A model generated the notes under the pieces. That model made no database searches. It had not been told where the DNA came from and worked only from the letters and a program-made list of their open reading frames with translations. 64,000 nt of DNA from NCBI GenBank assembly GCA_008501735.1, contig QQUF01000049.1:4945-68944 (forward strand), written 5' to 3'. Origin of the DNA: Calditrichota bacterium. GTDB taxonomy: Bacteria; CLD3. This document shows positions 1 to 64,000 of the stretch, one piece after another. Position numbers and translations under genes: made by a program. Each line of letters opens with the position of its first letter. Positions within the stretch are counted from its first letter, which is position 1.

Positions 1-153
1 TTGCGACGAAAATTAACCTTTTTTAAGACTTTTGTCAAGTAATGAGTTTTTTACTAAATTGCTGCCCATTTTTCATTTGATAGAGTTTAAAAAAATGATA
101 ACTTTGGAACTCTTTGAAAATTAACAACCTAAAACTTGAGGACTGAATTTTAA

Positions 154-2838
154 ATGTCAGATTTTAAGGATAAATCAAATAATATTGTAGCTGGAATTGT
201 TTTTACGGTCAGCTTAATTCTCTACTTTGCGACTGTCGCTCCGACTGTTTCTTTTTGGGATTGTGGTGAGTTCATTGCTTGTTCTTACACAATGGGAGTT
301 CCGCATCCTCCGGGAGCACCTCTTTTTCTTTTAATCGGAAGAGTTTTTACACTCTTACCTGATTTTATCGGCGACATTGCCTTTCGTGTGAATTTAATCT
401 CTGTTTTCTCAAGTGCCTTTTGTGTGCTTTTCGCTTACTTAATCACTGTTCGTTTTATCAAATTTTGGAAAGGTGAGCCTAAAAGTTTTGAAGACAAATT
501 AATCGTTTTTGGTTCCTCTGCTGTTGGTGCATTGACTTTTGCTGTTACTGATTCATTTTGGTTTAACGCCGTTGAAGCAGAAGTTTATGCGATTTCGATG
601 TTCTTTACAGCGATTCTTTTCTGGCTAATTCTTGTTTGGGAAGAGCAGGCAAGACACGATATGGAAAACGAAGCGATTCTCCTTCTCATTGCTTACATAA
701 TTGGACTTTCGTCAGGAGTTCACCTTCTCAACATTCTTGCAATTCCGACAATCGGTTTAATTATTTACTTCCAAAAAGAGAAAAAGAAAGAAGTTGATTA
801 CGGCAAAATCATTGGGATTTTAGCGATTTCCTTTGCCATACTTGGATTTACGAACTTCCTGTTTGTAAGTGGAATTCCAAAGCTTTACGAAGTAACAGAA
901 GGTCCTTTGGCAATTTTGGTTGTTCTTGCACTTAGTGCTTTCTTAGGTTACAAGTTCCAAAAAGAAGGAAAACTTACTCTCTCAGTGGCTGCTTACTCCG
1001 TTTTTCTTTTGATCCTTGGTTTCACAAGTTACGAGATGATTCTCATTCGTTCTGGCTTGAATCCAATCATTGACGAAAACAATCCTGAAACAGCTAAACA
1101 ATTCATTAGCTATATGAAACGTGAGCAGTACGGAACAGAAAGTCAATTCCTCACAATCTTCGACAGAAAAGCTCCTTTCTGGTCTTACCAAATTGAAAAA
1201 ATGTATATTCGTTACTTCTCTTGGCAGTTCATCGGAAAAACAACTTCTAGTTTCGGAGAAGTTTTAGCTGGTTATCGACCTGGCGAACCAGGTTACGGAA
1301 TGACATTTTTTGGAATTCCTTTTGCAGTTGGTTTAATCGGTGCTTACCATCATTTTAAAAAAGACTGGAAACGTGCTTTAGCAAACCTCGTTGCGTTCTT
1401 CATTATGGGAATTGCGATTCTTCTTTATTTAAACCAACCTGACCCACAACCTCGTGAAAGAGATTACTCTTATGTTGGTTCTTTCTTTGCCTTTGCACTT
1501 TGGATTGGTGTCGGACTTTCAGCGATTTTGGAAGAACTTGCCGAAAAAATAAAAGGAAATAAAACGCCTGTTTTTATCGGATTTTTACTTGTCGCAACTC
1601 TTGCACTTCCTGTTTGGATGGGTTATAAAAATTTCCACGAACACAACAGAAATGGAAATTATGTTGCTTGGGATTACTCTTACAACATTTTACAATCTTG
1701 TGAAAAAGATGCGATAATTTTTACAAATGGTGATAACGATACCTTCCCACTTTGGTATTTGCAAGAAGTCGAAGGAATCCGCAAAGATATTAAAGTTGTA
1801 AACCTTAGCCTACTAAACACAGATTGGTACATCAAACAACTTCGCGACAATGAACCAAAATTAAACATTCCTTTCTCTGACGGTCAAATTGAACAATTCC
1901 GTCCTTCGATTTGGGAGACTCAAGAACTTTCTCTCCCAATCCCTGAACACTTGCGACGTGAACACAACTTGAAAGAAAAAGAAATGAAGTTCACTGTTAA
2001 ACCGACTTTTCAAGGTCGTGGAATTCGTGTTCAAGATTTAATGATTATCCAACTCCTTCGCCACAATATGGCTAAAAGACCTGTTTACTTTGCAGTGACA
2101 GTTGCAGAAAGTAACAAAATTGGTTTGAGCCAATTTATGCGAATGGACGGATTAGCTTTTAAAATTCTTCCTTACCAAATTCAACAAGTTAACCCACTTG
2201 GTATTGATGCAAAAATTTTGGAAAACAAAATCACAAATGAATTCCAATACAGAGAAATCAATAATCCAAATGTTTACTACGATGATAATGTTAAAGGCTT
2301 GTTACAAAACTATCGTTCGGCATTTTTACGTTTAATTTATCACTACCGCGAAAAAAATGATAACGACAAAGTTCTTTCACTCTTACAAAAAATGGAAGAA
2401 ATTTTACCTGAAACAGTAGTACCGATTAGACACAAAGACATTGCAATGAGACTTGCACTTTTCTTCCACGAAGCAGGAGATGCAACTTCGTTTAATGACA
2501 AACTGAACTCAATTTTAAACGACAGACAACTTGCAGAAAGAGAAAAACTTGAAGTCGCACAAGCACTTCTTTCAACAACGAAAAAATATTCGCCAGAGTC
2601 AGAAGTGATAATCGAAAACTTGATGAATTCTTTGTTCTCTGGACAAGATCAATCTAAAGCCTATACTTTTATGATTGCCTTTTATGAAAACCAAGAAAAG
2701 TATCAAGAAGCCGCAAACTTGTTAGAAAAATGGTTAACAATTTCACCGACCGATAGAAATGCTCAAAGAAAGTTGGATTTCTTAAAAGCAAAACTTTCGA
2801 CAAGTTCAGCACCTTCGGACACAAACAAGGCAGAATAA
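154..2838 (+). CDS. DUF2723 family membrane protein (PMT/TMEM260-like)
   Basis: An 894-residue multi-pass inner-membrane protein of the DUF2723 family, which is distantly related to protein O-mannosyltransferases and to TMEM260 and is common in Bacteroidota. The N-terminal motif FWDCGEFI followed by GVPHPPGAPLF (about residues 35-60) is the family hallmark. PRERDYSYVGS (about 434) and NGDNDTFPLW (about 525) are also typical. The first 500 residues hold many hydrophobic helices; a soluble part follows, and the last 170 residues look like TPR helices. The stop codon is one base from the start of the glycosyltransferase downstream, so the two are probably co-transcribed and may act together in glycosylation of exported protein or polymer. 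The activity has not been shown from sequence; a glycosyltransferase role is inferred from the family. Confidence 0.9.
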   Translation: MSDFKDKSNNIVAGIVFTVSLILYFATVAPTVSFWDCGEFIACSYTMGVPHPPGAPLFLLIGRVFTLLPDFIGDIAFRVNLISVFSSAFCVLFAYLITVRFIKFWKGEPKSFEDKLIVFGSSAVGALTFAVTDSFWFNAVEAEVYAISMFFTAILFWLILVWEEQARHDMENEAILLLIAYIIGLSSGVHLLNILAIPTIGLIIYFQKEKKKEVDYGKIIGILAISFAILGFTNFLFVSGIPKLYEVTEGPLAILVVLALSAFLGYKFQKEGKLTLSVAAYSVFLLILGFTSYEMILIRSGLNPIIDENNPETAKQFISYMKREQYGTESQFLTIFDRKAPFWSYQIEKMYIRYFSWQFIGKTTSSFGEVLAGYRPGEPGYGMTFFGIPFAVGLIGAYHHFKKDWKRALANLVAFFIMGIAILLYLNQPDPQPRERDYSYVGSFFAFALWIGVGLSAILEELAEKIKGNKTPVFIGFLLVATLALPVWMGYKNFHEHNRNGNYVAWDYSYNILQSCEKDAIIFTNGDNDTFPLWYLQEVEGIRKDIKVVNLSLLNTDWYIKQLRDNEPKLNIPFSDGQIEQFRPSIWETQELSLPIPEHLRREHNLKEKEMKFTVKPTFQGRGIRVQDLMIIQLLRHNMAKRPVYFAVTVAESNKIGLSQFMRMDGLAFKILPYQIQQVNPLGIDAKILENKITNEFQYREINNPNVYYDDNVKGLLQNYRSAFLRLIYHYREKNDNDKVLSLLQKMEEILPETVVPIRHKDIAMRLALFFHEAGDATSFNDKLNSILNDRQLAEREKLEVAQALLSTTKKYSPESEVIIENLMNSLFSGQDQSKAYTFMIAFYENQEKYQEAANLLEKWLTISPTDRNAQRKLDFLKAKLSTSSAPSDTNKAE

Positions 2839-2839
2839 A

Positions 2840-3862
2840 ATGCAATCCGCTTACCCGCTCGTAAGCGTCATAATTCCGCACTACAACGGAGAAGAAATTT
2901 TAAGGGATTGTCTTCAATCCCTTAAAAAATGCACTTATCCGAACTTTGAAATAATTGTCGTTGACAACGGTTCAACTGACGAAAGTACGCTTTTAGTCGA
3001 AACCGAATTTCCTTCTGTAAAACTTCATAAATCAACAAAAAATCTTGGCTATTCAGGCGGCTGTAATTTTGGTTTCCGTAATTCAAAAGGCAAATACGTT
3101 GTCTTTTTAAATAACGACACAACCCAAGAAAACGACTGGCTCGAAAGACTTGTAGAATTTGCAGAAAAAAATCCCAAAGTTGCTGCACTTCACCCAAAAT
3201 TACTTTACATCAAAGACAAAACACTTTTCGATTACTCAGGAGCTGCTGGTGGTGAACTGGATTTTCTTGGTTTCCCTTTTGCAAGAGGCAGAGTTTTTTT
3301 CACAGTCGAGAAAGATGAAAAACAGTACGACGAACCAAGACAAATTTTTTGGGCTTCTGGAACGGCTTGTTTCCTTCGCCGAGAAGTTTTAAATGAAGTC
3401 GGTTTACTTGACGAAGATTTTTTTATGCATATGGAGGAAATCGACCTTTGTTGGCGAATAAATTCTGCGGATTACGAAGTTTGGTCAGTTCCAAGTGCAG
3501 TTGTTTACCACTACTCAGGAGCCTCACTTGGAGCAGAGAGTTGGTTCAAAGTTTACCTAAATTACCGAAACAATATTTTAATGCTTCTCAAAAATTATTC
3601 AGGGATTTCACTTTTAAAATATTTACCGATTAGGATAATTTTGGACTTTGTAGCACTTGTGCAGGCGATTCTAAAACTTGAATTTTGGCGAGCAAAAGGA
3701 ATTTCAAAGGCTTACTTTTGGCTTCTGACAAAGTTTCGATTTGCACTAAAGAAAAGAAAATTTGCTCAAAGAGACCGTAAGAAAGCAGACTCTGAACTTC
3801 CATTTTACCGAAAAAGTATTGTTTGGCAGTATTTTGTAAAAGGAAAGAAAACATTTCGTTAG
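2840..3862 (+). CDS. GT2 family glycosyltransferase (rhamnosyltransferase-like)
   Basis: A 340-residue GT-A fold family 2 glycosyltransferase. The start PLVSVIIPHYNG, the nucleotide-binding VVDNGSTDES (about residues 40-49), the metal-binding FLNNDT (about 89-94) and the acceptor region ASGTACFLRR followed by FFMHMEEIDLCWR are all in the family order. These features match the WbbL/RfbF type that adds rhamnose or related sugars to surface polysaccharide. No clear membrane segment ends the protein, although a hydrophobic amphipathic stretch (IRIILDFVALVQAIL) could bind the membrane. It follows the DUF2723 gene by one base, which supports one transcript. Sugar donor and acceptor cannot be told from the sequence. 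Confidence 0.92.
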   Translation: MQSAYPLVSVIIPHYNGEEILRDCLQSLKKCTYPNFEIIVVDNGSTDESTLLVETEFPSVKLHKSTKNLGYSGGCNFGFRNSKGKYVVFLNNDTTQENDWLERLVEFAEKNPKVAALHPKLLYIKDKTLFDYSGAAGGELDFLGFPFARGRVFFTVEKDEKQYDEPRQIFWASGTACFLRREVLNEVGLLDEDFFMHMEEIDLCWRINSADYEVWSVPSAVVYHYSGASLGAESWFKVYLNYRNNILMLLKNYSGISLLKYLPIRIILDFVALVQAILKLEFWRAKGISKAYFWLLTKFRFALKKRKFAQRDRKKADSELPFYRKSIVWQYFVKGKKTFR

Positions 3863-3894
3863 TAGGGAACAAAAATTTTTGTTCCCTACTTTTT
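3861..3894 (+). terminator. Perfect 30-bp palindrome between convergent genes
   Basis: Positions 3861-3890 are a perfect palindrome with 15-bp arms (AGTAGGGAACAAAAA and its complement), followed by TTTTG. It begins on the last bases of the glycosyltransferase stop codon and sits just before the end of the convergent alanine racemase gene. It reads as a terminator for the plus-strand pair. A third copy of GTTCCCTACT follows at 3895-3904. Confidence 0.7.
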
Positions 3895-3899
3895 GTTCC

Positions 3900-5009
3900 C
3901 TACTTCTTGTAAACTCTCGGAACTCTTCTCGCTAACCAACAAGTAATTTCGTAAGGAATTGTTCCAGCAAGGTCTGCGATTTCTTGGATTGAAATTTCCT
4001 CGTCACCCTGTTTTCCGTAAAGAACAACTTCGTCGCCGATTTGCACTTCCGAATCCAAACCAACATCAACCATAAATTGGTCCATACAGATTGTTCCTAC
4101 AACAGGAAATCTTTTTCCACGAATCAAGACTTCACTTTTGTTTGAAAGAAGCCTTGTGTAACCATCTCCGTAACCGACTGGAATTGTCGCGATTTTCGTT
4201 TTTTGTTTTGTATGAAAAGTCAAACCGTAGCTGATTCCTTCGCCTTCGTCAACCTCTTTTAAGAACACAACTTTTGACTTGAAAGCCATCACAGGTTTTA
4301 GGTCTAATGTTTCCGATTTCTCTTGAACAGGTGAAATTCCGTAAAGCATCAAACCTGTCCGCACAAGATTAAAAACTGAATTTTGATTGTTCACCAAACC
4401 GCCACTGTTTGCGATGTGATAAAAATTAGGTTCTACTCCAACCTCTTCGGCATCTTTTTTAATTTGCTCAAACCGTTCGACTTGGAGTTTTGTGTAATCG
4501 GAATCAACTTCTTCTGAAACAGCCAAGTGTGAATAAATTCCAACTAATTCAATATTCTTCAAGGTTTTAATTTTGGAAATTACAAATTTTGCTTTAGTGT
4601 GATTGATTCCGATTCGGTTCATTCCTGTGTCGAACTTGAGATGAATTTTTGCTTTTGAACCGAACTTCTCAGCTTGTCTGTTAACCGAGTAAGCAAGTCC
4701 GAGTGATGAAATTGTGATTTCAAGGTCGTTTTTGAGGAACTGCCGAACTTGGCTAAAAAGAACTCCGCCAAGTACTAAAATCGGAATTGTAAAACCTCTT
4801 CTCCTTAACAAAAGTCCTTCTTCAAGAAATCCGACTCCTAAGTAATTTGTTCCTTCTTCGACTAAGGTTTTTGAGACTTGAATAATTCCGTGTCCGTAAG
4901 CATTGGCTTTGACAATAGAAATTACACCTTTTCCATTTGTTGCCTTTTTAGCAAGTTGGAAATTTTGACGAAGTGCATTTAAATCAATTTCGGCAAAAGT
5001 AATTCTCAT
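3900..5009 (-). CDS. alr: Alanine racemase
   Basis: A 369-residue PLP-dependent alanine racemase that makes D-alanine for peptidoglycan. The PLP lysine lies in VKANAYGHG (K34), the second catalytic base is the tyrosine of GISYGLTF (Y261), and VGYGDGYTR and GTICMDQFMVDV are family signatures. The length is normal for the family and both the N-terminal barrel and the C-terminal domain are complete. The ATG overlaps the TGA of the lipoprotein gene upstream by four bases, so the pair is translationally coupled. Nothing marks it as a broad-specificity racemase; it is cytoplasmic, without a signal peptide. Confidence 0.97.
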   Translation of the reverse strand: MRITFAEIDLNALRQNFQLAKKATNGKGVISIVKANAYGHGIIQVSKTLVEEGTNYLGVGFLEEGLLLRRRGFTIPILVLGGVLFSQVRQFLKNDLEITISSLGLAYSVNRQAEKFGSKAKIHLKFDTGMNRIGINHTKAKFVISKIKTLKNIELVGIYSHLAVSEEVDSDYTKLQVERFEQIKKDAEEVGVEPNFYHIANSGGLVNNQNSVFNLVRTGLMLYGISPVQEKSETLDLKPVMAFKSKVVFLKEVDEGEGISYGLTFHTKQKTKIATIPVGYGDGYTRLLSNKSEVLIRGKRFPVVGTICMDQFMVDVGLDSEVQIGDEVVLYGKQGDEEISIQEIADLAGTIPYEITCWLARRVPRVYKK

Positions 5010-5677
5010 TTAGGATTTACAGCGAGAGTTTCGACTGTTGTAGGAAGCCATTTCTTTGGTGAGTAACTTGGAAAAGCCATTTCTTGCTCACCGTTTCCAA
5101 TGTAAAATGCAATTTTCAATTTGTCAGCAATCTTTGTTCCGTCTTTAATTTTCTCTTTTGGAATCACAAACTCCGCAGTCCATTTGTGCTGATAAGTTAA
5201 GTTTGGTTTCCCAAGCCAATCTTTTTGATTTGGCATTCTTTTCTTACCTGAATTAAAGTAGCTTTTTCCATTTCCCAAAGATTCTGTGTTCTCTTTGCCT
5301 TTCTCGAAAGGTGCTAACCTAAACTCGTATTCGGTTTCACTTGGATATTTATCTTTATTTTTGTGGTCTGCGGAAATCCAAATCCTAATCTCAGAATTTG
5401 TTGTGTCAGGAATTACCTTTTCATAAATTTCAAATGCAAAATAGAGTAAACCTCCATTTGTTTTGTAGTAAACTTTAGCTCTTGAATCGTTGTACATCGG
5501 AATTTGGAAAACTCTTGCATCTGACCACTCACGAGCCAAAATTTTTCCATCAACATTCACGTACTGACCGTATTTGAAATCTAATTTGTCGATTAGAACT
5601 GACGGGTCAAGGTAAATGCTTTTTTGTGAGCAACTGACCGTTAAAACGCATAAAAAGAAAAAGAGAAAATTTTTCAA
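5006..5677 (-). CDS. Lipoprotein with CBM9-like domain
   Basis: A 223-residue lipoprotein: MKNFLFFFLCVLTVSC gives a signal peptide with lipobox cysteine at residue 16. The rest resembles the carbohydrate-binding family 9 / DOMON-like beta-sandwich, beginning with DGKILAREWSDA and followed by a strand pair with KVYYKTNGGLLYFAFEI, which is the usual pattern of this fold. A ligand cannot be named. The gene is coupled to alr by a four-base overlap. Similar small lipoproteins in this lineage are mostly uncharacterised, so only the fold and the membrane anchoring are claimed. Confidence 0.75.
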   Translation of the reverse strand: MKNFLFFFLCVLTVSCSQKSIYLDPSVLIDKLDFKYGQYVNVDGKILAREWSDARVFQIPMYNDSRAKVYYKTNGGLLYFAFEIYEKVIPDTTNSEIRIWISADHKNKDKYPSETEYEFRLAPFEKGKENTESLGNGKSYFNSGKKRMPNQKDWLGKPNLTYQHKWTAEFVIPKEKIKDGTKIADKLKIAFYIGNGEQEMAFPSYSPKKWLPTTVETLAVNPK

Positions 5678-6018
5678 AATGGTTTCCTACTGAATTTTAG
5701 AATTGGATTCAAATTTAAGACTCGAACTTAGTTTTTAGAAACAATAAACTTCATTTTTTTATACCACGAAAAACTCAAACAGGCTAAAGCCTGCACTCCT
5801 AAGCTCTCGTTTGCTTTTCCAAAATTCTTCGGTTTAAAATAGTTCGGACAATTAAATTTTGTTTTGGAGACGCACCGCCGTGCGTCTCTACATAGTTTTT
5901 TGAAAATACTAACCACGGAAAAAACTGGCTAAAGCCTGAACTCCTAAGCTCTCGTTTGCTTTTCCAAAATTCTTCGGTTTACTGCAAAACTAACTTCTGA
6001 CTCCTGACTCCTGAATTC
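5678..6018. repeat. Intergenic region with duplicated 55-bp repeat and REP-like palindrome
   Basis: This 341-bp gap holds no convincing gene. It carries a 55-bp direct repeat at 5782-5836 and 5927-5981 (54 of 55 bases identical, starting GGCTAAAGCCTG). Between the copies, at 5868-5889, lies the palindrome GAGACGCAC-CGCC-GTGCGTCTC with 9-bp arms. Each 55-bp copy is preceded by ACCACG and a run of A. The arrangement looks like a dispersed intergenic repeat cassette rather than a coding region; a 62-codon open frame across it is not supported by any family resemblance. Confidence 0.8.
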
Positions 6019-6486
6019 TTACTTTATTGGTTTGATTTCAAAATCTTCGCCAAACTCGTCCAAAATTTGTGCAATAATTTTTGCAACCCCAGAAGCAAGA
6101 TTTGTACAGAAACTGTGTCTTTCAGTCGAATGAAATTCTGCAAACTGCCCTGTCAAAGAGTTGCAAATTATACTTTCAGAGTTACCAAAATCTAGTTCTT
6201 GTTTGTAAAGTTCATTAAATCTTAAAATTGCTTTTTGGAGTTTTTGAGTAACTTTTCCTGTTGGACTTGGGTCACCAAAAATTTCTCCAAGAACAAGTTC
6301 GCCTGCCTTGATTGCTCCACATTGACCTTCTCCTGTAATTCCACCTTTTCGTAAAGATTGGTAAGGTTTCGTTTCCAAGTTAAAGGTTTCAGCGAGACAA
6401 ATCCCACAACTTCTGTGAGGAGTTTCTTTGCCTTCGTAAAGTGTGAAAGCCTTTTTAAAAGCTGCTTGAATTTTTGGGTTTTGCAT
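6019..6486 (-). CDS. C_GCAxxG_C_C-type cysteine protein
   Basis: A 155-residue cytoplasmic protein that fits the C_GCAxxG_C_C family: an early CGIC, then GQCGAIKAGELVLG (the GCAxxG region), then single conserved cysteines in IICNSLTGQF and SFCTNLASG. Family members are small putative redox or metal-binding proteins of unknown reaction. The start is ATG with AAAAAGGAT about six bases upstream. It stands between the repeat region and the exonuclease/UvrC-like gene and ends 31 bases after that gene on the same strand. The family assignment is by pattern only and is fairly, not fully, certain. Confidence 0.65.
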   Translation of the reverse strand: MQNPKIQAAFKKAFTLYEGKETPHRSCGICLAETFNLETKPYQSLRKGGITGEGQCGAIKAGELVLGEIFGDPSPTGKVTQKLQKAILRFNELYKQELDFGNSESIICNSLTGQFAEFHSTERHSFCTNLASGVAKIIAQILDEFGEDFEIKPIK

Positions 6487-6516
6487 CTTTATATCCTTTT
6501 TGAGAAAACTTAAAAA

Positions 6517-8415
6517 CTATTCCAAATCCTTAACTAACAAAGCGTCGGCAATTTTACTTTTCAATTTTTCGCGAAGTTTTGTGCGCCTAACTTTGTTTAA
6601 GTCAATTAAAGAGCCTTTGTTTGAACTTACGTTTAGCCAGTGCGAAAGAATCCGAACTTTATCAAGTTCATCTTTGTCAAACGGAATTCTTATTCCAGCT
6701 TCTCTGTTGTAAAACTCTTTGTCTAAGAAATTTTCGATTAAAGTTATTTTTGATTTCTTTTGAAAAAAGCTAAAAATATTTTTCAACTTTCCACTCAAAA
6801 CTACAAAAATTTTAATTTCTCGCGGGTTTACAGATGGTAGAATTATCAAGAAATTATTTTCAATTAATTCACGAGAAAGCAAATGTCTTGACTTATTAAT
6901 TAACTCAAGACTTTCGATTCGGTTCTGAGTTTTTTGGGCGTACTCGAAATCTAATTTCTTCGCAGCATTGTCCCGAACTTCAATTAATTTCTCAATTGGT
7001 TGTTTAGTCTTTGACTTCAAAAAATCTATCAGTTCGACCAAAGTTTCGTTGTAACGCTCTTTGCTAACAGACAAATTACAAGGAGCTTCACACTGCTTTA
7101 GGTGAAAGAAAAAACAAGCCTCAAAATCTTCTTTCGGATTCAAGTCTTCTTCACACTGACGAACCAAAAACGACCTATGGATTTCGTCTAAAATTCTTTC
7201 AAGATTTCTCAATTGACGAAAAGGTCCGAAGTACATTCCTTTGTCAGGTGAAATTTTTTGAGTAATTAAAATTCTTGGGAAATCGTTATCGAGGTCAATT
7301 TTTAAAAATGGTAAATTCGTATAATTTTTAATTTGGTAATTGTAAAGCGGTTGATTTTTTTTGATGAGTTCCGACTCCAAAAGCAAAGCCTCAAGTTCAG
7401 AACCAAGAATTTCGTATTCGATTCGGTAAGTATTTTGGACGAGACTTTTAACCTTTTCCGAATGCCCTTGGTTTTGGTAAAAATAACTGTTTACTCTGTG
7501 TTTCAGATTCTTAGCTTTACCGATGTAAATCGTTTTGTCATTTTTGTCTTTGAAAAAATAAACTCCTGGAACTTCTGGAAAAAACCTTACCATTGTTCGG
7601 TTGTAATGTAATTTTTCAGGGTTTAGTTTGCGGACAGCAGGTTTTTGGAAGTTAACCAAAGAATGAAAATCATAAATATTTGCATTCGGAAGCATTTCAA
7701 AGAATCTTAGCAAAATCTTAGCTGTTGCTGTTGCATCTTCCAAAGCCCTGTGGTGTTTCAGTTTAATTCCAAAATGTTCACTGATTGCTAAAAGACCTTT
7801 TTGTTTTAAACCTCTGAGAAGTTTTCTTGCGATTCGTAAAGTACAAATTGAGTCGTTTGCAAGAACCTCACCTGTTAGGTTTTCAACTTCAAAATCCAAG
7901 AACATCAAATCAAAGTCCGAGTTATGAGCAACTAAAACCGAATCTTCTCCAATCCACTCCAAAAAATTTGGCAAAACATCTTCAATTTTTGGGGAGTCTT
8001 TAACCATTTCATTTGTGATTCCAACGATTCTTTGAACGTTGTAAGGAATTTTCTTTTCAGGATTAATCAGAGATTCAAAAGTATCAACGAATTTGCCGTT
8101 TACGATTTTTACTGCACCGATTTCGGTAATCCTATCTTTCGGAGGAGCAGAACCTGTTGTCTCAAAATCAAGCACAACATAAGTTCTATCGCTAAACCGA
8201 ACTAAATTTTCCTTGCCGTCCAAAGTCTTAAGAATTTTCCAAAAACCTGTTTCCAATTTTTCAAAACGGTTGTCATTTTTGAGTAGAGATTCGAGAATTC
8301 TCTCGGCGGGAATTAATGTGTTTTTAGATTTTGTGTTAAAAAGATGAGTGAAAATTTCTTCTGTGGAACAAGGTTTCCCTTGATTTGCGATATAAGTGTA
8401 GACTTTGTCTTGCAT
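6517..8415 (-). CDS. DnaQ exonuclease / UvrC-like GIY-YIG nuclease fusion
   Basis: A 632-residue DNA-processing protein with four parts. Residues 1-65 look like a small winged-helix domain (TEEIFTHLF...ERILESLL). Residues 78-245 are a DnaQ-type 3'-5' exonuclease with DFETTG (D83, E85), HNSDFDLMF and HRALEDATAT carrying the DEDDh acidic and histidine residues. Residues 275-360 are a GIY-YIG nuclease (PGVYFF, TIYIGKAKNLKHRVNSYF) as in UvrC and Cho. A UVR-like helical pair follows at about 468-511. The C-terminal RNase H-like and HhH parts of true UvrC are not evident, so this is not the housekeeping UvrC. Similar exonuclease/Cho fusions are known in actinobacteria and Bacteroidota; a role in DNA repair is inferred. 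Confidence 0.9.
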   Translation of the reverse strand: MQDKVYTYIANQGKPCSTEEIFTHLFNTKSKNTLIPAERILESLLKNDNRFEKLETGFWKILKTLDGKENLVRFSDRTYVVLDFETTGSAPPKDRITEIGAVKIVNGKFVDTFESLINPEKKIPYNVQRIVGITNEMVKDSPKIEDVLPNFLEWIGEDSVLVAHNSDFDLMFLDFEVENLTGEVLANDSICTLRIARKLLRGLKQKGLLAISEHFGIKLKHHRALEDATATAKILLRFFEMLPNANIYDFHSLVNFQKPAVRKLNPEKLHYNRTMVRFFPEVPGVYFFKDKNDKTIYIGKAKNLKHRVNSYFYQNQGHSEKVKSLVQNTYRIEYEILGSELEALLLESELIKKNQPLYNYQIKNYTNLPFLKIDLDNDFPRILITQKISPDKGMYFGPFRQLRNLERILDEIHRSFLVRQCEEDLNPKEDFEACFFFHLKQCEAPCNLSVSKERYNETLVELIDFLKSKTKQPIEKLIEVRDNAAKKLDFEYAQKTQNRIESLELINKSRHLLSRELIENNFLIILPSVNPREIKIFVVLSGKLKNIFSFFQKKSKITLIENFLDKEFYNREAGIRIPFDKDELDKVRILSHWLNVSSNKGSLIDLNKVRRTKLREKLKSKIADALLVKDLE

Positions 8416-8442
8416 AAAAGTTCATCAGTCTTGTAGAAGGTT

Positions 8443-9219
8443 TTAACCTTTTTTCATTAAGGAAATTATTTCTTTGGCATTTTTGGAAGATTCTAAAACT
8501 AGAGAAAGTTTTTCTTCTAAGTCTTCTATGTTGAGACGTTCTTTTCTTTTTGTCCGAACCATTCTTTTGAGCGTTACAACGTCCCAATTAAATTCAATTG
8601 GAATTTGGTCAAAAAGACTCATTGCTTTTTTAACATCGCCTTCTTCGTAGTAAATATTTCCAAGAAATGAAAATGCCTCGTAAAATTCATCGACTTCGCT
8701 AATTGCATTCCAAAGGTGGTCTTTTGCGAAAAGCATTCCGAGAACGTGTCTGCAAACTCCAATTCCAAAATTTGCGTCAGGATTCATCGGGTCAATTTCA
8801 ATAGCTAAATCAAAGAACCTAAGTGCTTGCAAAAAATATTCATAGTTGCACAAAGCTCTGCCGATTGAAGTTGCGTATTCGGCTTTTGTTTCATCTTCCT
8901 CATCAAAATTAAGCATTGAGTTTTCAAACAAGGTCATTGCTGCATCAATTCTATTGAAATTGAGTAATGAAATTCCCAAACCAATTTGCATATCTGGGTT
9001 CTCAGCCTCAATCTCAAGACCTTTCTCAAATGCTAATTTTGCCATTCCGAATTCTTCAATCTCAAGATTCGCCATTCCGATTCCATTAATTAATTCGGGT
9101 GAACTTGGGTACTGTTCAAGTCCTTCTTGGAAAGTATTTAACGCAATTCCAGGTTTACAATCTTTTAGTAAAATGAAACCTCGATTAACAAATTCTTCTA
9201 AAGGAGCGAATTCCTTCAT
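8443..9219 (-). CDS. TPR-repeat protein
   Basis: A 258-residue soluble protein made mainly of tetratricopeptide repeats; units such as ALNTFQEGLEQYPSSPELINGIGMANLEI and ALRFFDLAIEIDPMNPDANFGIGVCRHVLG show the W/LG/Y/A/F/A/P spacing. No signal peptide. Its ATG overlaps the TAA stop of the upstream membrane-protein gene by one base (TAATG), which indicates coupling, and it ends 27 bases before the exonuclease gene. It probably acts as a protein-binding scaffold; the partner is not known. Confidence 0.85.
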   Translation of the reverse strand: MKEFAPLEEFVNRGFILLKDCKPGIALNTFQEGLEQYPSSPELINGIGMANLEIEEFGMAKLAFEKGLEIEAENPDMQIGLGISLLNFNRIDAAMTLFENSMLNFDEEDETKAEYATSIGRALCNYEYFLQALRFFDLAIEIDPMNPDANFGIGVCRHVLGMLFAKDHLWNAISEVDEFYEAFSFLGNIYYEEGDVKKAMSLFDQIPIEFNWDVVTLKRMVRTKRKERLNIEDLEEKLSLVLESSKNAKEIISLMKKG

Positions 9220-10241
9220 TAACTATCGCCTTCTGTTTGGATGCTTGAAAATGATAATTTTTCTTTCCAAAAATAGTAAAAACCGATGATGTTTATTGGA
9301 ATGAATTGTGTAATGTAATGATTAACCAATGCAAAACCCAAAGCTAAATTTGGCAGAATTCCGCCATTACTCAAGAAAATTAAAATTTCTTTATAAGCTG
9401 CATCTAAAGTCCCAACTGAGCCAGGACCTGCAGGAATCATAACCGAAATTCCACCAACAACAATTATCACTAAAGTTGCGGGAAAAAGTTCACCGATTTT
9501 GTCTTCAATTCCAAAAGTGTAAATCGTAAAATAAAGATTTGCAATGAAACAAGCCCACATTACCAAAGAACTTGCAATTACTGGAATGAAATGCTCAGTT
9601 TTTTGCAAAGAGGCAATACCTATCCAAAAAGAACGAAGAATTCCGATAAGTTTTTCAGATAGGTCTTTAGGAAACTTGCTTAAGAAAAACATCGCTATTT
9701 TTTTCGCTGTCTCTTTCGCAAAAAGCGGAAAAAGTAAGCCCGATAAGACGAAAAGAGTTCCAACTAAAATTATTGTTCCTGAACTCGAAAGAGTTCTTCC
9801 AAGAAATTCCCGTTCAGCGAGATGCGGATTAAGAACAATTGCTCCAATCAGCAAAAGCAGAAGTGTAAGCACATCAACAATTCTTTCAACCACAATTGTT
9901 GCAAAGGAAGTTGTGCGAGAAATGTTTTCGGTTTTGCCAATTACGTAAGCTCTAAAAAATTCACCAAGTCTTAGTGGAAAAATATTTAAAGCCATATAAC
10001 CAACCATCACAGCAGAATAGAGATTGCTCAGTTTCACATCTTTCACATCGCTTAACAAGTAGCGCCAACGAACTGCACGAAGCCAGTAACTGAGAATGTG
10101 TGCAGCAATCGCTGGAATTAGCCAAAGCCAATTTGAGTCCAAAATCGTTTGCCAAAGTTCAGCGAAAAGAATGTCTTTAAAGGCAAGATAAATGAAAAAA
10201 ACACTGATTAAAGTGCCAATTAGGAATTTAAGTATTTTCAC
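9219..10241 (-). CDS. LPG-synthase-type integral membrane protein (flippase-like)
   Basis: A 340-residue polytopic membrane protein of the lysylphosphatidylglycerol synthase TM-region family (UPF0104, AglD/MprF-N type). Family signatures are NIFPLRLGEFFRAYVIG (about residues 81-97), the ATIVVERIVDVLTLLLL helix, and PAGPGSVGTLDAAYKEI near residue 270. About eight hydrophobic helices are visible. Members are thought to move or use lipid-linked substrates; the substrate here is not known. It is the first gene of a unit with the TPR protein, which it overlaps by one base. Confidence 0.88.
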   Translation of the reverse strand: MKILKFLIGTLISVFFIYLAFKDILFAELWQTILDSNWLWLIPAIAAHILSYWLRAVRWRYLLSDVKDVKLSNLYSAVMVGYMALNIFPLRLGEFFRAYVIGKTENISRTTSFATIVVERIVDVLTLLLLLIGAIVLNPHLAEREFLGRTLSSSGTIILVGTLFVLSGLLFPLFAKETAKKIAMFFLSKFPKDLSEKLIGILRSFWIGIASLQKTEHFIPVIASSLVMWACFIANLYFTIYTFGIEDKIGELFPATLVIIVVGGISVMIPAGPGSVGTLDAAYKEILIFLSNGGILPNLALGFALVNHYITQFIPINIIGFYYFWKEKLSFSSIQTEGDS

Positions 10242-10360
10242 GAAAGCTCTCTTCTTACGAAACGAAAATTGTCTAATTTTGAGTTAGAAAATTGAAAGGT
10301 TAAGTTAAATGAATTTTGAGAAAAAGCAAAAATCTTAGTTCTTAAATCTCTAAGACAAAA

Positions 10361-10393
10361 AAAGGTGCTAAGGAATAATTCCTTAGCACCTTT
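10361..10393 (-). terminator. Rho-independent terminator of T9SS protein gene
   Basis: Perfect 15-bp arms (10361-10375 and 10379-10393, GGTGCTAAGGAA type) with a three-base loop, and on the minus strand a run of seven to eight T directly after the stem. It lies 32 bases beyond the stop of the minus-strand gene that ends at 10425. Confidence 0.9.
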
Positions 10394-10424
10394 ATCAAAT
10401 TGAGATAATTTTAATCAAATAAAA

Positions 10425-12392
10425 TTATTTGAGAAGAACCATTTTTTTGATGTCAGTGAAGTTACCACTAGTGAGTTTGTAGAAATAAACACCACTTGCA
10501 ACTTTACTTCCATTTAAGTCAGTTCCGTCCCATTGTGCAGTGTGATTTACACCACCAACAATTTTTTCGCTAACCAATGTTTTAACTTCTTGTCCTAAGA
10601 CATTAAAAATAGTTAAAGAAGCAAAATCAGTTTCTGGAATTTGGAAGCTGATTTGAGTTGTTGGATTAAATGGATTAGGGAAGTTTTGAGCTAAGTTGTA
10701 GCTTTTAACGATGTTATCGTTTTCATCAACATCAACACCTAAATTAGAAGTTACTGTTGCTCTAATCATCAAGTTATCAGTTGCTCTTGAACGGTCAGGA
10801 GCAAATCCACCAGTGTATTCCCAACCTCTGTTACAAGGAGCGAAATTTGTTTGCTCAATTCTAATTCCAAAAGAACTGTTTACAAGGTGAAGAACTGAAA
10901 CTGCAAATTTGCCACTGTTAAGTTGGTAAGGTTGTGGAAGAACTGTTTCATAAACAGTGTTGCCAGCAGTTACTTGAATAACTTCTTCGTGAATAACTGT
11001 TCCTGGTTGGTCTTGGTTTGGACCTGCATCCATTAAGTGAACTCTAACCCAAGCTGGACCAGCTGCTGTTAAATCACCTGATTCAAACTCTGCTTTATTA
11101 ATCCAAATAGGATAAGCATCAGCAGGGAATTCAAATTCGTTTGCAAAACCTGAAGAGTCTCCATTCCAAGAACGGCTTGTAAAGTTTTGCTCAACTCCGT
11201 CATAACGAACCAAAACTTCTGGCTGTGTAAAATCAACAACTCTGTATTGAGTATATAGTTTGTCGTTAAGGTTATTACCATCAGTTGGATTAGTTTTTAC
11301 TTCGAATTCCATTGCGAAAGGACCAACGTCATTAGCTGTTGGAGCAAAAGGAGTTGGAAAAGAGAAAGTCTGACTTGTTTGAGCATCTAAAACACCAATT
11401 TGCTCAGTTTCATTGTAAAGTAAACTGAATGCAGGCATTAAAAACATTCTTAAAGTTGTTTGAACTGTAGTAGAATTAATAGTACCAAAGTTTTGTAAAG
11501 AAAGTGTTGGATACAAAGTATCACCAACATTTAAGAAAAATGCTTGGTTAAAGTTATTGTTTACCCAACCTGGACCAACATCTTCAATTTGGAAAGTAGT
11601 CGAAGAAGGTGGGTCAAATTTTACAACTAAACTATCTGCATAAATATTTTCAATTGGAAGGTTATCTCTTAAGTATGCAATTCCTAAATCATTTCCAACA
11701 CCAGATAAAGCTCCAAGAACTGTTTCAATTCCAATTACATTCGCAAGTGAACCTTGGTCAGTGAAATCACCAGTTTGAGGTCCGTACTGCATAGTGATTG
11801 AAGAATCAGCTCCAGAAATAATAATTTGGAAAGTGTGAGCAGTTACTGCTGGAGGAATATTTGAACTAAATTCTCTAATGCCTTCCCAAGAAATAATTGT
11901 AGAATCAGTTCCATTTGTCCAAAACCAAGCATTTCCTGGAGAACCAGGACCTGGATCTAAATCACCGCAAAGTCCACAAACAAGGTCGTTTGGTAAAGCA
12001 GTACTTTTAAATTCAGAAAAATTGTGGTTGAAAGGAAGTGGAGAAGACCAAGATATCCCACCATTAGATTTAATCCAAAGTTTGTCCACTGAATACCAGT
12101 AGTAACTAAAGTCAAAACCTAATTGGTATGGTCCAATTGAGTTATCATCTGTAAACAAAGGTTTAATATCTACTGCATTTGGTAATACACTTACGTCAAT
12201 CCAGTTATAAACTGGAGCAGCAGCAGTTGTGTCATTACTATCAATGTAAGTGTATCCAAAGTCATCTGAACCAGTTGCATTGATAGAATTAGGCTTAATT
12301 TTTACAGAGTAGTTAGCCTCTGTAACGGCAAAAGCCGAAGTAGCTAATAAAGCTCCTATTCCGAGAACAAGAAAAGGATTAGCATGTTTCAT
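10425..12392 (-). CDS. Secreted T9SS-sorted protein
   Basis: A 655-residue exported protein. Residues 1-22 form a Sec signal peptide ending AFAV/TEA, and the last 90 residues are a T9SS type A sorting domain: NLAQNFPNPFNPTTQISFQIP, TIFNVLGQEVKTL, then GVYFYKLTSG and a C-terminal KKMVLLK. The body (about residues 60-560) is beta-rich with no catalytic motif I can recognise; it contains CARDB/Ig-like stretches. The start has GGAGGAATTAAATT upstream of ATG, a good ribosome site. A strong terminator follows. It is expected to be carried across the outer membrane by the T9SS and attached or released at the surface. The function is unknown. Confidence 0.9.
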   Translation of the reverse strand: MKHANPFLVLGIGALLATSAFAVTEANYSVKIKPNSINATGSDDFGYTYIDSNDTTAAAPVYNWIDVSVLPNAVDIKPLFTDDNSIGPYQLGFDFSYYWYSVDKLWIKSNGGISWSSPLPFNHNFSEFKSTALPNDLVCGLCGDLDPGPGSPGNAWFWTNGTDSTIISWEGIREFSSNIPPAVTAHTFQIIISGADSSITMQYGPQTGDFTDQGSLANVIGIETVLGALSGVGNDLGIAYLRDNLPIENIYADSLVVKFDPPSSTTFQIEDVGPGWVNNNFNQAFFLNVGDTLYPTLSLQNFGTINSTTVQTTLRMFLMPAFSLLYNETEQIGVLDAQTSQTFSFPTPFAPTANDVGPFAMEFEVKTNPTDGNNLNDKLYTQYRVVDFTQPEVLVRYDGVEQNFTSRSWNGDSSGFANEFEFPADAYPIWINKAEFESGDLTAAGPAWVRVHLMDAGPNQDQPGTVIHEEVIQVTAGNTVYETVLPQPYQLNSGKFAVSVLHLVNSSFGIRIEQTNFAPCNRGWEYTGGFAPDRSRATDNLMIRATVTSNLGVDVDENDNIVKSYNLAQNFPNPFNPTTQISFQIPETDFASLTIFNVLGQEVKTLVSEKIVGGVNHTAQWDGTDLNGSKVASGVYFYKLTSGNFTDIKKMVLLK

Positions 12393-12444
12393 AATTTAAT
12401 TCCTCCATTGAGAATTTCTGCTATGAAGCAGTGGTTTTATAGGT

Positions 12445-13005
12445 TTAAGAAATTTTATTTAACTTATCTCTAATTTCGGCAGCTTTCTCGTAATTTTCAG
12501 ACTCGATTGCTGCATCAAGTTCAACTTTCAAACGTTCGGAATCAGACATTGATTCCACTTCAGGGAAAGATTTTTCATCTTTTAAGAAATCTAAAGGCTC
12601 ATTTTCACTACTTTCAGGGTTCGAAAGAATATTTTCGTTTGCAAAAATTGGAGCGTTAACACGAATTGCTAAAGCCATTGCGTCAGAAGGTCTTGAATCA
12701 ATTTGAATTATCAAACCTTCTTTATTCTCCAATTCTAAATCTGCAAAGTAAGTGTTTCCTTGCAATTTCTTGATGACTATCTTTTTAACTTTTGCCTCAA
12801 GTTTTTCAATAATTTTACTTAATAAATCATGAGTTAAAGGTCTTTGTAAAGGAACTTTATCAATTGCAAAAGCAATTGATTGTGCTTCGAATGGTCCAAT
12901 AACTATATTTAAAACTCTTGAAGCAACTTGCTCCTTAAGAGTAACGACATAAGATTGTGTTACTGGAGAAAATTTTATTTGGGAAATATCCATCGAAACA
13001 ATCAT
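12445..13005 (-). CDS. Bifunctional nuclease family protein (DUF151) with UVR motif
   Basis: A 186-residue protein. Residues 1-125 match the DUF151/BFN fold: VVTLKE, RVLNIVIGPFEAQSIAFAI, RPLTHDLLSKII, then IDSRPSDAMALAIRVNAPIFA, the family signature. The last 30 residues form a UVR-type helical hairpin (SENYEKAAEIRDKLNKI), an arrangement seen in many BFN proteins. Family members have reported RNase and DNase activity; the cellular role in bacteria is unclear. AAGGA seven bases before ATG supports this start. It lies upstream of the T9SS gene on the same strand. Confidence 0.92.
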   Translation of the reverse strand: MIVSMDISQIKFSPVTQSYVVTLKEQVASRVLNIVIGPFEAQSIAFAIDKVPLQRPLTHDLLSKIIEKLEAKVKKIVIKKLQGNTYFADLELENKEGLIIQIDSRPSDAMALAIRVNAPIFANENILSNPESSENEPLDFLKDEKSFPEVESMSDSERLKVELDAAIESENYEKAAEIRDKLNKIS

Positions 13006-13060
13006 TCGAGAATCCTTTTTTATCCGTTAAATAACTTTGTAATTATAATAAAAACAGATA

Positions 13061-13098
13061 AAAAAGAAAGAGTAAAATTTTGCAAATTTACTCTTTCT
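13061..13098 (-). terminator. Terminator at end of the TonB/PorV operon
   Basis: AGAAAGAGTAAA (13065-13076) pairs with TTTACTCTTTCT (13087-13098), and AAAAA at 13061-13065 gives a T-run after the stem on the minus strand. It lies just past the stop of the 832-residue lipoprotein gene and closes the four-gene operon. Confidence 0.8.
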
Positions 13099-13108
13099 AA
13101 ATTGAACT

Positions 13109-15607
13109 TTAATTTTTTGTTTGTAGGTCTTTCAGCATTGCTTCAAGGAATTGCTTTGCTGTTTCATCAGAAAGATTTGAAAGTGGAAGTGTCATTAAAA
13201 CTACTTTGTAAGCTCTTTCAGAATCAGTTGTTCCTTTTACTCTAATCGTACAATGAGCATTTTTGACTTGTGCTTGTCCAGGTTTATTTATTGGGTCATA
13301 TTTACCAAAAGGTAAAGTTACCTTTTCTTCTGGCAAAAATGTATAAATTGACTCTGAGAAAGGAGCTAGGTTTGTAAAAGTATCAATTCCACCTAATGAT
13401 CTAACTTTTGGAATATTTACTGGTTCGATAAGTGGGCTTCCCAAAATTCTCTTTCCTCTTAACATTGCTGGGTAACCATAAGAATCGTTACTTGAAGAAG
13501 AAGTTAAAAGAGCTGTTGTGTCAGCCATAATTAAATCCGTTGATGGATTTGCATTTTGGACTCCATAAATATCATAAAGGAAATCACCTTTTGCAAATCT
13601 TACTACGTTCGGTCCATTGCTTCCAATAATTTTAGTTGAGCCAAGGAAATTACTTAAGCCTGAAAATGTATTCCAAGTTACAACTCCCATTCTTCCACCT
13701 TGGCGAACATAATCATTGATTGTTCTGTTTGGAAGTCTAATCCAACGTAACTCTTCAAGGTCTTTATCAGTTAAGACGAGCCTTGACTGAACTTGACTAA
13801 AAGATGACTGCAAGCCTGTTTGGTCATCTGCAGAACCTCTTGTTGATTTTGGAATTCCGTCCTCATCTTGCCAAATAACTCTTGAGAATTTTCCAAGAAT
13901 TCTTGGTGAAGCAAAATAATATTTTTGAGAGTCAGCAGAAACATTTATAGGTTGTAGAATATTAAACAAAGTGTGGTGAATCGAAGCTTGAGTAAGAACT
14001 ACAACTTCATCAACATTCGCAACTCCTTTGTCAAATGAGTCATAAACTGCATCAATTTCTTCTTGTGGAAGTGCACTAAAATCGCTTCCGTTTGCAACAT
14101 TATAAGTTTCATCTACAATTAAAAGGCTTTTTTCTGTAATGTTTTTTACAGAACCATCTTGCATTGTTACAGTTGTACTGTAAGTTTCGTCATAGAAATG
14201 AGGTCTCACTATCATAAAGCTAAAAGTTGTATCTCTTTCTGCACCACCAGAATCCCAAACTTTCAAATTAAATGCATACTCAATATTTGGTTTGATTTGA
14301 AGTCCTGTTCCAACTTCTCGATTTTGGTCTGAAAATGTGATAGTTCTTGTGACTTCACCTGTTTCTAAAACTCCGTCTTGATTTGTATCGTAAGGAAGAA
14401 CATTACTCTTAAGTTCTACAGCACTTCCGTCATTGTAATTAACTTTGTACTGATACTTGTAAGGAGTTCCTTGATAACTAATGTTTGCACCAAGTGGTTC
14501 AAACCAATTTGTTGTTGGTTGCCAAGTACTTGAAAGTGAAGCATTTGTTGAATCAAAGTAAGAATTCCAAGTGAATTTTACAATATTTACTCCACCGTCT
14601 TTTGGATTTACATAAGCAGAGTTATCAGGGTAAAATGCTGAATCATTTACAGTTTGTTTCAATCTAATCACAGGTGCAAAATCTTTATTTACAGTAATAT
14701 CTTTTGCAATTGTAACATCTGAAACCGCACCACCAAAGTCTCTAACTCTAACTAAAATGTCAAGAGTATCAGCATTTTGTCCAGCAGCAATTGGAAGGAG
14801 TCCTGCATATTCATCAAGTGAATTTGTGTGGTTTGTTGGGTCATTAGGATTTGGTAAAGCTTTTTTAATTGCTTCAGAAGCACTAAGACCAAAGTTCAAT
14901 GTAATTCCTTTAATCGTACTTGACATCCAATCAGACCAACCATCTGTTCCAGTTGTGTAAACAATGTTATTGTTCGCTGAGTCAACAATTTTAAATTGGT
15001 AAGTAAATTCTTTACTTTCAATGTCTCCGTCAGCATCACTTCCAATAATGGAAATTGATTGAGCTCTTCCCCAAATTGCAACTTCGTCATTAAAATTTTG
15101 AGGGAAAGCAACAGTTGCTGTTGGGAAAATATTTTTTCCATTAAAAGAAACACTTGCACCAGCATCATCAACCATTCCTAAATTGTCGACTGCTTTTACA
15201 AAAATAGTGTGTGTCTTGTAGGCAATTGTTCCATCTGAACTATCGCTTACACTTGAATTTGCATCAAGTGTAAAAATTGAATCTGTATTTGTAGTCTTAA
15301 CCCAAAAACCCTCTGTAGCATTTTCGTTATTAGGGTCTGCATCTACTCCTAAGTCAGCATAACTTAATTTACCAACACGACTTGCAACATAGTAAGATTC
15401 AACAAAACCATCAGTGTCAACACCTTTCCAAAAGATATTCACTCGACTTGACGAAGTTCTAATCGAATCACCAACTGCAAAAGGGGCTAAAGTTATTGTA
15501 GTTTCAGGAGGATTATTTGCATTCTTAGTTCCATCTATGGTTCCACAAGAATTGAACATTAATGCGGAAACGCTTAGGACAGAAATAATCTTAAAAGTAT
15601 TTTTCAT
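13109..15607 (-). CDS. Large lipoprotein, last gene of TonB/PorV operon
   Basis: An 832-residue lipoprotein; the signal peptide ends in LMFNSC with the lipid-bearing cysteine at residue 21. The mature part begins with Ig/FN3-like beta-sandwich sequence (VNIFWKGVDTDGFVESYYVAS), and similar stretches with property-of-event wording such as VDTDG, SDADGD and VKAVDNLG recur over the first 430 residues. The last 350 residues form an alpha/beta-looking region with a GGRMGVVTWNTF segment and no recognised catalytic motif. It is the fourth gene of the minus-strand unit (TonB receptor, Asp-rich secreted protein, PorV-like protein, this lipoprotein), 23 bases after the PorV-like gene. It probably sits in the outer membrane with the receptor. 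The function is unknown. Confidence 0.8.
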   Translation of the reverse strand: MKNTFKIISVLSVSALMFNSCGTIDGTKNANNPPETTITLAPFAVGDSIRTSSSRVNIFWKGVDTDGFVESYYVASRVGKLSYADLGVDADPNNENATEGFWVKTTNTDSIFTLDANSSVSDSSDGTIAYKTHTIFVKAVDNLGMVDDAGASVSFNGKNIFPTATVAFPQNFNDEVAIWGRAQSISIIGSDADGDIESKEFTYQFKIVDSANNNIVYTTGTDGWSDWMSSTIKGITLNFGLSASEAIKKALPNPNDPTNHTNSLDEYAGLLPIAAGQNADTLDILVRVRDFGGAVSDVTIAKDITVNKDFAPVIRLKQTVNDSAFYPDNSAYVNPKDGGVNIVKFTWNSYFDSTNASLSSTWQPTTNWFEPLGANISYQGTPYKYQYKVNYNDGSAVELKSNVLPYDTNQDGVLETGEVTRTITFSDQNREVGTGLQIKPNIEYAFNLKVWDSGGAERDTTFSFMIVRPHFYDETYSTTVTMQDGSVKNITEKSLLIVDETYNVANGSDFSALPQEEIDAVYDSFDKGVANVDEVVVLTQASIHHTLFNILQPINVSADSQKYYFASPRILGKFSRVIWQDEDGIPKSTRGSADDQTGLQSSFSQVQSRLVLTDKDLEELRWIRLPNRTINDYVRQGGRMGVVTWNTFSGLSNFLGSTKIIGSNGPNVVRFAKGDFLYDIYGVQNANPSTDLIMADTTALLTSSSSNDSYGYPAMLRGKRILGSPLIEPVNIPKVRSLGGIDTFTNLAPFSESIYTFLPEEKVTLPFGKYDPINKPGQAQVKNAHCTIRVKGTTDSERAYKVVLMTLPLSNLSDETAKQFLEAMLKDLQTKN

Positions 15608-15630
15608 TATCTATAAAATCTCCAAATAAA

Positions 15631-16659
15631 TTAAAACGCAAGTTTTAAAGAAAATCTGTGTGGTTGTGAAAGTAAACCGTCATTGTTGTCTGCGGTATGA
15701 AAATCTCCGAATTGCAAATAAGCATAATCGAAAGCGTAACCGAGTTTACCAACTTGATGGTTTACACCAAGCCCAAGAGTAAATCCTTCTTCACCTGCAT
15801 TGAACTTAAAACCACCTCTCAAAAAAAGTAATTCTTGAAAGTTATATTCTGCACCAAAAGCTACTCTTTCAGGTCTATCAGAAGGTGATTCCAACTGAAC
15901 ACTAAAAGCGATATCTTGCCCTTCAAGGTTCATTCCAAACATTTCGCTTGCTGTTGCAGCTAATGCAAATTGGAATGTACTTGGTTGCGGAGCTTCACCA
16001 TATTCTGTATTTTCGGCAGGTTGACCACCAGCTTGTGCTTTGGTTTGGTCAGTGTAAGTTCCGTCGAACCTCGTATCAGGTCCAATATTTTTCACTGCAA
16101 TTCCAAGGGTCAAACCTCTAAAGTCAGTTCTGTAACGAACTCCTAAATCAGCAGAAAATGCAGATTGGTCTTCATCAGCAAAATCATTTCTCAAATACTT
16201 AAATGTAAAACCGTAAGAGAAATTATCGATAATTGCTTGTGCAAAAGAAATTCCAATTGTCATTTCGGAAGCTGTAAAAGTTTCACCTGTTTTTCCGTCA
16301 ACAGTGATTATTTCCATTTCATCTGTTTTCAGAAAGTCAACATTGACTCCGATAGAACCGAAACCTAAATTCCGTCCGTAAGCAATTGTGTGATAACTAA
16401 TATCAGCAGGCATATTAATTCTACTAATCAAAAGTTGCCCTTGACCTCGTGGAATCTTAACTAAACCGGCAGGATTCCAATAAACTGAAGAAACATCAGT
16501 TGCAAGTGCAACGTATGCATCTCCCATTGCAGTTCCTCTAACACCTTTACTAATCTTTTGAGTCTGAAAAGAAGACTGTCCGATTTTATCAGCTCCGAAA
16601 GCCATTGAGGCGGAAAGTGTAATTACTCCGAGCGATAGTAAGAGTTTTGCGTATTTCAT
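15631..16659 (-). CDS. PorV/PorQ family outer-membrane protein
   Basis: A 342-residue outer-membrane beta-barrel with a signal peptide (cleavage after MAFGA). The N-terminal pattern GVRGTAMGDAYVALATDVSSVYWNPAGL is the hallmark of the PorV/PorQ (FadL-related) family. Alternating hydrophobic strands and a C-terminal phenylalanine (FSLKLAF) fit a barrel inserted by BAM. In T9SS organisms PorV shuttles cargo to the sortase PorU; here the gene lies between a protein with a T9SS-like tail and a lipoprotein, so a secretion role for the neighbours is plausible, but many paralogues exist in this lineage and it may not be the central PorV. AGGAGA precedes the ATG. Confidence 0.88.
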   Translation of the reverse strand: MKYAKLLLSLGVITLSASMAFGADKIGQSSFQTQKISKGVRGTAMGDAYVALATDVSSVYWNPAGLVKIPRGQGQLLISRINMPADISYHTIAYGRNLGFGSIGVNVDFLKTDEMEIITVDGKTGETFTASEMTIGISFAQAIIDNFSYGFTFKYLRNDFADEDQSAFSADLGVRYRTDFRGLTLGIAVKNIGPDTRFDGTYTDQTKAQAGGQPAENTEYGEAPQPSTFQFALAATASEMFGMNLEGQDIAFSVQLESPSDRPERVAFGAEYNFQELLFLRGGFKFNAGEEGFTLGLGVNHQVGKLGYAFDYAYLQFGDFHTADNNDGLLSQPHRFSLKLAF

Positions 16660-16674
16660 AGTTTTGTCTCCTAC

Positions 16675-19347
16675 CTATTTAACAACAACAAATTTATTAA
16701 TTTGAGTAGAGCCATCTGTAGTTTCAACCTTGTAAATATAAATACCAGCTGCAACTTCAGGTGTTCCACTTCCACCTTTACGTAAATCCCATCTAACAAG
16801 CGAATCAGAACCATTATTGCTAAGAGTGATTATTTTCTCTCCAGCAAGTGTAAAGATTGTGATTTTTGCTTCAATCGGAACATTATTAAAACTTAACCAT
16901 CTTGGAGCAACGCCTGAAAAAGTACTAATATCTTGATTAGCCTCTCTGCTATTACTTCCGATGTAAGGATTTGGGGCAACATAAACATCACCGTTAAATG
17001 CATTTGGTTTAGAACCTACGGGCTCTGTAACTCTTACACTTTTCAAATTTCCTCTTGAAGTTTCAAGAACTCCAATAACATCGTCTGCTCCACCGATTCC
17101 GTCTGCATTGTCTCCGTTGTCAAAGGCTGTTACAACGTATTGGTAACTTTTACCAAGTGCTAAACCTTTGTCAAGGAACTTGTAAGAGAAACCATTCTCA
17201 TCAGCAATTGGATTGTTATTTTCGTCCAAACCAACTGTCAAGAATTCACCTCTTGGCAATCCTAAATCGAGATTTACTCCATTAGCAGGAATATCAAATT
17301 GTTGAAGTAAAGTATAGGTCAAACCACCATTTTCAGTTCTCCAAACTTTATAACCTTCAAAATCAGCTCTTCTGCTTGTCCCTGGATTGTAAGGTGAATC
17401 TTCGTCTTGAATCCATTTGTCAAAAGTCTGAGTTTCAGCATTGCTATCCCAAGAAATCTCTACTTCAGTAGCAGAAGTTGGGTTTACAGCAAAAGAAGGA
17501 GCAATCGGTGTAGAAGGACCTTTTAAATCAGAATCAAATTGTTGTTTTGATTGTCTTGCGTTCACAACAATCTCTTCTTCATTAATACCATTTACAAGAG
17601 CGATTGATACTTTTTGAACTTGTCCAGGAACCATATCTCCAATTGGACCAAAAGCAATAAGGAATCTCCAATCGCTTTGATTTTTTTGGTCTTGAGAATT
17701 TAGAGGGCTAGACATCATATCGTATTTTTCGCTGTTATTTTCTGGGTCTCCACCACCAAGTCTTGAGAAGTTTCTATAAGTAATGTTAAGGTCTGTAGAT
17801 TTTGCAGGGTCTGGGAAAAGTACTTTTCCACCAAAAACTTCACTCGAAAGTAAACCACCATCACTTCCATCATTTCCACCGATAGCAATGGATTCTTCAG
17901 GAAGATAGTAAGTAATATCGTTTTCAGAACAAGCTACTCCTTCTTGTGAAATGTGACAAACATCGTAATCAAAAAACATACAAACGTAAGTACTTTTGAT
18001 TGTTGCTTCACCAACATTTCTGAACTCAAAATCCATAATCATAAAGTCATCAGCAAAAGACTCCTCAAAAGTTTGGATCTTCTGGGTTACCAAAATTCCC
18101 ATTGGAGTGTAGCCATCGCCATCTTGGTTTTGGACTTCTGTTTCAATAGTATCTACATACCCAACAAAAAATTCTTTAGTTGCACGAGCACTGTGGTCTT
18201 CATCTAAAACACCATCACCATCATCATCAAAACAAAGAAGAGGTTGCGGTTTAGAAGGCTGAAGCGGGTCATTTTTTGCGAAGTAAGCTACAGCAGTGTA
18301 GTAATCAAAAAGTTCATCTCTATTACAAGCAAGTGAATCGCCATCAAAATCAGGATCATCAGAGTCATAAAGTCCGTCAAAGTCATCATCAATTAAATTG
18401 GAACCTTTGTCTCCAAATGGATCTTCATCAATAAATGGCTCAGGGTCATAATCAAAAACTAAATCTCCATTAGTATCGCCTGGAAAATGAAGTATCTCAT
18501 TCCCACTAACAACATCATTATGTGAAGTAGTTAAGCCTTTAATATTACTTAATTGTTCTTTATCAACTCTATTCGCACATTGTGGATAGGCAAGGATAAG
18601 GTCATTTAAATCCTTAACTCCATTTCCGTCTAAATCGTCAACTGCAAGCATCATATCTTTCGTTACAACTCCAACAGTAGCATCACAACCAACGTCTTCA
18701 TCAATAATTCCGTCGCCGTCATCATCTTTGGAGTTCCAGATTTCTTCATCAATTTTTCCGTCACCATCATCGTCAAGTCCAGGAACACCATCATAGTCAG
18801 AAGATGCTTCTCCGTTATTATCCCAATCATTCTCTGGTTTTAATGCCCAATCACCATCTTCATCATTTCCCTTAGGAAATTTCGCTTTAGATGTTTCAGA
18901 CCAAGTTGCAAGTCTTCCAAATTCAGCAGTTCCGTCATCTCCGTCAACTGTCGTAGAAACAATTTTTTGCCCATTTACGAATCCACCGACCCAAATTCCT
19001 GCTGTGAATAAAAATTCAGTTCCAGAAAGAATTGGATATTCAAGACGTGGAAGCCAACCATTAAATTTTGTATATTGGTCATTTAAATCTGGTCTATCAT
19101 CTCTGTCAAAAGACCATTTCCCATCATTATCAACGATGAGTCCTTGTAAACCACCTTCTACTCTTGCGAGGTCTTGACCGACATTAAATTCTGTTCCTGC
19201 AATTCCCGCAACTTTGCGACGAGGACCTTTTTGTTTGCTTTGAACCGTAATTGCATCTGCAATATGAGGCAAAGCAACTACAAAACAAGTCCCATAAACA
19301 GCAGGGAGAAGAATTTTTGAAGTTGATTTTAGAAATTTATTTATCAT
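16675..19347 (-). CDS. Secreted protein with Asp-rich Ca-type repeats and T9SS-like tail
   Basis: An 890-residue exported protein. After an N-terminal hydrophobic signal segment, about residues 150-390 hold many DxDxDG motifs (GLDDDGDGKIDEE, SKDDDGDGIIDED, CFDDDGDGVLDED) like the calcium-binding repeats of thrombospondin type 3 and dockerins. Residues 610-760 hold an FN3-like domain (VEISWDSN...GYKVWRTENGG). The C-terminus has VYVAPNPYIG, an ITIFTLAGEKI strand and GIYIYKVETTDGS...KFVVVK, close to the T9SS type A pattern. It lies directly between the TonB receptor and the PorV-like gene. It is probably a surface protein of the receptor complex; no enzymatic motif is visible. Confidence 0.85.
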   Translation of the reverse strand: MINKFLKSTSKILLPAVYGTCFVVALPHIADAITVQSKQKGPRRKVAGIAGTEFNVGQDLARVEGGLQGLIVDNDGKWSFDRDDRPDLNDQYTKFNGWLPRLEYPILSGTEFLFTAGIWVGGFVNGQKIVSTTVDGDDGTAEFGRLATWSETSKAKFPKGNDEDGDWALKPENDWDNNGEASSDYDGVPGLDDDGDGKIDEEIWNSKDDDGDGIIDEDVGCDATVGVVTKDMMLAVDDLDGNGVKDLNDLILAYPQCANRVDKEQLSNIKGLTTSHNDVVSGNEILHFPGDTNGDLVFDYDPEPFIDEDPFGDKGSNLIDDDFDGLYDSDDPDFDGDSLACNRDELFDYYTAVAYFAKNDPLQPSKPQPLLCFDDDGDGVLDEDHSARATKEFFVGYVDTIETEVQNQDGDGYTPMGILVTQKIQTFEESFADDFMIMDFEFRNVGEATIKSTYVCMFFDYDVCHISQEGVACSENDITYYLPEESIAIGGNDGSDGGLLSSEVFGGKVLFPDPAKSTDLNITYRNFSRLGGGDPENNSEKYDMMSSPLNSQDQKNQSDWRFLIAFGPIGDMVPGQVQKVSIALVNGINEEEIVVNARQSKQQFDSDLKGPSTPIAPSFAVNPTSATEVEISWDSNAETQTFDKWIQDEDSPYNPGTSRRADFEGYKVWRTENGGLTYTLLQQFDIPANGVNLDLGLPRGEFLTVGLDENNNPIADENGFSYKFLDKGLALGKSYQYVVTAFDNGDNADGIGGADDVIGVLETSRGNLKSVRVTEPVGSKPNAFNGDVYVAPNPYIGSNSREANQDISTFSGVAPRWLSFNNVPIEAKITIFTLAGEKIITLSNNGSDSLVRWDLRKGGSGTPEVAAGIYIYKVETTDGSTQINKFVVVK

Positions 19348-19375
19348 TTATTTTCTCCAGTTTTTGTTTCTCTTT

Positions 19376-22300
19376 TTAGAAAGTTACGCCAATTCCAAAT
19401 CGGTAATTTCGACCTATTGCAAAAGCATTTGCATTCGGAGTGCTAATGTTAGAACTTCCATAATCTTGGTCGCTAGAATTATTACTGTAACCAACTTTAC
19501 CAGTGAATGGGTCAATTATTGTTCCAATATCATCAACATCTGACCTAATTCCATCTCTATCAAGTAAGTTTCTAATCTCAAAACTCAAGACGTAATTAAG
19601 TTTCATCCAAGAAAACCTTTTGTTTGCAGCAAAGTCAACATCTGTTGTCCAAGGAGCTCTCTCACCATAACGATTTGAAGCGTCAATGTTTTGTTGAGCA
19701 TTTTCTTTGGTATAAGGAAGTCCGCTAAGAATAGATGTGAAAAGATTAAATCTTGTATTTGCGAAAGGATGAATTCCACCCCATTCTGGTCCTTCACCTT
19801 TTCTTAAAGAATAACTTAAACTGATATTAAATTGATGTCTTCTATCCCAAGGTACAGGAAATTCTTTTCCTTGAACTCCAGCAGTAGCATCATCAGTTGA
19901 TTCGTTAGTATCAGCATTTTTTGCAGTTACCCAGCCAAGTGCATAATTAACATCAAAGTCAATACGGTTAAAAGTTGAAACGAGGTCAAGTTCAACCCCT
20001 TTTGAAGTTCCATAATCAGCATTAACATAACGAGTTACTCTTCTTCCTTCGACCAAACTTGTAGAAGTTGAGAAAACATCTCTTTGGTCTTGGTAGTAAC
20101 CTCTTAAGTTAAATTTAACATTGTCAGTCAAAATATGCTCAACACCGAAATCATAAGCAACAGTGTGTTGTGGTTTTAGAGCAGGATTTCCTACGTCAGG
20201 GTTTCCACCAGCAAGAGCAATTTCTGTTCTTGTAAACATTGTTGAATAATCAGGTCTTTGGTAAAAATGTCCGTAAGAGAAACTGAATTTATCTTTTGCA
20301 GTTACAGGGAAAGAAATTGAAAGTCTTGGCAAAGCTCTGAATTGATGCCTAGATGGCAACTCGCCAACTGCATTATCTCTTCGAGGATCATACTGTCCAT
20401 TAACTTGTATGTAAGTTTCAGATTGAGTGTATTTATCATCAACTGTGTAAAGCTCTAATCTTCCACCAGCTCTTACAACAACATTTCCAAACTCCATTAC
20501 ATCTTGGAGGTAAAGAGCTGCTGTTGAAGGATTTGCATCAAATTCGTCATTGAAAGTTCCATCTGGGTCAGTAATTGACTCATAAAGAGTTTCATTAAAT
20601 GAGAGTTTATATTTTTGGAATTCGACACCAAGTTTTGCTTCGTGATTTTTATTCAATTGACTTTTGATAGAAAATTTAAAATCAAAAGTTTGAGATTTAA
20701 TATATTGTGAAAACCCGATTAGAAGCGAAGAAGTTCCGCTTCCCTCACCACCGTACCAATAACCTCTGTAAGGATTTAAATCTCCAGCAAAACGTGAAGA
20801 TTCATTGCCAGGATTGTTTCTATCCCAAATTCCGTCGTTGTCTTGATCTGTAAATGGTTCGTAATCAAAATATCCATTTGCATTTACATCAGTAAAGACA
20901 TCACCAGGTTCACCTGCATCATATCTTCCATTTCCGTTTAAATCTTCGAAAGTGAGTTTCCCGTCGCCATTTGTATCTTGGTAAGTCTCAGAACTGTTTG
21001 ACTGGTCTCCATTAAAGTCCATAAATGGTTCAGCAAGTTCACCAAAAAGTGATTCACCATAAATATCAGGATTTGCACCTCTTGTTCTTTTGTTAACTGT
21101 ATAATTAAAAGAAAGATTCATAAAAGTACTTGCACTGAATGCGTGAGATAACTCAACCCCAGAAGTATGAAGCGTACTGATTCTTCTTCTAACCTGGTCA
21201 GGCCCAACCCAGTTTTCAAGATAAATATCTTCATCAATGAGTCCGTCGCCATCATCGTCAATTGCATTTAATTCTTCTTCGTCAATGAGTCCGTCACCGT
21301 CGTCGTCAATTCTTTGGTTTGAAGTAGCATATCTTCTACTACCATTTCCTTTGTCGTAAACTAAAGTTCTGTCAAAAACAGAAAGATCTTCATCAATCCT
21401 TCCGTCGCCGTCGTCATCTTCATCATTTAAAATTTCTTCATCAATAAGTCCATCACCGTCGTCGTCAAGACCATTACTAAATTTTGGATAAGAAATATCT
21501 TCATCAACTTGCCCATCTTTATCGTCATCAAGACCGTTTAAAATCTCTTCATCAATTTGTCCATCACCATCGTTATCAACTCCGTCACCATTTCCTGCGA
21601 TGTATTCACCAGCACTTGCAGTTTCATCAATTACATCATAAAGTGTCTTTGTCTGATTAAAAGATGTTTCGTGGTTTCTTTGAGTTGAGTATTTGTAAGT
21701 ACCTTTGACATAGGTCTTAGGTGTGATTTGATATTTTAAGTTTGCTGTTGTATTGTAACGAGCTTCTGGAACATTCCAGTCTTTAAAAACCCCAAAAGCA
21801 TCCCAGTTAATTCTATCACTTGTATTGTATCTTCTGTTTGTAGCAAAATCGTCAAAAGTTGCATTTCCTTGAAGGAAAAATGATACCTTTCCTTTAAGTG
21901 CATCAAGTCCCAACATTGGTAACAAATAATTACTAATTGGTTCAGGTCCACTTAAAGTTCCATCGTATTGCTCAAATCCTCTTACAGATTCAGGTTTGTA
22001 AAAACCAACATCGTCTCTCTTATGGTTTATACTTCCGTTGTATTCTTGAACGCTACCACTTTTAGTAACTGTTCTTACGATACCTGAAGAGTAAAATCCG
22101 TATTCAGGCTCAAAACCACTTGTGATAACTTGAGTTTCCTCAATCGCAGAAGTTCCAACTTGACCTTCATTTAAATTGAAAATTGGATTTCCAACGTCAG
22201 CACCATCAACAAGAACCAAAACTTGCCCGCTTCTTCCACCACGAATGTGAAGAGTGTTTCCACTACCAACGACTCCAGCTTGTTGACCAATTAATTGGTC

Positions 22301-22753
22301 AATATTATCAACGATTGCACTACCTAAGTCAAGTTCAATTGATTGAGTGGTTTTGTTTCCGTCAATACTAACCTTACCATCTTCTTGAGCTGCAGTAATG
22401 ATAACTTCATCAGCAGTAAGCCCCTCTTCTTGTAAGTTAAAATTGATTTCTGTTGTTTGATTAGTTTTGACTTGAACGTCAACAATCTTACCAGTTTGGT
22501 ATCCCAAATATTCGGAAACCAAATTGTAAGTACCAGTCGGAACATTTGAGATAAAGTAAAAACCTTCAATGTCCGTTTGTGCACCAAATACTGAACCTTC
22601 AATCAGCACAGATGCTCCTATTAAACCTTCACCCGTAACTTTATCCTTTACGTAACCAGAAATTTTACCCGATTGGGCAAAAACACTGCTCGCTACAAAA
22701 AAGATAGAGGCGAAGAATCCGAATGACCAACTTAATAACTTTTGGTTTTTCAT
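19376..22753 (-). CDS. TonB-dependent receptor with CarboxypepD-like domain and Asp-rich insert
   Basis: A 1125-residue outer-membrane receptor. Residues 1-26 are a signal peptide (VFAQ), about 29-110 a carboxypeptidase-regulatory-like domain (GKISGYVKDKVTGEGLIGASVLIEG), about 130-235 the plug (LIGQQAGVV, LHIRGGRSGQVLVLVDG), and the rest a 22-strand-type barrel ending RFGIGVTF. Unusually, about residues 388-513 contain at least six DDDGDGxIDEE/D units, with further D-rich units near 590-650, which must lie in extracellular loops. GGAGG six bases before ATG gives a strong start. It is first in an operon with the Asp-rich protein, the PorV-like protein and a lipoprotein. The substrate is unknown; no SusD partner is present. 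Confidence 0.93.
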   Translation of the reverse strand: MKNQKLLSWSFGFFASIFFVASSVFAQSGKISGYVKDKVTGEGLIGASVLIEGSVFGAQTDIEGFYFISNVPTGTYNLVSEYLGYQTGKIVDVQVKTNQTTEINFNLQEEGLTADEVIITAAQEDGKVSIDGNKTTQSIELDLGSAIVDNIDQLIGQQAGVVGSGNTLHIRGGRSGQVLVLVDGADVGNPIFNLNEGQVGTSAIEETQVITSGFEPEYGFYSSGIVRTVTKSGSVQEYNGSINHKRDDVGFYKPESVRGFEQYDGTLSGPEPISNYLLPMLGLDALKGKVSFFLQGNATFDDFATNRRYNTSDRINWDAFGVFKDWNVPEARYNTTANLKYQITPKTYVKGTYKYSTQRNHETSFNQTKTLYDVIDETASAGEYIAGNGDGVDNDGDGQIDEEILNGLDDDKDGQVDEDISYPKFSNGLDDDGDGLIDEEILNDEDDDGDGRIDEDLSVFDRTLVYDKGNGSRRYATSNQRIDDDGDGLIDEEELNAIDDDGDGLIDEDIYLENWVGPDQVRRRISTLHTSGVELSHAFSASTFMNLSFNYTVNKRTRGANPDIYGESLFGELAEPFMDFNGDQSNSSETYQDTNGDGKLTFEDLNGNGRYDAGEPGDVFTDVNANGYFDYEPFTDQDNDGIWDRNNPGNESSRFAGDLNPYRGYWYGGEGSGTSSLLIGFSQYIKSQTFDFKFSIKSQLNKNHEAKLGVEFQKYKLSFNETLYESITDPDGTFNDEFDANPSTAALYLQDVMEFGNVVVRAGGRLELYTVDDKYTQSETYIQVNGQYDPRRDNAVGELPSRHQFRALPRLSISFPVTAKDKFSFSYGHFYQRPDYSTMFTRTEIALAGGNPDVGNPALKPQHTVAYDFGVEHILTDNVKFNLRGYYQDQRDVFSTSTSLVEGRRVTRYVNADYGTSKGVELDLVSTFNRIDFDVNYALGWVTAKNADTNESTDDATAGVQGKEFPVPWDRRHQFNISLSYSLRKGEGPEWGGIHPFANTRFNLFTSILSGLPYTKENAQQNIDASNRYGERAPWTTDVDFAANKRFSWMKLNYVLSFEIRNLLDRDGIRSDVDDIGTIIDPFTGKVGYSNNSSDQDYGSSNISTPNANAFAIGRNYRFGIGVTF

Positions 22754-23257
22754 GAATTCCTCCAGAGAATTTTTATAAAAACTTTAAACAAAATTAATAA
22801 CACTTAGAAACATTTAAATTTAGCACCCGTAAAAACGCATCTCGCAAAGGTAAGGCAAAATAAAAGTTTTGTCAACAAGTTTGCAGTAGGCATTTAAAGC
22901 ACGTTTTTACTGATTATTGAAACTTTATGTAACCGTAAGTTAATAATCTTGTAACCTAACCAAAAAATCTTGTAACCTAACTCAAGTTGAGCTACATCAC
23001 ACATTTTTTCGCTATAGATTGTTCAATCAATGTGCCAAGAAAAACTTAAATAATGATTTTAATTTTAAAATTTTTCAAATCAACTTTTAACTGCGATTAA
23101 AAAAATACACTACATATTGAGTGAGCTATCAAAAATCAATCCTAAATAAATGATAAAAAGTAATTTTTTCGTTTAAAATCGTACTCCAATTTTTTACATT
23201 CAAATCCAACTAAATTTTTACAAATTTACACATTTTATCTTAAGGGAAACCAAAGGA
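22754..23257. promoter_or_regulatory. Divergent intergenic region with phased TGTAACC repeats
   Basis: A 504-bp AT-rich gap between the divergent TonB operon (minus) and the L,D-transpeptidase gene (plus), with no gene I can support. TGTAACC occurs at 22928, 22950 and 22971, spaced 22 and 21 bases; the last two lie within identical 14-mers TCTTGTAACCTAAC (22947-22960 and 22968-22981). A short palindrome CTCAAGTTGAG follows at 22981-22991. The spacing of about two helical turns suggests cooperative binding of a regulator. The core motif recurs once upstream of the gene that starts at 37974. A promoter is expected here in each direction but I cannot place -10/-35 boxes with certainty. Confidence 0.5.
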
Positions 23258-24205
23258 TTGTTAGTTAGAATTTTTAGCTTAGTGCTTCTCGTGGCATTTT
23301 TACTTCCTTCAAATACTAACGCCCAAATTATCCCTAATTCGCTCGTCTCTTTTAACCTCCCAAACAGTCACGTAATTCTCGTTGACAAAACCCACAAAGA
23401 ACTAAAAATTTACAAGTTTGAGAAAGAATGGTCTTTGGTGAAAACTTATGAATGCACAACAGGCAAAAGAGCTGGCAATAAAACACGTGAAGGTGATTTG
23501 AGAACTCCAAGAGGAGTTTACTTCCCAACAAAATTTTTCAATGCAAAATATTTGGCGGAAATTTATGGAGCTGGGGCTTTAGCTTTGAATTATCCGAATC
23601 AGTTGGATAAAGTCCAAGGAAAAAATGGAACAGGGATTTGGATTCACGGAACTGACAAAGAATTACCTGAACCAACAAGAGGTTGCGTTTCCGTTAGTAA
23701 CAAAGATTGGCTTGAAATTTCTAATTACATTAAAATAGGCGAAACTCCAGTAATTATCGAAAAAACAATCGACTACTCTTCCAAAGACGCTGTCAAAAAA
23801 ACTGAGAAAGAAGCCCTCATATTTTTGGAAAATTGGAGACAATCTTGGGAGGAAAAAGACCTAAGCAGATTTTTTGCAAACTATTCTTCGGAATTTGAAG
23901 TTAGAGGGCAACACATTGTAGCTTGGAAAAAAAGACACCAACTCGCAAAAATGATGCACAAAAAAGTTTCAATCAAAATTGAAGACTCAAAAATTTTAGA
24001 AGCAGATGATATTTTTTATGTGGTAGCAGAAGCAACTTACAATTCCTCACTCGAAAATTTTGTGGCAGAAATTGAACTTTTCCTCGAAAAAGACAACGAT
24101 GGCAGTTTCAAAATTCTTACTGAAAATTTTCTCTCGAAAAAGTCAATCCCCAAGCTCGCTTTGGACAAAAAAGCAAAAACTCTTCACGCTTCTTTCACTC
24201 GGTAA
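23258..24205 (+). CDS. L,D-transpeptidase with Cds6-like C-terminal domain
   Basis: A 315-residue exported protein; the first 23 residues are a signal peptide (VAFLLPSNTNAQ). Residues 37-160 are a YkuD-type L,D-transpeptidase: VILVDKTHKELKIYKF, TPRGVYFP, then IHGTD and TRGCVSVSNKDW, which holds the catalytic histidine and cysteine. Residues 185-290 match the SnoaL/NTF2-like domain found in Cds6 proteins (FLENWRQSWEEKDLSRFFANYS). L,D-transpeptidases make 3-3 crosslinks or attach proteins to peptidoglycan. The start is TTG with AAGGGAA upstream; no ATG gives an intact signal peptide. It heads a plus-strand unit with a second protein that has the same C-terminal domain. Confidence 0.9.
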   Translation: MLVRIFSLVLLVAFLLPSNTNAQIIPNSLVSFNLPNSHVILVDKTHKELKIYKFEKEWSLVKTYECTTGKRAGNKTREGDLRTPRGVYFPTKFFNAKYLAEIYGAGALALNYPNQLDKVQGKNGTGIWIHGTDKELPEPTRGCVSVSNKDWLEISNYIKIGETPVIIEKTIDYSSKDAVKKTEKEALIFLENWRQSWEEKDLSRFFANYSSEFEVRGQHIVAWKKRHQLAKMMHKKVSIKIEDSKILEADDIFYVVAEATYNSSLENFVAEIELFLEKDNDGSFKILTENFLSKKSIPKLALDKKAKTLHASFTR

Positions 24206-24296
24206 AAAAATTTTTTATATTTTATATTAGATTTTCACTTGGGCGTAAAAATCTAATTTTAAAATTCCCATTCATTTTTTTAGTAGGCTAAGAATA

Positions 24297-25094
24297 ATGG
24301 ACGAACAAGAAAGCAAAAGAATCCTTGAGGAATCCCTCAAAAACTTTGGTAAACCAAAAGAAGTTGAATCTAACACCGAAGAAGGATTAGAAGAACAAAG
24401 CGAAGAACTTCTTGAATCTGAAACTCAAACAGAAAAGATTGAAATAGAAGAAGTTGAATACGAACATTTGACTAACAAAAAACCACTTTTCATTGGAATT
24501 GGTTTTGTATTCGTAGTTTTGGTAGGAGTTGCAATTGCAATTTTTCACTACGGTTTCTCAGATGAAGGTCTTCCAAATTCACGTGATATTGCTGCCAAAC
24601 ACATTGATAAAATGATGACTCCTCAAAACAACACAAATGAAATTCAGAAAGAGATAATCTCTGAAAAGATGCTATCTCAAGAAAATTCTCAATCAAATTC
24701 AATTACAAAAAAAGAAACTGAACCCAAGACAAAAGCAATTTCAACAAAAGATTCTTATACAGAAGAAATCATTTCACTAATGGAAATTTGGGAAAGCAGC
24801 TGGGAAAACAGCAATTTTGATAAATTTATAAATCTTTACTCAAGGGATTTTAATTCTGACGGAATGAATTATGAGTCTTGGAGTAAAAAGAAATCTCGTT
24901 CTTTAAGAAATAAAGGAATTCAAGTTGGTGTTTCTGATTTAAAAATTATCAAGCAAGGCAACATTTTAATTGTAACTTTCATTCAAAATTACAAATCAAA
25001 AACAATTTCTGACATTGGTAAAAAGACAATGAAATTCAAACAAGAGAACGGCTCTTACAAAATTTTCTCAGAAAAATGGAAAAAGATTGGATAA
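24297..25094 (+). CDS. Membrane-anchored protein with Cds6-like domain
   Basis: A 265-residue protein with an acidic, low-complexity N-terminus (EEGLEEQSEELLESETQ), one transmembrane helix at about residues 63-84 (FIGIGFVFVVLVGVAIAIF), a linker, and a C-terminal domain from about 160 (LMEIWESSWENSNFDKFINLYS...WSKKKSR) that matches the C-terminal domain of the L,D-transpeptidase just upstream. The domain is NTF2/SnoaL-like. It has no transpeptidase motif, so it may be a binding partner or regulator of the transpeptidase at the inner membrane. It lies 91 bases after the transpeptidase gene and 3 bases before the methyltransferase. Confidence 0.75.
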   Translation: MDEQESKRILEESLKNFGKPKEVESNTEEGLEEQSEELLESETQTEKIEIEEVEYEHLTNKKPLFIGIGFVFVVLVGVAIAIFHYGFSDEGLPNSRDIAAKHIDKMMTPQNNTNEIQKEIISEKMLSQENSQSNSITKKETEPKTKAISTKDSYTEEIISLMEIWESSWENSNFDKFINLYSRDFNSDGMNYESWSKKKSRSLRNKGIQVGVSDLKIIKQGNILIVTFIQNYKSKTISDIGKKTMKFKQENGSYKIFSEKWKKIG

Positions 25095-25097
25095 AAA

Positions 25098-25832
25098 ATG
25101 CAGTGGTACGAAAAGTGGTTTAACGATTATTACTTAAAAGTTTACCAACACAGAAATAACGAAGATGCCGAAAGAGCAATTAATTTTCTTAAAGAATTTT
25201 TACCAAAAGGGAATTCTGACTTTAAAATCTTCGACCTTTGTTGCGGAAGCGGAAGACACAGTATCCAACTTGCAAAACTCGGATTCTCAGTAACAGGAAT
25301 TGACCTTTCACAAGCACTTCTTGACGAAGCGGTAAGACAAGCAGAAGCAGAAAATGTAAAAGTTGGTTTTCAAAAATTCGACGCAAGGGAAATTCCTTTT
25401 GAAAATAAATTCGACTTTGGAATTAACCTCTTTACAAGTTTCGGTTATTTCGATAACTCCGATGAAGACCTTCGCCAACTCAAAGCCTTTCACAAAGCAC
25501 TAAAGCCAAATGCAACTTTTGTAATTGATTTCATAAATCACGGTTATTTACGCAAGTCGCTTGTTTTGCAAGACACAAAAATTATCAATGAAATGAAAGT
25601 CATTCAGAAGCGTAAAATCCAAAACAACCGAATTGTCAAAAATATCATCATTCAACAAGACGGAGAAGAACACGAATTTCAGGAATCTGTACGGCTTTAT
25701 ACTTTACAAGAGTTACTTGATTTGTGCGATGAGGCGAATTTTAAAGGTGATTTTGTCTTTGGGGATTTCGATAAAAGCGACTATGTTTTGGAAAAATCAA
25801 AACGAATGATTGTGGTGGGAAAAAAAGTTTAG
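25098..25832 (+). CDS. Class I SAM-dependent methyltransferase
   Basis: A 244-residue cytoplasmic enzyme with the Rossmann-fold motifs of class I methyltransferases: IFDLCCGSGRHSIQLAKLG (motif I, about residues 46-64), VTGIDLSQALLDEA (motif II), FDFGINLFTSFGYF (motif IV) and LKPNATFVIDFI. It resembles the broad Methyltransf_25 group, in which substrates cannot be deduced. It follows the Cds6-like gene by three bases and its end overlaps the convergent gene by four bases. Confidence 0.9.
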   Translation: MQWYEKWFNDYYLKVYQHRNNEDAERAINFLKEFLPKGNSDFKIFDLCCGSGRHSIQLAKLGFSVTGIDLSQALLDEAVRQAEAENVKVGFQKFDAREIPFENKFDFGINLFTSFGYFDNSDEDLRQLKAFHKALKPNATFVIDFINHGYLRKSLVLQDTKIINEMKVIQKRKIQNNRIVKNIIIQQDGEEHEFQESVRLYTLQELLDLCDEANFKGDFVFGDFDKSDYVLEKSKRMIVVGKKV

Positions 25833-26311
25833 TTCTCAAATATCTCTTGTGTAACCTCTCCTTCGTCGTCAGTTACAACTACAACGTACTTTTCTTGAGA
25901 TTCTTCAAATATCAATTCAAAGTTCCAAATTCCTCCTCGTTTTTGCAAAGTTGCAACTTCATTGTTCACTAAAACTTTGCGAACATTTACATCGTCTGCC
26001 GCAACTCCGATGCAACGAACTCCACCACCATCTATTTTCTGAAACAAAAAACTGCTAATCGTTGGCTTTTCATTGTTTTCACGTGGTTTGCTTTGAGGTT
26101 GCTCCAAAAATGAAGTCGAACTTTCAGGCTCTTTGAAAAACTCTTGCTTCTGAGTATCCTTAAAAAGTTGCAAAAGCCAAACAACAATTACGACACTCAA
26201 AATAAACCAAGCAATACTAATCGTTGACTTTATCACTTTGCCTTTAAATGAAGTATCTTCTTCTTTTTCCTTGTTAAAAGCATTCATAAGATTGTGTTTG
26301 TAACCTTTCAA
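25829..26311 (-). CDS. Hypothetical single-pass membrane protein
   Basis: A 160-residue protein with one transmembrane helix at about residues 29-50 (TISIAWFILSVVIVVWLLQLF), a charged N-terminal tail inside, and a periplasmic domain of about 105 residues ending in two beta-hairpin-like stretches (GVRCIGVAADDVNVRKVLVN and YVVVVTDDEGEVTQEIF). I do not recognise the family. Its ATG overlaps the stop of the BatD-like gene by four bases, so the two are coupled and it may belong to the same aerotolerance-type unit. Confidence 0.7.
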   Translation of the reverse strand: MKGYKHNLMNAFNKEKEEDTSFKGKVIKSTISIAWFILSVVIVVWLLQLFKDTQKQEFFKEPESSTSFLEQPQSKPRENNEKPTISSFLFQKIDGGGVRCIGVAADDVNVRKVLVNNEVATLQKRGGIWNFELIFEESQEKYVVVVTDDEGEVTQEIFEN

Positions 26312-28092
26312 ATTGTTTTCTCCGTTTGAGTAATTAATTCGACAACTTTGTTAAGCAAATTTTCTTTTTCAGAGTGCTTATCACTTCCTGGTGCAAATCT
26401 TGCAAAATTACAAGTATTTAAAGTTTCTTCAAGTTGTAAAATCAATTCGGATTCTATTTTTTTAGCTTCAAGTTTTTCTTTTAACTGTTCCCAAACAACA
26501 CCTTTTTCAGAAACACCAACTTTTAAAGCGAAGTACTCAAGTGTTGCTCTGTGAAGTTCAACGTAAAATTCAAGCGGTTCACCAGAGTCCAAAAGTGATT
26601 CTGCTTTTTTCAATTTTTTGAGAGCAACAGAGCCTGCTTTCTTAACTCGGATTTGGTCTTTGTTAGCTTCATTTCTGTGTTGAACTTGAACAAAAATGTA
26701 AGCAATTCCGATTAACAAAACAGGAATAATGTTTAAAAACCAAAAGTTTGAAGGAAGTTTTCCACCGTCTGAAATCGTAATTCCTGATTGAATAAAACGA
26801 ATGTCAGTTCCTTGCGAGACAACATTTTGTTTGCCAACAGGAACTGAAGAGCCAAAACCTTCACTCACATCTCCTGAAACGCTGATTTTCAAATCCCCTG
26901 TTTCCGAAGTAAAATACTTTTCTTCTTGCGGGTCAAAGTAAGAAAACTTAATTGAAGGAATTACAATTTCTCCACCTCTTCTCGGAACGAGAATGTAATG
27001 AGCTTCTTTGTTACCAAAAATCTTTTGTGAATTTTTGCGAATGTCGTCCTTAGTTTCTGGGTCGTAAACTTCAACTCCTGCGGGAATGTTGACTTTCGGA
27101 AGTTCCATAGTCTTGAGGTTTCCGCTTCCTTCAACTCGCAAATTCAAACTTACAGCGTCGCCAACATTTGCAGAATTTGCAGAAAGGTTTGCAGAAAATT
27201 TGAACTTACCAACCGCTCCTGAAAAGCCAACAGGTTTTCCTTTTGTTGGCAAAGGTTTAATTTTCAAATTCAAAGTATTTGAAGGGACAATTCTTCTTTC
27301 AGTTCTGTTAAAACCTCCAAAAAAATCATCATCAAAAAGACTTCTTCGTCTGCTTCGAGTTCTTTTTGAAGGAACTTGAACGTCGCAAGTTACTTTTACA
27401 GGTTCAATTCTCAAGTCATCAGCTTTGTTTGGAAAAAGTGCAACTGTCCGAATATCTGCTGTTGTGAATTTTTTACCCTTAATGTTTATACTTTTTGTCG
27501 TAAGCCTTTGAGGTTGGTCTAAAATCTCAGAGGTTACTCCAAGGTAATCGGGAATCGAAATGTTTGGAATGTTTGTAATCCCAAGGAGTGTGAAAATTTT
27601 GTAATGAATTGTGATTTGTTCATTGACGTAGTATTCTTTTTTCTCAGTTTCCGCCTTTACAAAAAGATTTTTCGTTGGGTCAACTTCGCCTGTGGAAGCC
27701 TTTGTTACCAAAAGTTCAAGAGGTTGAGTTCTGTAACTTCGTCCTTCAAAATTCAAATGGATTGTTGGGATTTTGTATTTTCCTTCTTTCTTAGCAAGGT
27801 AAACAAGTTGATAAGTTTTTGTAACTGACCTTTGAGTTTTCCCATTCACAAAACTAAAACTACTTGACTCAGGTTCGGAGGAACCAACAAGTTCTGCAAA
27901 ATGGTTTAGATTAGGCAAAGTCGGAATAGGCATTTCAGAATTAGTTGAACCATTAATTTGCAATTCAACTTCAAAAATAAACTGCTCACCGGCACTAACT
28001 CTGTAGGAGTCAAGAGTTGCTTGAATGCTAAACTCTGCTCCAAAAGCAAAATTTGCAAAAACCAAAAATAAAATTGTTACTAAAGTTCTCAT
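26308..28092 (-). CDS. batD: BatD family protein
   Basis: A 594-residue envelope protein of the BatD (aerotolerance) family. The signal peptide ends in FAFGAE; several Ig-like beta-sandwich domains follow (VSAGEQFIFEVELQING, YYVNEQITIHYKIFT, ANVGDAVSLNLRVEGSGNLK), a layout typical of BatD. A single transmembrane helix at about residues 449-470 (IIPVLLIGIAYIFVQV) is followed by a cytoplasmic helical tail. BatD normally accompanies BatA/B (VWA proteins) and an MoxR ATPase; none of these is in this window, so the operon is split here or the partners lie elsewhere. Coupled by four bases to a small membrane protein downstream. Confidence 0.88.
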   Translation of the reverse strand: MRTLVTILFLVFANFAFGAEFSIQATLDSYRVSAGEQFIFEVELQINGSTNSEMPIPTLPNLNHFAELVGSSEPESSSFSFVNGKTQRSVTKTYQLVYLAKKEGKYKIPTIHLNFEGRSYRTQPLELLVTKASTGEVDPTKNLFVKAETEKKEYYVNEQITIHYKIFTLLGITNIPNISIPDYLGVTSEILDQPQRLTTKSINIKGKKFTTADIRTVALFPNKADDLRIEPVKVTCDVQVPSKRTRSRRRSLFDDDFFGGFNRTERRIVPSNTLNLKIKPLPTKGKPVGFSGAVGKFKFSANLSANSANVGDAVSLNLRVEGSGNLKTMELPKVNIPAGVEVYDPETKDDIRKNSQKIFGNKEAHYILVPRRGGEIVIPSIKFSYFDPQEEKYFTSETGDLKISVSGDVSEGFGSSVPVGKQNVVSQGTDIRFIQSGITISDGGKLPSNFWFLNIIPVLLIGIAYIFVQVQHRNEANKDQIRVKKAGSVALKKLKKAESLLDSGEPLEFYVELHRATLEYFALKVGVSEKGVVWEQLKEKLEAKKIESELILQLEETLNTCNFARFAPGSDKHSEKENLLNKVVELITQTEKTI

Positions 28093-28162
28093 TTTCTAAT
28101 GATTAATGACTAATAATTAATGATTAATAAAATTAGGTGGTAAACTTAATATTTTTACTACC

Positions 28163-28195
28163 AAACCCAAAATCTAATTCAAAGATTTTGGGTTT
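28163..28195. repeat. 13-bp inverted repeat between batD and aroQ
   Basis: AAACCCAAAATCT (28163-28175) and its exact complement (28183-28195) with a seven-base loop. It lies between two minus-strand genes; there is no T-run on the minus strand after it, so it is recorded as a repeat or RNA hairpin rather than a terminator. Confidence 0.7.
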
Positions 28196-28228
28196 ACCTA
28201 TCTTATGGCTCAAAGCCATCTGATAGGT
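28196..28228 (+). repeat. TATC-type palindromic repeat followed by T-run
   Basis: A 33-bp imperfect palindrome (arms 28196-28210 and 28214-28228, ACCTATC...GATAGGT with two mismatched positions). It is followed on the plus strand by CTCTTTTTTTC. A degenerate relative (25 of 33 bases the same) lies at 55416-55448. It looks like a dispersed intergenic palindrome; the T-run would allow termination only on the plus strand, yet both flanking genes are on the minus strand. Confidence 0.6.
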
Positions 28229-28254
28229 CTCTTTTTTTCAAAATTTTTATTTTT

Positions 28255-28683
28255 TTATGAACTTTCTCTCAAAAAAAACTCTACTGCAAGAAAGTAAGAA
28301 AATTTCCCAAAGCCTGAAATTACACCTTTTGAAACTCCTGCTGTCAAAGAAAGTTGCCTAAAACTTTCTTCTCGCTTAAACAAATTTGACAAGTGAACTT
28401 CAACAACAGGAACCGAAACCGAAGAAATTGCATCACGAATCGCAACAGAAGTATGAGTGTAAGCAGCAGGATTTAAGACAATTCCATCATTTTCACCTTC
28501 CGAATTCTGAATCCAAGTAATCAAATCACCTTCAGAGTTCGACTGAATAAAAGTAAAATCAACTTCGGGATAAGTGTCTTCCAAAGAAAAATTTATGTCA
28601 ACAAGAGAATCCTCTCCATAAATTTCGGTTTCGCGTTCACCAAGCAAATTCAAGTTTGGTCCATTCAAGACTAAAATTTTCAT
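28255..28683 (-). CDS. aroQ: Type II 3-dehydroquinate dehydratase
   Basis: A 142-residue type II dehydroquinase of the shikimate pathway, which turns 3-dehydroquinate into 3-dehydroshikimate. Family motifs are NGPNLNLLGERE followed by the catalytic tyrosine of EIYG (Y22), LNPAAYTHTSVAIRDAI, and the substrate loop EVHLSNLFKREESFR. Full length for the family, which forms dodecamers. The ATG directly follows the end of the MBL hydrolase gene, so the two share a transcript. Confidence 0.97.
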   Translation of the reverse strand: MKILVLNGPNLNLLGERETEIYGEDSLVDINFSLEDTYPEVDFTFIQSNSEGDLITWIQNSEGENDGIVLNPAAYTHTSVAIRDAISSVSVPVVEVHLSNLFKREESFRQLSLTAGVSKGVISGFGKFSYFLAVEFFLRESS

Positions 28684-29457
28684 CTAAACCTCAACAGTTA
28701 AGCCATCAAAAGCCATTTCAAAATTTTCAGGCGTATTTTTGTTAAATTCTTCGTATTCAAACATATGAGTTGTGTGAGTTACTAAAGTTCTTTTCGGTTT
28801 TAATTCTTCAACAAGTTGCAATCCTTCGTCCAAGCAAATATGAGTGGAGTGAGGTTTTTCACGCAAAATCCCAAGAATTAGTAAGTCCAAGTTTTTTAAT
28901 TTATTTTTTGACTCTTCCGAAATCTTGTTAAAGTCCGTAACGTAAGCAAAATTTCCAATTCTGTAAGCAAAAACTTCCATAATTCCGTGCATAATCGGAA
29001 TTGCCTCAACTTCAATTCTTTCTAAAATTTTAAATTTTCCTTCTTCAATAAAATTCAAATTCACTTGTGGAACTCCACCACCTCTTTGCAAAGGTTTCAA
29101 AATGTAATGGAAAGTTTTCATTATCGAATCCAAAGTGAATTTGTTTCCATACACAGGAATTGATTTTTTGTGTGTAAAATTGAAAGCTCTAATTTCGTCA
29201 AGCCCAAGAATATGGTCTGCGTGAGGATGAGTGTAAAAAATTGCGTCCAAATTTGTAATTTCACTACTCAAACATTGTTGTCTAAAGTCAGTCGAAGTAT
29301 CAATTACAATATTTTCCCCTTCGTCAGTTGTAACCAAAATTGAAGCTCTGAGTCTTTTATTTTTCGGGTTTGCCGACGTACAGACTTTACATTTACAAGT
29401 AATTATCGGAACTCCTGTTGAGTTTCCTGTTCCTAAAAAAGTAATTTTCAAAATCAT
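28684..29457 (-). CDS. MBL-fold metallo-hydrolase (PhnP-like)
   Basis: A 257-residue metallo-beta-lactamase-fold enzyme. TFLGTGNSTGVPIITCKCKVC is the N-terminal signature of the PhnP / phosphoribosyl cyclic phosphodiesterase subgroup, including the CxCxxC zinc site. The metal motif is THPHADH, with a later MHG, VTDF and VTHTTH supplying more ligands. The start chosen is ATG at 29457, so that the protein begins MILKITFLG like its relatives; an in-frame GTG seven codons upstream (29478) is the alternative. It likely hydrolyses a cyclic phosphodiester; the substrate here is unknown, and no phn genes are nearby. Confidence 0.88.
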   Translation of the reverse strand: MILKITFLGTGNSTGVPIITCKCKVCTSANPKNKRLRASILVTTDEGENIVIDTSTDFRQQCLSSEITNLDAIFYTHPHADHILGLDEIRAFNFTHKKSIPVYGNKFTLDSIMKTFHYILKPLQRGGGVPQVNLNFIEEGKFKILERIEVEAIPIMHGIMEVFAYRIGNFAYVTDFNKISEESKNKLKNLDLLILGILREKPHSTHICLDEGLQLVEELKPKRTLVTHTTHMFEYEEFNKNTPENFEMAFDGLTVEV

Positions 29458-29599
29458 TCCTTTGCTTTTTTTTAGCACACTAAAAATACAAATTTTCTTC
29501 CTTTAGTAAAAGAGGCTTGAGAATTAATTTTAATTTTTTAGTTTTAGGCTTTCTCGTAAAATCTATTTCAAAATAAATTTCTAAAAATTGGCAAAAGAA

Positions 29600-30277
29600 A
29601 TGAAAAAATATTTAGCAGAAGTACTTGGAACTTTCGGACTTGTTTTTGCAGGAACAGGAGCGATTGTTATCAATGATTTTTCACAAGGAGCAATAACTCA
29701 CGTCGGAATCGCTTTAACTTTCGGACTAATTGTTATGGCAATGATTTATTCAGTTGGCGACATTTCAGGAGCTCATTTGAATCCTGCCGTAACTATCGGT
29801 TTTTGGGTTGCAAAGCGTTTTCCGGCAAAAGAAATCTTTCCTTACATTTTGAGCCAATTAATCGGTGCTTTCCTTGCAAGCGGACTTTTGTGGTTTGTTT
29901 TTCCTGAACACCCAAATCTCGGAGCAACTTTACCCGCTTTGACTCTGGCTCAAGTTTTTGTCTTTGAATTAATTCTAACTTTCTTTTTGATGTTCGTAAT
30001 CATCAATGTTTCGACTGGAGCAAAGGAAAAAGGTTTAATGGCTGGAGTTGCAATTGGTGCAACAGTTGCTCTTGAAGCACTTTTTGCCGGACCTGTTACA
30101 GGTGCTTCGATGAATCCTGCTCGCTCAATTGCACCTGCTCTTGTTAGTGGAAACTTGACAGGGCTTTGGGTTTACATTGTTGCTCCAATAATTGGTGCTT
30201 ACTTAGCAATTCTCGGTTGTAAAGGAGTCCAAGAAGAATGCTGTTGCTGTACTGAAAACGAAGCACTTTGCGAGTAA
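29600..30277 (+). CDS. MIP family aquaporin with Cys-rich C-terminus
   Basis: A 225-residue major intrinsic protein with six transmembrane helices and the two half-helix motifs HLNPAVT and SMNPARS that form the pore. It resembles AqpZ-type channels (GTFGLVFAGTGAIV, GPVTGASMNPARS). The C-terminal tail is unusual: after the last helix it reads CKGVQEECCCCTENEALCE, six cysteines in the last 19 residues. Some bacterial MIP channels pass arsenite, and an arsenic-methylating fusion protein lies 13 kb away, but the tail alone does not prove that. Start taken at ATG 29600; a TTG four codons upstream is possible. Confidence 0.92.
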   Translation: MKKYLAEVLGTFGLVFAGTGAIVINDFSQGAITHVGIALTFGLIVMAMIYSVGDISGAHLNPAVTIGFWVAKRFPAKEIFPYILSQLIGAFLASGLLWFVFPEHPNLGATLPALTLAQVFVFELILTFFLMFVIINVSTGAKEKGLMAGVAIGATVALEALFAGPVTGASMNPARSIAPALVSGNLTGLWVYIVAPIIGAYLAILGCKGVQEECCCCTENEALCE

Positions 30278-30280
30278 GTT

Positions 30281-30739
30281 TTGTTACAAAAAGATTTTTT
30301 GATGAGAATTTTTGAGCAATTCTCAAAATTAATTACTCAAGCCATCTTGAAAAAAGAACAAGGATTTTTTGAAGATGCAAAAGTCGACTTACAAACTGCT
30401 TGTGAAAAAGTATTCGGTTTAGATTTTAATTTTTTAAAATCCCAAACCCCAACCGATTTACTAAACTTACTTAAGATTGGCGAAACAGAATACGAGAAAT
30501 TCTTGCTTCTCGCTGAACTTTTCAAAGAAGAAGGTGAAATTTTAGAAAAACAAGGCTTCGAATCTTACTTAAGTTTTGAGAAATCATTTTATCTTTTCGT
30601 CGAAGGCTTCCAAACACAAGACTCAGAATTGAAAGCTGAATTCTTGCCAAAATTACAGAGTGTGATTTCTAAACTGAGAAAATACCAATTACCACTACAA
30701 ATCGAGCAAAAGATTTTACTTTTTGATAGTGTCAAATGA
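30281..30739 (+). CDS. DUF6483-like helical protein
   Basis: A 152-residue all-helical protein. The pattern LQKDFLMRIFEQFSKLI, then a helix with KKEQGFFEDA, LDFNFL, TDLLNLL and LAELFKEEGEILE, matches the DUF6483 family of about 170 residues, which is of unknown function. Because the family usually begins about eight residues before the LMR motif, I take the TTG at 30281 as the start rather than the ATG at 30302. It follows the aquaporin stop by three bases and probably shares its transcript. Confidence 0.7.
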   Translation: MLQKDFLMRIFEQFSKLITQAILKKEQGFFEDAKVDLQTACEKVFGLDFNFLKSQTPTDLLNLLKIGETEYEKFLLLAELFKEEGEILEKQGFESYLSFEKSFYLFVEGFQTQDSELKAEFLPKLQSVISKLRKYQLPLQIEQKILLFDSVK

Positions 30740-30746
30740 TACTATC
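30725..30746 (+). terminator. Weak hairpin at the stop codon of DUF6483-like gene
   Basis: GATAGTGTC and GATACTATC form a 9-bp stem with one G-U pair and an AAAT loop across the TGA stop, followed by ACTTTTCC. A possible plus-strand terminator, with a poor T-run. Confidence 0.4.
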
Positions 30747-30764
30747 ACTTTTCCAAAATAAAAA

Positions 30765-30794
30765 TTCCCGAACCACACAAAAGTGATTCGGGAA
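30765..30794 (-). terminator. Terminator of the 2240-residue protein gene
   Basis: TTCCCGAACCAC (30765-30776) pairs with GTGATTCGGGAA (30783-30794) with one G-U pair, and on the minus strand the stem is followed by TTTTTATTTT. It lies 26 bases after the stop of the giant minus-strand gene. Confidence 0.85.
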
Positions 30795-30819
30795 GTCATC
30801 GTACTTCTTAAGGGAAATG

Positions 30820-33800
30820 TTATTTCACTTCTTGAGTTTTTCCTTCCTCTTTGGAAGGTGAGACAAAAGAGTCAATCGCTGTTACAGTATAGAATCTCAT
30901 CTCGTTATTTCCTACAGCTCCAACATCAAGAAAATCAGGCGAAGTTGCTGTTCCGAGATAAAAAACATTCGTTCCATCTGTCGCATAAACATTGTAAGCA
31001 ATCGCAGCAGCAACAGGAGTCCAAACCAAATGAACGTCGCCATTTTGAACTGAAATTGATACATCAGTAATTGGCGGAAGAGTTGGCGAATTTTGTGCGT
31101 AAGTAATCGTCGTATCAAAAGCCGAATCAACTGTGAAAATTGTCGTGTCGTTTGTTGTGTAATTTTGTGAAGTGAAAGTTTCGAAAGCTAACAAACTGCC
31201 TCTGTCACAAAATCCTGTCCAACTTGTGTGAACTCCAAATTCAGGTGCCAAAGAACCAAACGAAAGTCTGTCCCAAACATCTGTTGTATTTGCCACATCT
31301 GTTCCAACCAAATTCACATTCGGTTTGAGTTGGTGGAAAAATGTTACGGGAATCGTGTTGCTTCCCGAAGTGATTTGTCCTAAACTCATTGGAATTGCAA
31401 AATCATTAATCGCCCAACGTTCATCACTTGTACTTCCTGTTGTTTCATTAAAAACAATTACAACTGAGCTGTCGTCAGCGAAAAACTGAGTTGAACTCGA
31501 ACTTGTTACAGTTTGTTTTGCTCCGAAAAGTGTTCTTTCAAAAGTTGCGTTGTTTCCAAAACTCAAAGGAACTCCACCAGCAAAAACTTGCGTTGTAAAA
31601 GTATTTCGCCACTGACGAAAGTAATTTACTGTCGCTGAAAAAGAAGCTGTTACGTTTGACCAAGAATTTTGGTCTTGCGTCATAAATCTTTCGTCTGTTC
31701 CTGCAAAAGTAAAAGAACTCAAATTCACGTTTGTTCCATCGTCAACGAAGTCCGAAAACTCACCGCTAATTTGGACGTTCTGAACTTGCCCGAATTTAGA
31801 GTAGTTCAAATTCACAGGAGAAGTTGGCACTAAGCCATTTGCCGTAATTGTGAAATTGTGAATCGGAGTTTGTGTAACAATAATTTCGTAATCACTTGTA
31901 AGTGGCAAGTCATTGCTTCCGTCTTTCCAAACAACCAAATCGTAGAAAGTTGTGTTTGTCGGAGTGAAGCTGAAAACTTCGCCACCGTTTCCGTTGTTGG
32001 AATTTGCAAACGCTACGAAATCGCCTTTTCCTTTCTGCGAAGGCGAAGAATTCGGGTAAAGACTAAAGCCTAAGTTTGCGTTTCCATTCGTTGGATTGAG
32101 CAAAAAATAGTAAGTGTTGTTTGCAAAAAGTTGGACTTTGTAGGCTTCGAAAATCTCGTTTGCACCAAGTGTAAAAGTTCCGTTTGTTCCATTGTTTGAA
32201 ATTGTAGAAGCTGTAACTTTTGACTGAATCACAAAATTTCCTGTTCCCGAATTTTCATTCGTAACTCCTGCAAAATAATCGCCAACTAAAGCCTGATTCG
32301 CACCACTTGCAAAGACAAAATCCGATTTCCCTGCACTAAACCCCGAAGTCGCTAAAGCTGTTGAAAATCCGTTCTGACTTCCTGTGTAATCGTTGTGAAG
32401 CCTAACATCAAAGTCATCGTTTGAGTCTTCAGGGATTATTCCAACAACTGCAATTTGTGCCAAATTCACAGATGTTTCAAAACCGTCTGAATTTGGAAAA
32501 ATTGCTCCTGTAGAATTTTTCTTTGGTGGAGAAGTACGAGTAATTGGAGTTCCGTTTCCAATGTCAAGCGGTGACCAAACAAATTGTTTGTAAAAAGTGT
32601 TGTTAAGCTCATCAATTTCTGCATAAGAATCTTCCGAGTCAACAAACATTCCGTAAGTGTGTCTTCCACCTTTCACCGTTGAAGGAAAGCCAGTGTAAGA
32701 TTTCTCTTCATTCACGTTCACGTTGTCAAAAGTTGTGATGAAATTATCAAGAACATCGTCCAAGTAGTATTCGATTTTGTAAGAGTTCTGTGTTTCGATT
32801 GAACTTGGGCCTAAATTTGTGAAGCCTAAATTCACAAAAGTTCCACCTGTAAGATTTCCGTTTAGAGTTGAAGGCAAAGTGAAAGTTGTTCCGTTAAAGT
32901 CGGTTGGAGTAATCGGGAAATCCCAACCAATTGGAGTTGTCGGTGCAAAATCGCCAATTGATTCACGAATTTCTACGTGGTAAGCGGCACTAATTCCCAA
33001 GTCAGAATTTGATTTTTTCCAAACTGCTAGACCGTAGTAACCACTTTCTGTAATTTCAACTTTAAAAATCTCATCTTGTCCGTTTCCATTCAAGTAAGAA
33101 ACTGCTTGGTCACCATTTGCGTCAGTGAAGTAATCGGACTTTTTGAAAAAATCACCGTTTTTACTGTAAAGTGAAATCCCCAAATCTGCATTTCCGTTGA
33201 TGTTTGTCAGTACAAAATCGTAAGTTCCCAAATTACTTGGTGAAAAATAGACTTCGTGAACGTCAACAACAGAATTACTTCCTAACGAAAAGTAGCCAAC
33301 AGAATCAGGTGCAAAATAAAGAGCTGTTTCGTGTCCTGCTTCAATGTAAAAATCATCGTTTGTCTCGTTAATGTTCAAGACACCGAAGTAGTAAGAAGTT
33401 TTCGGAGCAATATTTCCGTTCACAATCACAAAATCAGTTTCACCAGAGCCAAAACCCGATTGCGAAAGATTTGCACCAAAACCTTGCAAACTTCCTGTGT
33501 AATCGTTATGAGTCCGAATATCAATGTCAGCACTCGAAGTTGTCGGAATTGTTCCTGCAGCGAGCCACCAAGCAGTTCCGTTTTTTCCTTGAAAATCAAA
33601 TTCAAATCCGTCGCAATTGAAGTAAACGTAACCTGTTGAGTTTGGTTTTGGAGGAGCAGTTCGCTGAACCGGAGTGTCATAACTAAGAATATAAGGTTCC
33701 CAAATGTATTGCTTAGTAAAGACATTGTCGTTTTCGTTGCTTTCAATCACCAAATCTTGTTTGTCAATCGAATCCATAACTGTGTGTCGCCCACCTTTTA

Positions 33801-36800
33801 TGGACGAAAGGATTTGCAAATTATTTTCAAAGTGAAGCGAATTTGAACCCAAACCACCTTGCACAACTTTTGCATTTTCAAATTCATCGTCAATAAAAAA
33901 CTCAACTCCAAATTGTGGAGTCGGATTGTCACCGATGTTTTGAATTGCAGCATTAAAATATGTCGGAGTCAAAGGGTCGTTTGCGACTAAAGTTTGCGGT
34001 AGAATTACATTTGTTGGAGTTGAACCACTAAAGTTTGTTGGCACAAGGTGAAAATCCCAACCAAGTGGAACAGCAGGAGCTAAATTTGAAGGTTCTTTAC
34101 GAACTTCCAAATCATAAACCGCATCTTTTGAAAGGTCGTTTTGGTGCTTTTTCCAAACTGAAAAGATGTGCCAACCCGAAACCGTTGGAGTAAAAGTAAA
34201 ACTTTCATTTCCACCGTTTCCACTTAAATCTCCTATCATCTCAAATTCAGTTTTTCCATAAAGCCCACTTGTTGCACTGTAAACTGAAGTTGCTAAATCG
34301 GCATTTCCGGAGATATTTGTGAGAATAAAATCGTAATTTTCCCCTGCTGTCATTTCCACTTCGTAAACATCAAGAATATGATTTGCAGAAATTGTTTCAG
34401 CTGAGAAAGTGTAAGGCATAATTGTTTCGATTACCAAATTGTTACTTGAACTTGCCGCTTCAATAAAAAAGCTACTCGTTGGGCTACTTGTTGCACTAAA
34501 AACCGCAGGATAAAGCGTTGTAACTGTTCCTTGGTAAGTTCCAAATACAAGTTCAACACTTCCTGTTCCCGATTCTGAAGTCGCTTCTGTAAGTGAAAAG
34601 CCGTATTCACTGTCGTAGTAATCTCCGTAAAGTCTTAAATCGTAGTCGTCAGAATTGTTGATTGGAAGCATTCCGATTCCAAAAGCAAAATTATTTTTTG
34701 CATAAGAGAAACCATCACAATTTGGGAAAAAACCTGTTCCTATTTCCGGAGGAGCTGTTCTTTGCTCAGGAACGTGAGATGCCAAAGGTAAAGGTTCAAA
34801 AATAAACGAAACACTGTTTCCATTGTCAGTTTCATCTGTTTCAAAAACATTATTAAAAACATCAATCGAATCTGTAAAAGTGTGCCTTCCACCTTTTATT
34901 GTAAATGGACCAAGATTTGTATTGTATTGAATCCCTCCACTCTCAAGCCCTTGTGAGAAAGTCAAATTCAAAAGCTCACCGTCAAGGAAGACTCTGTTGG
35001 TAAAAAAATCTGTTCCACCATCACCGTCGTTTATGTTTGCAAAATTCAAAAATGTTGTGTTCGTATTACTTGTTAAAACTGTCGGAAGTTGGCAATTGTT
35101 AGTTGAAGCCAAACCGTTGTTTCTTGGGACAATTGAATTTGTCCAACCTGTTGGAAATGCTTCCGTCAAGTTTGGTCTTGTCAAGTCCGTGAACCAAACA
35201 CCTCTTCCGTAGGTTGCAGCAACTAATTTTGCTGGGACAAAACTGTTTTGGATTTCTTGAATTTTCAAATCAGTAACAACTGCATTTGGCAAACCGTCAT
35301 CGAAAGCGAACCAAGTTTGACCTTCGTCGGGAGAATGGAAAATTCCCAAATCTGTTCCGATGTAAATATTTTCTGGCAAGCTCGGGTCAATGATAATTGT
35401 ATTTACAGGCAAATCCATTCCAGGAGGAGTAATATCATTCCAAATTCCGCCATTGTTATCAGTTCTAAAAACGTGTCCTGTTCCTACCACTCCACTAAAA
35501 CCTGAATAAGTGAGATAAATTTTTGCGTTGTTTGTAGGGTGAATTGCAATGTCGGAGACAAAACGAGTTGGCAAAGTTCCTGTGATGTTTGTCGGATTAG
35601 TCGCGTAAGAATCCATAGTCATCATAATATTGCCTCTTGCCGTTCCCGTGATGATTTTATTCGGAGTATTTGGAGAAACTCCAATTGCAGAAATCACATC
35701 TGTTGAATCGGCAGTTAAGTCCGTACTCAGAGAATCCCAAGTTGCCATTCCGTCTGTTGTTCGCCAAATTCTGAAAGTTCCCGCATAAAGTGTAGTTGGA
35801 GAAAATAAGTCGATTTCCATTGGACCGTAAAATCTCATTCTGTCATTTCCGAAAGGAGTATTGTAACCTCCCCAAGTATTTCCTCCGTCATTTGAAGTTA
35901 CAAATCCAAAATTTTGGTGAGTTGCATAAACTATGTTCGGGTTGTTATAGTTGTAAAAAACTTTTCCACCATCTCCTGAAAAACCTGTTCTTGTCCACTC
36001 TTGAGAAGGATTATTTTGGAAAGAAATTAGCCCGTTGTCCTGAGTTCCACCAATTACGGAAATTGTTGAGAAATTACCGTCAACAGGTGTGTTCGGGTGA
36101 ACGTCAATAAAATTAAACTGAGTTATGTCAAGTCCGTTGCTAATGTCTGTAAAGGTGTCGAAATCGTTTGTTGTCTTAAAAAGTCCTCCGTCGCAACCGA
36201 CAAAAAAAGTGTTTGTGTTGCTCGGATGCCGAATTGCAATGTGTTGGTCAGTGTGAACGTAATTACTTGGAAAAGGTGGAATATTGCTTTGAGTTGTTTT
36301 TTTCGCCCAACCTTGTCCGCCGTTTGAAGAACGCCACCAACCAAAACCACCAACATAAACTTTAAGCTCATTTCCTCTGTCAGTTATAATTTCCAAATTG
36401 TAACCGCCTTGTTTTTCAACAAGGTCAGTTCCACTCGAAAGATTCCAAGTTGCTCCAAAGTCTGTAGTTCTGTAAATGCCTTTTGTGGCATTGTTAGTTG
36501 AGTCCGAAACTATCGCGAAAGCAACAGAATCAACTCCGGGTTTGCTCGCCCAATCCAACTGAATCCTTCTGACATCTAAATCAGGAATTCCCGAAACTGC
36601 TGTCCAAGTATTTCCGTGATTTGTTGAACGATAAATTTCAGCAGGAGAACTTTGAGTTCTTTGCATAGCACAAAGAACAATTGAAGGGTCATTTGGATTG
36701 AATGAGAAATCTGTAAAATTTGTAAAAGAAGGTAAAGTATCAACAGGAATATTTGACCAAACCGCTCCGTCAAATTTCCACAATCCTTTTGTTGTCGCTG

Positions 36801-37542
36801 CCCAAATTGTATCCGGTGAAGTTGGGTGAAACTCAATTCTATAAAAACTCTCAACGTCATCGTAAGTAAAGTTTAAAGAATGTGGAGACCAACTTTGTCC
36901 TCCATTTGTAGATTGCAACATTCCAATTCCTTGAAACCTTGTTGGACCTTCTCCGGTTCCTGCAAGAATGAACTGCGAATTTGTCGGGTGAATTGCCAAA
37001 GCTCCAATTGCAAGGTTTGGAATGTTGTCGTCGAGAGCGTTCCAAGTATTTCCACCATTTGTCGTTTTCCAAATTCCGCCTGTTGCCGCTCCGACATAAA
37101 TTGTGTTTCCGTCATTCGGGTCAATCGCAAGTGAAGCAATTCTTCCTGCCCAAGTTCCGGCAGAACCAACTGATTGCCAATTTGCTGCATCGTTGATTGA
37201 ATTTCCACCTTTTCCATTGCTTTGGTTGTCAGGAATATTTTTTCCAAAACCGGGAATTGTTTGCTTAAGTGTTTCGTATTGTTGCATTTGATAACCGAAA
37301 GGAATATTCCCATTTGGAAAAGCTCTTTGGTATTTAAAATTCCAAGCTCTGTTAAATTGCTTGTAACCGCTTTTAGTTGAGCCATTCAGGTAATCTCGTG
37401 AGTCTGAATCTTCAACATCATATTTTTTATACCAATCGTTAGTTCTTAGTTCACTTTCAGCAAAAGCCAACTCAAAAGAAGCGGCAAGCAAAAAAGCTAA
37501 AACAAGAAACGCTAACATTGGCGATTTCGTAGAATTCTGCAT
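30820..37542 (-). CDS. Giant secreted protein: BNR/VPS10-like propeller and three CARDB-type modules
   Basis: A 2240-residue exported protein. After a signal peptide (FLLAASFELAFAES), residues 125-800 hold Asp-box/BNR repeats of sortilin/glycosyl-hydrolase-like propellers (IYVGAATGGIWKTTNGGNTW, GLFKTTNDF, TLYAGTFRIWRTTDG). Residues about 807-1890 hold three modules of 350-375 residues, each a CARDB-like domain (GGRHT..DSID), then xxRTAPP, FxNCDGF-type stretches and a pre-peptidase-like beta domain. The end has a discoidal beta domain and an FN3-like domain (ITDVSISVQNGDVHLVWTPV). No PNPFNP sorting tail is present. The ATG follows the stop of the coiled-coil gene by three bases. The role is probably adhesion or surface binding; the ligand is unknown. 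Confidence 0.85.
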   Translation of the reverse strand: MQNSTKSPMLAFLVLAFLLAASFELAFAESELRTNDWYKKYDVEDSDSRDYLNGSTKSGYKQFNRAWNFKYQRAFPNGNIPFGYQMQQYETLKQTIPGFGKNIPDNQSNGKGGNSINDAANWQSVGSAGTWAGRIASLAIDPNDGNTIYVGAATGGIWKTTNGGNTWNALDDNIPNLAIGALAIHPTNSQFILAGTGEGPTRFQGIGMLQSTNGGQSWSPHSLNFTYDDVESFYRIEFHPTSPDTIWAATTKGLWKFDGAVWSNIPVDTLPSFTNFTDFSFNPNDPSIVLCAMQRTQSSPAEIYRSTNHGNTWTAVSGIPDLDVRRIQLDWASKPGVDSVAFAIVSDSTNNATKGIYRTTDFGATWNLSSGTDLVEKQGGYNLEIITDRGNELKVYVGGFGWWRSSNGGQGWAKKTTQSNIPPFPSNYVHTDQHIAIRHPSNTNTFFVGCDGGLFKTTNDFDTFTDISNGLDITQFNFIDVHPNTPVDGNFSTISVIGGTQDNGLISFQNNPSQEWTRTGFSGDGGKVFYNYNNPNIVYATHQNFGFVTSNDGGNTWGGYNTPFGNDRMRFYGPMEIDLFSPTTLYAGTFRIWRTTDGMATWDSLSTDLTADSTDVISAIGVSPNTPNKIITGTARGNIMMTMDSYATNPTNITGTLPTRFVSDIAIHPTNNAKIYLTYSGFSGVVGTGHVFRTDNNGGIWNDITPPGMDLPVNTIIIDPSLPENIYIGTDLGIFHSPDEGQTWFAFDDGLPNAVVTDLKIQEIQNSFVPAKLVAATYGRGVWFTDLTRPNLTEAFPTGWTNSIVPRNNGLASTNNCQLPTVLTSNTNTTFLNFANINDGDGGTDFFTNRVFLDGELLNLTFSQGLESGGIQYNTNLGPFTIKGGRHTFTDSIDVFNNVFETDETDNGNSVSFIFEPLPLASHVPEQRTAPPEIGTGFFPNCDGFSYAKNNFAFGIGMLPINNSDDYDLRLYGDYYDSEYGFSLTEATSESGTGSVELVFGTYQGTVTTLYPAVFSATSSPTSSFFIEAASSSNNLVIETIMPYTFSAETISANHILDVYEVEMTAGENYDFILTNISGNADLATSVYSATSGLYGKTEFEMIGDLSGNGGNESFTFTPTVSGWHIFSVWKKHQNDLSKDAVYDLEVRKEPSNLAPAVPLGWDFHLVPTNFSGSTPTNVILPQTLVANDPLTPTYFNAAIQNIGDNPTPQFGVEFFIDDEFENAKVVQGGLGSNSLHFENNLQILSSIKGGRHTVMDSIDKQDLVIESNENDNVFTKQYIWEPYILSYDTPVQRTAPPKPNSTGYVYFNCDGFEFDFQGKNGTAWWLAAGTIPTTSSADIDIRTHNDYTGSLQGFGANLSQSGFGSGETDFVIVNGNIAPKTSYYFGVLNINETNDDFYIEAGHETALYFAPDSVGYFSLGSNSVVDVHEVYFSPSNLGTYDFVLTNINGNADLGISLYSKNGDFFKKSDYFTDANGDQAVSYLNGNGQDEIFKVEITESGYYGLAVWKKSNSDLGISAAYHVEIRESIGDFAPTTPIGWDFPITPTDFNGTTFTLPSTLNGNLTGGTFVNLGFTNLGPSSIETQNSYKIEYYLDDVLDNFITTFDNVNVNEEKSYTGFPSTVKGGRHTYGMFVDSEDSYAEIDELNNTFYKQFVWSPLDIGNGTPITRTSPPKKNSTGAIFPNSDGFETSVNLAQIAVVGIIPEDSNDDFDVRLHNDYTGSQNGFSTALATSGFSAGKSDFVFASGANQALVGDYFAGVTNENSGTGNFVIQSKVTASTISNNGTNGTFTLGANEIFEAYKVQLFANNTYYFLLNPTNGNANLGFSLYPNSSPSQKGKGDFVAFANSNNGNGGEVFSFTPTNTTFYDLVVWKDGSNDLPLTSDYEIIVTQTPIHNFTITANGLVPTSPVNLNYSKFGQVQNVQISGEFSDFVDDGTNVNLSSFTFAGTDERFMTQDQNSWSNVTASFSATVNYFRQWRNTFTTQVFAGGVPLSFGNNATFERTLFGAKQTVTSSSSTQFFADDSSVVIVFNETTGSTSDERWAINDFAIPMSLGQITSGSNTIPVTFFHQLKPNVNLVGTDVANTTDVWDRLSFGSLAPEFGVHTSWTGFCDRGSLLAFETFTSQNYTTNDTTIFTVDSAFDTTITYAQNSPTLPPITDVSISVQNGDVHLVWTPVAAAIAYNVYATDGTNVFYLGTATSPDFLDVGAVGNNEMRFYTVTAIDSFVSPSKEEGKTQEVK

Positions 37543-37545
37543 AAT

Positions 37546-37974
37546 TTACCTCGCTGTTGCTTTTGGAGTTTCTCGTCTGTTTTCTTTTGGAAGTTCAGGT
37601 CTGAATTTTTCAGGGTTTTGCAATTTTTCCAAAGCCGTTTCTATTTCTTGGCTTGTTTCTTTATCGCCTTTTGCTTTGTAAAATTCAAGACGAAGTTTCA
37701 AACCGTCAATTTCAGCTTGTCTTTTGACTTTTTCAATTTCTTTTTGGAGTTCAATTTCTTGTGAACGGTCTTCTAAATTTTTAATTCTTAATTCCAAATT
37801 CTCAATTTTTTGACGTGCCTCTTTGTGGACTGCTTGAACCTGGTTTTCATTTTCGATTCTAAGTTGTCGAGCAGTTTTTTGGAGTACAGAACTTCTTGCA
37901 TTTGTTTGTGCAAAAACTACGCTTGTGAAAATTATTGAGAGTAAAACTGTAAGAAAAATGTGAGCAGCTTTCAT
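37546..37974 (-). CDS. Exported coiled-coil protein
   Basis: A 142-residue protein with a signal peptide (LLSIIFTSVVFAQ) and one long coiled coil from about residue 30 to 115 (QAVHKEARQKIENLELRIKN, IELQKEIEKVKRQAEI), then a basic, proline-containing tail. AAGGAGAA eight bases before ATG is a clear ribosome site. It directly precedes the giant secreted protein gene by three bases, so it may be its partner or periplasmic chaperone. No family recognised. The upstream region holds the CTTGTAACCTAA motif at 38064-38075. Confidence 0.75.
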   Translation of the reverse strand: MKAAHIFLTVLLSIIFTSVVFAQTNARSSVLQKTARQLRIENENQVQAVHKEARQKIENLELRIKNLEDRSQEIELQKEIEKVKRQAEIDGLKLRLEFYKAKGDKETSQEIETALEKLQNPEKFRPELPKENRRETPKATAR

Positions 37975-38063
37975 TTTAAATTCTCCTTAGAAAGAGTTTG
38001 AGGTTTACTTTAAGGAGAGTTAACTCAAAATGAATGCCAAAAAAAATTTGTGCTTTCAGGTAG

Positions 38064-38075
38064 CTTGTAACCTAA
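38064..38075. promoter_or_regulatory. Single copy of the CTTGTAACCTAA motif
   Basis: Twelve bases identical to the core of the phased repeats upstream of the TonB operon (22949-22959 region). It lies 90 bases upstream of the start of the minus-strand gene at 37974, in a position fit for a regulator of the coiled-coil/giant protein unit. Only one copy is found here. Confidence 0.35.
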
Positions 38076-38144
38076 GTTGTGATTTAGATAACAAACTTCC
38101 ACTTTGTGAAATATCGCAAGGTGTGAGATTTGACAGGTATAAAA

Positions 38145-40652
38145 TTACTTCAAAAATGTCATTTTTTTAGTATCTGAAAAGTTCGGAGTAGTAAGTTGGT
38201 AAAAGTAATTTCCACTTGAAACTGACTTTCCAAAGTTGTCTGTTCCGTCCCAAACAATTGTTCCTTTCCGTTCAGTCAAAGCGAACTCTTTCACCTCTTC
38301 ACCAAGAATGTTAAAAATTACCAACTTACCTTTCTCGTTACTTTTCAATTCGTAATTTATCGAAGTTGTTGGGTTAAAAGGGTTCGGGTGATTTTGCGAA
38401 AGCGAGAATTTTTGAGGTAAAATTTCTTTTTCAGGAATATCAGTTACACCGTTTGCGATAAGTGGAATGCTTCCAACATAACCATTTCCATTTAAGATTA
38501 AGTTTGTCTGCATTAAACCCGAGAAATAATTTTCAAAATAAATATCTATTGAATCTTGAGAATTTGGAGAAATTATTATCGGTAATTTTGTTGTATCAAC
38601 CTTGATTAAATCTGTATATGGAAATTCTCCCGAAATGTTATAAAGAAACAAGTCACAAAGGGAAGAATCTACTGTGATAACTAAAGTAAAAGTATCAATT
38701 ACTCCGACAGGAATATCTCCAAAATCAATCAAACTCGGTAAAATAGGGTTCAAGTTGCAACTTTCTTCGTTAAACTGATATTCATTATTGACAGTTAAAT
38801 TAGTGCCTGAAATAACTTGGTGAATTCCACTGTGCCATTCTATAACTAAGCTATCAATTTGAGTTTCATTTCTGAGTCCAAAATGTGCAACAGAACTACC
38901 TTGTGAACGACCTGAACCTCCATCAATTTCTCGGATTTGAACTGAATTCTGAGTGTAAAGTTTTAACCTTGTTCCGGTTGCAGCCTTATTACTTTGACTT
39001 CCTTCTAACCTAACTTGTAAATAATTATTAGAACTACAATTATCATTACGATAAAAAAAATATTTCCCTAATCCACCAATGAAAGCGTCTAAATCTCCGT
39101 CTTTATCAAAATCACACCAAGTAACTGTTTTGGTAGAAGTGTCCGAACTTGAAATATTAATTTTTTGACTTACTTCTTTAAAAACGTTGGACGAACTTGC
39201 ACCTTTGTTATAAAAAAATTCCATATCACTTCCGATATTAACTACCCAAACATCCTGCCAACCATCATTGTCAAAATCTCCTGTTGCACTTTCCCAGCTT
39301 TGGGAAAAGCCATTAGAAACATTTGTGAGAAATGAAACATCGTCGAAATAATTTTGTTTGTTTTCAAATAGAATATTTTCATATGAGCCACTAGCAAAAT
39401 CAGCACTTGCACAAAAAATATCCATATTTGCATCGTTATTGTAATCAAAGAAATCTAAATCCCAAGTATTTCCGACAATGCTAACTCCCCAAGTATTAGT
39501 CACATCTGAAAATGTATTATTGCCATTATTTTGATAAAGAATATTACCTTGCCCTCCGTCGTGTCCGACATAAATATCAACAAATCCATCATTATTAAAA
39601 TCCGTTGTAGAAACAGCGTGTCCGAATTGATTACTTTGACAACCACTTGAGGTGGCTAATTCTGTAAAAGTAGAATCACCATTATTATGATAGTAGTAAT
39701 TATCTGCGACCTCATTAGCGATATAAAAATCAACAAACCCATCATTGTCAAAATCATTCACAGAAATTCCACGTGAACTACTTGAAGTTCCACTTGTTCC
39801 TCCTGCATTATTAATAATATTTACACATTTTGGTTGAACAGTCGGTGCAATTGTGCCTGAAAGATTGTGATAGAAAGTATTTGTTCCTGCATTTAGAACA
39901 TAAAGGTCAAGCCAGCCATCATTGTCAAAATCTAAAAAAACTGCTCCCCAACCATTTCCATTGTCTCCAACTCCATACTCAGAAGTTCCACTCGTAAAAG
40001 TGCCATTTCCATTATTTAAATAAAGTTGATTGTTTGCGTTAGAATTTACAACATAAAGGTCTTCCCAACCGTCATTATTAATATCTCCCCAACAAGCTCC
40101 TTGTGTATCCCAAGAAGGTTGAAATCCTATTCCTAAAGTTGACAGAATATCAGTAAACTGTGGAAAGCTGTAAATTGTAAAAAATTCTGAGATTATGTTA
40201 TTCGATGAATTTGGGTCAGTGGAAGTAGTGTTTGTAATTGTTATTTCAATTTCAAAAACTTCATTATCACAATTATTTTGTGGAATCCAAGGAATTGGAA
40301 AAACAATCAGCATTGTTGTATCCGGGACAAAATTTCCCACAAAGACATTGTCCAAATAAACCGAACTACTATCAGATTTAATTTCAGCTAAGACATTCAC
40401 AGATTCTGAATTTGGCGAGAAACTTTTAATGTAACAACTTAGCGAAATCGTATCTCCATAAGTGTAAACCAACCCCGAATTATTCGAAGGAGAAGAAATT
40501 GAAATGACTCCAACATCTCCAACAACCAAAGTATCAGTTTGGTTAATTTGCAAATCGTCATTTGCAAACACTGATGAAATTAGAACTAAGTTCAAAATTA
40601 TGAAAATGGTTTTTTTAACAATCTTAACATTATTTTTTAGCTCTTTAAACAT
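38145..40652 (-). CDS. FG-GAP/ASPIC-UnbV protein with T9SS sorting domain
   Basis: An 835-residue secreted protein. After a signal segment and a CARDB-like part, about residues 185-530 hold FG-GAP/VCBS calcium-binding repeats (GDINNDGWEDLYVVN, DFDNDGFVDFYIAN, DFNNDGFVDIYVG), and about 540-627 an ASPIC/UnbV domain (NYLQVRLEGSQSNKAATGTR). This is the CRTAC1-type layout. The end is a T9SS type A domain (FSLSQNHPNPFNPTTSINYEL, NILGEEVKEF, GNYFYQLTTPNFSDTKKMTFLK). The start has GAGAGGTAAGAT upstream. It lies 25 bases after the T9SS gene that ends at 40678, and the sorting tails of the two are near-identical in sequence. Surface integrin-like binding is likely; no enzyme motif. Confidence 0.9.
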   Translation of the reverse strand: MFKELKNNVKIVKKTIFIILNLVLISSVFANDDLQINQTDTLVVGDVGVISISSPSNNSGLVYTYGDTISLSCYIKSFSPNSESVNVLAEIKSDSSSVYLDNVFVGNFVPDTTMLIVFPIPWIPQNNCDNEVFEIEITITNTTSTDPNSSNNIISEFFTIYSFPQFTDILSTLGIGFQPSWDTQGACWGDINNDGWEDLYVVNSNANNQLYLNNGNGTFTSGTSEYGVGDNGNGWGAVFLDFDNDGWLDLYVLNAGTNTFYHNLSGTIAPTVQPKCVNIINNAGGTSGTSSSSRGISVNDFDNDGFVDFYIANEVADNYYYHNNGDSTFTELATSSGCQSNQFGHAVSTTDFNNDGFVDIYVGHDGGQGNILYQNNGNNTFSDVTNTWGVSIVGNTWDLDFFDYNNDANMDIFCASADFASGSYENILFENKQNYFDDVSFLTNVSNGFSQSWESATGDFDNDGWQDVWVVNIGSDMEFFYNKGASSSNVFKEVSQKINISSSDTSTKTVTWCDFDKDGDLDAFIGGLGKYFFYRNDNCSSNNYLQVRLEGSQSNKAATGTRLKLYTQNSVQIREIDGGSGRSQGSSVAHFGLRNETQIDSLVIEWHSGIHQVISGTNLTVNNEYQFNEESCNLNPILPSLIDFGDIPVGVIDTFTLVITVDSSLCDLFLYNISGEFPYTDLIKVDTTKLPIIISPNSQDSIDIYFENYFSGLMQTNLILNGNGYVGSIPLIANGVTDIPEKEILPQKFSLSQNHPNPFNPTTSINYELKSNEKGKLVIFNILGEEVKEFALTERKGTIVWDGTDNFGKSVSSGNYFYQLTTPNFSDTKKMTFLK

Positions 40653-40677
40653 ATCTTACCTCTCAAATTTTTTAACT

Positions 40678-42627
40678 TTATTTTAGCAAAGTCATCTTTT
40701 TAGTTTCTGAAAAATTATTACCGACTAATTGGTAAAAATAATTTCCACTCGAAACAGGTTTTCCAAGATTATCTGTTCCGTCCCAAACAATTGTTCCTTT
40801 ACTTTCAGTCAAAATATACTCTTTCACTTCTTCACCGAGAATGTTCAAAATCACTAACTTACTATTTTTGTAATTTGAAATTCCCAAATCGTAATTTATT
40901 GAAGTCGAAGGGTTGAATGGGTTCGGGTAGTTTTGCGAAAGTGAGAAGTCTTTTTTTACAAGGGTTTTATTTTCATCAACATCTCCCAAATTTAGCGTAT
41001 AAATTGTTCCTGTTCCGTTTTGATGCTTGTAAAAATGATAATCGGTTTGAACTGCAAATGGCAAAATAAAAGGATAGTTATAAAACCCTGCGAAATCATC
41101 TGTCTCAAAGGCAACTTCGACAAAACCGGATTCCATTCTTGCTTGTGGAATCATCGCATATTTTTCATCTGTTCCAAGAGAGTTAGTAATATTTTCAAAT
41201 TCAGGGTAAATTGATGGGGAAGAATAAAATCCCCAATAATTTCCACCGTCAACTGACATTGTGTGAAAAATATCTCCGTGAACTTGTGCATTTGCCGAAT
41301 CTCCATTTGGCATATTTCCCCAATCAATATCGCCTGCTGGATAACCTGTAAAAATAACGTGCATTGCTCCATTGTCATCAAATCCAAGTTGAGGAGTAGA
41401 AATTATTTGCTGAAATCGACCACCTAAATCCGCTCCACTTGGTGCAATTGTCGGATTATTCCAAGAAGAACCGTCTTCAAAAACTGTTCCTCCGATTTTT
41501 CCAAAAGTTCCGCTGTCAGTGTAATCGTCATAGGCAAAAATTTGATTTTTACTTCCTGTTGTTCCATTTTGGTAAACTAATCTGTAAGCATTTGGAAAAT
41601 AACTTCCCGCAGAAGTCGTTTTGTGTTCAACGTAAGTGTAATGCGGATTTCCTTGCAAATCCATTGTAACGTCAAAGTGATTAAAAGCTCGCCACTCAAA
41701 ATCTTCGGGGGCTTGACTGTTCACAAAATTCAAAGGAGTGTCATCGCTTACGTTGTCAAAACTCCAAGTCGCTCCGTTGTCAAGACTTTCAAATTTGTAA
41801 AGAGCGTTTGAAGCTAAAGTTGTGTCTTGAAAAGAAGAACCAGAAGCGTGAAAATAAACTAAAATTAAACGGTCTGCTCCATCAGAAACAAAAACTTTCG
41901 CATCTGCATCTGTCAAAACATTAACTCCTGCAAGACTGTCCATTAGTTGGTAAGGAGCAAAATTTGTAAGAAGTGGGTCGCTTAACGAAGTGTGATAAAG
42001 TGAGTTTGGAGAAGTCGCTTGGTCGGCAACATTAAGAGTTCCAAAAACGTGCAATTTATCATTTGAACCGACAGCACAAGAGGGCCAAATTGGTTGTCCA
42101 TCTCCAATTGGTAAATTTGGAACAAGCGGAGTGTTAGCTTTTTGCCAAAGTCCTTGTCCCGAAAGTAAATCAATATTTACAACTGTCCTAAAATCATCAT
42201 TGAAATTCGGGTCTTGCAAATGACTCACAACTACTGCTGAACCACCAAGAAGATTTACTGAGTTATTACGGTAGAAATCTAAACTTGGAAAACCACCTCT
42301 AAAACTTTCAATTCTTTCCCAACCAGGTGTAATTGTCTGAGTTCCTGTTCCATCATCTTTTCCCCAAATTTGCCCATCGTAGGAAAACGAATAAAATGAA
42401 CCGCGATATGGGTTTGTTGGTGGATTTGAAGTGAAGTATTCTGCACTTATAAAAACAACGTGGTAATTTCCGTTCTCATCAATCGCCATTCTTTTGCCAA
42501 TTGCTCCGTTTGCTTGATAATCCCAAAAACCTGTTCCAATTACGACTCCGGGAGAATTGTACTGTGCAAAAACTCCACTTGCACAAAAACTAAATGCAAA
42601 AATCAATCCTAAAATTCTCACTAACAT
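40678..42627 (-). CDS. T9SS-sorted secreted protein
   Basis: A 649-residue exported protein. The ATG at 42627 is chosen, as GGAGGTA lies five bases upstream and gives a signal peptide MLVRILGLIFAFSFCASGVFAQ; a longer open frame of 21 codons has no ribosome site. The body is beta-rich with sialidase-like phrases (DGQIWGKDDGTGTQ, SLDNGATWSFDN) and may be a propeller. The C-terminus is a T9SS type A domain (FSLSQNYPNPFNPSTSINYDLG, SGNYFYQLVGNNF, KKMTLLK). It is the first gene of a two-gene unit with the FG-GAP protein. Enzymatic activity is not evident. Confidence 0.88.
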   Translation of the reverse strand: MLVRILGLIFAFSFCASGVFAQYNSPGVVIGTGFWDYQANGAIGKRMAIDENGNYHVVFISAEYFTSNPPTNPYRGSFYSFSYDGQIWGKDDGTGTQTITPGWERIESFRGGFPSLDFYRNNSVNLLGGSAVVVSHLQDPNFNDDFRTVVNIDLLSGQGLWQKANTPLVPNLPIGDGQPIWPSCAVGSNDKLHVFGTLNVADQATSPNSLYHTSLSDPLLTNFAPYQLMDSLAGVNVLTDADAKVFVSDGADRLILVYFHASGSSFQDTTLASNALYKFESLDNGATWSFDNVSDDTPLNFVNSQAPEDFEWRAFNHFDVTMDLQGNPHYTYVEHKTTSAGSYFPNAYRLVYQNGTTGSKNQIFAYDDYTDSGTFGKIGGTVFEDGSSWNNPTIAPSGADLGGRFQQIISTPQLGFDDNGAMHVIFTGYPAGDIDWGNMPNGDSANAQVHGDIFHTMSVDGGNYWGFYSSPSIYPEFENITNSLGTDEKYAMIPQARMESGFVEVAFETDDFAGFYNYPFILPFAVQTDYHFYKHQNGTGTIYTLNLGDVDENKTLVKKDFSLSQNYPNPFNPSTSINYDLGISNYKNSKLVILNILGEEVKEYILTESKGTIVWDGTDNLGKPVSSGNYFYQLVGNNFSETKKMTLLK

Positions 42628-42872
42628 TTTTACCTCCAAAAAATTGTTAATCAATTTAAAAAGAAATAAACCTTTCAACAAATGTACCAATCCAAAAACA
42701 GATAGTTAAGTAATAATTTGAAGATTTTACGGGACTAAAAGTGTTTACTTTTTGTGAGAAACTGTTTCCTACTTTTATTCAAAACTTTTTACAAATCTTG
42801 GAATAAAAGTTTTAGCTTCCGCTTTGTAAGACCAAAGTTTTTACAACACCAAATTTTTGCTCGGAAATTTTA

Positions 42873-43559
42873 ATGTCAAAGAAAGCAGTAATCTTTTTCT
42901 CGCGTAGTTTCAAAACAGAATCTCAAGCCAAAAACTTTTGTCCTAAAAGCCAAAAACTCTCCGAAAAAATCACAAACAGAATTTCAAAAAATGTTCTCCA
43001 AAGCCTTAAAAATCTTGAGTTTGAGAAATTCTGGTTTTCAGATGTTTTGATTTCAGAAAGCCTTTTGGAAAAATTCAACTTCCAAGAAAACATTTTACAA
43101 GAAGGAAAAGACCTTCGCGAAAAAATCCAAAATGCTTTCACCCTGCTCTTTAAAAAAGGCTTTGAAGAAATTCTCATTCTCGGCAACGACACTCTTTTAA
43201 ACTCTTCCGAAATCAGAAAAGCATTCGCAGAGCAAAAAGACGTTCTCGGAAAATCTGCCGACGGAGGTTTCTACCTTCTAAAAATCAAAAAAGGCTCTGC
43301 AAACTTTCAAGTTCTCTCAGCAGAAAATTGGCGTGAAGGAAAACTCAAACTTGGCAATTTCGATTTCAAATTTCTAAAAACCAAATTTGACTTTGACACA
43401 CTAAAAGACTTTCTCAATTTTTTCCCTGACCTAAAATTTGTAAAAACAATCCTGAATGAAATTCTCAAACCGATAATTTTTTCTTTAGAAAAAACAACTA
43501 ACAGATTTTCTAAAACCTCAAGAATTTTCTCCAACAAATCCCCTCCAATCTTCGCTTAA
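42873..43559 (+). CDS. TIGR04282/DUF2064-type glycosyltransferase
   Basis: A 228-residue protein that matches the DUF2064 / TIGR04282 family: AVIFFSRSFKTE in place of the usual KxPxxGxVKTRL start, then FEEILILGNDTLLNSSEIRKAF (the GxDxP-like site) and LGKSADGGFYLLKIKKG. Proteins of TIGR04282 are annotated as arsenosugar-biosynthesis glycosyltransferases because they occur with ArsM and ArsS. The canonical IGTDCP motif is altered here to LGNDTL, and the N-terminal nucleotide site is shortened, so activity may be changed. It lies directly before the radical SAM/ArsM fusion gene, with a palindrome between. Assignment is by pattern; moderate certainty. Confidence 0.7.
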   Translation: MSKKAVIFFSRSFKTESQAKNFCPKSQKLSEKITNRISKNVLQSLKNLEFEKFWFSDVLISESLLEKFNFQENILQEGKDLREKIQNAFTLLFKKGFEEILILGNDTLLNSSEIRKAFAEQKDVLGKSADGGFYLLKIKKGSANFQVLSAENWREGKLKLGNFDFKFLKTKFDFDTLKDFLNFFPDLKFVKTILNEILKPIIFSLEKTTNRFSKTSRIFSNKSPPIFA

Positions 43560-43561
43560 AA

Positions 43562-43635
43562 AACATCCCTCTTAATCTCCCTTCAAAGGGGGACTTTCCA
43601 GTTTCTCCCTTTGAAGGGAGATTAAGAGGGATGTT
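43562..43635 (+). repeat. 29-bp perfect inverted repeat between glycosyltransferase and ArsM fusion
   Basis: Arms at 43562-43590 and 43607-43635 are perfect complements of 29 bases (AACATCCCTCTTAATCTCCC... type), with a 16-base loop. It begins a few bases after the glycosyltransferase stop. No T-run follows on the plus strand, so it is a mobile or REP-like hairpin more than a classical terminator, though the long stem may attenuate or protect mRNA ends. Confidence 0.85.
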
Positions 43636-43738
43636 AACAAACTTTTTAAAAACTTGCGGAATTCACGCCCAAAGCGGGTTTTACGCTCCAAGACAAGAAT
43701 TAAAACTTTATTTTTTACTCAAAAAAAGAAGGATAACA

Positions 43739-46225
43739 ATGATTTCTTTTGAACCAAAATCAATTTTTTACACACCAAATTACGCACAAAAGCAATACGA
43801 TTCAGGTTACTTTTTCATTGACTACGAAGCTCCAAATTGGATTTTGACTGACGAAAAAGGTGCAAAAATTACAAACTTACTCAATGGCAGAAATTCACTC
43901 GAAGACGTTGCTCGTGAGTACAGCAAAACTTTCGGATTTGACCTCCAAAAATCTTGGCTTCACGTGAACCACTTCATCAAAAGAGGAATTCATCACAAAT
44001 TCGTTTTCGACACTCCGAAAAATTACGCTCCTTATCCGGGAAGAAAAGAATTCCTAAACAGTGCAAATCTCAAAGAAATGTGGGTTCACACGAACAATTC
44101 TTGCAACCTCGCTTGCGCTCATTGTTTGGTGAATTCTTCGCCGCAAGAACACAAAGGACTTCCAACCAACAAAGTTTTGAGCGTGATTCGTGAAGGTCTT
44201 GAACTCGGTGTGAAAAAAATGTATTTCACAGGAGGCGAGCCGTTTTTCAGAAAAGATATTTTTGAATTAATTGACACTGCTCTTGAAAAATCGGAACTCA
44301 CAATCCTTTCAAACGGAATTCTTTTCAAAGGCGAAACTCTTCAAAAACTCAAAAATTACGACAAATCAAAACTCACTTTACAAATTTCTTTGGACGGTTC
44401 AAAACCTTCTTTCAATGATCCAATTCGTGGAAAAGGAAGTTTTGAAAACATCATCAAAGGAATCAAAAATTTAATTGAAATCGGTTATGAGCCGACAATC
44501 ACAACAACTGTTACAAAACAAAATTTGCCCGATTTAGACAACGTGGTTAGGCTTCTTTCCGAACTAAAAGTAAAAAGACTTCACTTGCTTTGGCTTCACC
44601 GAAAAGGTCGTGCAGTTGGTGCAAGTTACGAAGTTGAAAATTACGAAATTATTCAAAAACTGCGTGAAGTCAAACCTCTTGCCGATTCGCTTGGAGTTTC
44701 GATTGACAATTTTGAAGAATTTGAGCTAAGAATCAACGGGCAGAAAAATGTTAAAAATGACTTGAGCGTTGCAGGAGTCGAGTCGCTTTGCGTTTACTCT
44801 GACGGAAGAGTTTATCCTTCAGCAGCTTTCGTGCAAGTCGAAGAACTTCTTTGCGGAGACGTAAACGAAACTTCATTAAAAGAAATTTTGGAAACTTCCG
44901 AAATTGTTCAAGAATTTCTGAGTGCAACAGTTCAGAAAAAAGCTGTTTCACACTCTGATTCGATGAAATTTCTTTCAGGAGGCGGAGACATTGAACACAG
45001 TTTTTACTACTCAAAAGCAATCACAGGAAAAGGAAATATTCTCGGAGCTGACCCTTACGACGAAGTTTACAACTACTTGATGGACGAAGCGATTAAAAAA
45101 CTTTACGTTGAAAATCGCAGAAAATTGAACACAAAAGCAGGTTTTGACGCTCCAACTATTTTCTACTCAATGGGCGAACTTGGTGTAACTTGCGGCGACG
45201 AAGAAGAAAATGTTCACCTTTTCGGCGAATTCGGAGTCAATACTTTGCACTCAAATTGTGTGCTTGACCTCAGTTACGATAAGTCTCACGAGAAAGTCCA
45301 AGAATTTTACGGCGAAGCAATGGACGAGCCACAACCTGAACTTTGTTGCCCGACAAGTTACGACCCAACTGATACAGACCACATTCCACGAGAAGTTTTG
45401 GAAAGATTTTACGGTTGCGGTTCACCGATGAGCATTGCAGGAGTTACCGAAGGCGAAACTGTTGTTGACTTAGGTTCTGGAGCAGGAATTGACTGTTTTA
45501 TCGCCGCGAAAAAAGTTGGTGCTGACGGAAGAGTTATCGGAGTCGATATGACTGCAGAAAGCCTCGAACAAGCGAGAATGCACAACAAACTCGTAACTGA
45601 AAATCTTGGTTTTGACATTTGTGATTTCCGCGAAGGTTTTATGGAAGAAGTTCCTGTTAAGGACAAAGAAGTCGATTTAATCACTTCAAACTGCGTGATA
45701 AATCTTTCACCTGACAAGAAAAAAGTTTTTGCGGAAATGTGGCGAATCCTTAAAGACCACGGGAGAATCGTAATTTCTGACATTGTTTCGGAAGTCGAAG
45801 TTCCGCCTTACTTACAAGTAAATCCTGTTCTTTGGGGTGAATGTTTGTCGGGAGCTTTGACGGAGAGAGATTTTGTTTCGATGCTCGAAGAAGCAGGTTT
45901 TTATGGACTCACGACTCTCAAAAAAACTTACTGGAAATCCGTTGAAGGCTATAAATTTTTCTCAGTAACTGTTTCAGGATTCAAGTTTGAGAAAAAAGAA
46001 GGTTGTGTTTTTATCGGACAAAAAGCGATTTACCAAGGACCCTTCAAGTCAATTATGGACGAAGAAGGACATTTTTTCCCAAGAGGTGAAGCGGTAGAAA
46101 TTTGCACAGACACTGCACAAAAATTACAAAACTTACCTTACAAAGGAGCGTTCCAAATCATCGAAGGCGACAAAATGCCCGACGAATTTGTGAACGACTG
46201 TTGTGTTGATGGAGCTTGTTGCTGA
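43739..46225 (+). CDS. PqqD-like / radical SAM / ArsM arsenite methyltransferase fusion
   Basis: An 828-residue cytoplasmic protein. Residues 1-95 resemble a PqqD-like domain (ILTDEKGAKITNLLNGRNSLEDVAREY). Residues 112-440 are a radical SAM domain with the [4Fe-4S] motif CNLACAHC (C122, C126, C129), GGEPF near 165 and a SPASM-like LCVYSDGRVYPSAA. Residues 540-760 are an ArsM-type methyltransferase: YGCGSP, VVDLGSGAGIDCF, NCVINLSPDKKKVF and LWGECLSGALTERDF, with the conserved arsenic-binding cysteines. The C-terminus is CCVDGACC. The start is ATG 43739 with AAGGA upstream; an in-frame ATG inside the palindrome is rejected. ArsM methylates arsenite; the radical SAM part may add an adenosyl or other carbon group. 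A single-chain version is unusual. Confidence 0.92.
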   Translation: MISFEPKSIFYTPNYAQKQYDSGYFFIDYEAPNWILTDEKGAKITNLLNGRNSLEDVAREYSKTFGFDLQKSWLHVNHFIKRGIHHKFVFDTPKNYAPYPGRKEFLNSANLKEMWVHTNNSCNLACAHCLVNSSPQEHKGLPTNKVLSVIREGLELGVKKMYFTGGEPFFRKDIFELIDTALEKSELTILSNGILFKGETLQKLKNYDKSKLTLQISLDGSKPSFNDPIRGKGSFENIIKGIKNLIEIGYEPTITTTVTKQNLPDLDNVVRLLSELKVKRLHLLWLHRKGRAVGASYEVENYEIIQKLREVKPLADSLGVSIDNFEEFELRINGQKNVKNDLSVAGVESLCVYSDGRVYPSAAFVQVEELLCGDVNETSLKEILETSEIVQEFLSATVQKKAVSHSDSMKFLSGGGDIEHSFYYSKAITGKGNILGADPYDEVYNYLMDEAIKKLYVENRRKLNTKAGFDAPTIFYSMGELGVTCGDEEENVHLFGEFGVNTLHSNCVLDLSYDKSHEKVQEFYGEAMDEPQPELCCPTSYDPTDTDHIPREVLERFYGCGSPMSIAGVTEGETVVDLGSGAGIDCFIAAKKVGADGRVIGVDMTAESLEQARMHNKLVTENLGFDICDFREGFMEEVPVKDKEVDLITSNCVINLSPDKKKVFAEMWRILKDHGRIVISDIVSEVEVPPYLQVNPVLWGECLSGALTERDFVSMLEEAGFYGLTTLKKTYWKSVEGYKFFSVTVSGFKFEKKEGCVFIGQKAIYQGPFKSIMDEEGHFFPRGEAVEICTDTAQKLQNLPYKGAFQIIEGDKMPDEFVNDCCVDGACC

Positions 46226-46247
46226 TTTTCAGTGAGCAGTAATTTTA

Positions 46248-46282
46248 CCATCGAATAGCTTTTGGTTTTCGGTGGCTTTTTT
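46248..46282 (+). terminator. Terminator after ArsM fusion gene
   Basis: CCATCGAA (46248-46255) pairs with TTCGGTGG (46268-46275) with one G-U pair, followed on the plus strand by CTTTTTTATTT. It lies 23 bases past the stop of the fusion gene and before the convergent DinB gene. Confidence 0.7.
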
Positions 46283-46285
46283 ATT

Positions 46286-46768
46286 TCAAAGAATCGGGAA
46301 ATCCGTTCCTGAAATTGGTCTGCCTAACAATCGGCAAAGAGTAACGATTTGACCTTGATGTTGGTAGATGTGCGTGAAAGTTCTTAGGAAAACTCGTGCA
46401 GGAATGAGATTTCTCTCGTTGTTTCCCCAAGTAATCATTTTCCGTTCAGTGTTAAGTTCTTCGGTAGAAGCATTTTTGAGGTAATTTTCTGTCGTTGTAA
46501 AAACTTGCTCTCGGTAATTTTTCAAGGATTCGATTGTTGTGAAATCAGAGGCGTTGTCGTCAACTTTCATCAAACCTTCAACAACTCCAATCCAATATTC
46601 TTCCGCACCAATTGTATGGTGGAATTGTTGCAAAATATTAGGATAACCAAATCCTTCAAACTCGCGATTTAATTCTTCACTGTTAAATTTGTCGCAATGT
46701 TCAAGCAACTTTTGCAAAGTGTTGTGTCCGCGAGTGTGCAAGTCTTGTAAAGTTTCTGTTGTGTACAT
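46286..46768 (-). CDS. DinB family protein
   Basis: A 160-residue four-helix-bundle protein of the DinB/YfiT superfamily: LHTRGHNTLQKLLEHC near the N-terminus, HHTIGAEEYWIGVVEGL, and TFTHIYQHQGQIVTLCRLLG at the end, which supply the three metal-ligand histidines (one per motif). Many members are metal-dependent thiol transferases. Its position next to the arsenic locus and a thioredoxin-fold gene would fit thiol chemistry, but that is only context. It starts 16 bases after the HxlR gene on the same strand and is probably its operon partner. Confidence 0.85.
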   Translation of the reverse strand: MYTTETLQDLHTRGHNTLQKLLEHCDKFNSEELNREFEGFGYPNILQQFHHTIGAEEYWIGVVEGLMKVDDNASDFTTIESLKNYREQVFTTTENYLKNASTEELNTERKMITWGNNERNLIPARVFLRTFTHIYQHQGQIVTLCRLLGRPISGTDFPIL

Positions 46769-46784
46769 TTTTTGCCTTTAGTTT

Positions 46785-47120
46785 TTACTTTGAGTTTGCG
46801 ATTTTTTCATCAAGTTCTTGAATTTGTGAAATTATCAAAACAAGTGATTCGCCTGCTTCGGTCAAAGTGTATTCGGTTCTTGGTGGAACTTCTGCAAAAA
46901 TATGTTTTTCAAGCAAACCGTAATCGGTCAACCTCCGAAGCCTTTCGGAAAGTACTTTCGTTGAAATTCCCTCAATGCTTCTTTCAAGAATTCCAGGTCT
47001 TTTAATTCCTAGTCGAACTGCTTCTAAAACTGAAACAGACCATTTGCAACCTATTACTTTTTCAAGCCTTTCGTAAGACTTTCTTGAGCTTTTTAATTTT
47101 TTTTCGTCCATAATAATCAA
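46785..47120 (-). CDS. HxlR family transcriptional regulator
   Basis: A 111-residue winged-helix regulator of the HxlR type: VIGCKWSVSVLEAVRLGIKRPGILERSIEGIS, then TKVLSERLRRLTDYGLLEKHIFAEVPPRTEYTLTEAG, the standard recognition helix and wing. HxlR proteins sense redox or electrophile stress, often through an N-terminal cysteine; here that cysteine is in GCKW (residue 25 from the first Met). Start at 47120 or at the Met three codons on. The promoter region is shared with the divergent thioredoxin-fold gene. Confidence 0.92.
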   Translation of the reverse strand: MIIMDEKKLKSSRKSYERLEKVIGCKWSVSVLEAVRLGIKRPGILERSIEGISTKVLSERLRRLTDYGLLEKHIFAEVPPRTEYTLTEAGESLVLIISQIQELDEKIANSK

Positions 47121-47159
47121 TAATTTACACCATTTTGTTCCTACCCAACCGAAAAGTGC

Positions 47160-47176
47160 CTACTTTTCAGAAGTAG
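47160..47176. promoter_or_regulatory. Candidate HxlR operator
   Basis: CTACTTTTCAGAAGTAG, 6-bp arms with a 5-base centre, in the middle of the 138-bp gap between the divergent hxlR-type and thioredoxin-fold genes. Location and symmetry fit an autoregulatory operator; not tested. Confidence 0.4.
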
Positions 47177-47258
47177 AAAATTAACATACATTTGGCTCAT
47201 TCCAAACGGAGAATCCGATGGAACTTATAAAATCTAATTTCAATAAAGGAACGAAAAA

Positions 47259-47492
47259 ATGAACAACGCAGTTTTTTATCACGCAGGTTGTCCTGTTTGT
47301 GTTGAAGCCGAACAAATGGTCGCAGAAGCAATTGACCAATCAAAGTATGAAGTAAAAATAGTTCATCTTGGCGAAGAAAAAGACCAAATCGCTAACGCAG
47401 AAAAATCAGGTGTAAAATCTGTTCCTGCTTTAGTGCTTAACGGACTTCCTTTCCACATTAATTTCGGTGCTGACCTTAGTGCTTTGAAATAA
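47259..47492 (+). CDS. Small thioredoxin/glutaredoxin-fold protein
   Basis: A 77-residue protein with a CPVC redox motif in FYHAGCPVCVEAEQMV and the cis-proline segment GVKSVPALVLNG, the layout of small thioredoxin or glutaredoxin-like proteins. AAAGGAACG six bases before ATG is the ribosome site. It is divergent from the HxlR regulator, probably its target, and a stem-loop terminator follows. A role as thiol-disulphide reductase, perhaps in response to oxidants or electrophiles, is inferred. Confidence 0.85.
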   Translation: MNNAVFYHAGCPVCVEAEQMVAEAIDQSKYEVKIVHLGEEKDQIANAEKSGVKSVPALVLNGLPFHINFGADLSALK

Positions 47493-47503
47493 AGTTTTCT
47501 TTT

Positions 47504-47539
47504 AAACTCTCCTTTTGTTTTAAACTAAGGAGAGTTTTT
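47504..47539 (+). terminator. Terminator of thioredoxin-fold gene
   Basis: AAACTCTCCTT (47504-47514) and AAGGAGAGTTT (47527-47537) form an 11-bp perfect stem; TT follows in a run of five T on the plus strand. It overlaps the stop codon of the convergent gene. Confidence 0.8.
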
Positions 47540-48445
47540 AGAATTATTTATATTTAAATCAAAGTCTTGGACTAGTAAAGATTTTGACCTCAGAATATCC
47601 ATTGGAAGTTTAAGCTTTTCCTTTTTCTTAAAAGTTTCTTCCACTGAAATGCCTGAAATCATCTGTATAATTCCCGCTAAAATTCCAAGAATGCTTAAAA
47701 TAAAACAAGGCCATTGTGCAAACCAAACCAACGGTATTTCTGATACATAAGCAATTAATGGCTGACTTACTACATAATTAGGAAGTTCAACTGGAATTTC
47801 TAAAGCTAATAATCCAACTGAGAACCCTAATAGAAGGAATATAAATCCTCCAGAAATAAGTCCCCAGTTTACCAAAGGTTCCTGAAAACTTGTTTCTCCT
47901 TCAATCAGATCGTTAGGAAGGTATTCAGCTTCTAGTTCTGGAGGCAAATCATCTACAGTTATTTTGAATTTGAAATCATCAATATTTGCTTTACCATTTA
48001 AAAGTAGTTTGACAACAAAGAATTCACGTTTGTTTAATAAGTTAAATAAAAACTTAATCTTATTAATCTTTTTATCAACTTCAAGAACAACTTCTCTTCC
48101 TTTTGGAGATACATAAATTAGTGCAGCATTCATAATTTTTGATGATTTTGGAATTTCCAAAGTTAGAGGTTTAATTTGATCCCTAATAGGTTTTGCACCT
48201 GAATTCAAAATTAAAAATTGAACTTCAATTAGTTCTTCTACCTCAATATCTTTATATTTAATACTCACTGCTTCTCTAACTTCAGAATCTATCCCTGAGA
48301 GTAACTCATAGAAAAAATCAATATATGGTATAATTTCTTTTTTAGATTTCTCATCGGAAAGCAAGAAATAATATCTCGAAACTAAAACTGTAACTAAAAT
48401 TCCAACTATTAAGCTAAGAATTGATATTGCTATATTATTATCCAT
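47525..48445 (-). CDS. Hypothetical three-helix membrane protein
   Basis: A 306-residue protein. A transmembrane helix at about residues 5-28 (ISILSLIVGILVTVLVS) is followed by a beta-rich soluble domain of about 150 residues (VQFLILNSGAKPIRD, FFVVKLLLNGKANIDDF), then two helices at about 195-215 (LISGGFIFLLLGFSVGLLAL) and 240-262 (WFAQWPCFILSILGILAGII). I do not recognise the family. The coding sequence and its upstream flank are more AT-rich than their neighbours, which may mark a recent arrival. It is convergent with the thioredoxin-fold gene and has no operon partner. Confidence 0.75.
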   Translation of the reverse strand: MDNNIAISILSLIVGILVTVLVSRYYFLLSDEKSKKEIIPYIDFFYELLSGIDSEVREAVSIKYKDIEVEELIEVQFLILNSGAKPIRDQIKPLTLEIPKSSKIMNAALIYVSPKGREVVLEVDKKINKIKFLFNLLNKREFFVVKLLLNGKANIDDFKFKITVDDLPPELEAEYLPNDLIEGETSFQEPLVNWGLISGGFIFLLLGFSVGLLALEIPVELPNYVVSQPLIAYVSEIPLVWFAQWPCFILSILGILAGIIQMISGISVEETFKKKEKLKLPMDILRSKSLLVQDFDLNINNSKNSP

Positions 48446-48608
48446 AACCTTACTCCTTAAAAAAATAATATTTTCTTTATTAAATTTATTTTTTGTTTCC
48501 TATTTATTTACATAAATAAAAATATACAAAAAAAAAATTTATCTCTCATTTATGTATTTTAGGAATAAACAGTGCTAAACTCAAACTTGAAAAACGGAAA
48601 ATCAAAAA

Positions 48609-49040
48609 ATGACTTGGTTACAAAAAGAAATTCGATTGCCTTCGCTGAAACGAGGTTTTCACTTAATTACTCACGTAATTGAAAGCGAAATTCCAGAACT
48701 TCGAGATTTTGAAGTTGGACTTGCACAAATTTTCATAAAACACACTTCGGCAAGTTTGACAATTAACGAAAATGCCGACCCAACAGTTCGCGAAGATTTT
48801 GAAAGCCATTTCAATAAAATGGTTCCTGAAAATGCTCCTTACTACATTCACACTTTTGAAGGTTCAGACGATATGCCTGCACATTTGAAGTCTTCGATTC
48901 TCGGAAGCTCGGTAACAATCCCAATTTCAAACGGAAGGCTCAACTTAGGAACTTGGCAAGGAATTTACCTTTGCGAGCACAGAAATTATGCTTCCGGCAG
49001 AAAAATTGTAATTACCTTGCAAGGTCAATCTAATGAATAA
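48609..49040 (+). CDS. yjbQ: YjbQ/UPF0047 family protein
   Basis: A 143-residue protein of the YjbQ (UPF0047) family, described as secondary thiamine-phosphate synthases. Signatures are IKHTSASLTINENADPTVREDFE, HTFEGSDDMPAHLKSSILGSSV and NGRLNLGTWQGIYLCEHRNY, which bear the conserved metal-site histidines. Normal full length, cytoplasmic. It sits 28 bases before the cinA gene on the same strand, which suggests a common transcript. The biological role is not settled. Confidence 0.95.
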   Translation: MTWLQKEIRLPSLKRGFHLITHVIESEIPELRDFEVGLAQIFIKHTSASLTINENADPTVREDFESHFNKMVPENAPYYIHTFEGSDDMPAHLKSSILGSSVTIPISNGRLNLGTWQGIYLCEHRNYASGRKIVITLQGQSNE

Positions 49041-49068
49041 TGTTTAATAAGGTTTTTAGGAAAAATAG

Positions 49069-50307
49069 ATGAATGCAGAAATAATTACAATTGGTGGTGA
49101 ACTTTTAAGCGGTTTAGTTGTGGACACAAACTCGGCTTTTCTTGGTAAAGAACTTGCCAAAATTGGAGTTCAAGTTGATTTCAGGACTTCGATTGCAGAC
49201 GTGAAAGAGCATATGGCTTTCGCACTTGAGCAAGCACTTTCGCGAGCAAAAGTTGTGATAATTACAGGAGGTCTTGGACCAACTCACGACGACATCACTA
49301 AAAAAACTTTGGTTGAATTTTTCGACACCGAACTTGTTCAAGATGAAAAGGCTTTAGAAATGGTGAAGGACAGATTCTTGAGATTCGGTTACAAAAAAAT
49401 GCCTGAAAGTAACTTTGAACAAGCATTAGTTCCGAAGTCCGCAAAAGTAATTTACAACGGAGCAGGAACGGCACAAGGAAGTCATTTCACTGAAAATGGA
49501 GTTGATATCTTTTCAGTTCCGGGAGTTCCGCGAGAAATGCGTTGGATGTTCGATAATTACATTCGTGATTTTCTAGACTCAAAAACTGAAAATGTAATTG
49601 CTTACAGAACTCTCAAAACAGCAGGAGTTGGTGAAAGTTTGCTTTGGGAAATTCTTGGCGACTCGAACGAACTTTTCCCAAACCTTGAAGTTGCCTCACT
49701 TCCACACGCTTTTGGAGTTGACGTTAGGTTTAAGGCAAAAACCAAAACTCAAGACGAAGCAAACGCACTCCTTGACCAAGCAGAAAAAATAATTTTGGAA
49801 AAAGTTGGCAAGAATGTTTTTGCAAAAGACGAAGAATCCTTGCCACAAACAATTGTTAGAATTTGCAAAGAGCAAAATTTGAAAATTGCTTTGGCAGAAT
49901 CTTGCACAGGCGGTTTGATTGCAAAACTTCTGACAGATTTTTCAGGAAGTTCGGAGATTTTTTGGGGAGGCGTAAATTCTTACAGCAACGAATCCAAAGT
50001 CAAATTTCTTGGTGTGAAACCTGAAACTTTAGAAGAACTCGGTGCAGTTAGCGAAGAAGTTGTTACTCAAATGGCAAAAGGAATTTTAGAAATTTCAGAA
50101 GCAGATTACGGAATTGCCGTTACAGGAATTTCAGGTCCAACTGGCGGAACAGAAGAAAAACCTGTCGGAACAACTTGGATTTCTGTTGCTTCAAGAAATG
50201 GAATCAAAGTTAAAAAATTCAACTTCCTTTTTGACAGAGACGACAACAGAATTCGTGCAGCAAACAATGCGTTGGAAATGCTGAGAAGAGAAATTACTGG
50301 GATTTAG
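49069..50307 (+). CDS. cinA: CinA family protein (NMN deamidase)
   Basis: A 412-residue two-domain CinA protein. Residues 1-170 are the MoCF-biosynthesis-like domain (IITIGGELLSGLVVDTNSAFLG, GGLGPTHDDITKKTL, PGVPREM), normally an ADP-ribose pyrophosphatase. Residues about 255-412 are the nicotinamide-nucleotide amidase (LAESCTGGLIAKLLTDFSGSS, GIAVTGISGPTGG). Both halves are intact, so it should act in pyridine-nucleotide recycling. It likely shares a transcript with yjbQ. A REP-like palindrome lies just after the gene. Confidence 0.96.
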   Translation: MNAEIITIGGELLSGLVVDTNSAFLGKELAKIGVQVDFRTSIADVKEHMAFALEQALSRAKVVIITGGLGPTHDDITKKTLVEFFDTELVQDEKALEMVKDRFLRFGYKKMPESNFEQALVPKSAKVIYNGAGTAQGSHFTENGVDIFSVPGVPREMRWMFDNYIRDFLDSKTENVIAYRTLKTAGVGESLLWEILGDSNELFPNLEVASLPHAFGVDVRFKAKTKTQDEANALLDQAEKIILEKVGKNVFAKDEESLPQTIVRICKEQNLKIALAESCTGGLIAKLLTDFSGSSEIFWGGVNSYSNESKVKFLGVKPETLEELGAVSEEVVTQMAKGILEISEADYGIAVTGISGPTGGTEEKPVGTTWISVASRNGIKVKKFNFLFDRDDNRIRAANNALEMLRREITGI

Positions 50308-50320
50308 AAATTAAAGAAAA

Positions 50321-50343
50321 GACGCACAGCCGTGCGTCTCTAC
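50321..50343. repeat. REP-like GACGCAC palindrome
   Basis: GACGCAC-AGCC-GTGCGTC (50321-50338) followed by TCTAC, 13 bases after the cinA stop. It is the same family as the palindrome at 5868-5889. Both lie outside genes. Confidence 0.75.
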
Positions 50344-50369
50344 GAATCTTTTTTGTGTTTCGTGGCAAA

Positions 50370-51227
50370 TTATTTTTTGGAAACTTCTTCTTGAATTAAG
50401 GCTTCGTAGCTTTCTAAAAGGAGTTTTGTCATTCCGCCGACAGGTTTTGAGAATTCATTTTTAATTTCTGAAATCGGTAAAACTCCGACGAAACTGTTCG
50501 TCAAAAAACATTCGTCAAAATTTGGAATCTCATTTGGAAGAATCACTCTTTCAGAGGCTGTAATTTTAAATTGTTTTGCCAAGTTCAAGGCAACTTTCCT
50601 TGTAATTCCGTTTAAAATCGGTGAGTGAGTCAGCGAAGGAGTAACCAAAACGTTTTTTTTGAAAAAAAAAATGTTTGAATTAGCACACTCCGCAATTCGT
50701 CCTTTTGTGTCTAAAAGAATTGTTTCGTAAAAGCCATCTTCTTGTGCTTCTCGCCTTGCTAAAGTGGAATTTAAATAATTACCTGATTTTATATTTGAAG
50801 GGAAATTTTCAAGGCTTGGCTTTTTGAAATCCGAAATCTTTACCTTAACTCCGATTTCATAATTTTCAATTGAAGGCAATTTCTTGTTTAATAGGAAACA
50901 AAACAGATTTCCATTAGAGTCTTCACTTCCTGCTGTTAGAGTCATTCTCAAAAAACCTTCAGAAAGAGAAGTCTTTTGTAAGTAAGATAAAACAGAATTT
51001 TTTATTTCAGTTAAAGTAAAAGGGATTTTAACTCCCAAAATTTTTGCAGAAACTTCAAGCCTTTGTAAGTGCAAGTCTAAAAAAAGTGGAGTTCTTTTGG
51101 TAACTCGCATACTTTCAAAAATACTTTCTCCGTAAAGAATCGCCTGGTCAAAAACGGAAATTTTTGCTTCGTTTTCGCTGACAATTTTTCCATCAAGCAA
51201 GACTATTTTTTCTTTTGGAATTCCCAT
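50370..51227 (-). CDS. Class IV aminotransferase (PabC/IlvE/Dat-like)
   Basis: A 285-residue PLP enzyme of fold type IV. KISVFDQAILYGESIFESMR near residue 21 is the PabC/Dat start, and SNIKSGNYLNSTLARREAQEDG holds the PLP lysine; RIAECANSNIFFF and GITRKVALNLAK complete the fold. Aminodeoxychorismate lyase (folate) or branched-chain/D-amino acid transaminase are the choices, and the first fits the length best. No neighbour decides it. It ends the minus-strand unit of yajC, DUF3108 and mobA; the mobA frame overlaps it by 25 bases. Confidence 0.85.
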   Translation of the reverse strand: MGIPKEKIVLLDGKIVSENEAKISVFDQAILYGESIFESMRVTKRTPLFLDLHLQRLEVSAKILGVKIPFTLTEIKNSVLSYLQKTSLSEGFLRMTLTAGSEDSNGNLFCFLLNKKLPSIENYEIGVKVKISDFKKPSLENFPSNIKSGNYLNSTLARREAQEDGFYETILLDTKGRIAECANSNIFFFKKNVLVTPSLTHSPILNGITRKVALNLAKQFKITASERVILPNEIPNFDECFLTNSFVGVLPISEIKNEFSKPVGGMTKLLLESYEALIQEEVSKK

Positions 51228-51775
51228 AAATCTTCTTTTGAGTTAATATTTGCAAATTCGTTTTTGAACTCTTCACAATCCACTTTCATACAGTCCAAGG
51301 TTTCTAACAAACTTCTGATTCTGTAATTTTTAACAAAAATCTGCTGTTCAATTTTGGCTAAAGCACTTTTATTAAAAATTGCTGTGAGCGGAAAAACTTT
51401 ATCATTTGTTGAAGGAAAAATTAACTGTTTTTTTGAATCTAAGTTTTCTAAAAGTTTCTGAATCGGCTTTTCCGTTAAAAAAGGAGAATCACAAGGAAGG
51501 AAAAGATTCCACTCAGATTCAGTTTCCGAAAGTGCTGTAAAAAGCCCGCCAATTGGACCGATGTCTTTAATTTTGTCTTGTAAAGTTGGAAGATTTAGGA
51601 AAGAGTATTTTTCAGGTTTGTTTGTCAGAATCGTAATTTTTTCGACAAAAGGAGTAAGAACTCTAACGGAGTTTTCAATGAATTTCTTTCCTTCAAGAAC
51701 AAAAGTTCCCTTGTCTGTTCCAAAACGGGAACTTTGTCCGCCTGCAAGAATGAAACCTTGTTTTAACTTTTTCAT
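51203..51775 (-). CDS. mobA: Molybdenum cofactor guanylyltransferase
   Basis: A 190-residue nucleotidyltransferase with GFILAGGQSSRFGTDKG (GTP-binding loop and lysine), IGPIGGLFTALS, and FLPCDSPFL (the metal-site aspartate), the MobA pattern. It transfers GMP to molybdopterin to form the bis-MGD cofactor. Length is normal. It overlaps the next gene by 25 bases and the previous by four, a tight operon. No molybdoenzyme gene lies in this window. Confidence 0.93.
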   Translation of the reverse strand: MKKLKQGFILAGGQSSRFGTDKGTFVLEGKKFIENSVRVLTPFVEKITILTNKPEKYSFLNLPTLQDKIKDIGPIGGLFTALSETESEWNLFLPCDSPFLTEKPIQKLLENLDSKKQLIFPSTNDKVFPLTAIFNKSALAKIEQQIFVKNYRIRSLLETLDCMKVDCEEFKNEFANINSKEDLWEFQKKK

Positions 51776-52545
51776 TTGAGATTAATATTTACGTCAAAAG
51801 GTGAAAGGTCGTAAATTACTTTAACAATTCTTTTCGGTTTTTCTTTGCTAACCCAAACCACTAAACCTGCATTCGTTGAAGCAACTCTGTTTGACACAAC
51901 ATCTGTTTTGTGTTCTCGAATCTCGCCTTTGATGAACTGCTTGAAATCGAAGCGGAAAGGAATTGCCTCAAATTTGCCTTTTTTTGTTTCTACAACTTCT
52001 AAAGTTTTGGCAAAGGCTGTTGCTTTCCAAAGCATTCCTTCCATATCTAAAGTGAAATTTAAAGAGTCACCTGCTGCAACTTCTGCTTCCAAAAGTCGAA
52101 AAATCATTGTCAGAAAGTCAATTGTTTCAGGCGGAACTTCTTGTGTGTAATTTTTACCGAAGGAAAAATCATAAGTAGCTTTGTTATTTTCGCGGTCGTA
52201 AACTGTTGTAAGAGCTTGAGTGATATTTGATTGGTCGCAATTCTTTGTGAATTTCAGCGGTCTTTTGGTTTCGAGTTCGATTAGAGTTTCGTAGGTATTT
52301 TTAAGTTTAAAAATGAAATGAAAAAAGCCACTCGTCTTAGCTTTACCGACAAAACGCAAAACTTTTTTATTTTCAAACTCCACAGTGTCAACCAAACTAA
52401 AACTAATGTCAACCGCTGGAATCTTTAGGTAAGTGAGTTTGTATTCGTCGAAAGAAATTGGTGCAGTAAAAGACTCTTCGGTGTGAATTAGTAAAAATGA
52501 AATTGAAATGCAAATTAAGATTAAAATCCTACTTTGCTTCATCAC
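51772..52545 (-). CDS. DUF3108 periplasmic protein
   Basis: A 257-residue exported protein of the DUF3108 family; a signal segment (ILILICISISFLLIH) precedes FDEYKLTYLKIPAVDISFSLVD, the family opening, and the LKNTYETLIELETKRPLKFTK stretch. The fold is beta-rich and unrelated to known enzymes; the function is unknown and members occur in many Gram-negative bacteria. It overlaps yajC by 17 bases and mobA by four bases. Confidence 0.85.
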   Translation of the reverse strand: MMKQSRILILICISISFLLIHTEESFTAPISFDEYKLTYLKIPAVDISFSLVDTVEFENKKVLRFVGKAKTSGFFHFIFKLKNTYETLIELETKRPLKFTKNCDQSNITQALTTVYDRENNKATYDFSFGKNYTQEVPPETIDFLTMIFRLLEAEVAAGDSLNFTLDMEGMLWKATAFAKTLEVVETKKGKFEAIPFRFDFKQFIKGEIREHKTDVVSNRVASTNAGLVVWVSKEKPKRIVKVIYDLSPFDVNINLK

Positions 52546-52852
52546 CTACATTAACTTTTGTTAAAGATGATTTGGTAACAACAATTGGCTGATTATTTCC
52601 GAATTTTACTGTGCAAGTGTCATCGGCAACAGAAACAATTTTTCCGTGAAGTCCACCGTTGTTAATTACTTCATCATCTTTTTTCAATGTCTTAAGCATT
52701 TCAGTTTGTTCTTTTTGTTTCTTCGCTTGAGGTCGGATTAAAAAGAAATAAAAGACGACAATTACAAGTGCAAAAGGTAAAATCGAGAAAATTGGATTTG
52801 CGTCTGCTTGAGCACCTCCAGGAGTTCCCATTGCATAAAGAAAATCAAACAT
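52529..52852 (-). CDS. yajC: Preprotein translocase subunit YajC
   Basis: A 107-residue protein with one transmembrane helix (SILPFALVIVVFYFFLIRPQAKKQKEQTEML), and the GLHGKIVSVADDTCTVKF segment, the YajC signature. YajC is an accessory part of the SecDF-YajC complex in the inner membrane. It lies 86 bases downstream of the RNase P RNA gene and leads the operon with DUF3108, mobA and the aminotransferase. Confidence 0.95.
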   Translation of the reverse strand: MFDFLYAMGTPGGAQADANPIFSILPFALVIVVFYFFLIRPQAKKQKEQTEMLKTLKKDDEVINNGGLHGKIVSVADDTCTVKFGNNQPIVVTKSSLTKVNVGDEAK

Positions 52853-52938
52853 TTATTTAGTCCTATTTTTTATTTTTCAAAAATGAATTGCCGAAATTAA
52901 GCAATAATTTTTTTCTTAACAAGTCTTAACAAGTAAAG

Positions 52939-53338
52939 TTTAGTTCACTGAAAATCTGGAGCAAAAATATAAGCCGGATTCTGTTCTTGATAAAATCAAG
53001 TAACGGTCATTTATCTTGAATTTTTGTTGCCAAAAATCTCTTTGCGGTCTACCCGAGAGTTAATAAAAGCGAGCAACTTCTGCTCTCCTATTTGACCTTG
53101 CTCCAAGTGGGGTTTACAAAGCTTGCGAAATCACTTCCGCAACTGGTGAGCTCTTACCTCACCGTTTCACCATTACCTCAAAAAGAGGCTGTTTACTTTC
53201 TGCTGCACTTTCCATAGAATTGCTTCTTCTTCGCGTTACGAAGCACTTTGCTCTTTGGAGTCCGGACTTTCCTCACTCTTTCAATAAATTGAAAGTCGTG
53301 CGACCGTCCATCTTGCTCCAGATTTTCAGTGAACTAAA
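52939..53338 (-). ncRNA. rnpB: RNase P RNA (type A)
   Basis: The minus strand shows the conserved core of bacterial RNase P RNA: GAGGAAAGTCCGGACTCC near the 5' end (complement of 53259-53276) and ATAAGCCGGATTCTGT-type complement at the 3' end (52968-52984 on plus). TCTACCCGAG and TACCTCACCG on the plus strand are the usual CR segments. The ends form a perfect 26-bp stem: 52939-52964 and 53313-53338. About 400 nt, the expected size. The RNA processes tRNA 5' ends. Its 5' end touches the stop codon of the upstream gene. Exact ends are inferred from the stem. Confidence 0.95.
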
Positions 53339-54205
53339 TCATCTTTTACGTTTGTATTCTCGCATAAGTCGTAGCATCATTTTATCATCAGGAATTTTCT
53401 CATCAATTTTTATCAACTCGTGCTTGTAATTGTAACCTCTGCCACTTTTTATGATTGTTACCTTACCGATAAACTCACCGTTGTAGCCACATTCGACGTA
53501 ACGAGTTCCATTGCTTCCAATTAGAATTCCATTTTTAGGTTTAACAAAATTACCACCAATTACTAAATCAAAATTTAAATTTAGCCATTCCAAACCATAT
53601 TTCTCTTCTAATTCATTTCCATTTGCACAAAGTAAGATTTTTAAATTTGCCAGATTCTTTATTCTTTTGTCCATTTCTTTCAAAGATTCCATTGGCTGAG
53701 TGTGCGGCAAAGCAAAAATTGAATCATCCAAACTTCGCACTTCGTAAAGTCCTGTGAAAAGAGCCCGAATCTCTTTCTGCATTTTAATTGAAATCGGTTT
53801 GACGGAAGTGTGAACTAAGTTAGCTGAAACCAAGTTAAATTCTTGCGAAATTCTTTTTACAAAGTAATCTTCTCCGTTGTTTCCTTCAAACAAAGCAGGT
53901 GAAATGAAATCGTATTCCAAAAGTTTGTAAGCTCGGAGAATATATTCGTTGTCCAAGAAATTACCAGAGTAAGAAGTCAGAAAATTACCTGTATCCACCA
54001 GAATTAAGTTCGGAAATTTCTTTCGCAAGGAATCAATTGCAGACTTCTTTCTTGGAAAACCACCGTAATTTTCATTTCCACAACCACAGTCCAAAATTGA
54101 ACCTAAATTATTACTCGTATAAACTACAACAAGTGTGTCATTCGCAAAACCTTGTGAAAAACTCACACAGATAAAAATTAAAAAAATTAGAAAGATTTTA
54201 TTCAT
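53339..54205 (-). CDS. 5'-nucleotidase/metallophosphatase-like exported protein
   Basis: A 288-residue exported protein (signal peptide to about residue 22, SFSQGFAND). VVVYTSNNLGSILDCGCGNENYGGFPRKKSAIDSLR and LILVDTGNFL follow the N-terminal pattern of the 5'-nucleotidase/metallophosphatase family with a cysteine pair typical of the branch seen in anaerobes. LDFVIGGN-like NFDLVIGGN replaces the usual GGH. Because the DxH motif and the last histidine are missing, catalytic activity is doubtful. The stop codon is directly followed by the RNase P RNA gene, so a shared promoter is likely. Divergent from the deacetylase gene upstream. Confidence 0.75.
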   Translation of the reverse strand: MNKIFLIFLIFICVSFSQGFANDTLVVVYTSNNLGSILDCGCGNENYGGFPRKKSAIDSLRKKFPNLILVDTGNFLTSYSGNFLDNEYILRAYKLLEYDFISPALFEGNNGEDYFVKRISQEFNLVSANLVHTSVKPISIKMQKEIRALFTGLYEVRSLDDSIFALPHTQPMESLKEMDKRIKNLANLKILLCANGNELEEKYGLEWLNLNFDLVIGGNFVKPKNGILIGSNGTRYVECGYNGEFIGKVTIIKSGRGYNYKHELIKIDEKIPDDKMMLRLMREYKRKR

Positions 54206-54285
54206 TGGATTTATTAGTTAAGGAGTTAATTTTAGTTCCCTAAAGAAGTAAGTATCGCCCGAATTTAAAACCATATTTTTTATTA

Positions 54286-55407
54286 ATGAAGCCTAAAACT
54301 GTTTTTTTTATTTTTTTCGGATTGTTCATTTTAATTGGACTTCTTTCCTTTTTTCACCAGCAATCCAAAAACCCTGCTGAAGATATTTTTATCGAGCCAA
54401 TCGAACAAATCTCAAAATTTGTTCAAACTCCAGCTCCTTCTCCTGAAAACTCCAAACAGTTAGAAGAAGAAATTAAAATCAGTTTGGATAAAATCGGAAT
54501 TAACATCGACAAAATCCGCAAAGTAAAAGACAGTGAACACAAGCATTTAGTGATTGACGTTCCAAAAGATGTAAGCCTAATTCGTTGCAATCACTTGGTA
54601 ACTCAAACTGTAAGAAGAGAAGAATACAGTGTTTTAAACTGCATAGAAGTTCCACAAAAGAAACAAATTCGTTTTCGAATCGGCAAAAATGATTCTTTGC
54701 ACTTAAAAATAACTTTACGCAAATCAGAAGACGCTATTAAAATTGTTGGAAGAGTCGCAATAATTATTGACGACTTTGGCTACAATTCAAATGGAATCGT
54801 TGACAAATTTTTGAAATGCAAAAAGGACTTAACATTTGCAGTAATTCCTGGACTTGCTTACTCAAGAGAAATCGGTCTGAATGCTTTGAAGAAAAACAAG
54901 GAAGTGATAATCCACCTTCCTTTTGAGCCTGAATCAAATGAAAAAGCGGAAGAAATTCAAATCAAAAGCGGAATGACAGAGGAAGAAATTATTTGGCAAA
55001 TTGAACTTGCTCGAAAAAGTCTTCCAATGGCAAAAGGTGCAAACAATCATCAAGGCTCAAAAGCTACAGCAGACACAGAAGTAATGAATGTTGTGGCAGA
55101 ATATTTTAGCGAAAATAGTTTGTATTTTATTGATAGCGTTACTTCTTCGGAAAGCCAAGCCTACGAAGCAATGATTGCAGAAAATGTTAGAACTGCCGAA
55201 AGAGATGTTTTTTTAGATGAAGTTGACACAGTCGAATACGTCAGAGGGCAAATGCAACTTCTCGCAAGTCGAGCAATCGAAAAAGGCAAAGCAATCGCAA
55301 TTGGTCACGTAAGAAAAAACACTTTGGAAGCAATAAATTCGATGATTCCTGAATTTGAAGAACAAGGAATTAGATTCGTGAAAGTTACAGAACTTTTAGA
55401 GAATTAA
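54286..55407 (+). CDS. Divergent polysaccharide deacetylase family protein
   Basis: A 373-residue protein anchored by an N-terminal transmembrane helix (VFFIFFGLFILIGLLSFF). From residue 155 it shows the divergent polysaccharide deacetylase (DUF610/YibQ) pattern: AIIIDDFGYN, LTFAVIPGLAYS, VIIHLPFEP, GANNHQGSKATAD and YFIDSVTS, giving aspartate and histidine metal ligands. A possible peptidoglycan or glycan deacetylase facing the periplasm. The residues before the domain form a linker with PAPSPE. Divergent from the 5'-nucleotidase-like gene; the gap is 80 bases. Confidence 0.88.
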   Translation: MKPKTVFFIFFGLFILIGLLSFFHQQSKNPAEDIFIEPIEQISKFVQTPAPSPENSKQLEEEIKISLDKIGINIDKIRKVKDSEHKHLVIDVPKDVSLIRCNHLVTQTVRREEYSVLNCIEVPQKKQIRFRIGKNDSLHLKITLRKSEDAIKIVGRVAIIIDDFGYNSNGIVDKFLKCKKDLTFAVIPGLAYSREIGLNALKKNKEVIIHLPFEPESNEKAEEIQIKSGMTEEEIIWQIELARKSLPMAKGANNHQGSKATADTEVMNVVAEYFSENSLYFIDSVTSSESQAYEAMIAENVRTAERDVFLDEVDTVEYVRGQMQLLASRAIEKGKAIAIGHVRKNTLEAINSMIPEFEEQGIRFVKVTELLEN

Positions 55408-55415
55408 AACTTCTC

Positions 55416-55448
55416 ACCTATCAAATGTCCCAAAGTCATCAGATGGAT
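55416..55448. repeat. Degenerate relative of the TATC palindrome
   Basis: Twenty-five of 33 bases match the palindrome at 28196-28228 (ACCTATC...GATGG). It lies between the convergent deacetylase and lytic transglycosylase genes. Pairing is weaker than in the first copy. Confidence 0.45.
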
Positions 55449-55459
55449 TTTACAGAACC

Positions 55460-56614
55460 TTACTTCATATTATTCACTGAACTATATTTCTTGTAAGAAT
55501 TTGTAACTCTTTCAAGATAAGTTCTGGTCTCTTCGTAAGGTAAATCACTTCGTAATTTCCTGTAAAGTCTTTCACTTGAAATTTCATTTGCAAACTCAAC
55601 TGCTGGTCTGACTTTTCTCTTTCCAACAAGACCTTTTGCAACGTTTCCTGCTCCTGTGTTGTAAGCACAAGTGATTAAGTAACGCACTTTTTCGTCTTCA
55701 TTTGTTCCGTCAAAAGTTCTAATTAAAATGCTCAGATACTTTGTTCCAAGTTCAATGTTATTTTCAGGGTTTTTCAGGTATTCCCTTGTCGGTTGTCCTT
55801 CTTTACCAAGTGCTTGGAAAGCGTCTTTTCCACCAGACCAAGGAACAAGTTGCATCAATCCGGTTGCACAAGGTTTTTGGTTACAAGTTGAAGTTGCAAC
55901 TGGATTAAAAGCTGATTCGTTTCGCATAATTGCCAAAACTAAATGTGGGTCAACGTTGTGCTTATCAGAATATTTTTCTACCAAAGGAATATATTTTTGG
56001 GCTCTTTTAGAAATGTGGTCAGAATTTAATTTTATTGTTACAGTCGCTTTGATACGTTCTTTGCCATCAGGGCTTTTAATCGGTTTAATTTCGATTTTCT
56101 CTTTAACCTCTTTTTTAACAAATTTCTCAAGTTTTTTTTCTTCAAACTTCACTTTCTCATCTTCTTTTTCTTCTTCAATCGGAAGTTGTTTTGCAAAAAC
56201 TGTCCCTTTGTCGTCAGAAGTTTTTAAAAGTTTTTCCGTAGCTTTTTCGAGTTTTTCAGTAACCTTTTCCTGCTCTTCAACCTCAACTAAAACTTCTACT
56301 TTTATTTCCCCTTCTTCAAAATCAACCTCTGTTTTACTTCCATTTTCTTCATCGTATTCAACCCAATCAATTCCACCTGATTCTTGAAATTCGCCCCACA
56401 TTTTTCGGATTCGATTTTTGTAAGATTCCCATTCTTTTTCTTGTTCGTCTTGGTACCTTTCCCACTCTTTTTGAACCTCTTCCAAACTTTGTTCTTCGGC
56501 TTCTTGGAAACCTTTAATTTCTTGCTGCTGCCTTCTTTGAAATTCTTCAAAACTTTCTTCTTGGGCAAAAACTGAAGAAGCTAAAAGAGTTAAAATTAAG
56601 ATTGAGTAAAACAT
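55460..56614 (-). CDS. Lytic transglycosylase (SLT, MltC-like)
   Basis: A 384-residue exported protein. After a signal peptide (TLLASSVFAQ), residues 20-190 are a Glu/Lys-rich coiled coil and linker. Residues 205-370 are an SLT domain: YSDKHNVDPHLVLAIMRNESAFNPVA (the catalytic glutamate is in RNESAF), ATGLMQLVPWSGG and YLITCAYNTGAGNV, with a CNQKPC pair, most like MltC. It cuts the glycan strands of peptidoglycan. It ends a unit with the FlgT-like lipoprotein and the DUF2135 protein, nine bases after the former. Confidence 0.9.
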   Translation of the reverse strand: MFYSILILTLLASSVFAQEESFEEFQRRQQQEIKGFQEAEEQSLEEVQKEWERYQDEQEKEWESYKNRIRKMWGEFQESGGIDWVEYDEENGSKTEVDFEEGEIKVEVLVEVEEQEKVTEKLEKATEKLLKTSDDKGTVFAKQLPIEEEKEDEKVKFEEKKLEKFVKKEVKEKIEIKPIKSPDGKERIKATVTIKLNSDHISKRAQKYIPLVEKYSDKHNVDPHLVLAIMRNESAFNPVATSTCNQKPCATGLMQLVPWSGGKDAFQALGKEGQPTREYLKNPENNIELGTKYLSILIRTFDGTNEDEKVRYLITCAYNTGAGNVAKGLVGKRKVRPAVEFANEISSERLYRKLRSDLPYEETRTYLERVTNSYKKYSSVNNMK

Positions 56615-56623
56615 TATTTCTCC

Positions 56624-57955
56624 TTAATCTTTTAAAAATTCAAAACTTACTTTGTTTTGTTTCTTCTCTACCAAACTAAGTTTTGGGTGATTATCAAATT
56701 TTGTAGCGATGAATGAAATATTTTCTGAGTAAAGAAAAGTGAAAGTACTTGAAGTTTTCGAGTACTTTCTTTCCTCAATCGAACTTTCTTTGAAACGAAT
56801 TGACTCGAATGCTTGTTTGAGAATTTTGTAGTCTTCGTAAGTCGGAATGTTTCTAATCTCGATTTTTACAAGCCTTGATTTATCGCCTTTGTAGTCTTTG
56901 AGTTTTTGGATAATTTTTGGTTTAGCTTCTTCGTAACACTTTTCAAGGGCTTTGAAAATAGCTTTTTCACGAGTTGAACTTCCTGCTTTTAAACCTTTAA
57001 CTCCACCAACGTTAATTTTTGCGATTGTTTTTTGAGTCGAAATTTCAAAAATTGTGAGGTCAAGAGTAGCTCTGTAAAAAAACAAATTTCCCTTTTGACT
57101 TCCAAGAAAATCGTAAGTTGGAACACTGTAAGAAGCTGAACTGCCTGCAACAGCTTTCCCGTAAATCACCAAATTCGACAAACCTAAACTTCCAAGTTTA
57201 AGGGCAAATTCTTCACTCTCACTGAACTTGTTGCTTCGAATTCCTTGTTTTTCATTTTCTGAAAGGTTTGCCAAAACAAGCAATCTTTCTTTGTCTTGAA
57301 CTTCGTAACCTTCGTTTACCAAATCATTTACTAACAAATTTTCAACTCGATTCGCTTGTCCGATACTTTTGTTTTCATCACCGTCGTAAACTGTTGTAAT
57401 TCCAACAATTGCAGTAAAATTTCTGCGGAATTCTTCTTGAAGTTGGTTCGAGTCTTTGTAAACTTTTGCCTCAATTGAAACAGTAAGAATGTTGCCGGAG
57501 ACTTTTTCACTCAAAAGTTTGTAAGATTTTACCAACCCGTTTGCCTTGTTGATGATTGTGTTGTCAACGAGGACAACATCAACAAGACGAATTTCTGAGT
57601 CAATTTTTGTTCCGTGAACGAACTCAACTGCTTGTTTTTTTGCGTGAGTAATTGCTTGGTCTTTTGCGGCGAGAAAGTCTTTTGCATAAATCTGCGACTG
57701 ACCTTCAACTTTTACGACAACGACATTTTTGTCGTCTTCTTCAAGTAAAGCTTCAGTAGGTTTTGGGAGCTCATTTGGAATCGGTTGTTCATAAACAATT
57801 TCTTGCTCAAAAGGCTTTTCGAGCTCCTTTTGTGCTTTTTGGGATTTCCCCCTGATTTCTGCTTTTTGAGTTTCTGTTAGAGTTTTTTGAGTAGCACAAG
57901 AAAAAACCGTAAAAACGAGAGAGAATAGTAAAAATTTTATGGAGAAACTTCTCAA
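56624..57955 (-). CDS. FlgT-like lipoprotein
   Basis: A 443-residue lipoprotein (signal peptide ends TVFSC, cysteine 19). After a charged linker, the domain with VVVKVEGQSQIYAKDFLAAKDQAITHAKKQAVEFVHGTKI resembles the N-terminal domain of FlgT and the LPP20 fold, and a second part with IVGITTVYDGDENKSIGQANRVENLLVNDLVNEGYEV is like the FlgT middle domain. No flagellar genes are nearby, so this is taken as a relative used in the envelope. It stands between the DUF2135 gene (2-base gap) and the transglycosylase. Confidence 0.75.
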   Translation of the reverse strand: MRSFSIKFLLFSLVFTVFSCATQKTLTETQKAEIRGKSQKAQKELEKPFEQEIVYEQPIPNELPKPTEALLEEDDKNVVVVKVEGQSQIYAKDFLAAKDQAITHAKKQAVEFVHGTKIDSEIRLVDVVLVDNTIINKANGLVKSYKLLSEKVSGNILTVSIEAKVYKDSNQLQEEFRRNFTAIVGITTVYDGDENKSIGQANRVENLLVNDLVNEGYEVQDKERLLVLANLSENEKQGIRSNKFSESEEFALKLGSLGLSNLVIYGKAVAGSSASYSVPTYDFLGSQKGNLFFYRATLDLTIFEISTQKTIAKINVGGVKGLKAGSSTREKAIFKALEKCYEEAKPKIIQKLKDYKGDKSRLVKIEIRNIPTYEDYKILKQAFESIRFKESSIEERKYSKTSSTFTFLYSENISFIATKFDNHPKLSLVEKKQNKVSFEFLKD

Positions 57956-57957
57956 TT

Positions 57958-58734
57958 TTATCTTTCCTCTAAGACTTCGTTCAAGCCAATAATTTCTCCG
58001 TGTTCAATTCTGAAAACTTCCCAAAACCTGCCTCTTTGATTTTGTGGAATATAAAAGGTGTTAAGTAATTTTCCTTCTCCATAAACTTTGACACTTGCTT
58101 TTGATTTTGACAATTCACTTGAGTGCCTCTTTTTACGATTTGAGTAGTCGTGGACATAGTAAGAGTAAGTTGAGTTTTTGGCAACTTTTTTAATTGTGAT
58201 AGTTTCAGGTCCAAAAGAATTCGTGTCATCTCTGTCAAGCCTTGCCATTCCGTCTTTTGCAACTTTCATTTTTCTATAAGAAACGTGGTAATCACCTTCT
58301 TTTACCAAATGAGCATCAATGTCTTTTGGTTCTTCGTCCCAATCAAGAACAACTCGTAAATTCCCCAAATCCAATTTTGGCGAAACTGAAAACCTGTTGA
58401 AAAACAAAGCCTGAGCTTCAACTGTAACTTTGAAAGTTGCAGAAATAAAACCTCTTTTGTTAAAATTTGCTCCGTAATTTCCGTCTTCGGGAGTCTCAAA
58501 TTGAACTTTTCCTTCAAAGTCCGTAATGTAACTTTTTCCAAGAACCTCAATCTCTGCATCTGTTACTGGCTCACCTGTTAAAGCATTCAAAAAACGCAAA
58601 GTGAGTTTTTCTTCTTTAAACTCAGTAACTGCATCGTCAAGGTCTTCAAAGTATTCGTCAACACTTTTCGTATCTTGAGCAAAAGCAAAAGCAAATGTGA
58701 GAATTCCTAAGATTGCTAAAAAATAATTTTTCAT
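57958..58734 (-). CDS. DUF2135 (YfaP-like) exported protein
   Basis: A 258-residue protein with a signal peptide (TFAFAFAQ). Residues 45-120 look like a carboxypeptidase-regulatory-like beta domain (LRFLNALTGEPVTDAEIEVLG), and residues 128-200 match DUF2135/YfaP: LDWDEEPKDIDAHLVKEGDYHVSYRK, RDDTNSFGPETITI, STYSYYVHDYSN. The function is unknown, but YfaP-type proteins are envelope-associated. First gene of a unit with the FlgT-like lipoprotein and the transglycosylase. Confidence 0.8.
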   Translation of the reverse strand: MKNYFLAILGILTFAFAFAQDTKSVDEYFEDLDDAVTEFKEEKLTLRFLNALTGEPVTDAEIEVLGKSYITDFEGKVQFETPEDGNYGANFNKRGFISATFKVTVEAQALFFNRFSVSPKLDLGNLRVVLDWDEEPKDIDAHLVKEGDYHVSYRKMKVAKDGMARLDRDDTNSFGPETITIKKVAKNSTYSYYVHDYSNRKKRHSSELSKSKASVKVYGEGKLLNTFYIPQNQRGRFWEVFRIEHGEIIGLNEVLEER

Positions 58735-58777
58735 TCTAACACCTAATTTTAGATTTTAAAAATCGGTTTACACTTTT

Positions 58778-59521
58778 CTATTTTTTCATTCCGACTAGAA
58801 CATAACAAAGTTTACTTTCGGTGTCTTTCCAACGCTTTAAAACTTGAACATTTTTAAGAGTTACATTTTCAACTTTTGTCGAGGTGAAACTTTCCGAAAT
58901 CCCATTAAATGTTTTAGTCAAGTTGCTAATTTTGGAATCAACTTTTTCTGCAAGTCGAATTCTTGCGTCTCTTTCAGCTTCTAACCAAACAGAAAATTCT
59001 CTTGAATAGTTTTCCAAACTTGCCGTTCCGACTGCAAATTTCATTTCGTCAGAGTCGTTCAAATTTTCAAAGTCAGAAGGAATTTCTTTACTTAACTTTT
59101 GCATAGTTGTACCAAAATTCGTCACTTTGGAAAAACCTGAAAGTAAGAGATAGTTATCGCCAAATTCGAAAGAACTGATTGGAACTACCTTCAAATTTCT
59201 GTAGTTGTTTAAAGGAGTTTCTTCGTAAAAAGCTTGAGAGCCTTTTTGAAAAATTGAAGTTGCGGTTAATCTTTCACCTGAAATTTTTACTCCTTTAAAA
59301 CGAGAATAATTTTCTAAGGCATTTCTCATTGCAAACTCTTCAGAACTTGATTCAATCCAAAAATTCTCTGCGTAACCCACAAAAAAATTACTGTTCTGAC
59401 TTGGTTCAAGAAACCAACTTGGGTAAGAATCCCCTTGTTTCTTCTTTGCAATTTTTACCTCTTTTGAAGAAGAACAACTAACTAAAAAAATACTTAAAAA
59501 AATGTAGAGAATTTTTTTCAT
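58778..59521 (-). CDS. LPP20-like lipoprotein (third of three)
   Basis: A 247-residue lipoprotein: MKKILYIFLSIFLVSCSS gives the lipobox cysteine 16. The mature part opens PSWFLEPSQNSNFFVGYAEN and continues with EEFAMRNALENYSRF, the LPP20 pattern; a second copy of the pattern appears at about residue 155 (MKFAVGTASLENYSREFSVWLEAERDARIRLAEKV). The ATG is four bases after the T-run of the hairpin at 59525-59568. Envelope role inferred; no catalytic motif. Confidence 0.8.
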   Translation of the reverse strand: MKKILYIFLSIFLVSCSSSKEVKIAKKKQGDSYPSWFLEPSQNSNFFVGYAENFWIESSSEEFAMRNALENYSRFKGVKISGERLTATSIFQKGSQAFYEETPLNNYRNLKVVPISSFEFGDNYLLLSGFSKVTNFGTTMQKLSKEIPSDFENLNDSDEMKFAVGTASLENYSREFSVWLEAERDARIRLAEKVDSKISNLTKTFNGISESFTSTKVENVTLKNVQVLKRWKDTESKLCYVLVGMKK

Positions 59522-59522
59522 A

Positions 59523-59568
59523 GATAAAAAAAATGCCTTTTAAAGCCGAGACTCCAAAAGGCATTTTT
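59523..59568 (-). terminator. Hairpin with T-run directly before the start of the next gene
   Basis: AAAAATGCCTTTT (59529-59541) and AAAAGGCATTTTT (59556-59568) form a 13-bp perfect stem with a 14-base loop, followed on the minus strand by a run of T. It ends the LPP20 gene that stops at 59583, but the run of T ends four bases before the ATG at 59521, so the next gene is either read through or regulated by this hairpin. Confidence 0.75.
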
Positions 59569-59582
59569 ATCAAATTTTAGTT

Positions 59583-60158
59583 TTAATAACCGCCATTACT
59601 TTCTTTCCACTTTTCAAATTTTTCAACGTCTTTTTCAAGTTCTTGAAATCCTTGAGAAGCTCTGAAACGAGTGTACATATTTTTTTGGTCTTTAATTTTA
59701 TTCAAAAGAGCTTCGTTCACAGGACCTAAAGCCATTTCCATTAAAACGTAAGCACGAATCCCTCCGCCTTCTTGAACGATTTCTTTTTTGCGAACTTTAG
59801 TTCCATTCAAAGTTGTAGAAACAACTGATTTTGAAACATCTGTTGATTGAGTAAGAAATTCTGCATCTTCTCCAACACCAACTTCTTCCCTGAATCTTTT
59901 GAAAAGTCCTGAGACTTTAGTTTCGAGTTCACGGGCAATTTGCACTCTTGCTTCTTCTGTTGCAGTGTTTACAGCCATTTGTAAATCTCTTGAAACTGCT
60001 GAAGATGCAGCAATTACATAATTCGGGTCATTTGGAGTTTCTAAGAACCACTTTGGAATTTCTTTCATTTTTGTTTTGTTAGCTTTTTTGTTTCCGCCAC
60101 AACCAATTAAAGCGATGGAAACTAAAAGTAAACAAGCGATTGAAATGAATCTTTTCAT
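59583..60158 (-). CDS. LPP20 family lipoprotein (second of three)
   Basis: A 191-residue lipoprotein with lipobox ALIGCGG (cysteine 20). IPKWFLETPNDPNYVIAASSAVSRDLQMAVNTATEEARVQIARELETKVSGLFKRFREEVG is the core LPP20 pattern, and EGGGIRAYVLMEMALG completes the fold. LPP20 proteins are small outer-membrane lipoproteins, often near lpoB and COG3014. A hairpin terminator follows. Confidence 0.88.
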   Translation of the reverse strand: MKRFISIACLLLVSIALIGCGGNKKANKTKMKEIPKWFLETPNDPNYVIAASSAVSRDLQMAVNTATEEARVQIARELETKVSGLFKRFREEVGVGEDAEFLTQSTDVSKSVVSTTLNGTKVRKKEIVQEGGGIRAYVLMEMALGPVNEALLNKIKDQKNMYTRFRASQGFQELEKDVEKFEKWKESNGGY

Positions 60159-60266
60159 TTTTTTTCTGCCTCATTTTTGATTGTTTTAAAAATTAATTAT
60201 TGTCAAATATTCAAAGTTAGTTATAAACTTAAAGTATGGAATTAGTGTTTAAAAATTATTTTTAAA

Positions 60267-61298
60267 TTATTTTTTTACAAGACTATCAAAATAATTATCT
60301 AAACTTTTGCTGAATTTTTTCTCAACCTTACTACGAATCGTTCTAACTGCTCGTGCTTTTGCTTCACCTTTTGAAAGATGACCTTCTCTTCCATCTTCGG
60401 AAAGAGAAACTAATGTGTTTCCTGATGTGTCGTTCAAGTTCAAATCCAAGTGCCAACGAACAAATTTTTCTGCTCTTGGCAAGTCTAAATCTTCAAAGTT
60501 TACAGAACCGTTCAAATTTAAAAGTGGGTTTTCGTGGACAATAAATCCTTTATTACTCAAAAACTCTTGCAAAATATTTTTGATCTTTCCGTCTTCGTCA
60601 TTTTCGATGTTTACACCAAAAGAAATTGACTTTGTTGCGTTTGCCGATTTTTCTTCAAGTTCATTTGGGTCGTAACCAAGTTTTGAGTTGCTCCAAAAAT
60701 CAGGCGAAATAATTTGAAGTTGACTGACTAAAGATTGGTTTACAGAATTTATTACAGTCGCAGCATTGAGGTAAGCGTAACTTTTTTTAACATCGCTTGA
60801 AAGGTAGGAATTTTTTAAGTAGAATTTAATTTTCTCAGAGTTTTCAGTGATTTTTGTTTCATAAAGTTCGCCTGTTTCAAGCCTATCAAGGTAAGCAACT
60901 ACATAATTTCTACCACTTTTGTCTGTGTAAGATTCTCCGTACTGAACGTTGAAAAGTGTTTGATTAGAGCCTGTTTTGACGTTTTGCTTATTCTTTAAGG
61001 TTTTTGAGAAAGTCGAACCTTCCTCTGTAAAAAGTTCTTCGTAGCGTTGCTCTGTTGTGTTTTCTACTTTAATTTTCGATTCAAAAATTAAAGATAGATT
61101 TCCGACTGCGTTGTTTTCCGCAGCTTTTCTTGTGTCACCTTCACCGATTGCGGCAAGGTAAAGTGCTTCACGGTATTTTTTGTAAGGATTGTCTAACCAA
61201 TCGGGTTTCTTGTTGTCTTTAGAAGTTGCGACTTTCGTAGCACACGAATTGAAAAGAAGTGCTAAAATCAAAGTGAAAATTAAATTTATGCTTTTCAT
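60267..61298 (-). CDS. LPP20-like lipoprotein (first of three)
   Basis: A 343-residue lipoprotein: LALLFNSCAT gives cysteine 19. KKPDWLDNPYKKYREALYLAAIGEGDTRKAAENNAVGNLSLIFESKI is an LPP20-type opening, followed by a YVVAYLDRLETGELYETKI hairpin and a longer helical and beta C-terminus (ENPLLNLNGSVNFEDL). Larger than usual for the family. It follows the COG3014 lipoprotein gene, with a 16-bp-arm palindrome in the gap. Confidence 0.8.
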   Translation of the reverse strand: MKSINLIFTLILALLFNSCATKVATSKDNKKPDWLDNPYKKYREALYLAAIGEGDTRKAAENNAVGNLSLIFESKIKVENTTEQRYEELFTEEGSTFSKTLKNKQNVKTGSNQTLFNVQYGESYTDKSGRNYVVAYLDRLETGELYETKITENSEKIKFYLKNSYLSSDVKKSYAYLNAATVINSVNQSLVSQLQIISPDFWSNSKLGYDPNELEEKSANATKSISFGVNIENDEDGKIKNILQEFLSNKGFIVHENPLLNLNGSVNFEDLDLPRAEKFVRWHLDLNLNDTSGNTLVSLSEDGREGHLSKGEAKARAVRTIRSKVEKKFSKSLDNYFDSLVKK

Positions 61299-61330
61299 TT
61301 TTTACCTAATTTTTGACTTAAGAATTTTCA

Positions 61331-61363
61331 GACCTAAAAGGTTTTGAAAACCTTTTAGGTCTT
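61331..61363. repeat. 33-bp near-perfect palindrome AGACCTAAAAGG
   Basis: Arms 61331-61346 and 61348-61363 are exact complements of 16 bases with one base between. Lies in the gap between two minus-strand lipoprotein genes. No T-run on the minus strand. A dispersed intergenic palindrome of a type common in this lineage. Confidence 0.75.
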
Positions 61364-61381
61364 TGATTTTTAAAATTTACT

Positions 61382-62764
61382 TCACTCAAGGAAATTTGAT
61401 TGGAACAAATTTAAATTATTTTTCTGAATGTTTTTTGTTCCAAGATTGTCAGAATGAACTAACACTCCATTTGACGAGTAGTAGTTTAACTGAATTTGAT
61501 GTTTTCCTTCAGGAAGTTCTATTTCGCCAACTAAAACCTTTGACGGAAAGTAACGGGAGCTTCTTAAATCAGCATTTTCTGTTAATCCAAGCAAAGCACC
61601 AGAAGCAGCACGAGTTAAATAACCCATAAAACCTCCTCCTGTCTCTTTGTCAAGTTTTTGATTTGCAAGTTCCGCCGCTACACCTTTCAAAATCGTTCTT
61701 GTAATTGTTCTTAAATAAATCATTGGTTCTTTAATTTTGAAAGTCTCAACTGCAACTTCGCTTAAGTCTTCAATCATTTCCAAATTTGTATATTTTTTCC
61801 CGTCGACTAAGACTTCAACTCTCGAAACTTTACTTTCATTTTTTCTCAGGTAAGGAAGTGAAAATTTGAAAGTCAGTCCTTCTTTAATTCCATCCCAATA
61901 AATTAAATCAAGTTCGGTTCTTGTTCTTCCATTTGAGGTATAAATTGCGATGTTATCTTTGAGCGTGTGAATAGTGAGGTTTTTTGCAAATTTTTCTGGA
62001 CTTCGACCAACAAGACTCACAAAATTCACTTTAACTTTGTTTGTTCTTTCAAGATAACCATCTAAATTTGGTTTTGGAAAATAGTAAATTTGGCTTTGTG
62101 AATCCCAACCTTCCTTGAGCTTTTGCAAATCAATCCTTGCATTGTCGAACTTGCCTTCCTTCCTATTTAGTAAAATTCCAAAATACCTTGCCAAGCTTGA
62201 GTTGTGAAACTGATTTTTCCCAACTTCCATTTTTTTTACAGCATCACTTGATTTATTGTATTCTTTTGCGACCTCTTTGTGCTTGTCTTCAAGTAGGTTC
62301 AACTTTTCATTTACTCGCCTAATTTCTACAAAAGCCTCGTCAAATTTATTCATATTAACGTAATTCAGTGCTTTAAACAAATTCAAGTAAACGTCTTCGT
62401 AGTCTTCACCTGAGTAATTCATAGCGTTGTCGTTGAGAAGCAATGAAGTTGCTATTTTGGAAATACTTTTTGTGTAAAATCTTTCGATGGCTTCGTCGGC
62501 TTTTGTAAGGTATTCGTTACTTTTTGCAAAATCACCTTGGTAATGATAAAGAAGCCCCAAATCCAAATAGTAAACTACACGGTCTTTCTTATCGTAGTAT
62601 TGACTTTTTGAGTTTTCAAGCTGTGCAATTGCTCCATCAAAATTTCCAGAAAGAACGCTTTTGTCAATCGAACGAAATTGTTGCTTAAAGGTCTGCGTAC
62701 TCGCACAACTAAATGCAAAAATTGCTAAAAGAATTATGAAAATTGATTTTGTCAGATTTATCAT
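61382..62764 (-). CDS. COG3014-type TPR lipoprotein
   Basis: A 460-residue lipoprotein; the lipobox is AIFAFSCAS (cysteine 20). TPR-like helices occupy residues 35-210 (GAIAQLENSKSQYYDKKDRVVYYLDLGLLYHYQGDFAKSNEYL). The second half is beta-rich and matches the uncharacterised COG3014 proteins (FVSLVGRSPEKFAKNLTIHT; MIYLRTITRTILKGVAAELANQKL). COG3014, LpoB and LPP20 genes are found together in many Gram-negative bacteria; their joint function is not established. Ends the first pair with lpoB. Confidence 0.85.
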   Translation of the reverse strand: MINLTKSIFIILLAIFAFSCASTQTFKQQFRSIDKSVLSGNFDGAIAQLENSKSQYYDKKDRVVYYLDLGLLYHYQGDFAKSNEYLTKADEAIERFYTKSISKIATSLLLNDNAMNYSGEDYEDVYLNLFKALNYVNMNKFDEAFVEIRRVNEKLNLLEDKHKEVAKEYNKSSDAVKKMEVGKNQFHNSSLARYFGILLNRKEGKFDNARIDLQKLKEGWDSQSQIYYFPKPNLDGYLERTNKVKVNFVSLVGRSPEKFAKNLTIHTLKDNIAIYTSNGRTRTELDLIYWDGIKEGLTFKFSLPYLRKNESKVSRVEVLVDGKKYTNLEMIEDLSEVAVETFKIKEPMIYLRTITRTILKGVAAELANQKLDKETGGGFMGYLTRAASGALLGLTENADLRSSRYFPSKVLVGEIELPEGKHQIQLNYYSSNGVLVHSDNLGTKNIQKNNLNLFQSNFLE

Positions 62765-62799
62765 TTTCTGACTTTTTCCTAAGAATCAGTTTTTAAAAA

Positions 62800-63411
62800 T
62801 TACCAACTCGCTTTTGGTTGTTTCACAAGTTTTTTAATTTTCTTGGTTTCAAGCCAAACTTTTGCGTTTGTTTCAAGGTCAATGAGTTCCAAATCAACTT
62901 GGTAGAATTTGATTTTCTTTCCTGAGATAGCATCCACTTGGTTTTTAAGACTTCCACGAAGCATAAAATCCGCTCCTGTTTCGGCAGCAAGTCTTTTTGC
63001 TGTTTCTTCTGTCGCAGAAAGTTGCTGATCAAGTCTTTCTGCTCTGACTTCTTCTCGCTCAAACTTGTTAGCAACAAAACTTACTTGCCCACTGTTGATG
63101 AGTTCTCTCTCAATGTCTTTGATAAAAATATCAACAGGAATGTGTTCCGAACTTAAGTTCCTCACATCACCAACAATTAAAACTGGATTTTTATCTTCTT
63201 GAGTGATGAAATTTCCAAGCCATTGATGAGTGAGCAAAGCATCAATCATTTGCTCAGCCACAAGACGAGAATCCGTGTCGTTCCATCTTCCGCTCAAATC
63301 TCTGTCCTCATCAACAGAAAGCCTTGTAACAGCGTGAGAAGGTCCAGCACAACTATTAAAAACTATTGGCGAAAGAAAAATTACAAAAAGTAAAAATTTA
63401 AATGGTTTCAT
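62800..63411 (-). CDS. lpoB: Penicillin-binding protein activator LpoB-like lipoprotein
   Basis: A 203-residue lipoprotein (PIVFNSCAG, cysteine 21). The mature part, with WNDTDSRLVAEQMIDALLTHQW, PVLIVGDVRNLSSEHIPVDIFIKDIERELINSG and GADFMLRGSLKNQVDA, is the LpoB fold; in enterobacteria LpoB activates PBP1b from the outer membrane. The ATG at 63411 is chosen over one eight codons upstream, because AGAGG lies six bases before it and the signal peptide then starts cleanly. First gene of the lipoprotein cluster. Confidence 0.92.
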   Translation of the reverse strand: MKPFKFLLFVIFLSPIVFNSCAGPSHAVTRLSVDEDRDLSGRWNDTDSRLVAEQMIDALLTHQWLGNFITQEDKNPVLIVGDVRNLSSEHIPVDIFIKDIERELINSGQVSFVANKFEREEVRAERLDQQLSATEETAKRLAAETGADFMLRGSLKNQVDAISGKKIKFYQVDLELIDLETNAKVWLETKKIKKLVKQPKASW

Positions 63412-63529
63412 TTTATACCTCTGATTCAAATCCAATTAGATTGTTTTCAAGTTAGTTTTAATTCACTGAATGTAGGAATTTTTACTATGTAGTGGAATAT
63501 TTGTTTAAAGGAAAAAGGTAAAATGAGAA

Positions 63530-64000
63530 TTAAAACTCAATGAGCGATTTTTTATATTTTTTAATTGTTACTTTATAGTCGTCCATTGTATCAACATCTT
63601 GCCAAAGAACTCCTGTAACATCTCCATAAAACATTTTTTTTTGGTCAATTAATTTTTTGATTCCATCTGAAAGTGAGAACTCTTTTTCATTTTGTGCCTC
63701 CTCAAGTGAAGCAACAATGTCTGATTTTGTTAACCTAAAGACTCCACAATCAATTGCATCATAAGTTTCAATTTCTTTCCCGATCTCAAGAATCTTGTTT
63801 TCTCTTCCAAGCTCAACTTTTGTTGCATCATCAATGTCGTTTATTGCCTCAAGTTTTTCATCAACTGCTAAAATGTTTGGAAAAGCCAAATCCTTGTCAT
63901 TCAATTTTTTCACAATTCCGTCGCTAAACCAGTGGTCAGCCATTGAAAGAATGAAGCTTTCAGATTTCACTTTTTTAGCTCCTGCCAAAACAGAAGTCCC
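63530..64000 (-). CDS. Sugar/inositol-phosphate nucleotidyltransferase, C-terminal part
   Basis: The frame is open to the window edge, so the start lies beyond 64000 and only about 157 C-terminal residues are seen. GTSVLAGAKKV, ESFILSMADHWF (the metal aspartate of an NTP_transferase), AIDCGVFRLTKSD and GVLWQDVDTMDDY are in the order seen in inositol-1-phosphate cytidylyltransferases and related enzymes. A TTG at 63988 is not accepted as the start. Full identification needs the sequence upstream. Confidence 0.8.
   Translation of the reverse strand, partial: GTSVLAGAKKVKSESFILSMADHWFSDGIVKKLNDKDLAFPNILAVDEKLEAINDIDDATKVELGRENKILEIGKEIETYDAIDCGVFRLTKSDIVASLEEAQNEKEFSLSDGIKKLIDQKKMFYGDVTGVLWQDVDTMDDYKVTIKKYKKSLIEF

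Follow-up and report, generated by a model that had tools for sequence, protein, structure and literature searches.

A conserved single-chain fusion of a radical SAM enzyme and an ArsM methyltransferase, with a probable link to an arsenosugar-type pathway

The window, a stretch of 64,000 nucleotides from a Calditrichota bacterium, encodes a protein in which a PqqD/RRE-like domain, a radical SAM core and a SPASM-like region are joined, in one chain, to an ArsM methyltransferase. The protein represents a real, conserved enzyme architecture, probably linked to an arsenosugar-type pathway and apparently undescribed: no description of an ArsM-radical SAM fusion is found in family models or in the openly accessible literature other than bioRxiv. 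We consider it probable, if only just, that this is a bifunctional enzyme initiating an arsenosugar-type organoarsenical pathway, where it would do the job of ArsM and ArsS together.

The gene is an uninterrupted open reading frame on the plus strand of the window (43739–46225), coding for 828 amino acids. An in-frame ATG upstream, at 43631, gives an alternative product of 864 residues; the start at 43739 is favoured, since it is preceded by AGAAGGA and relatives begin at the matching position. The features of the region are reported below, with the evidence for each; residue numbers refer to the 828-residue protein.

42873–43559, plus strand: divergent DUF2064/TIGR04282-like gene, upstream of the fusion (54 bits, cut-off 134)
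43562–43635, no strand: inverted repeat in the gap from the DUF2064 gene to the fusion, with 32-nt arms (97% complementary) and a 10-nt loop (sequence)
43727–43733, plus strand: probable ribosome-binding site, AGAAGGA (read from sequence)
43739–46225, plus strand: fusion gene, 828 residues, with PqqD/RRE-like domain, radical SAM, SPASM-like region and ArsM (ORF, Pfam, predicted structure and structure alignment)
43775–44002, plus strand: PqqD/RRE-like winged-helix domain, residues 13–88 (Pfam PqqD in relatives; structure alignment to CteB/TigE)
44102–44125, plus strand: CNLACAHC, radical SAM [4Fe-4S] ligands C122, C126 and C129 (invariant, 27/27)
44228–44242, plus strand: TGGEP, SAM-binding motif of the radical SAM core, residues 164–168 (invariant, 27/27)
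44777–45028, plus strand: SPASM-like region, residues 347–430; C351 kept, auxiliary-cluster cysteines replaced (Pfam, alignment)
45248–45265, plus strand: junction motif HSNCVL, with C507; corresponds to the C-terminus of the stand-alone radical SAM protein and is kept in all fused forms
45278–46168, plus strand: ArsM domain, residues 514–810 (Pfam, alignment to ArsM, structure alignment)
45344–45349, plus strand: C536-C537, at the position of CmArsM C44 (alignment to CrArsM; invariant)
45416–45418, plus strand: C560, equivalent to CmArsM C72 (alignment)
45692–45694, plus strand: C652, equivalent to CmArsM C174 (alignment)
45842–45844, plus strand: C702, equivalent to CmArsM C224 (alignment)
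46196–46222, plus strand: Cys-rich C-terminal tail CCVDGACC (CC ending common to relatives)

Architecture and fold of the fused protein

Open reading frame, Pfam matches and predicted structure agree on the single chain described by the original prediction, with its PqqD-like, radical SAM, SPASM-like and ArsM parts; the motifs it had pointed out (CNLACAHC, NCVINLSPDK, LWGECLSGAL, CCVDGACC) are all present. The radical SAM core is recognized by Pfam Radical_SAM (PF04055) at residues 120–272 (E = 7e-25; 88.5 bits, cut-off 29.5) and, having the CxxxCxxC motif as well, belongs to the radical SAM superfamily. As had been anticipated, it is not an ArsS: the ArsS model, TIGR04167, scores 64.6 bits on the window protein, against a cut-off of 300. 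NCBIfam matches of this half are to Rv1681-type, StsB, WgkB and NirJ2 proteins, all below their cut-offs.

The SPASM-like region is matched by Pfam SPASM (PF13186) with 20.0 bits, just under the cut-off of 21.5. Where many relatives have CxxCxxxxxC, the window lineage has SHSDSMKFLS, and of the conserved set only C351 is left; the CxxCxxxxxC motif is kept by about half of the family (e.g. L013 and L014), and the ligands are gone in several lineages. Because these cysteines are missing, the window protein is unlikely, judging by sequence, to carry a typical auxiliary [4Fe-4S] cluster; the catalytic core is conserved. Degeneration of the radical SAM region, foreseen as a possible objection to the original prediction, is thus real for the auxiliary cluster of this lineage but not for the core.

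Pfam PqqD (PF05402) is not found by sequence in the window protein itself; it is matched in 16 of the 27 family members, with E values up to 0.5 (best 1.4e-7). These matches identify the N-terminal domain along with the structural alignments. In an AlphaFold2 model built from 27 relatives (mean pLDDT 84, pTM 0.83), residues 13–459 align with CteB, a sactipeptide maturase, at Z 31.0 and residues 7–475 with TigE at Z 26.2, the N-terminal domain being included in both cases. The same model places the ArsM fold, with its C-terminal domain, at residues 532–812, which align to CmArsM (6cx6) with Z 26.9 over 277 residues (rmsd 6.8).

In the C-terminal half, Pfam Methyltransf_31 matches residues 571–720 (4e-31). 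The arsenic-binding cysteines of CmArsM are numbered 72, 174 and 224, with 44 as the fourth (PMC5552862); their counterparts C560, C652, C702 and C536/C537 are invariant in all 27 full-length relatives, as is proper to an ArsM. Three ArsM models, NF008823 (231 bits, cut-off 263), NF038099 (154 bits, cut-off 400) and NF040538 (220.7 bits, cut-off 500), are the best NCBIfam matches of this half, yet all stay below their cut-offs. TIGR04345, previously named for ArsM, is presumably the ovoA C-terminal model. Nor does any NCBIfam model cover the fusion, which excludes a common, already annotated arsenosugar protein of the same layout. The ArsM half forms a separate group, with 30–40% identity to the ArsM proteins found beside ArsS. 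Compared with full-length relatives other than the 86% identical L012, identity is 54–66% for the ArsM half versus 33–45% for the radical SAM half.

C507, at the junction of the two halves, is invariant among the 27 full-length relatives. The CC-ending tail is found in all 26 other full-length fusions, three of which have a final Ser, and also in five stand-alone ArsM proteins of the fusion clade and in six ArsM close to ArsS. Seven further ArsM proteins, among them the stand-alone one of the window's genome, do not have it; since they are also without the ArsM C-terminal domain, the tail may simply accompany that domain.

Distribution, variant forms and split counterparts

Full-length homologs include a member of the same family (L012, 86% identity), one from an Acidobacteria MAG (50%) and one from a MAG titled Nitrospira (46%). 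The full-length fusion is present in two out of nine genomes of the window's own small phylum and in 12 out of 396 genomes of an Acidobacteriota draw. In a third phylum (395 genomes), about 21 shorter forms, indicated as type B, are found together with about 17 full-length ones, the latter number being read off the listed scores and taking in one copy divided between two contigs. Listing the genomes with the same fusion, as initially proposed, shows it in several phyla; with full-length homologs there whose similarity extends over hundreds of residues, it is neither a singleton nor an assembly chimera. In a plasmid collection, the matches listed were to the ArsM half only, and none of them covered 80% of the query.

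Type B fusions, from the third phylum, are without the ArsM C-terminal domain and keep more of the SPASM cysteines. In six out of six flanks examined (L096–L100, L148) a B12-binding radical SAM gene lies directly 3' of the type B gene, as in L098, where the two occupy 8366–10777 and 10815–12299. The best NCBIfam matches of this neighbour are BchE, HpnJ and P-methyltransferase-like models. ArsS scores over its cut-off in two of three genomes tested having this gene pair, and a partial match is found in the third. The type B system possibly makes a different organoarsenical or a phosphorus-type product. A further form, type C (L078, L079, L080), is about 1050 residues long; its C-terminal region matches the metal-binding selenoprotein MbdU (NF045648, 123.5 bits in L079).

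In three genomes (G408, G418, G427) the two halves are separate genes: each genome encodes a 480-residue radical SAM protein, which stops exactly at the junction motif (...HCSCVLTV), and an ArsM of about 315 residues with a terminal CC. An in-frame TGA in the split radical SAM gene had suggested a selenocysteine, which was ruled out: the TGA is the gene end and adjoins the TIGR04282 start. A gene for TIGR04282 (203 bits in L102, cut-off 134) overlaps that of the split radical SAM protein, and the split ArsM shares an operon with TVP38 and with TIGR04283, which scores 275 bits in L103 (cut-off 182). NCBI names TIGR04282 and TIGR04283 as arsenosugar biosynthesis glycosyltransferases. A conserved, Cys-containing protein of about 120 residues, with no NCBIfam match, is also encoded beside the split-genome ArsM (L101:8384–8749, L103:3013–3381, L105:2628–2984). 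Trees set apart the full-length fusions, the type B and type C forms and the split proteins; at their deep forks they do not distinguish one origin of the fusion from several.

Gene neighbourhood and co-occurrence with arsenosugar genes

At least one of the families TIGR04282, TIGR04283, TVP38, DUF547, MerA-like and Pit is encoded within 10 kb of the fusion in 17 of the 27 full-length loci, a count that takes in three loci with Pit alone and the weak gene of the window, and in which some loci are closely related. The same families are found within 10 kb in none of five type B loci. In L071 a compact operon consists of MerA-like, DUF547, TIGR04283, fusion and TIGR04282 genes; in L074 all six families surround the fusion. 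In L089, L090 and L091 the fusion gene shares its last few bases with a Pit-family phosphate transporter gene: the overlap suggests translational coupling, with arsenate uptake as a possible reason.

An ArsS locus of the same phylum, L132, carries TIGR04282, ArsM, ArsS, Pit, TVP38, MerA-like and TIGR04283 genes, and L114 is similar. Since ArsS loci of the same phylum feature the same partner families, the fusion occupies the position where sister genomes have the ArsM and ArsS pair.

No ArsS scores over the cut-off in 26 of the 28 genomes with a full-length fusion, the window's among them; in 19 of the 26, TIGR04282 and TIGR04283 both exceed their cut-offs. Within the Acidobacteriota draw, 7 of 10 genomes having the fusion without ArsS carry TIGR04283, as do 51 of 65 having ArsS and 56 of 321 having neither; compared with the last group, Fisher p values are 5e-4 for fusion only and 3e-21 for ArsS, both optimistic because the genomes of the draw are akin to one another. 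Mutual exclusion of fusion and ArsS gives no signal in this draw: both are present in 2 of the 12 fusion genomes, about two being expected. As the two are statistically independent, a replacement of ArsS by the fusion is suggested by position and by the many ArsS-free genomes, not by exclusion.

At the window itself the neighbourhood evidence is weaker than in relatives. The sole linked partner is the sub-cut-off TIGR04282-like gene, whose link to the fusion is uncertain; the long hairpin between the two is the only occurrence of that sequence in the window's genome and is without a T-run. In the 86% identical relative, no partner is found within 10 kb. On other contigs, the window's genome encodes TIGR04282 (188 bits) and TIGR04283 (221 bits); no ArsS was found there. 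A stand-alone ArsM (L135:7893–9124, contig C55) lies on a separate contig from the fusion and is preceded by what appears, by eye, to be an ArsR-type regulator; this pair could serve plain methylation or detoxification. Downstream of the fusion, DinB-family and HxlR-family genes are present on the minus strand (46286–47120 of the window), with no arsenic link seen.

Proposed function and alternatives

According to PMC12159101, in a statement citing Cheng 2021, ArsS adenosylates arsenic in the second step of cyanobacterial arsenosugar synthesis. For the window protein we infer two reactions, their order and a hand-over between them. The C-terminal ArsM domain would convert arsenite to dimethylarsenite, using SAM; the radical SAM domain, derived from the RRE/SPASM (RiPP-maturase-like) branch and not from ArsS, would then cleave a second SAM and couple the 5'-deoxyadenosyl radical to the methylated arsenic. 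The product would be of the dimethylarsinoyl-5'-deoxyadenosine type, to be processed by the TIGR04282/TIGR04283 glycosyltransferases and their partners. Candidate residues for the arsenic hand-over between the two sites are the invariant C507 and the CC at the C-terminal end. The complex organoarsenical product envisaged from the start is best read as arsenosugar-type chemistry, with a putative channelling of the arsenic, given the arsenosugar-cluster neighbourhood in relatives; type B fusions, found in genomes that also have ArsS and without linked arsenosugar genes, count against the proposal.

The known pair of ArsM and ArsS (NF038099/TIGR04167) resembles the fusion in combining an arsenic methyltransferase with a radical SAM enzyme, in its six neighbour families (TIGR04282, TIGR04283, TVP38, DUF547, MerA-like, Pit) and in the CC tail of its ArsM. 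It differs in having two chains instead of one; moreover, the radical SAM part of the fusion has an RRE/PqqD-like domain and a SPASM-like region, scoring 64.6 bits versus the 300 required, and its ArsM half stands in its own group, at 30–40% identity.

Sequence alone cannot decide which group is transferred by the fused radical SAM domain. A group other than 5'-deoxyadenosyl, such as the 3-amino-3-carboxypropyl transferred by ArsL in arsinothricin synthesis (PMC8552651), would lead to an arsenic amino acid or another organoarsenical; we regard this as unlikely. ArsL and ArsM (NF040542/NF040538) are a known route to arsinothricin (PMC8552651), in which a radical SAM enzyme and an ArsM likewise make a carbon-arsenic bond, and the ArsM half does match the arsinothricin ArsM profile NF040538; but its 220.7 bits stay below the cut-off of 500, and the match is limited to the shared ArsM core and C-terminal region. 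ArsL is absent from the best 25 NCBIfam matches of both the window protein and the split radical SAM protein, matching instead the type B neighbour (67 bits). No ArsQ-type partner was recognised, and the full-length fusion is accompanied by arsenosugar glycosyltransferases.

An RRE-like domain is not expected in an enzyme acting on small molecules, which also counts against the proposal. CteB, TigE and StsB share with the fusion the order RRE, radical SAM, SPASM, and the fold is matched with Z 26–31 over about 400 residues, CteB (Z 31) and TigE (Z 26.2) being the best matches of the N-terminal half. They differ from it in lacking ArsM, and the window lineage is without their auxiliary-cluster cysteines. 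If the fusion were a RiPP-type maturase, the RRE/PqqD-like domain would bind a leader peptide, the radical SAM domain would modify the peptide, and arsenic would be bound or added to it. No precursor peptide was found, however: 501 short ORFs within 1.5 kb of the fusion gave no cross-lineage match, though a precursor might lie farther away, and the partners are glycosyltransferases and transporters. We hold a maturase to be slightly less probable still than an ArsL-like transfer, and the peptide- or lipid-bound substrate that the PqqD-like domain had called to mind, although the domain is real, finds no support.

With the same slight probability, the protein might be mainly a detoxifying arsenite methyltransferase, its radical SAM part being auxiliary or redox, or removing or rearranging groups on arsenic: the better conservation of the ArsM half and the loss of SPASM ligands in several lineages would fit, but all 27 relatives keep the radical SAM core motifs unchanged, the window's genome has its separate ArsR-ArsM pair, and arsenosugar enzyme genes cluster with the fusion in relatives. 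No more probable, and speculative, is a tethered arsenic, in which the RRE-like domain would bind either a small carrier or the Cys-rich tail of the protein itself, with the CC tail swinging the methylated arsenic from the ArsM site past C507 to the radical SAM site; this would be, at similarly long shot, an arsenic counterpart of carrier-protein biosynthesis, with a peptide-recognition domain recruited for a metalloid.

ArsM is joined to other domains in ArsRM, ArsM-SelD and the ArsM/AhpD and ArsM/DUF2284 selenoproteins (PMC10190100, PMC5552862, NF041537, NF041536), none of which, in contrast to the fusion, includes a radical SAM enzyme. To return to the favoured reading, an enzyme initiating an arsenosugar-type pathway, a radical SAM enzyme of the peptide-maturase type seems to have replaced ArsS in its role and to have become fused to ArsM, which would surprise a specialist. 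This points to a second, hitherto undescribed entry into the arsenosugar pathway. In the searchable literature, ArsS and ArsL are the only radical SAM families reported to make carbon-arsenic bonds; the fusion, which has its methyltransferase in the same polypeptide and occurs in bacteria without ArsS, would be the third. If so, arsenosugar-type compounds are predicted in Acidobacteriota and other groups.
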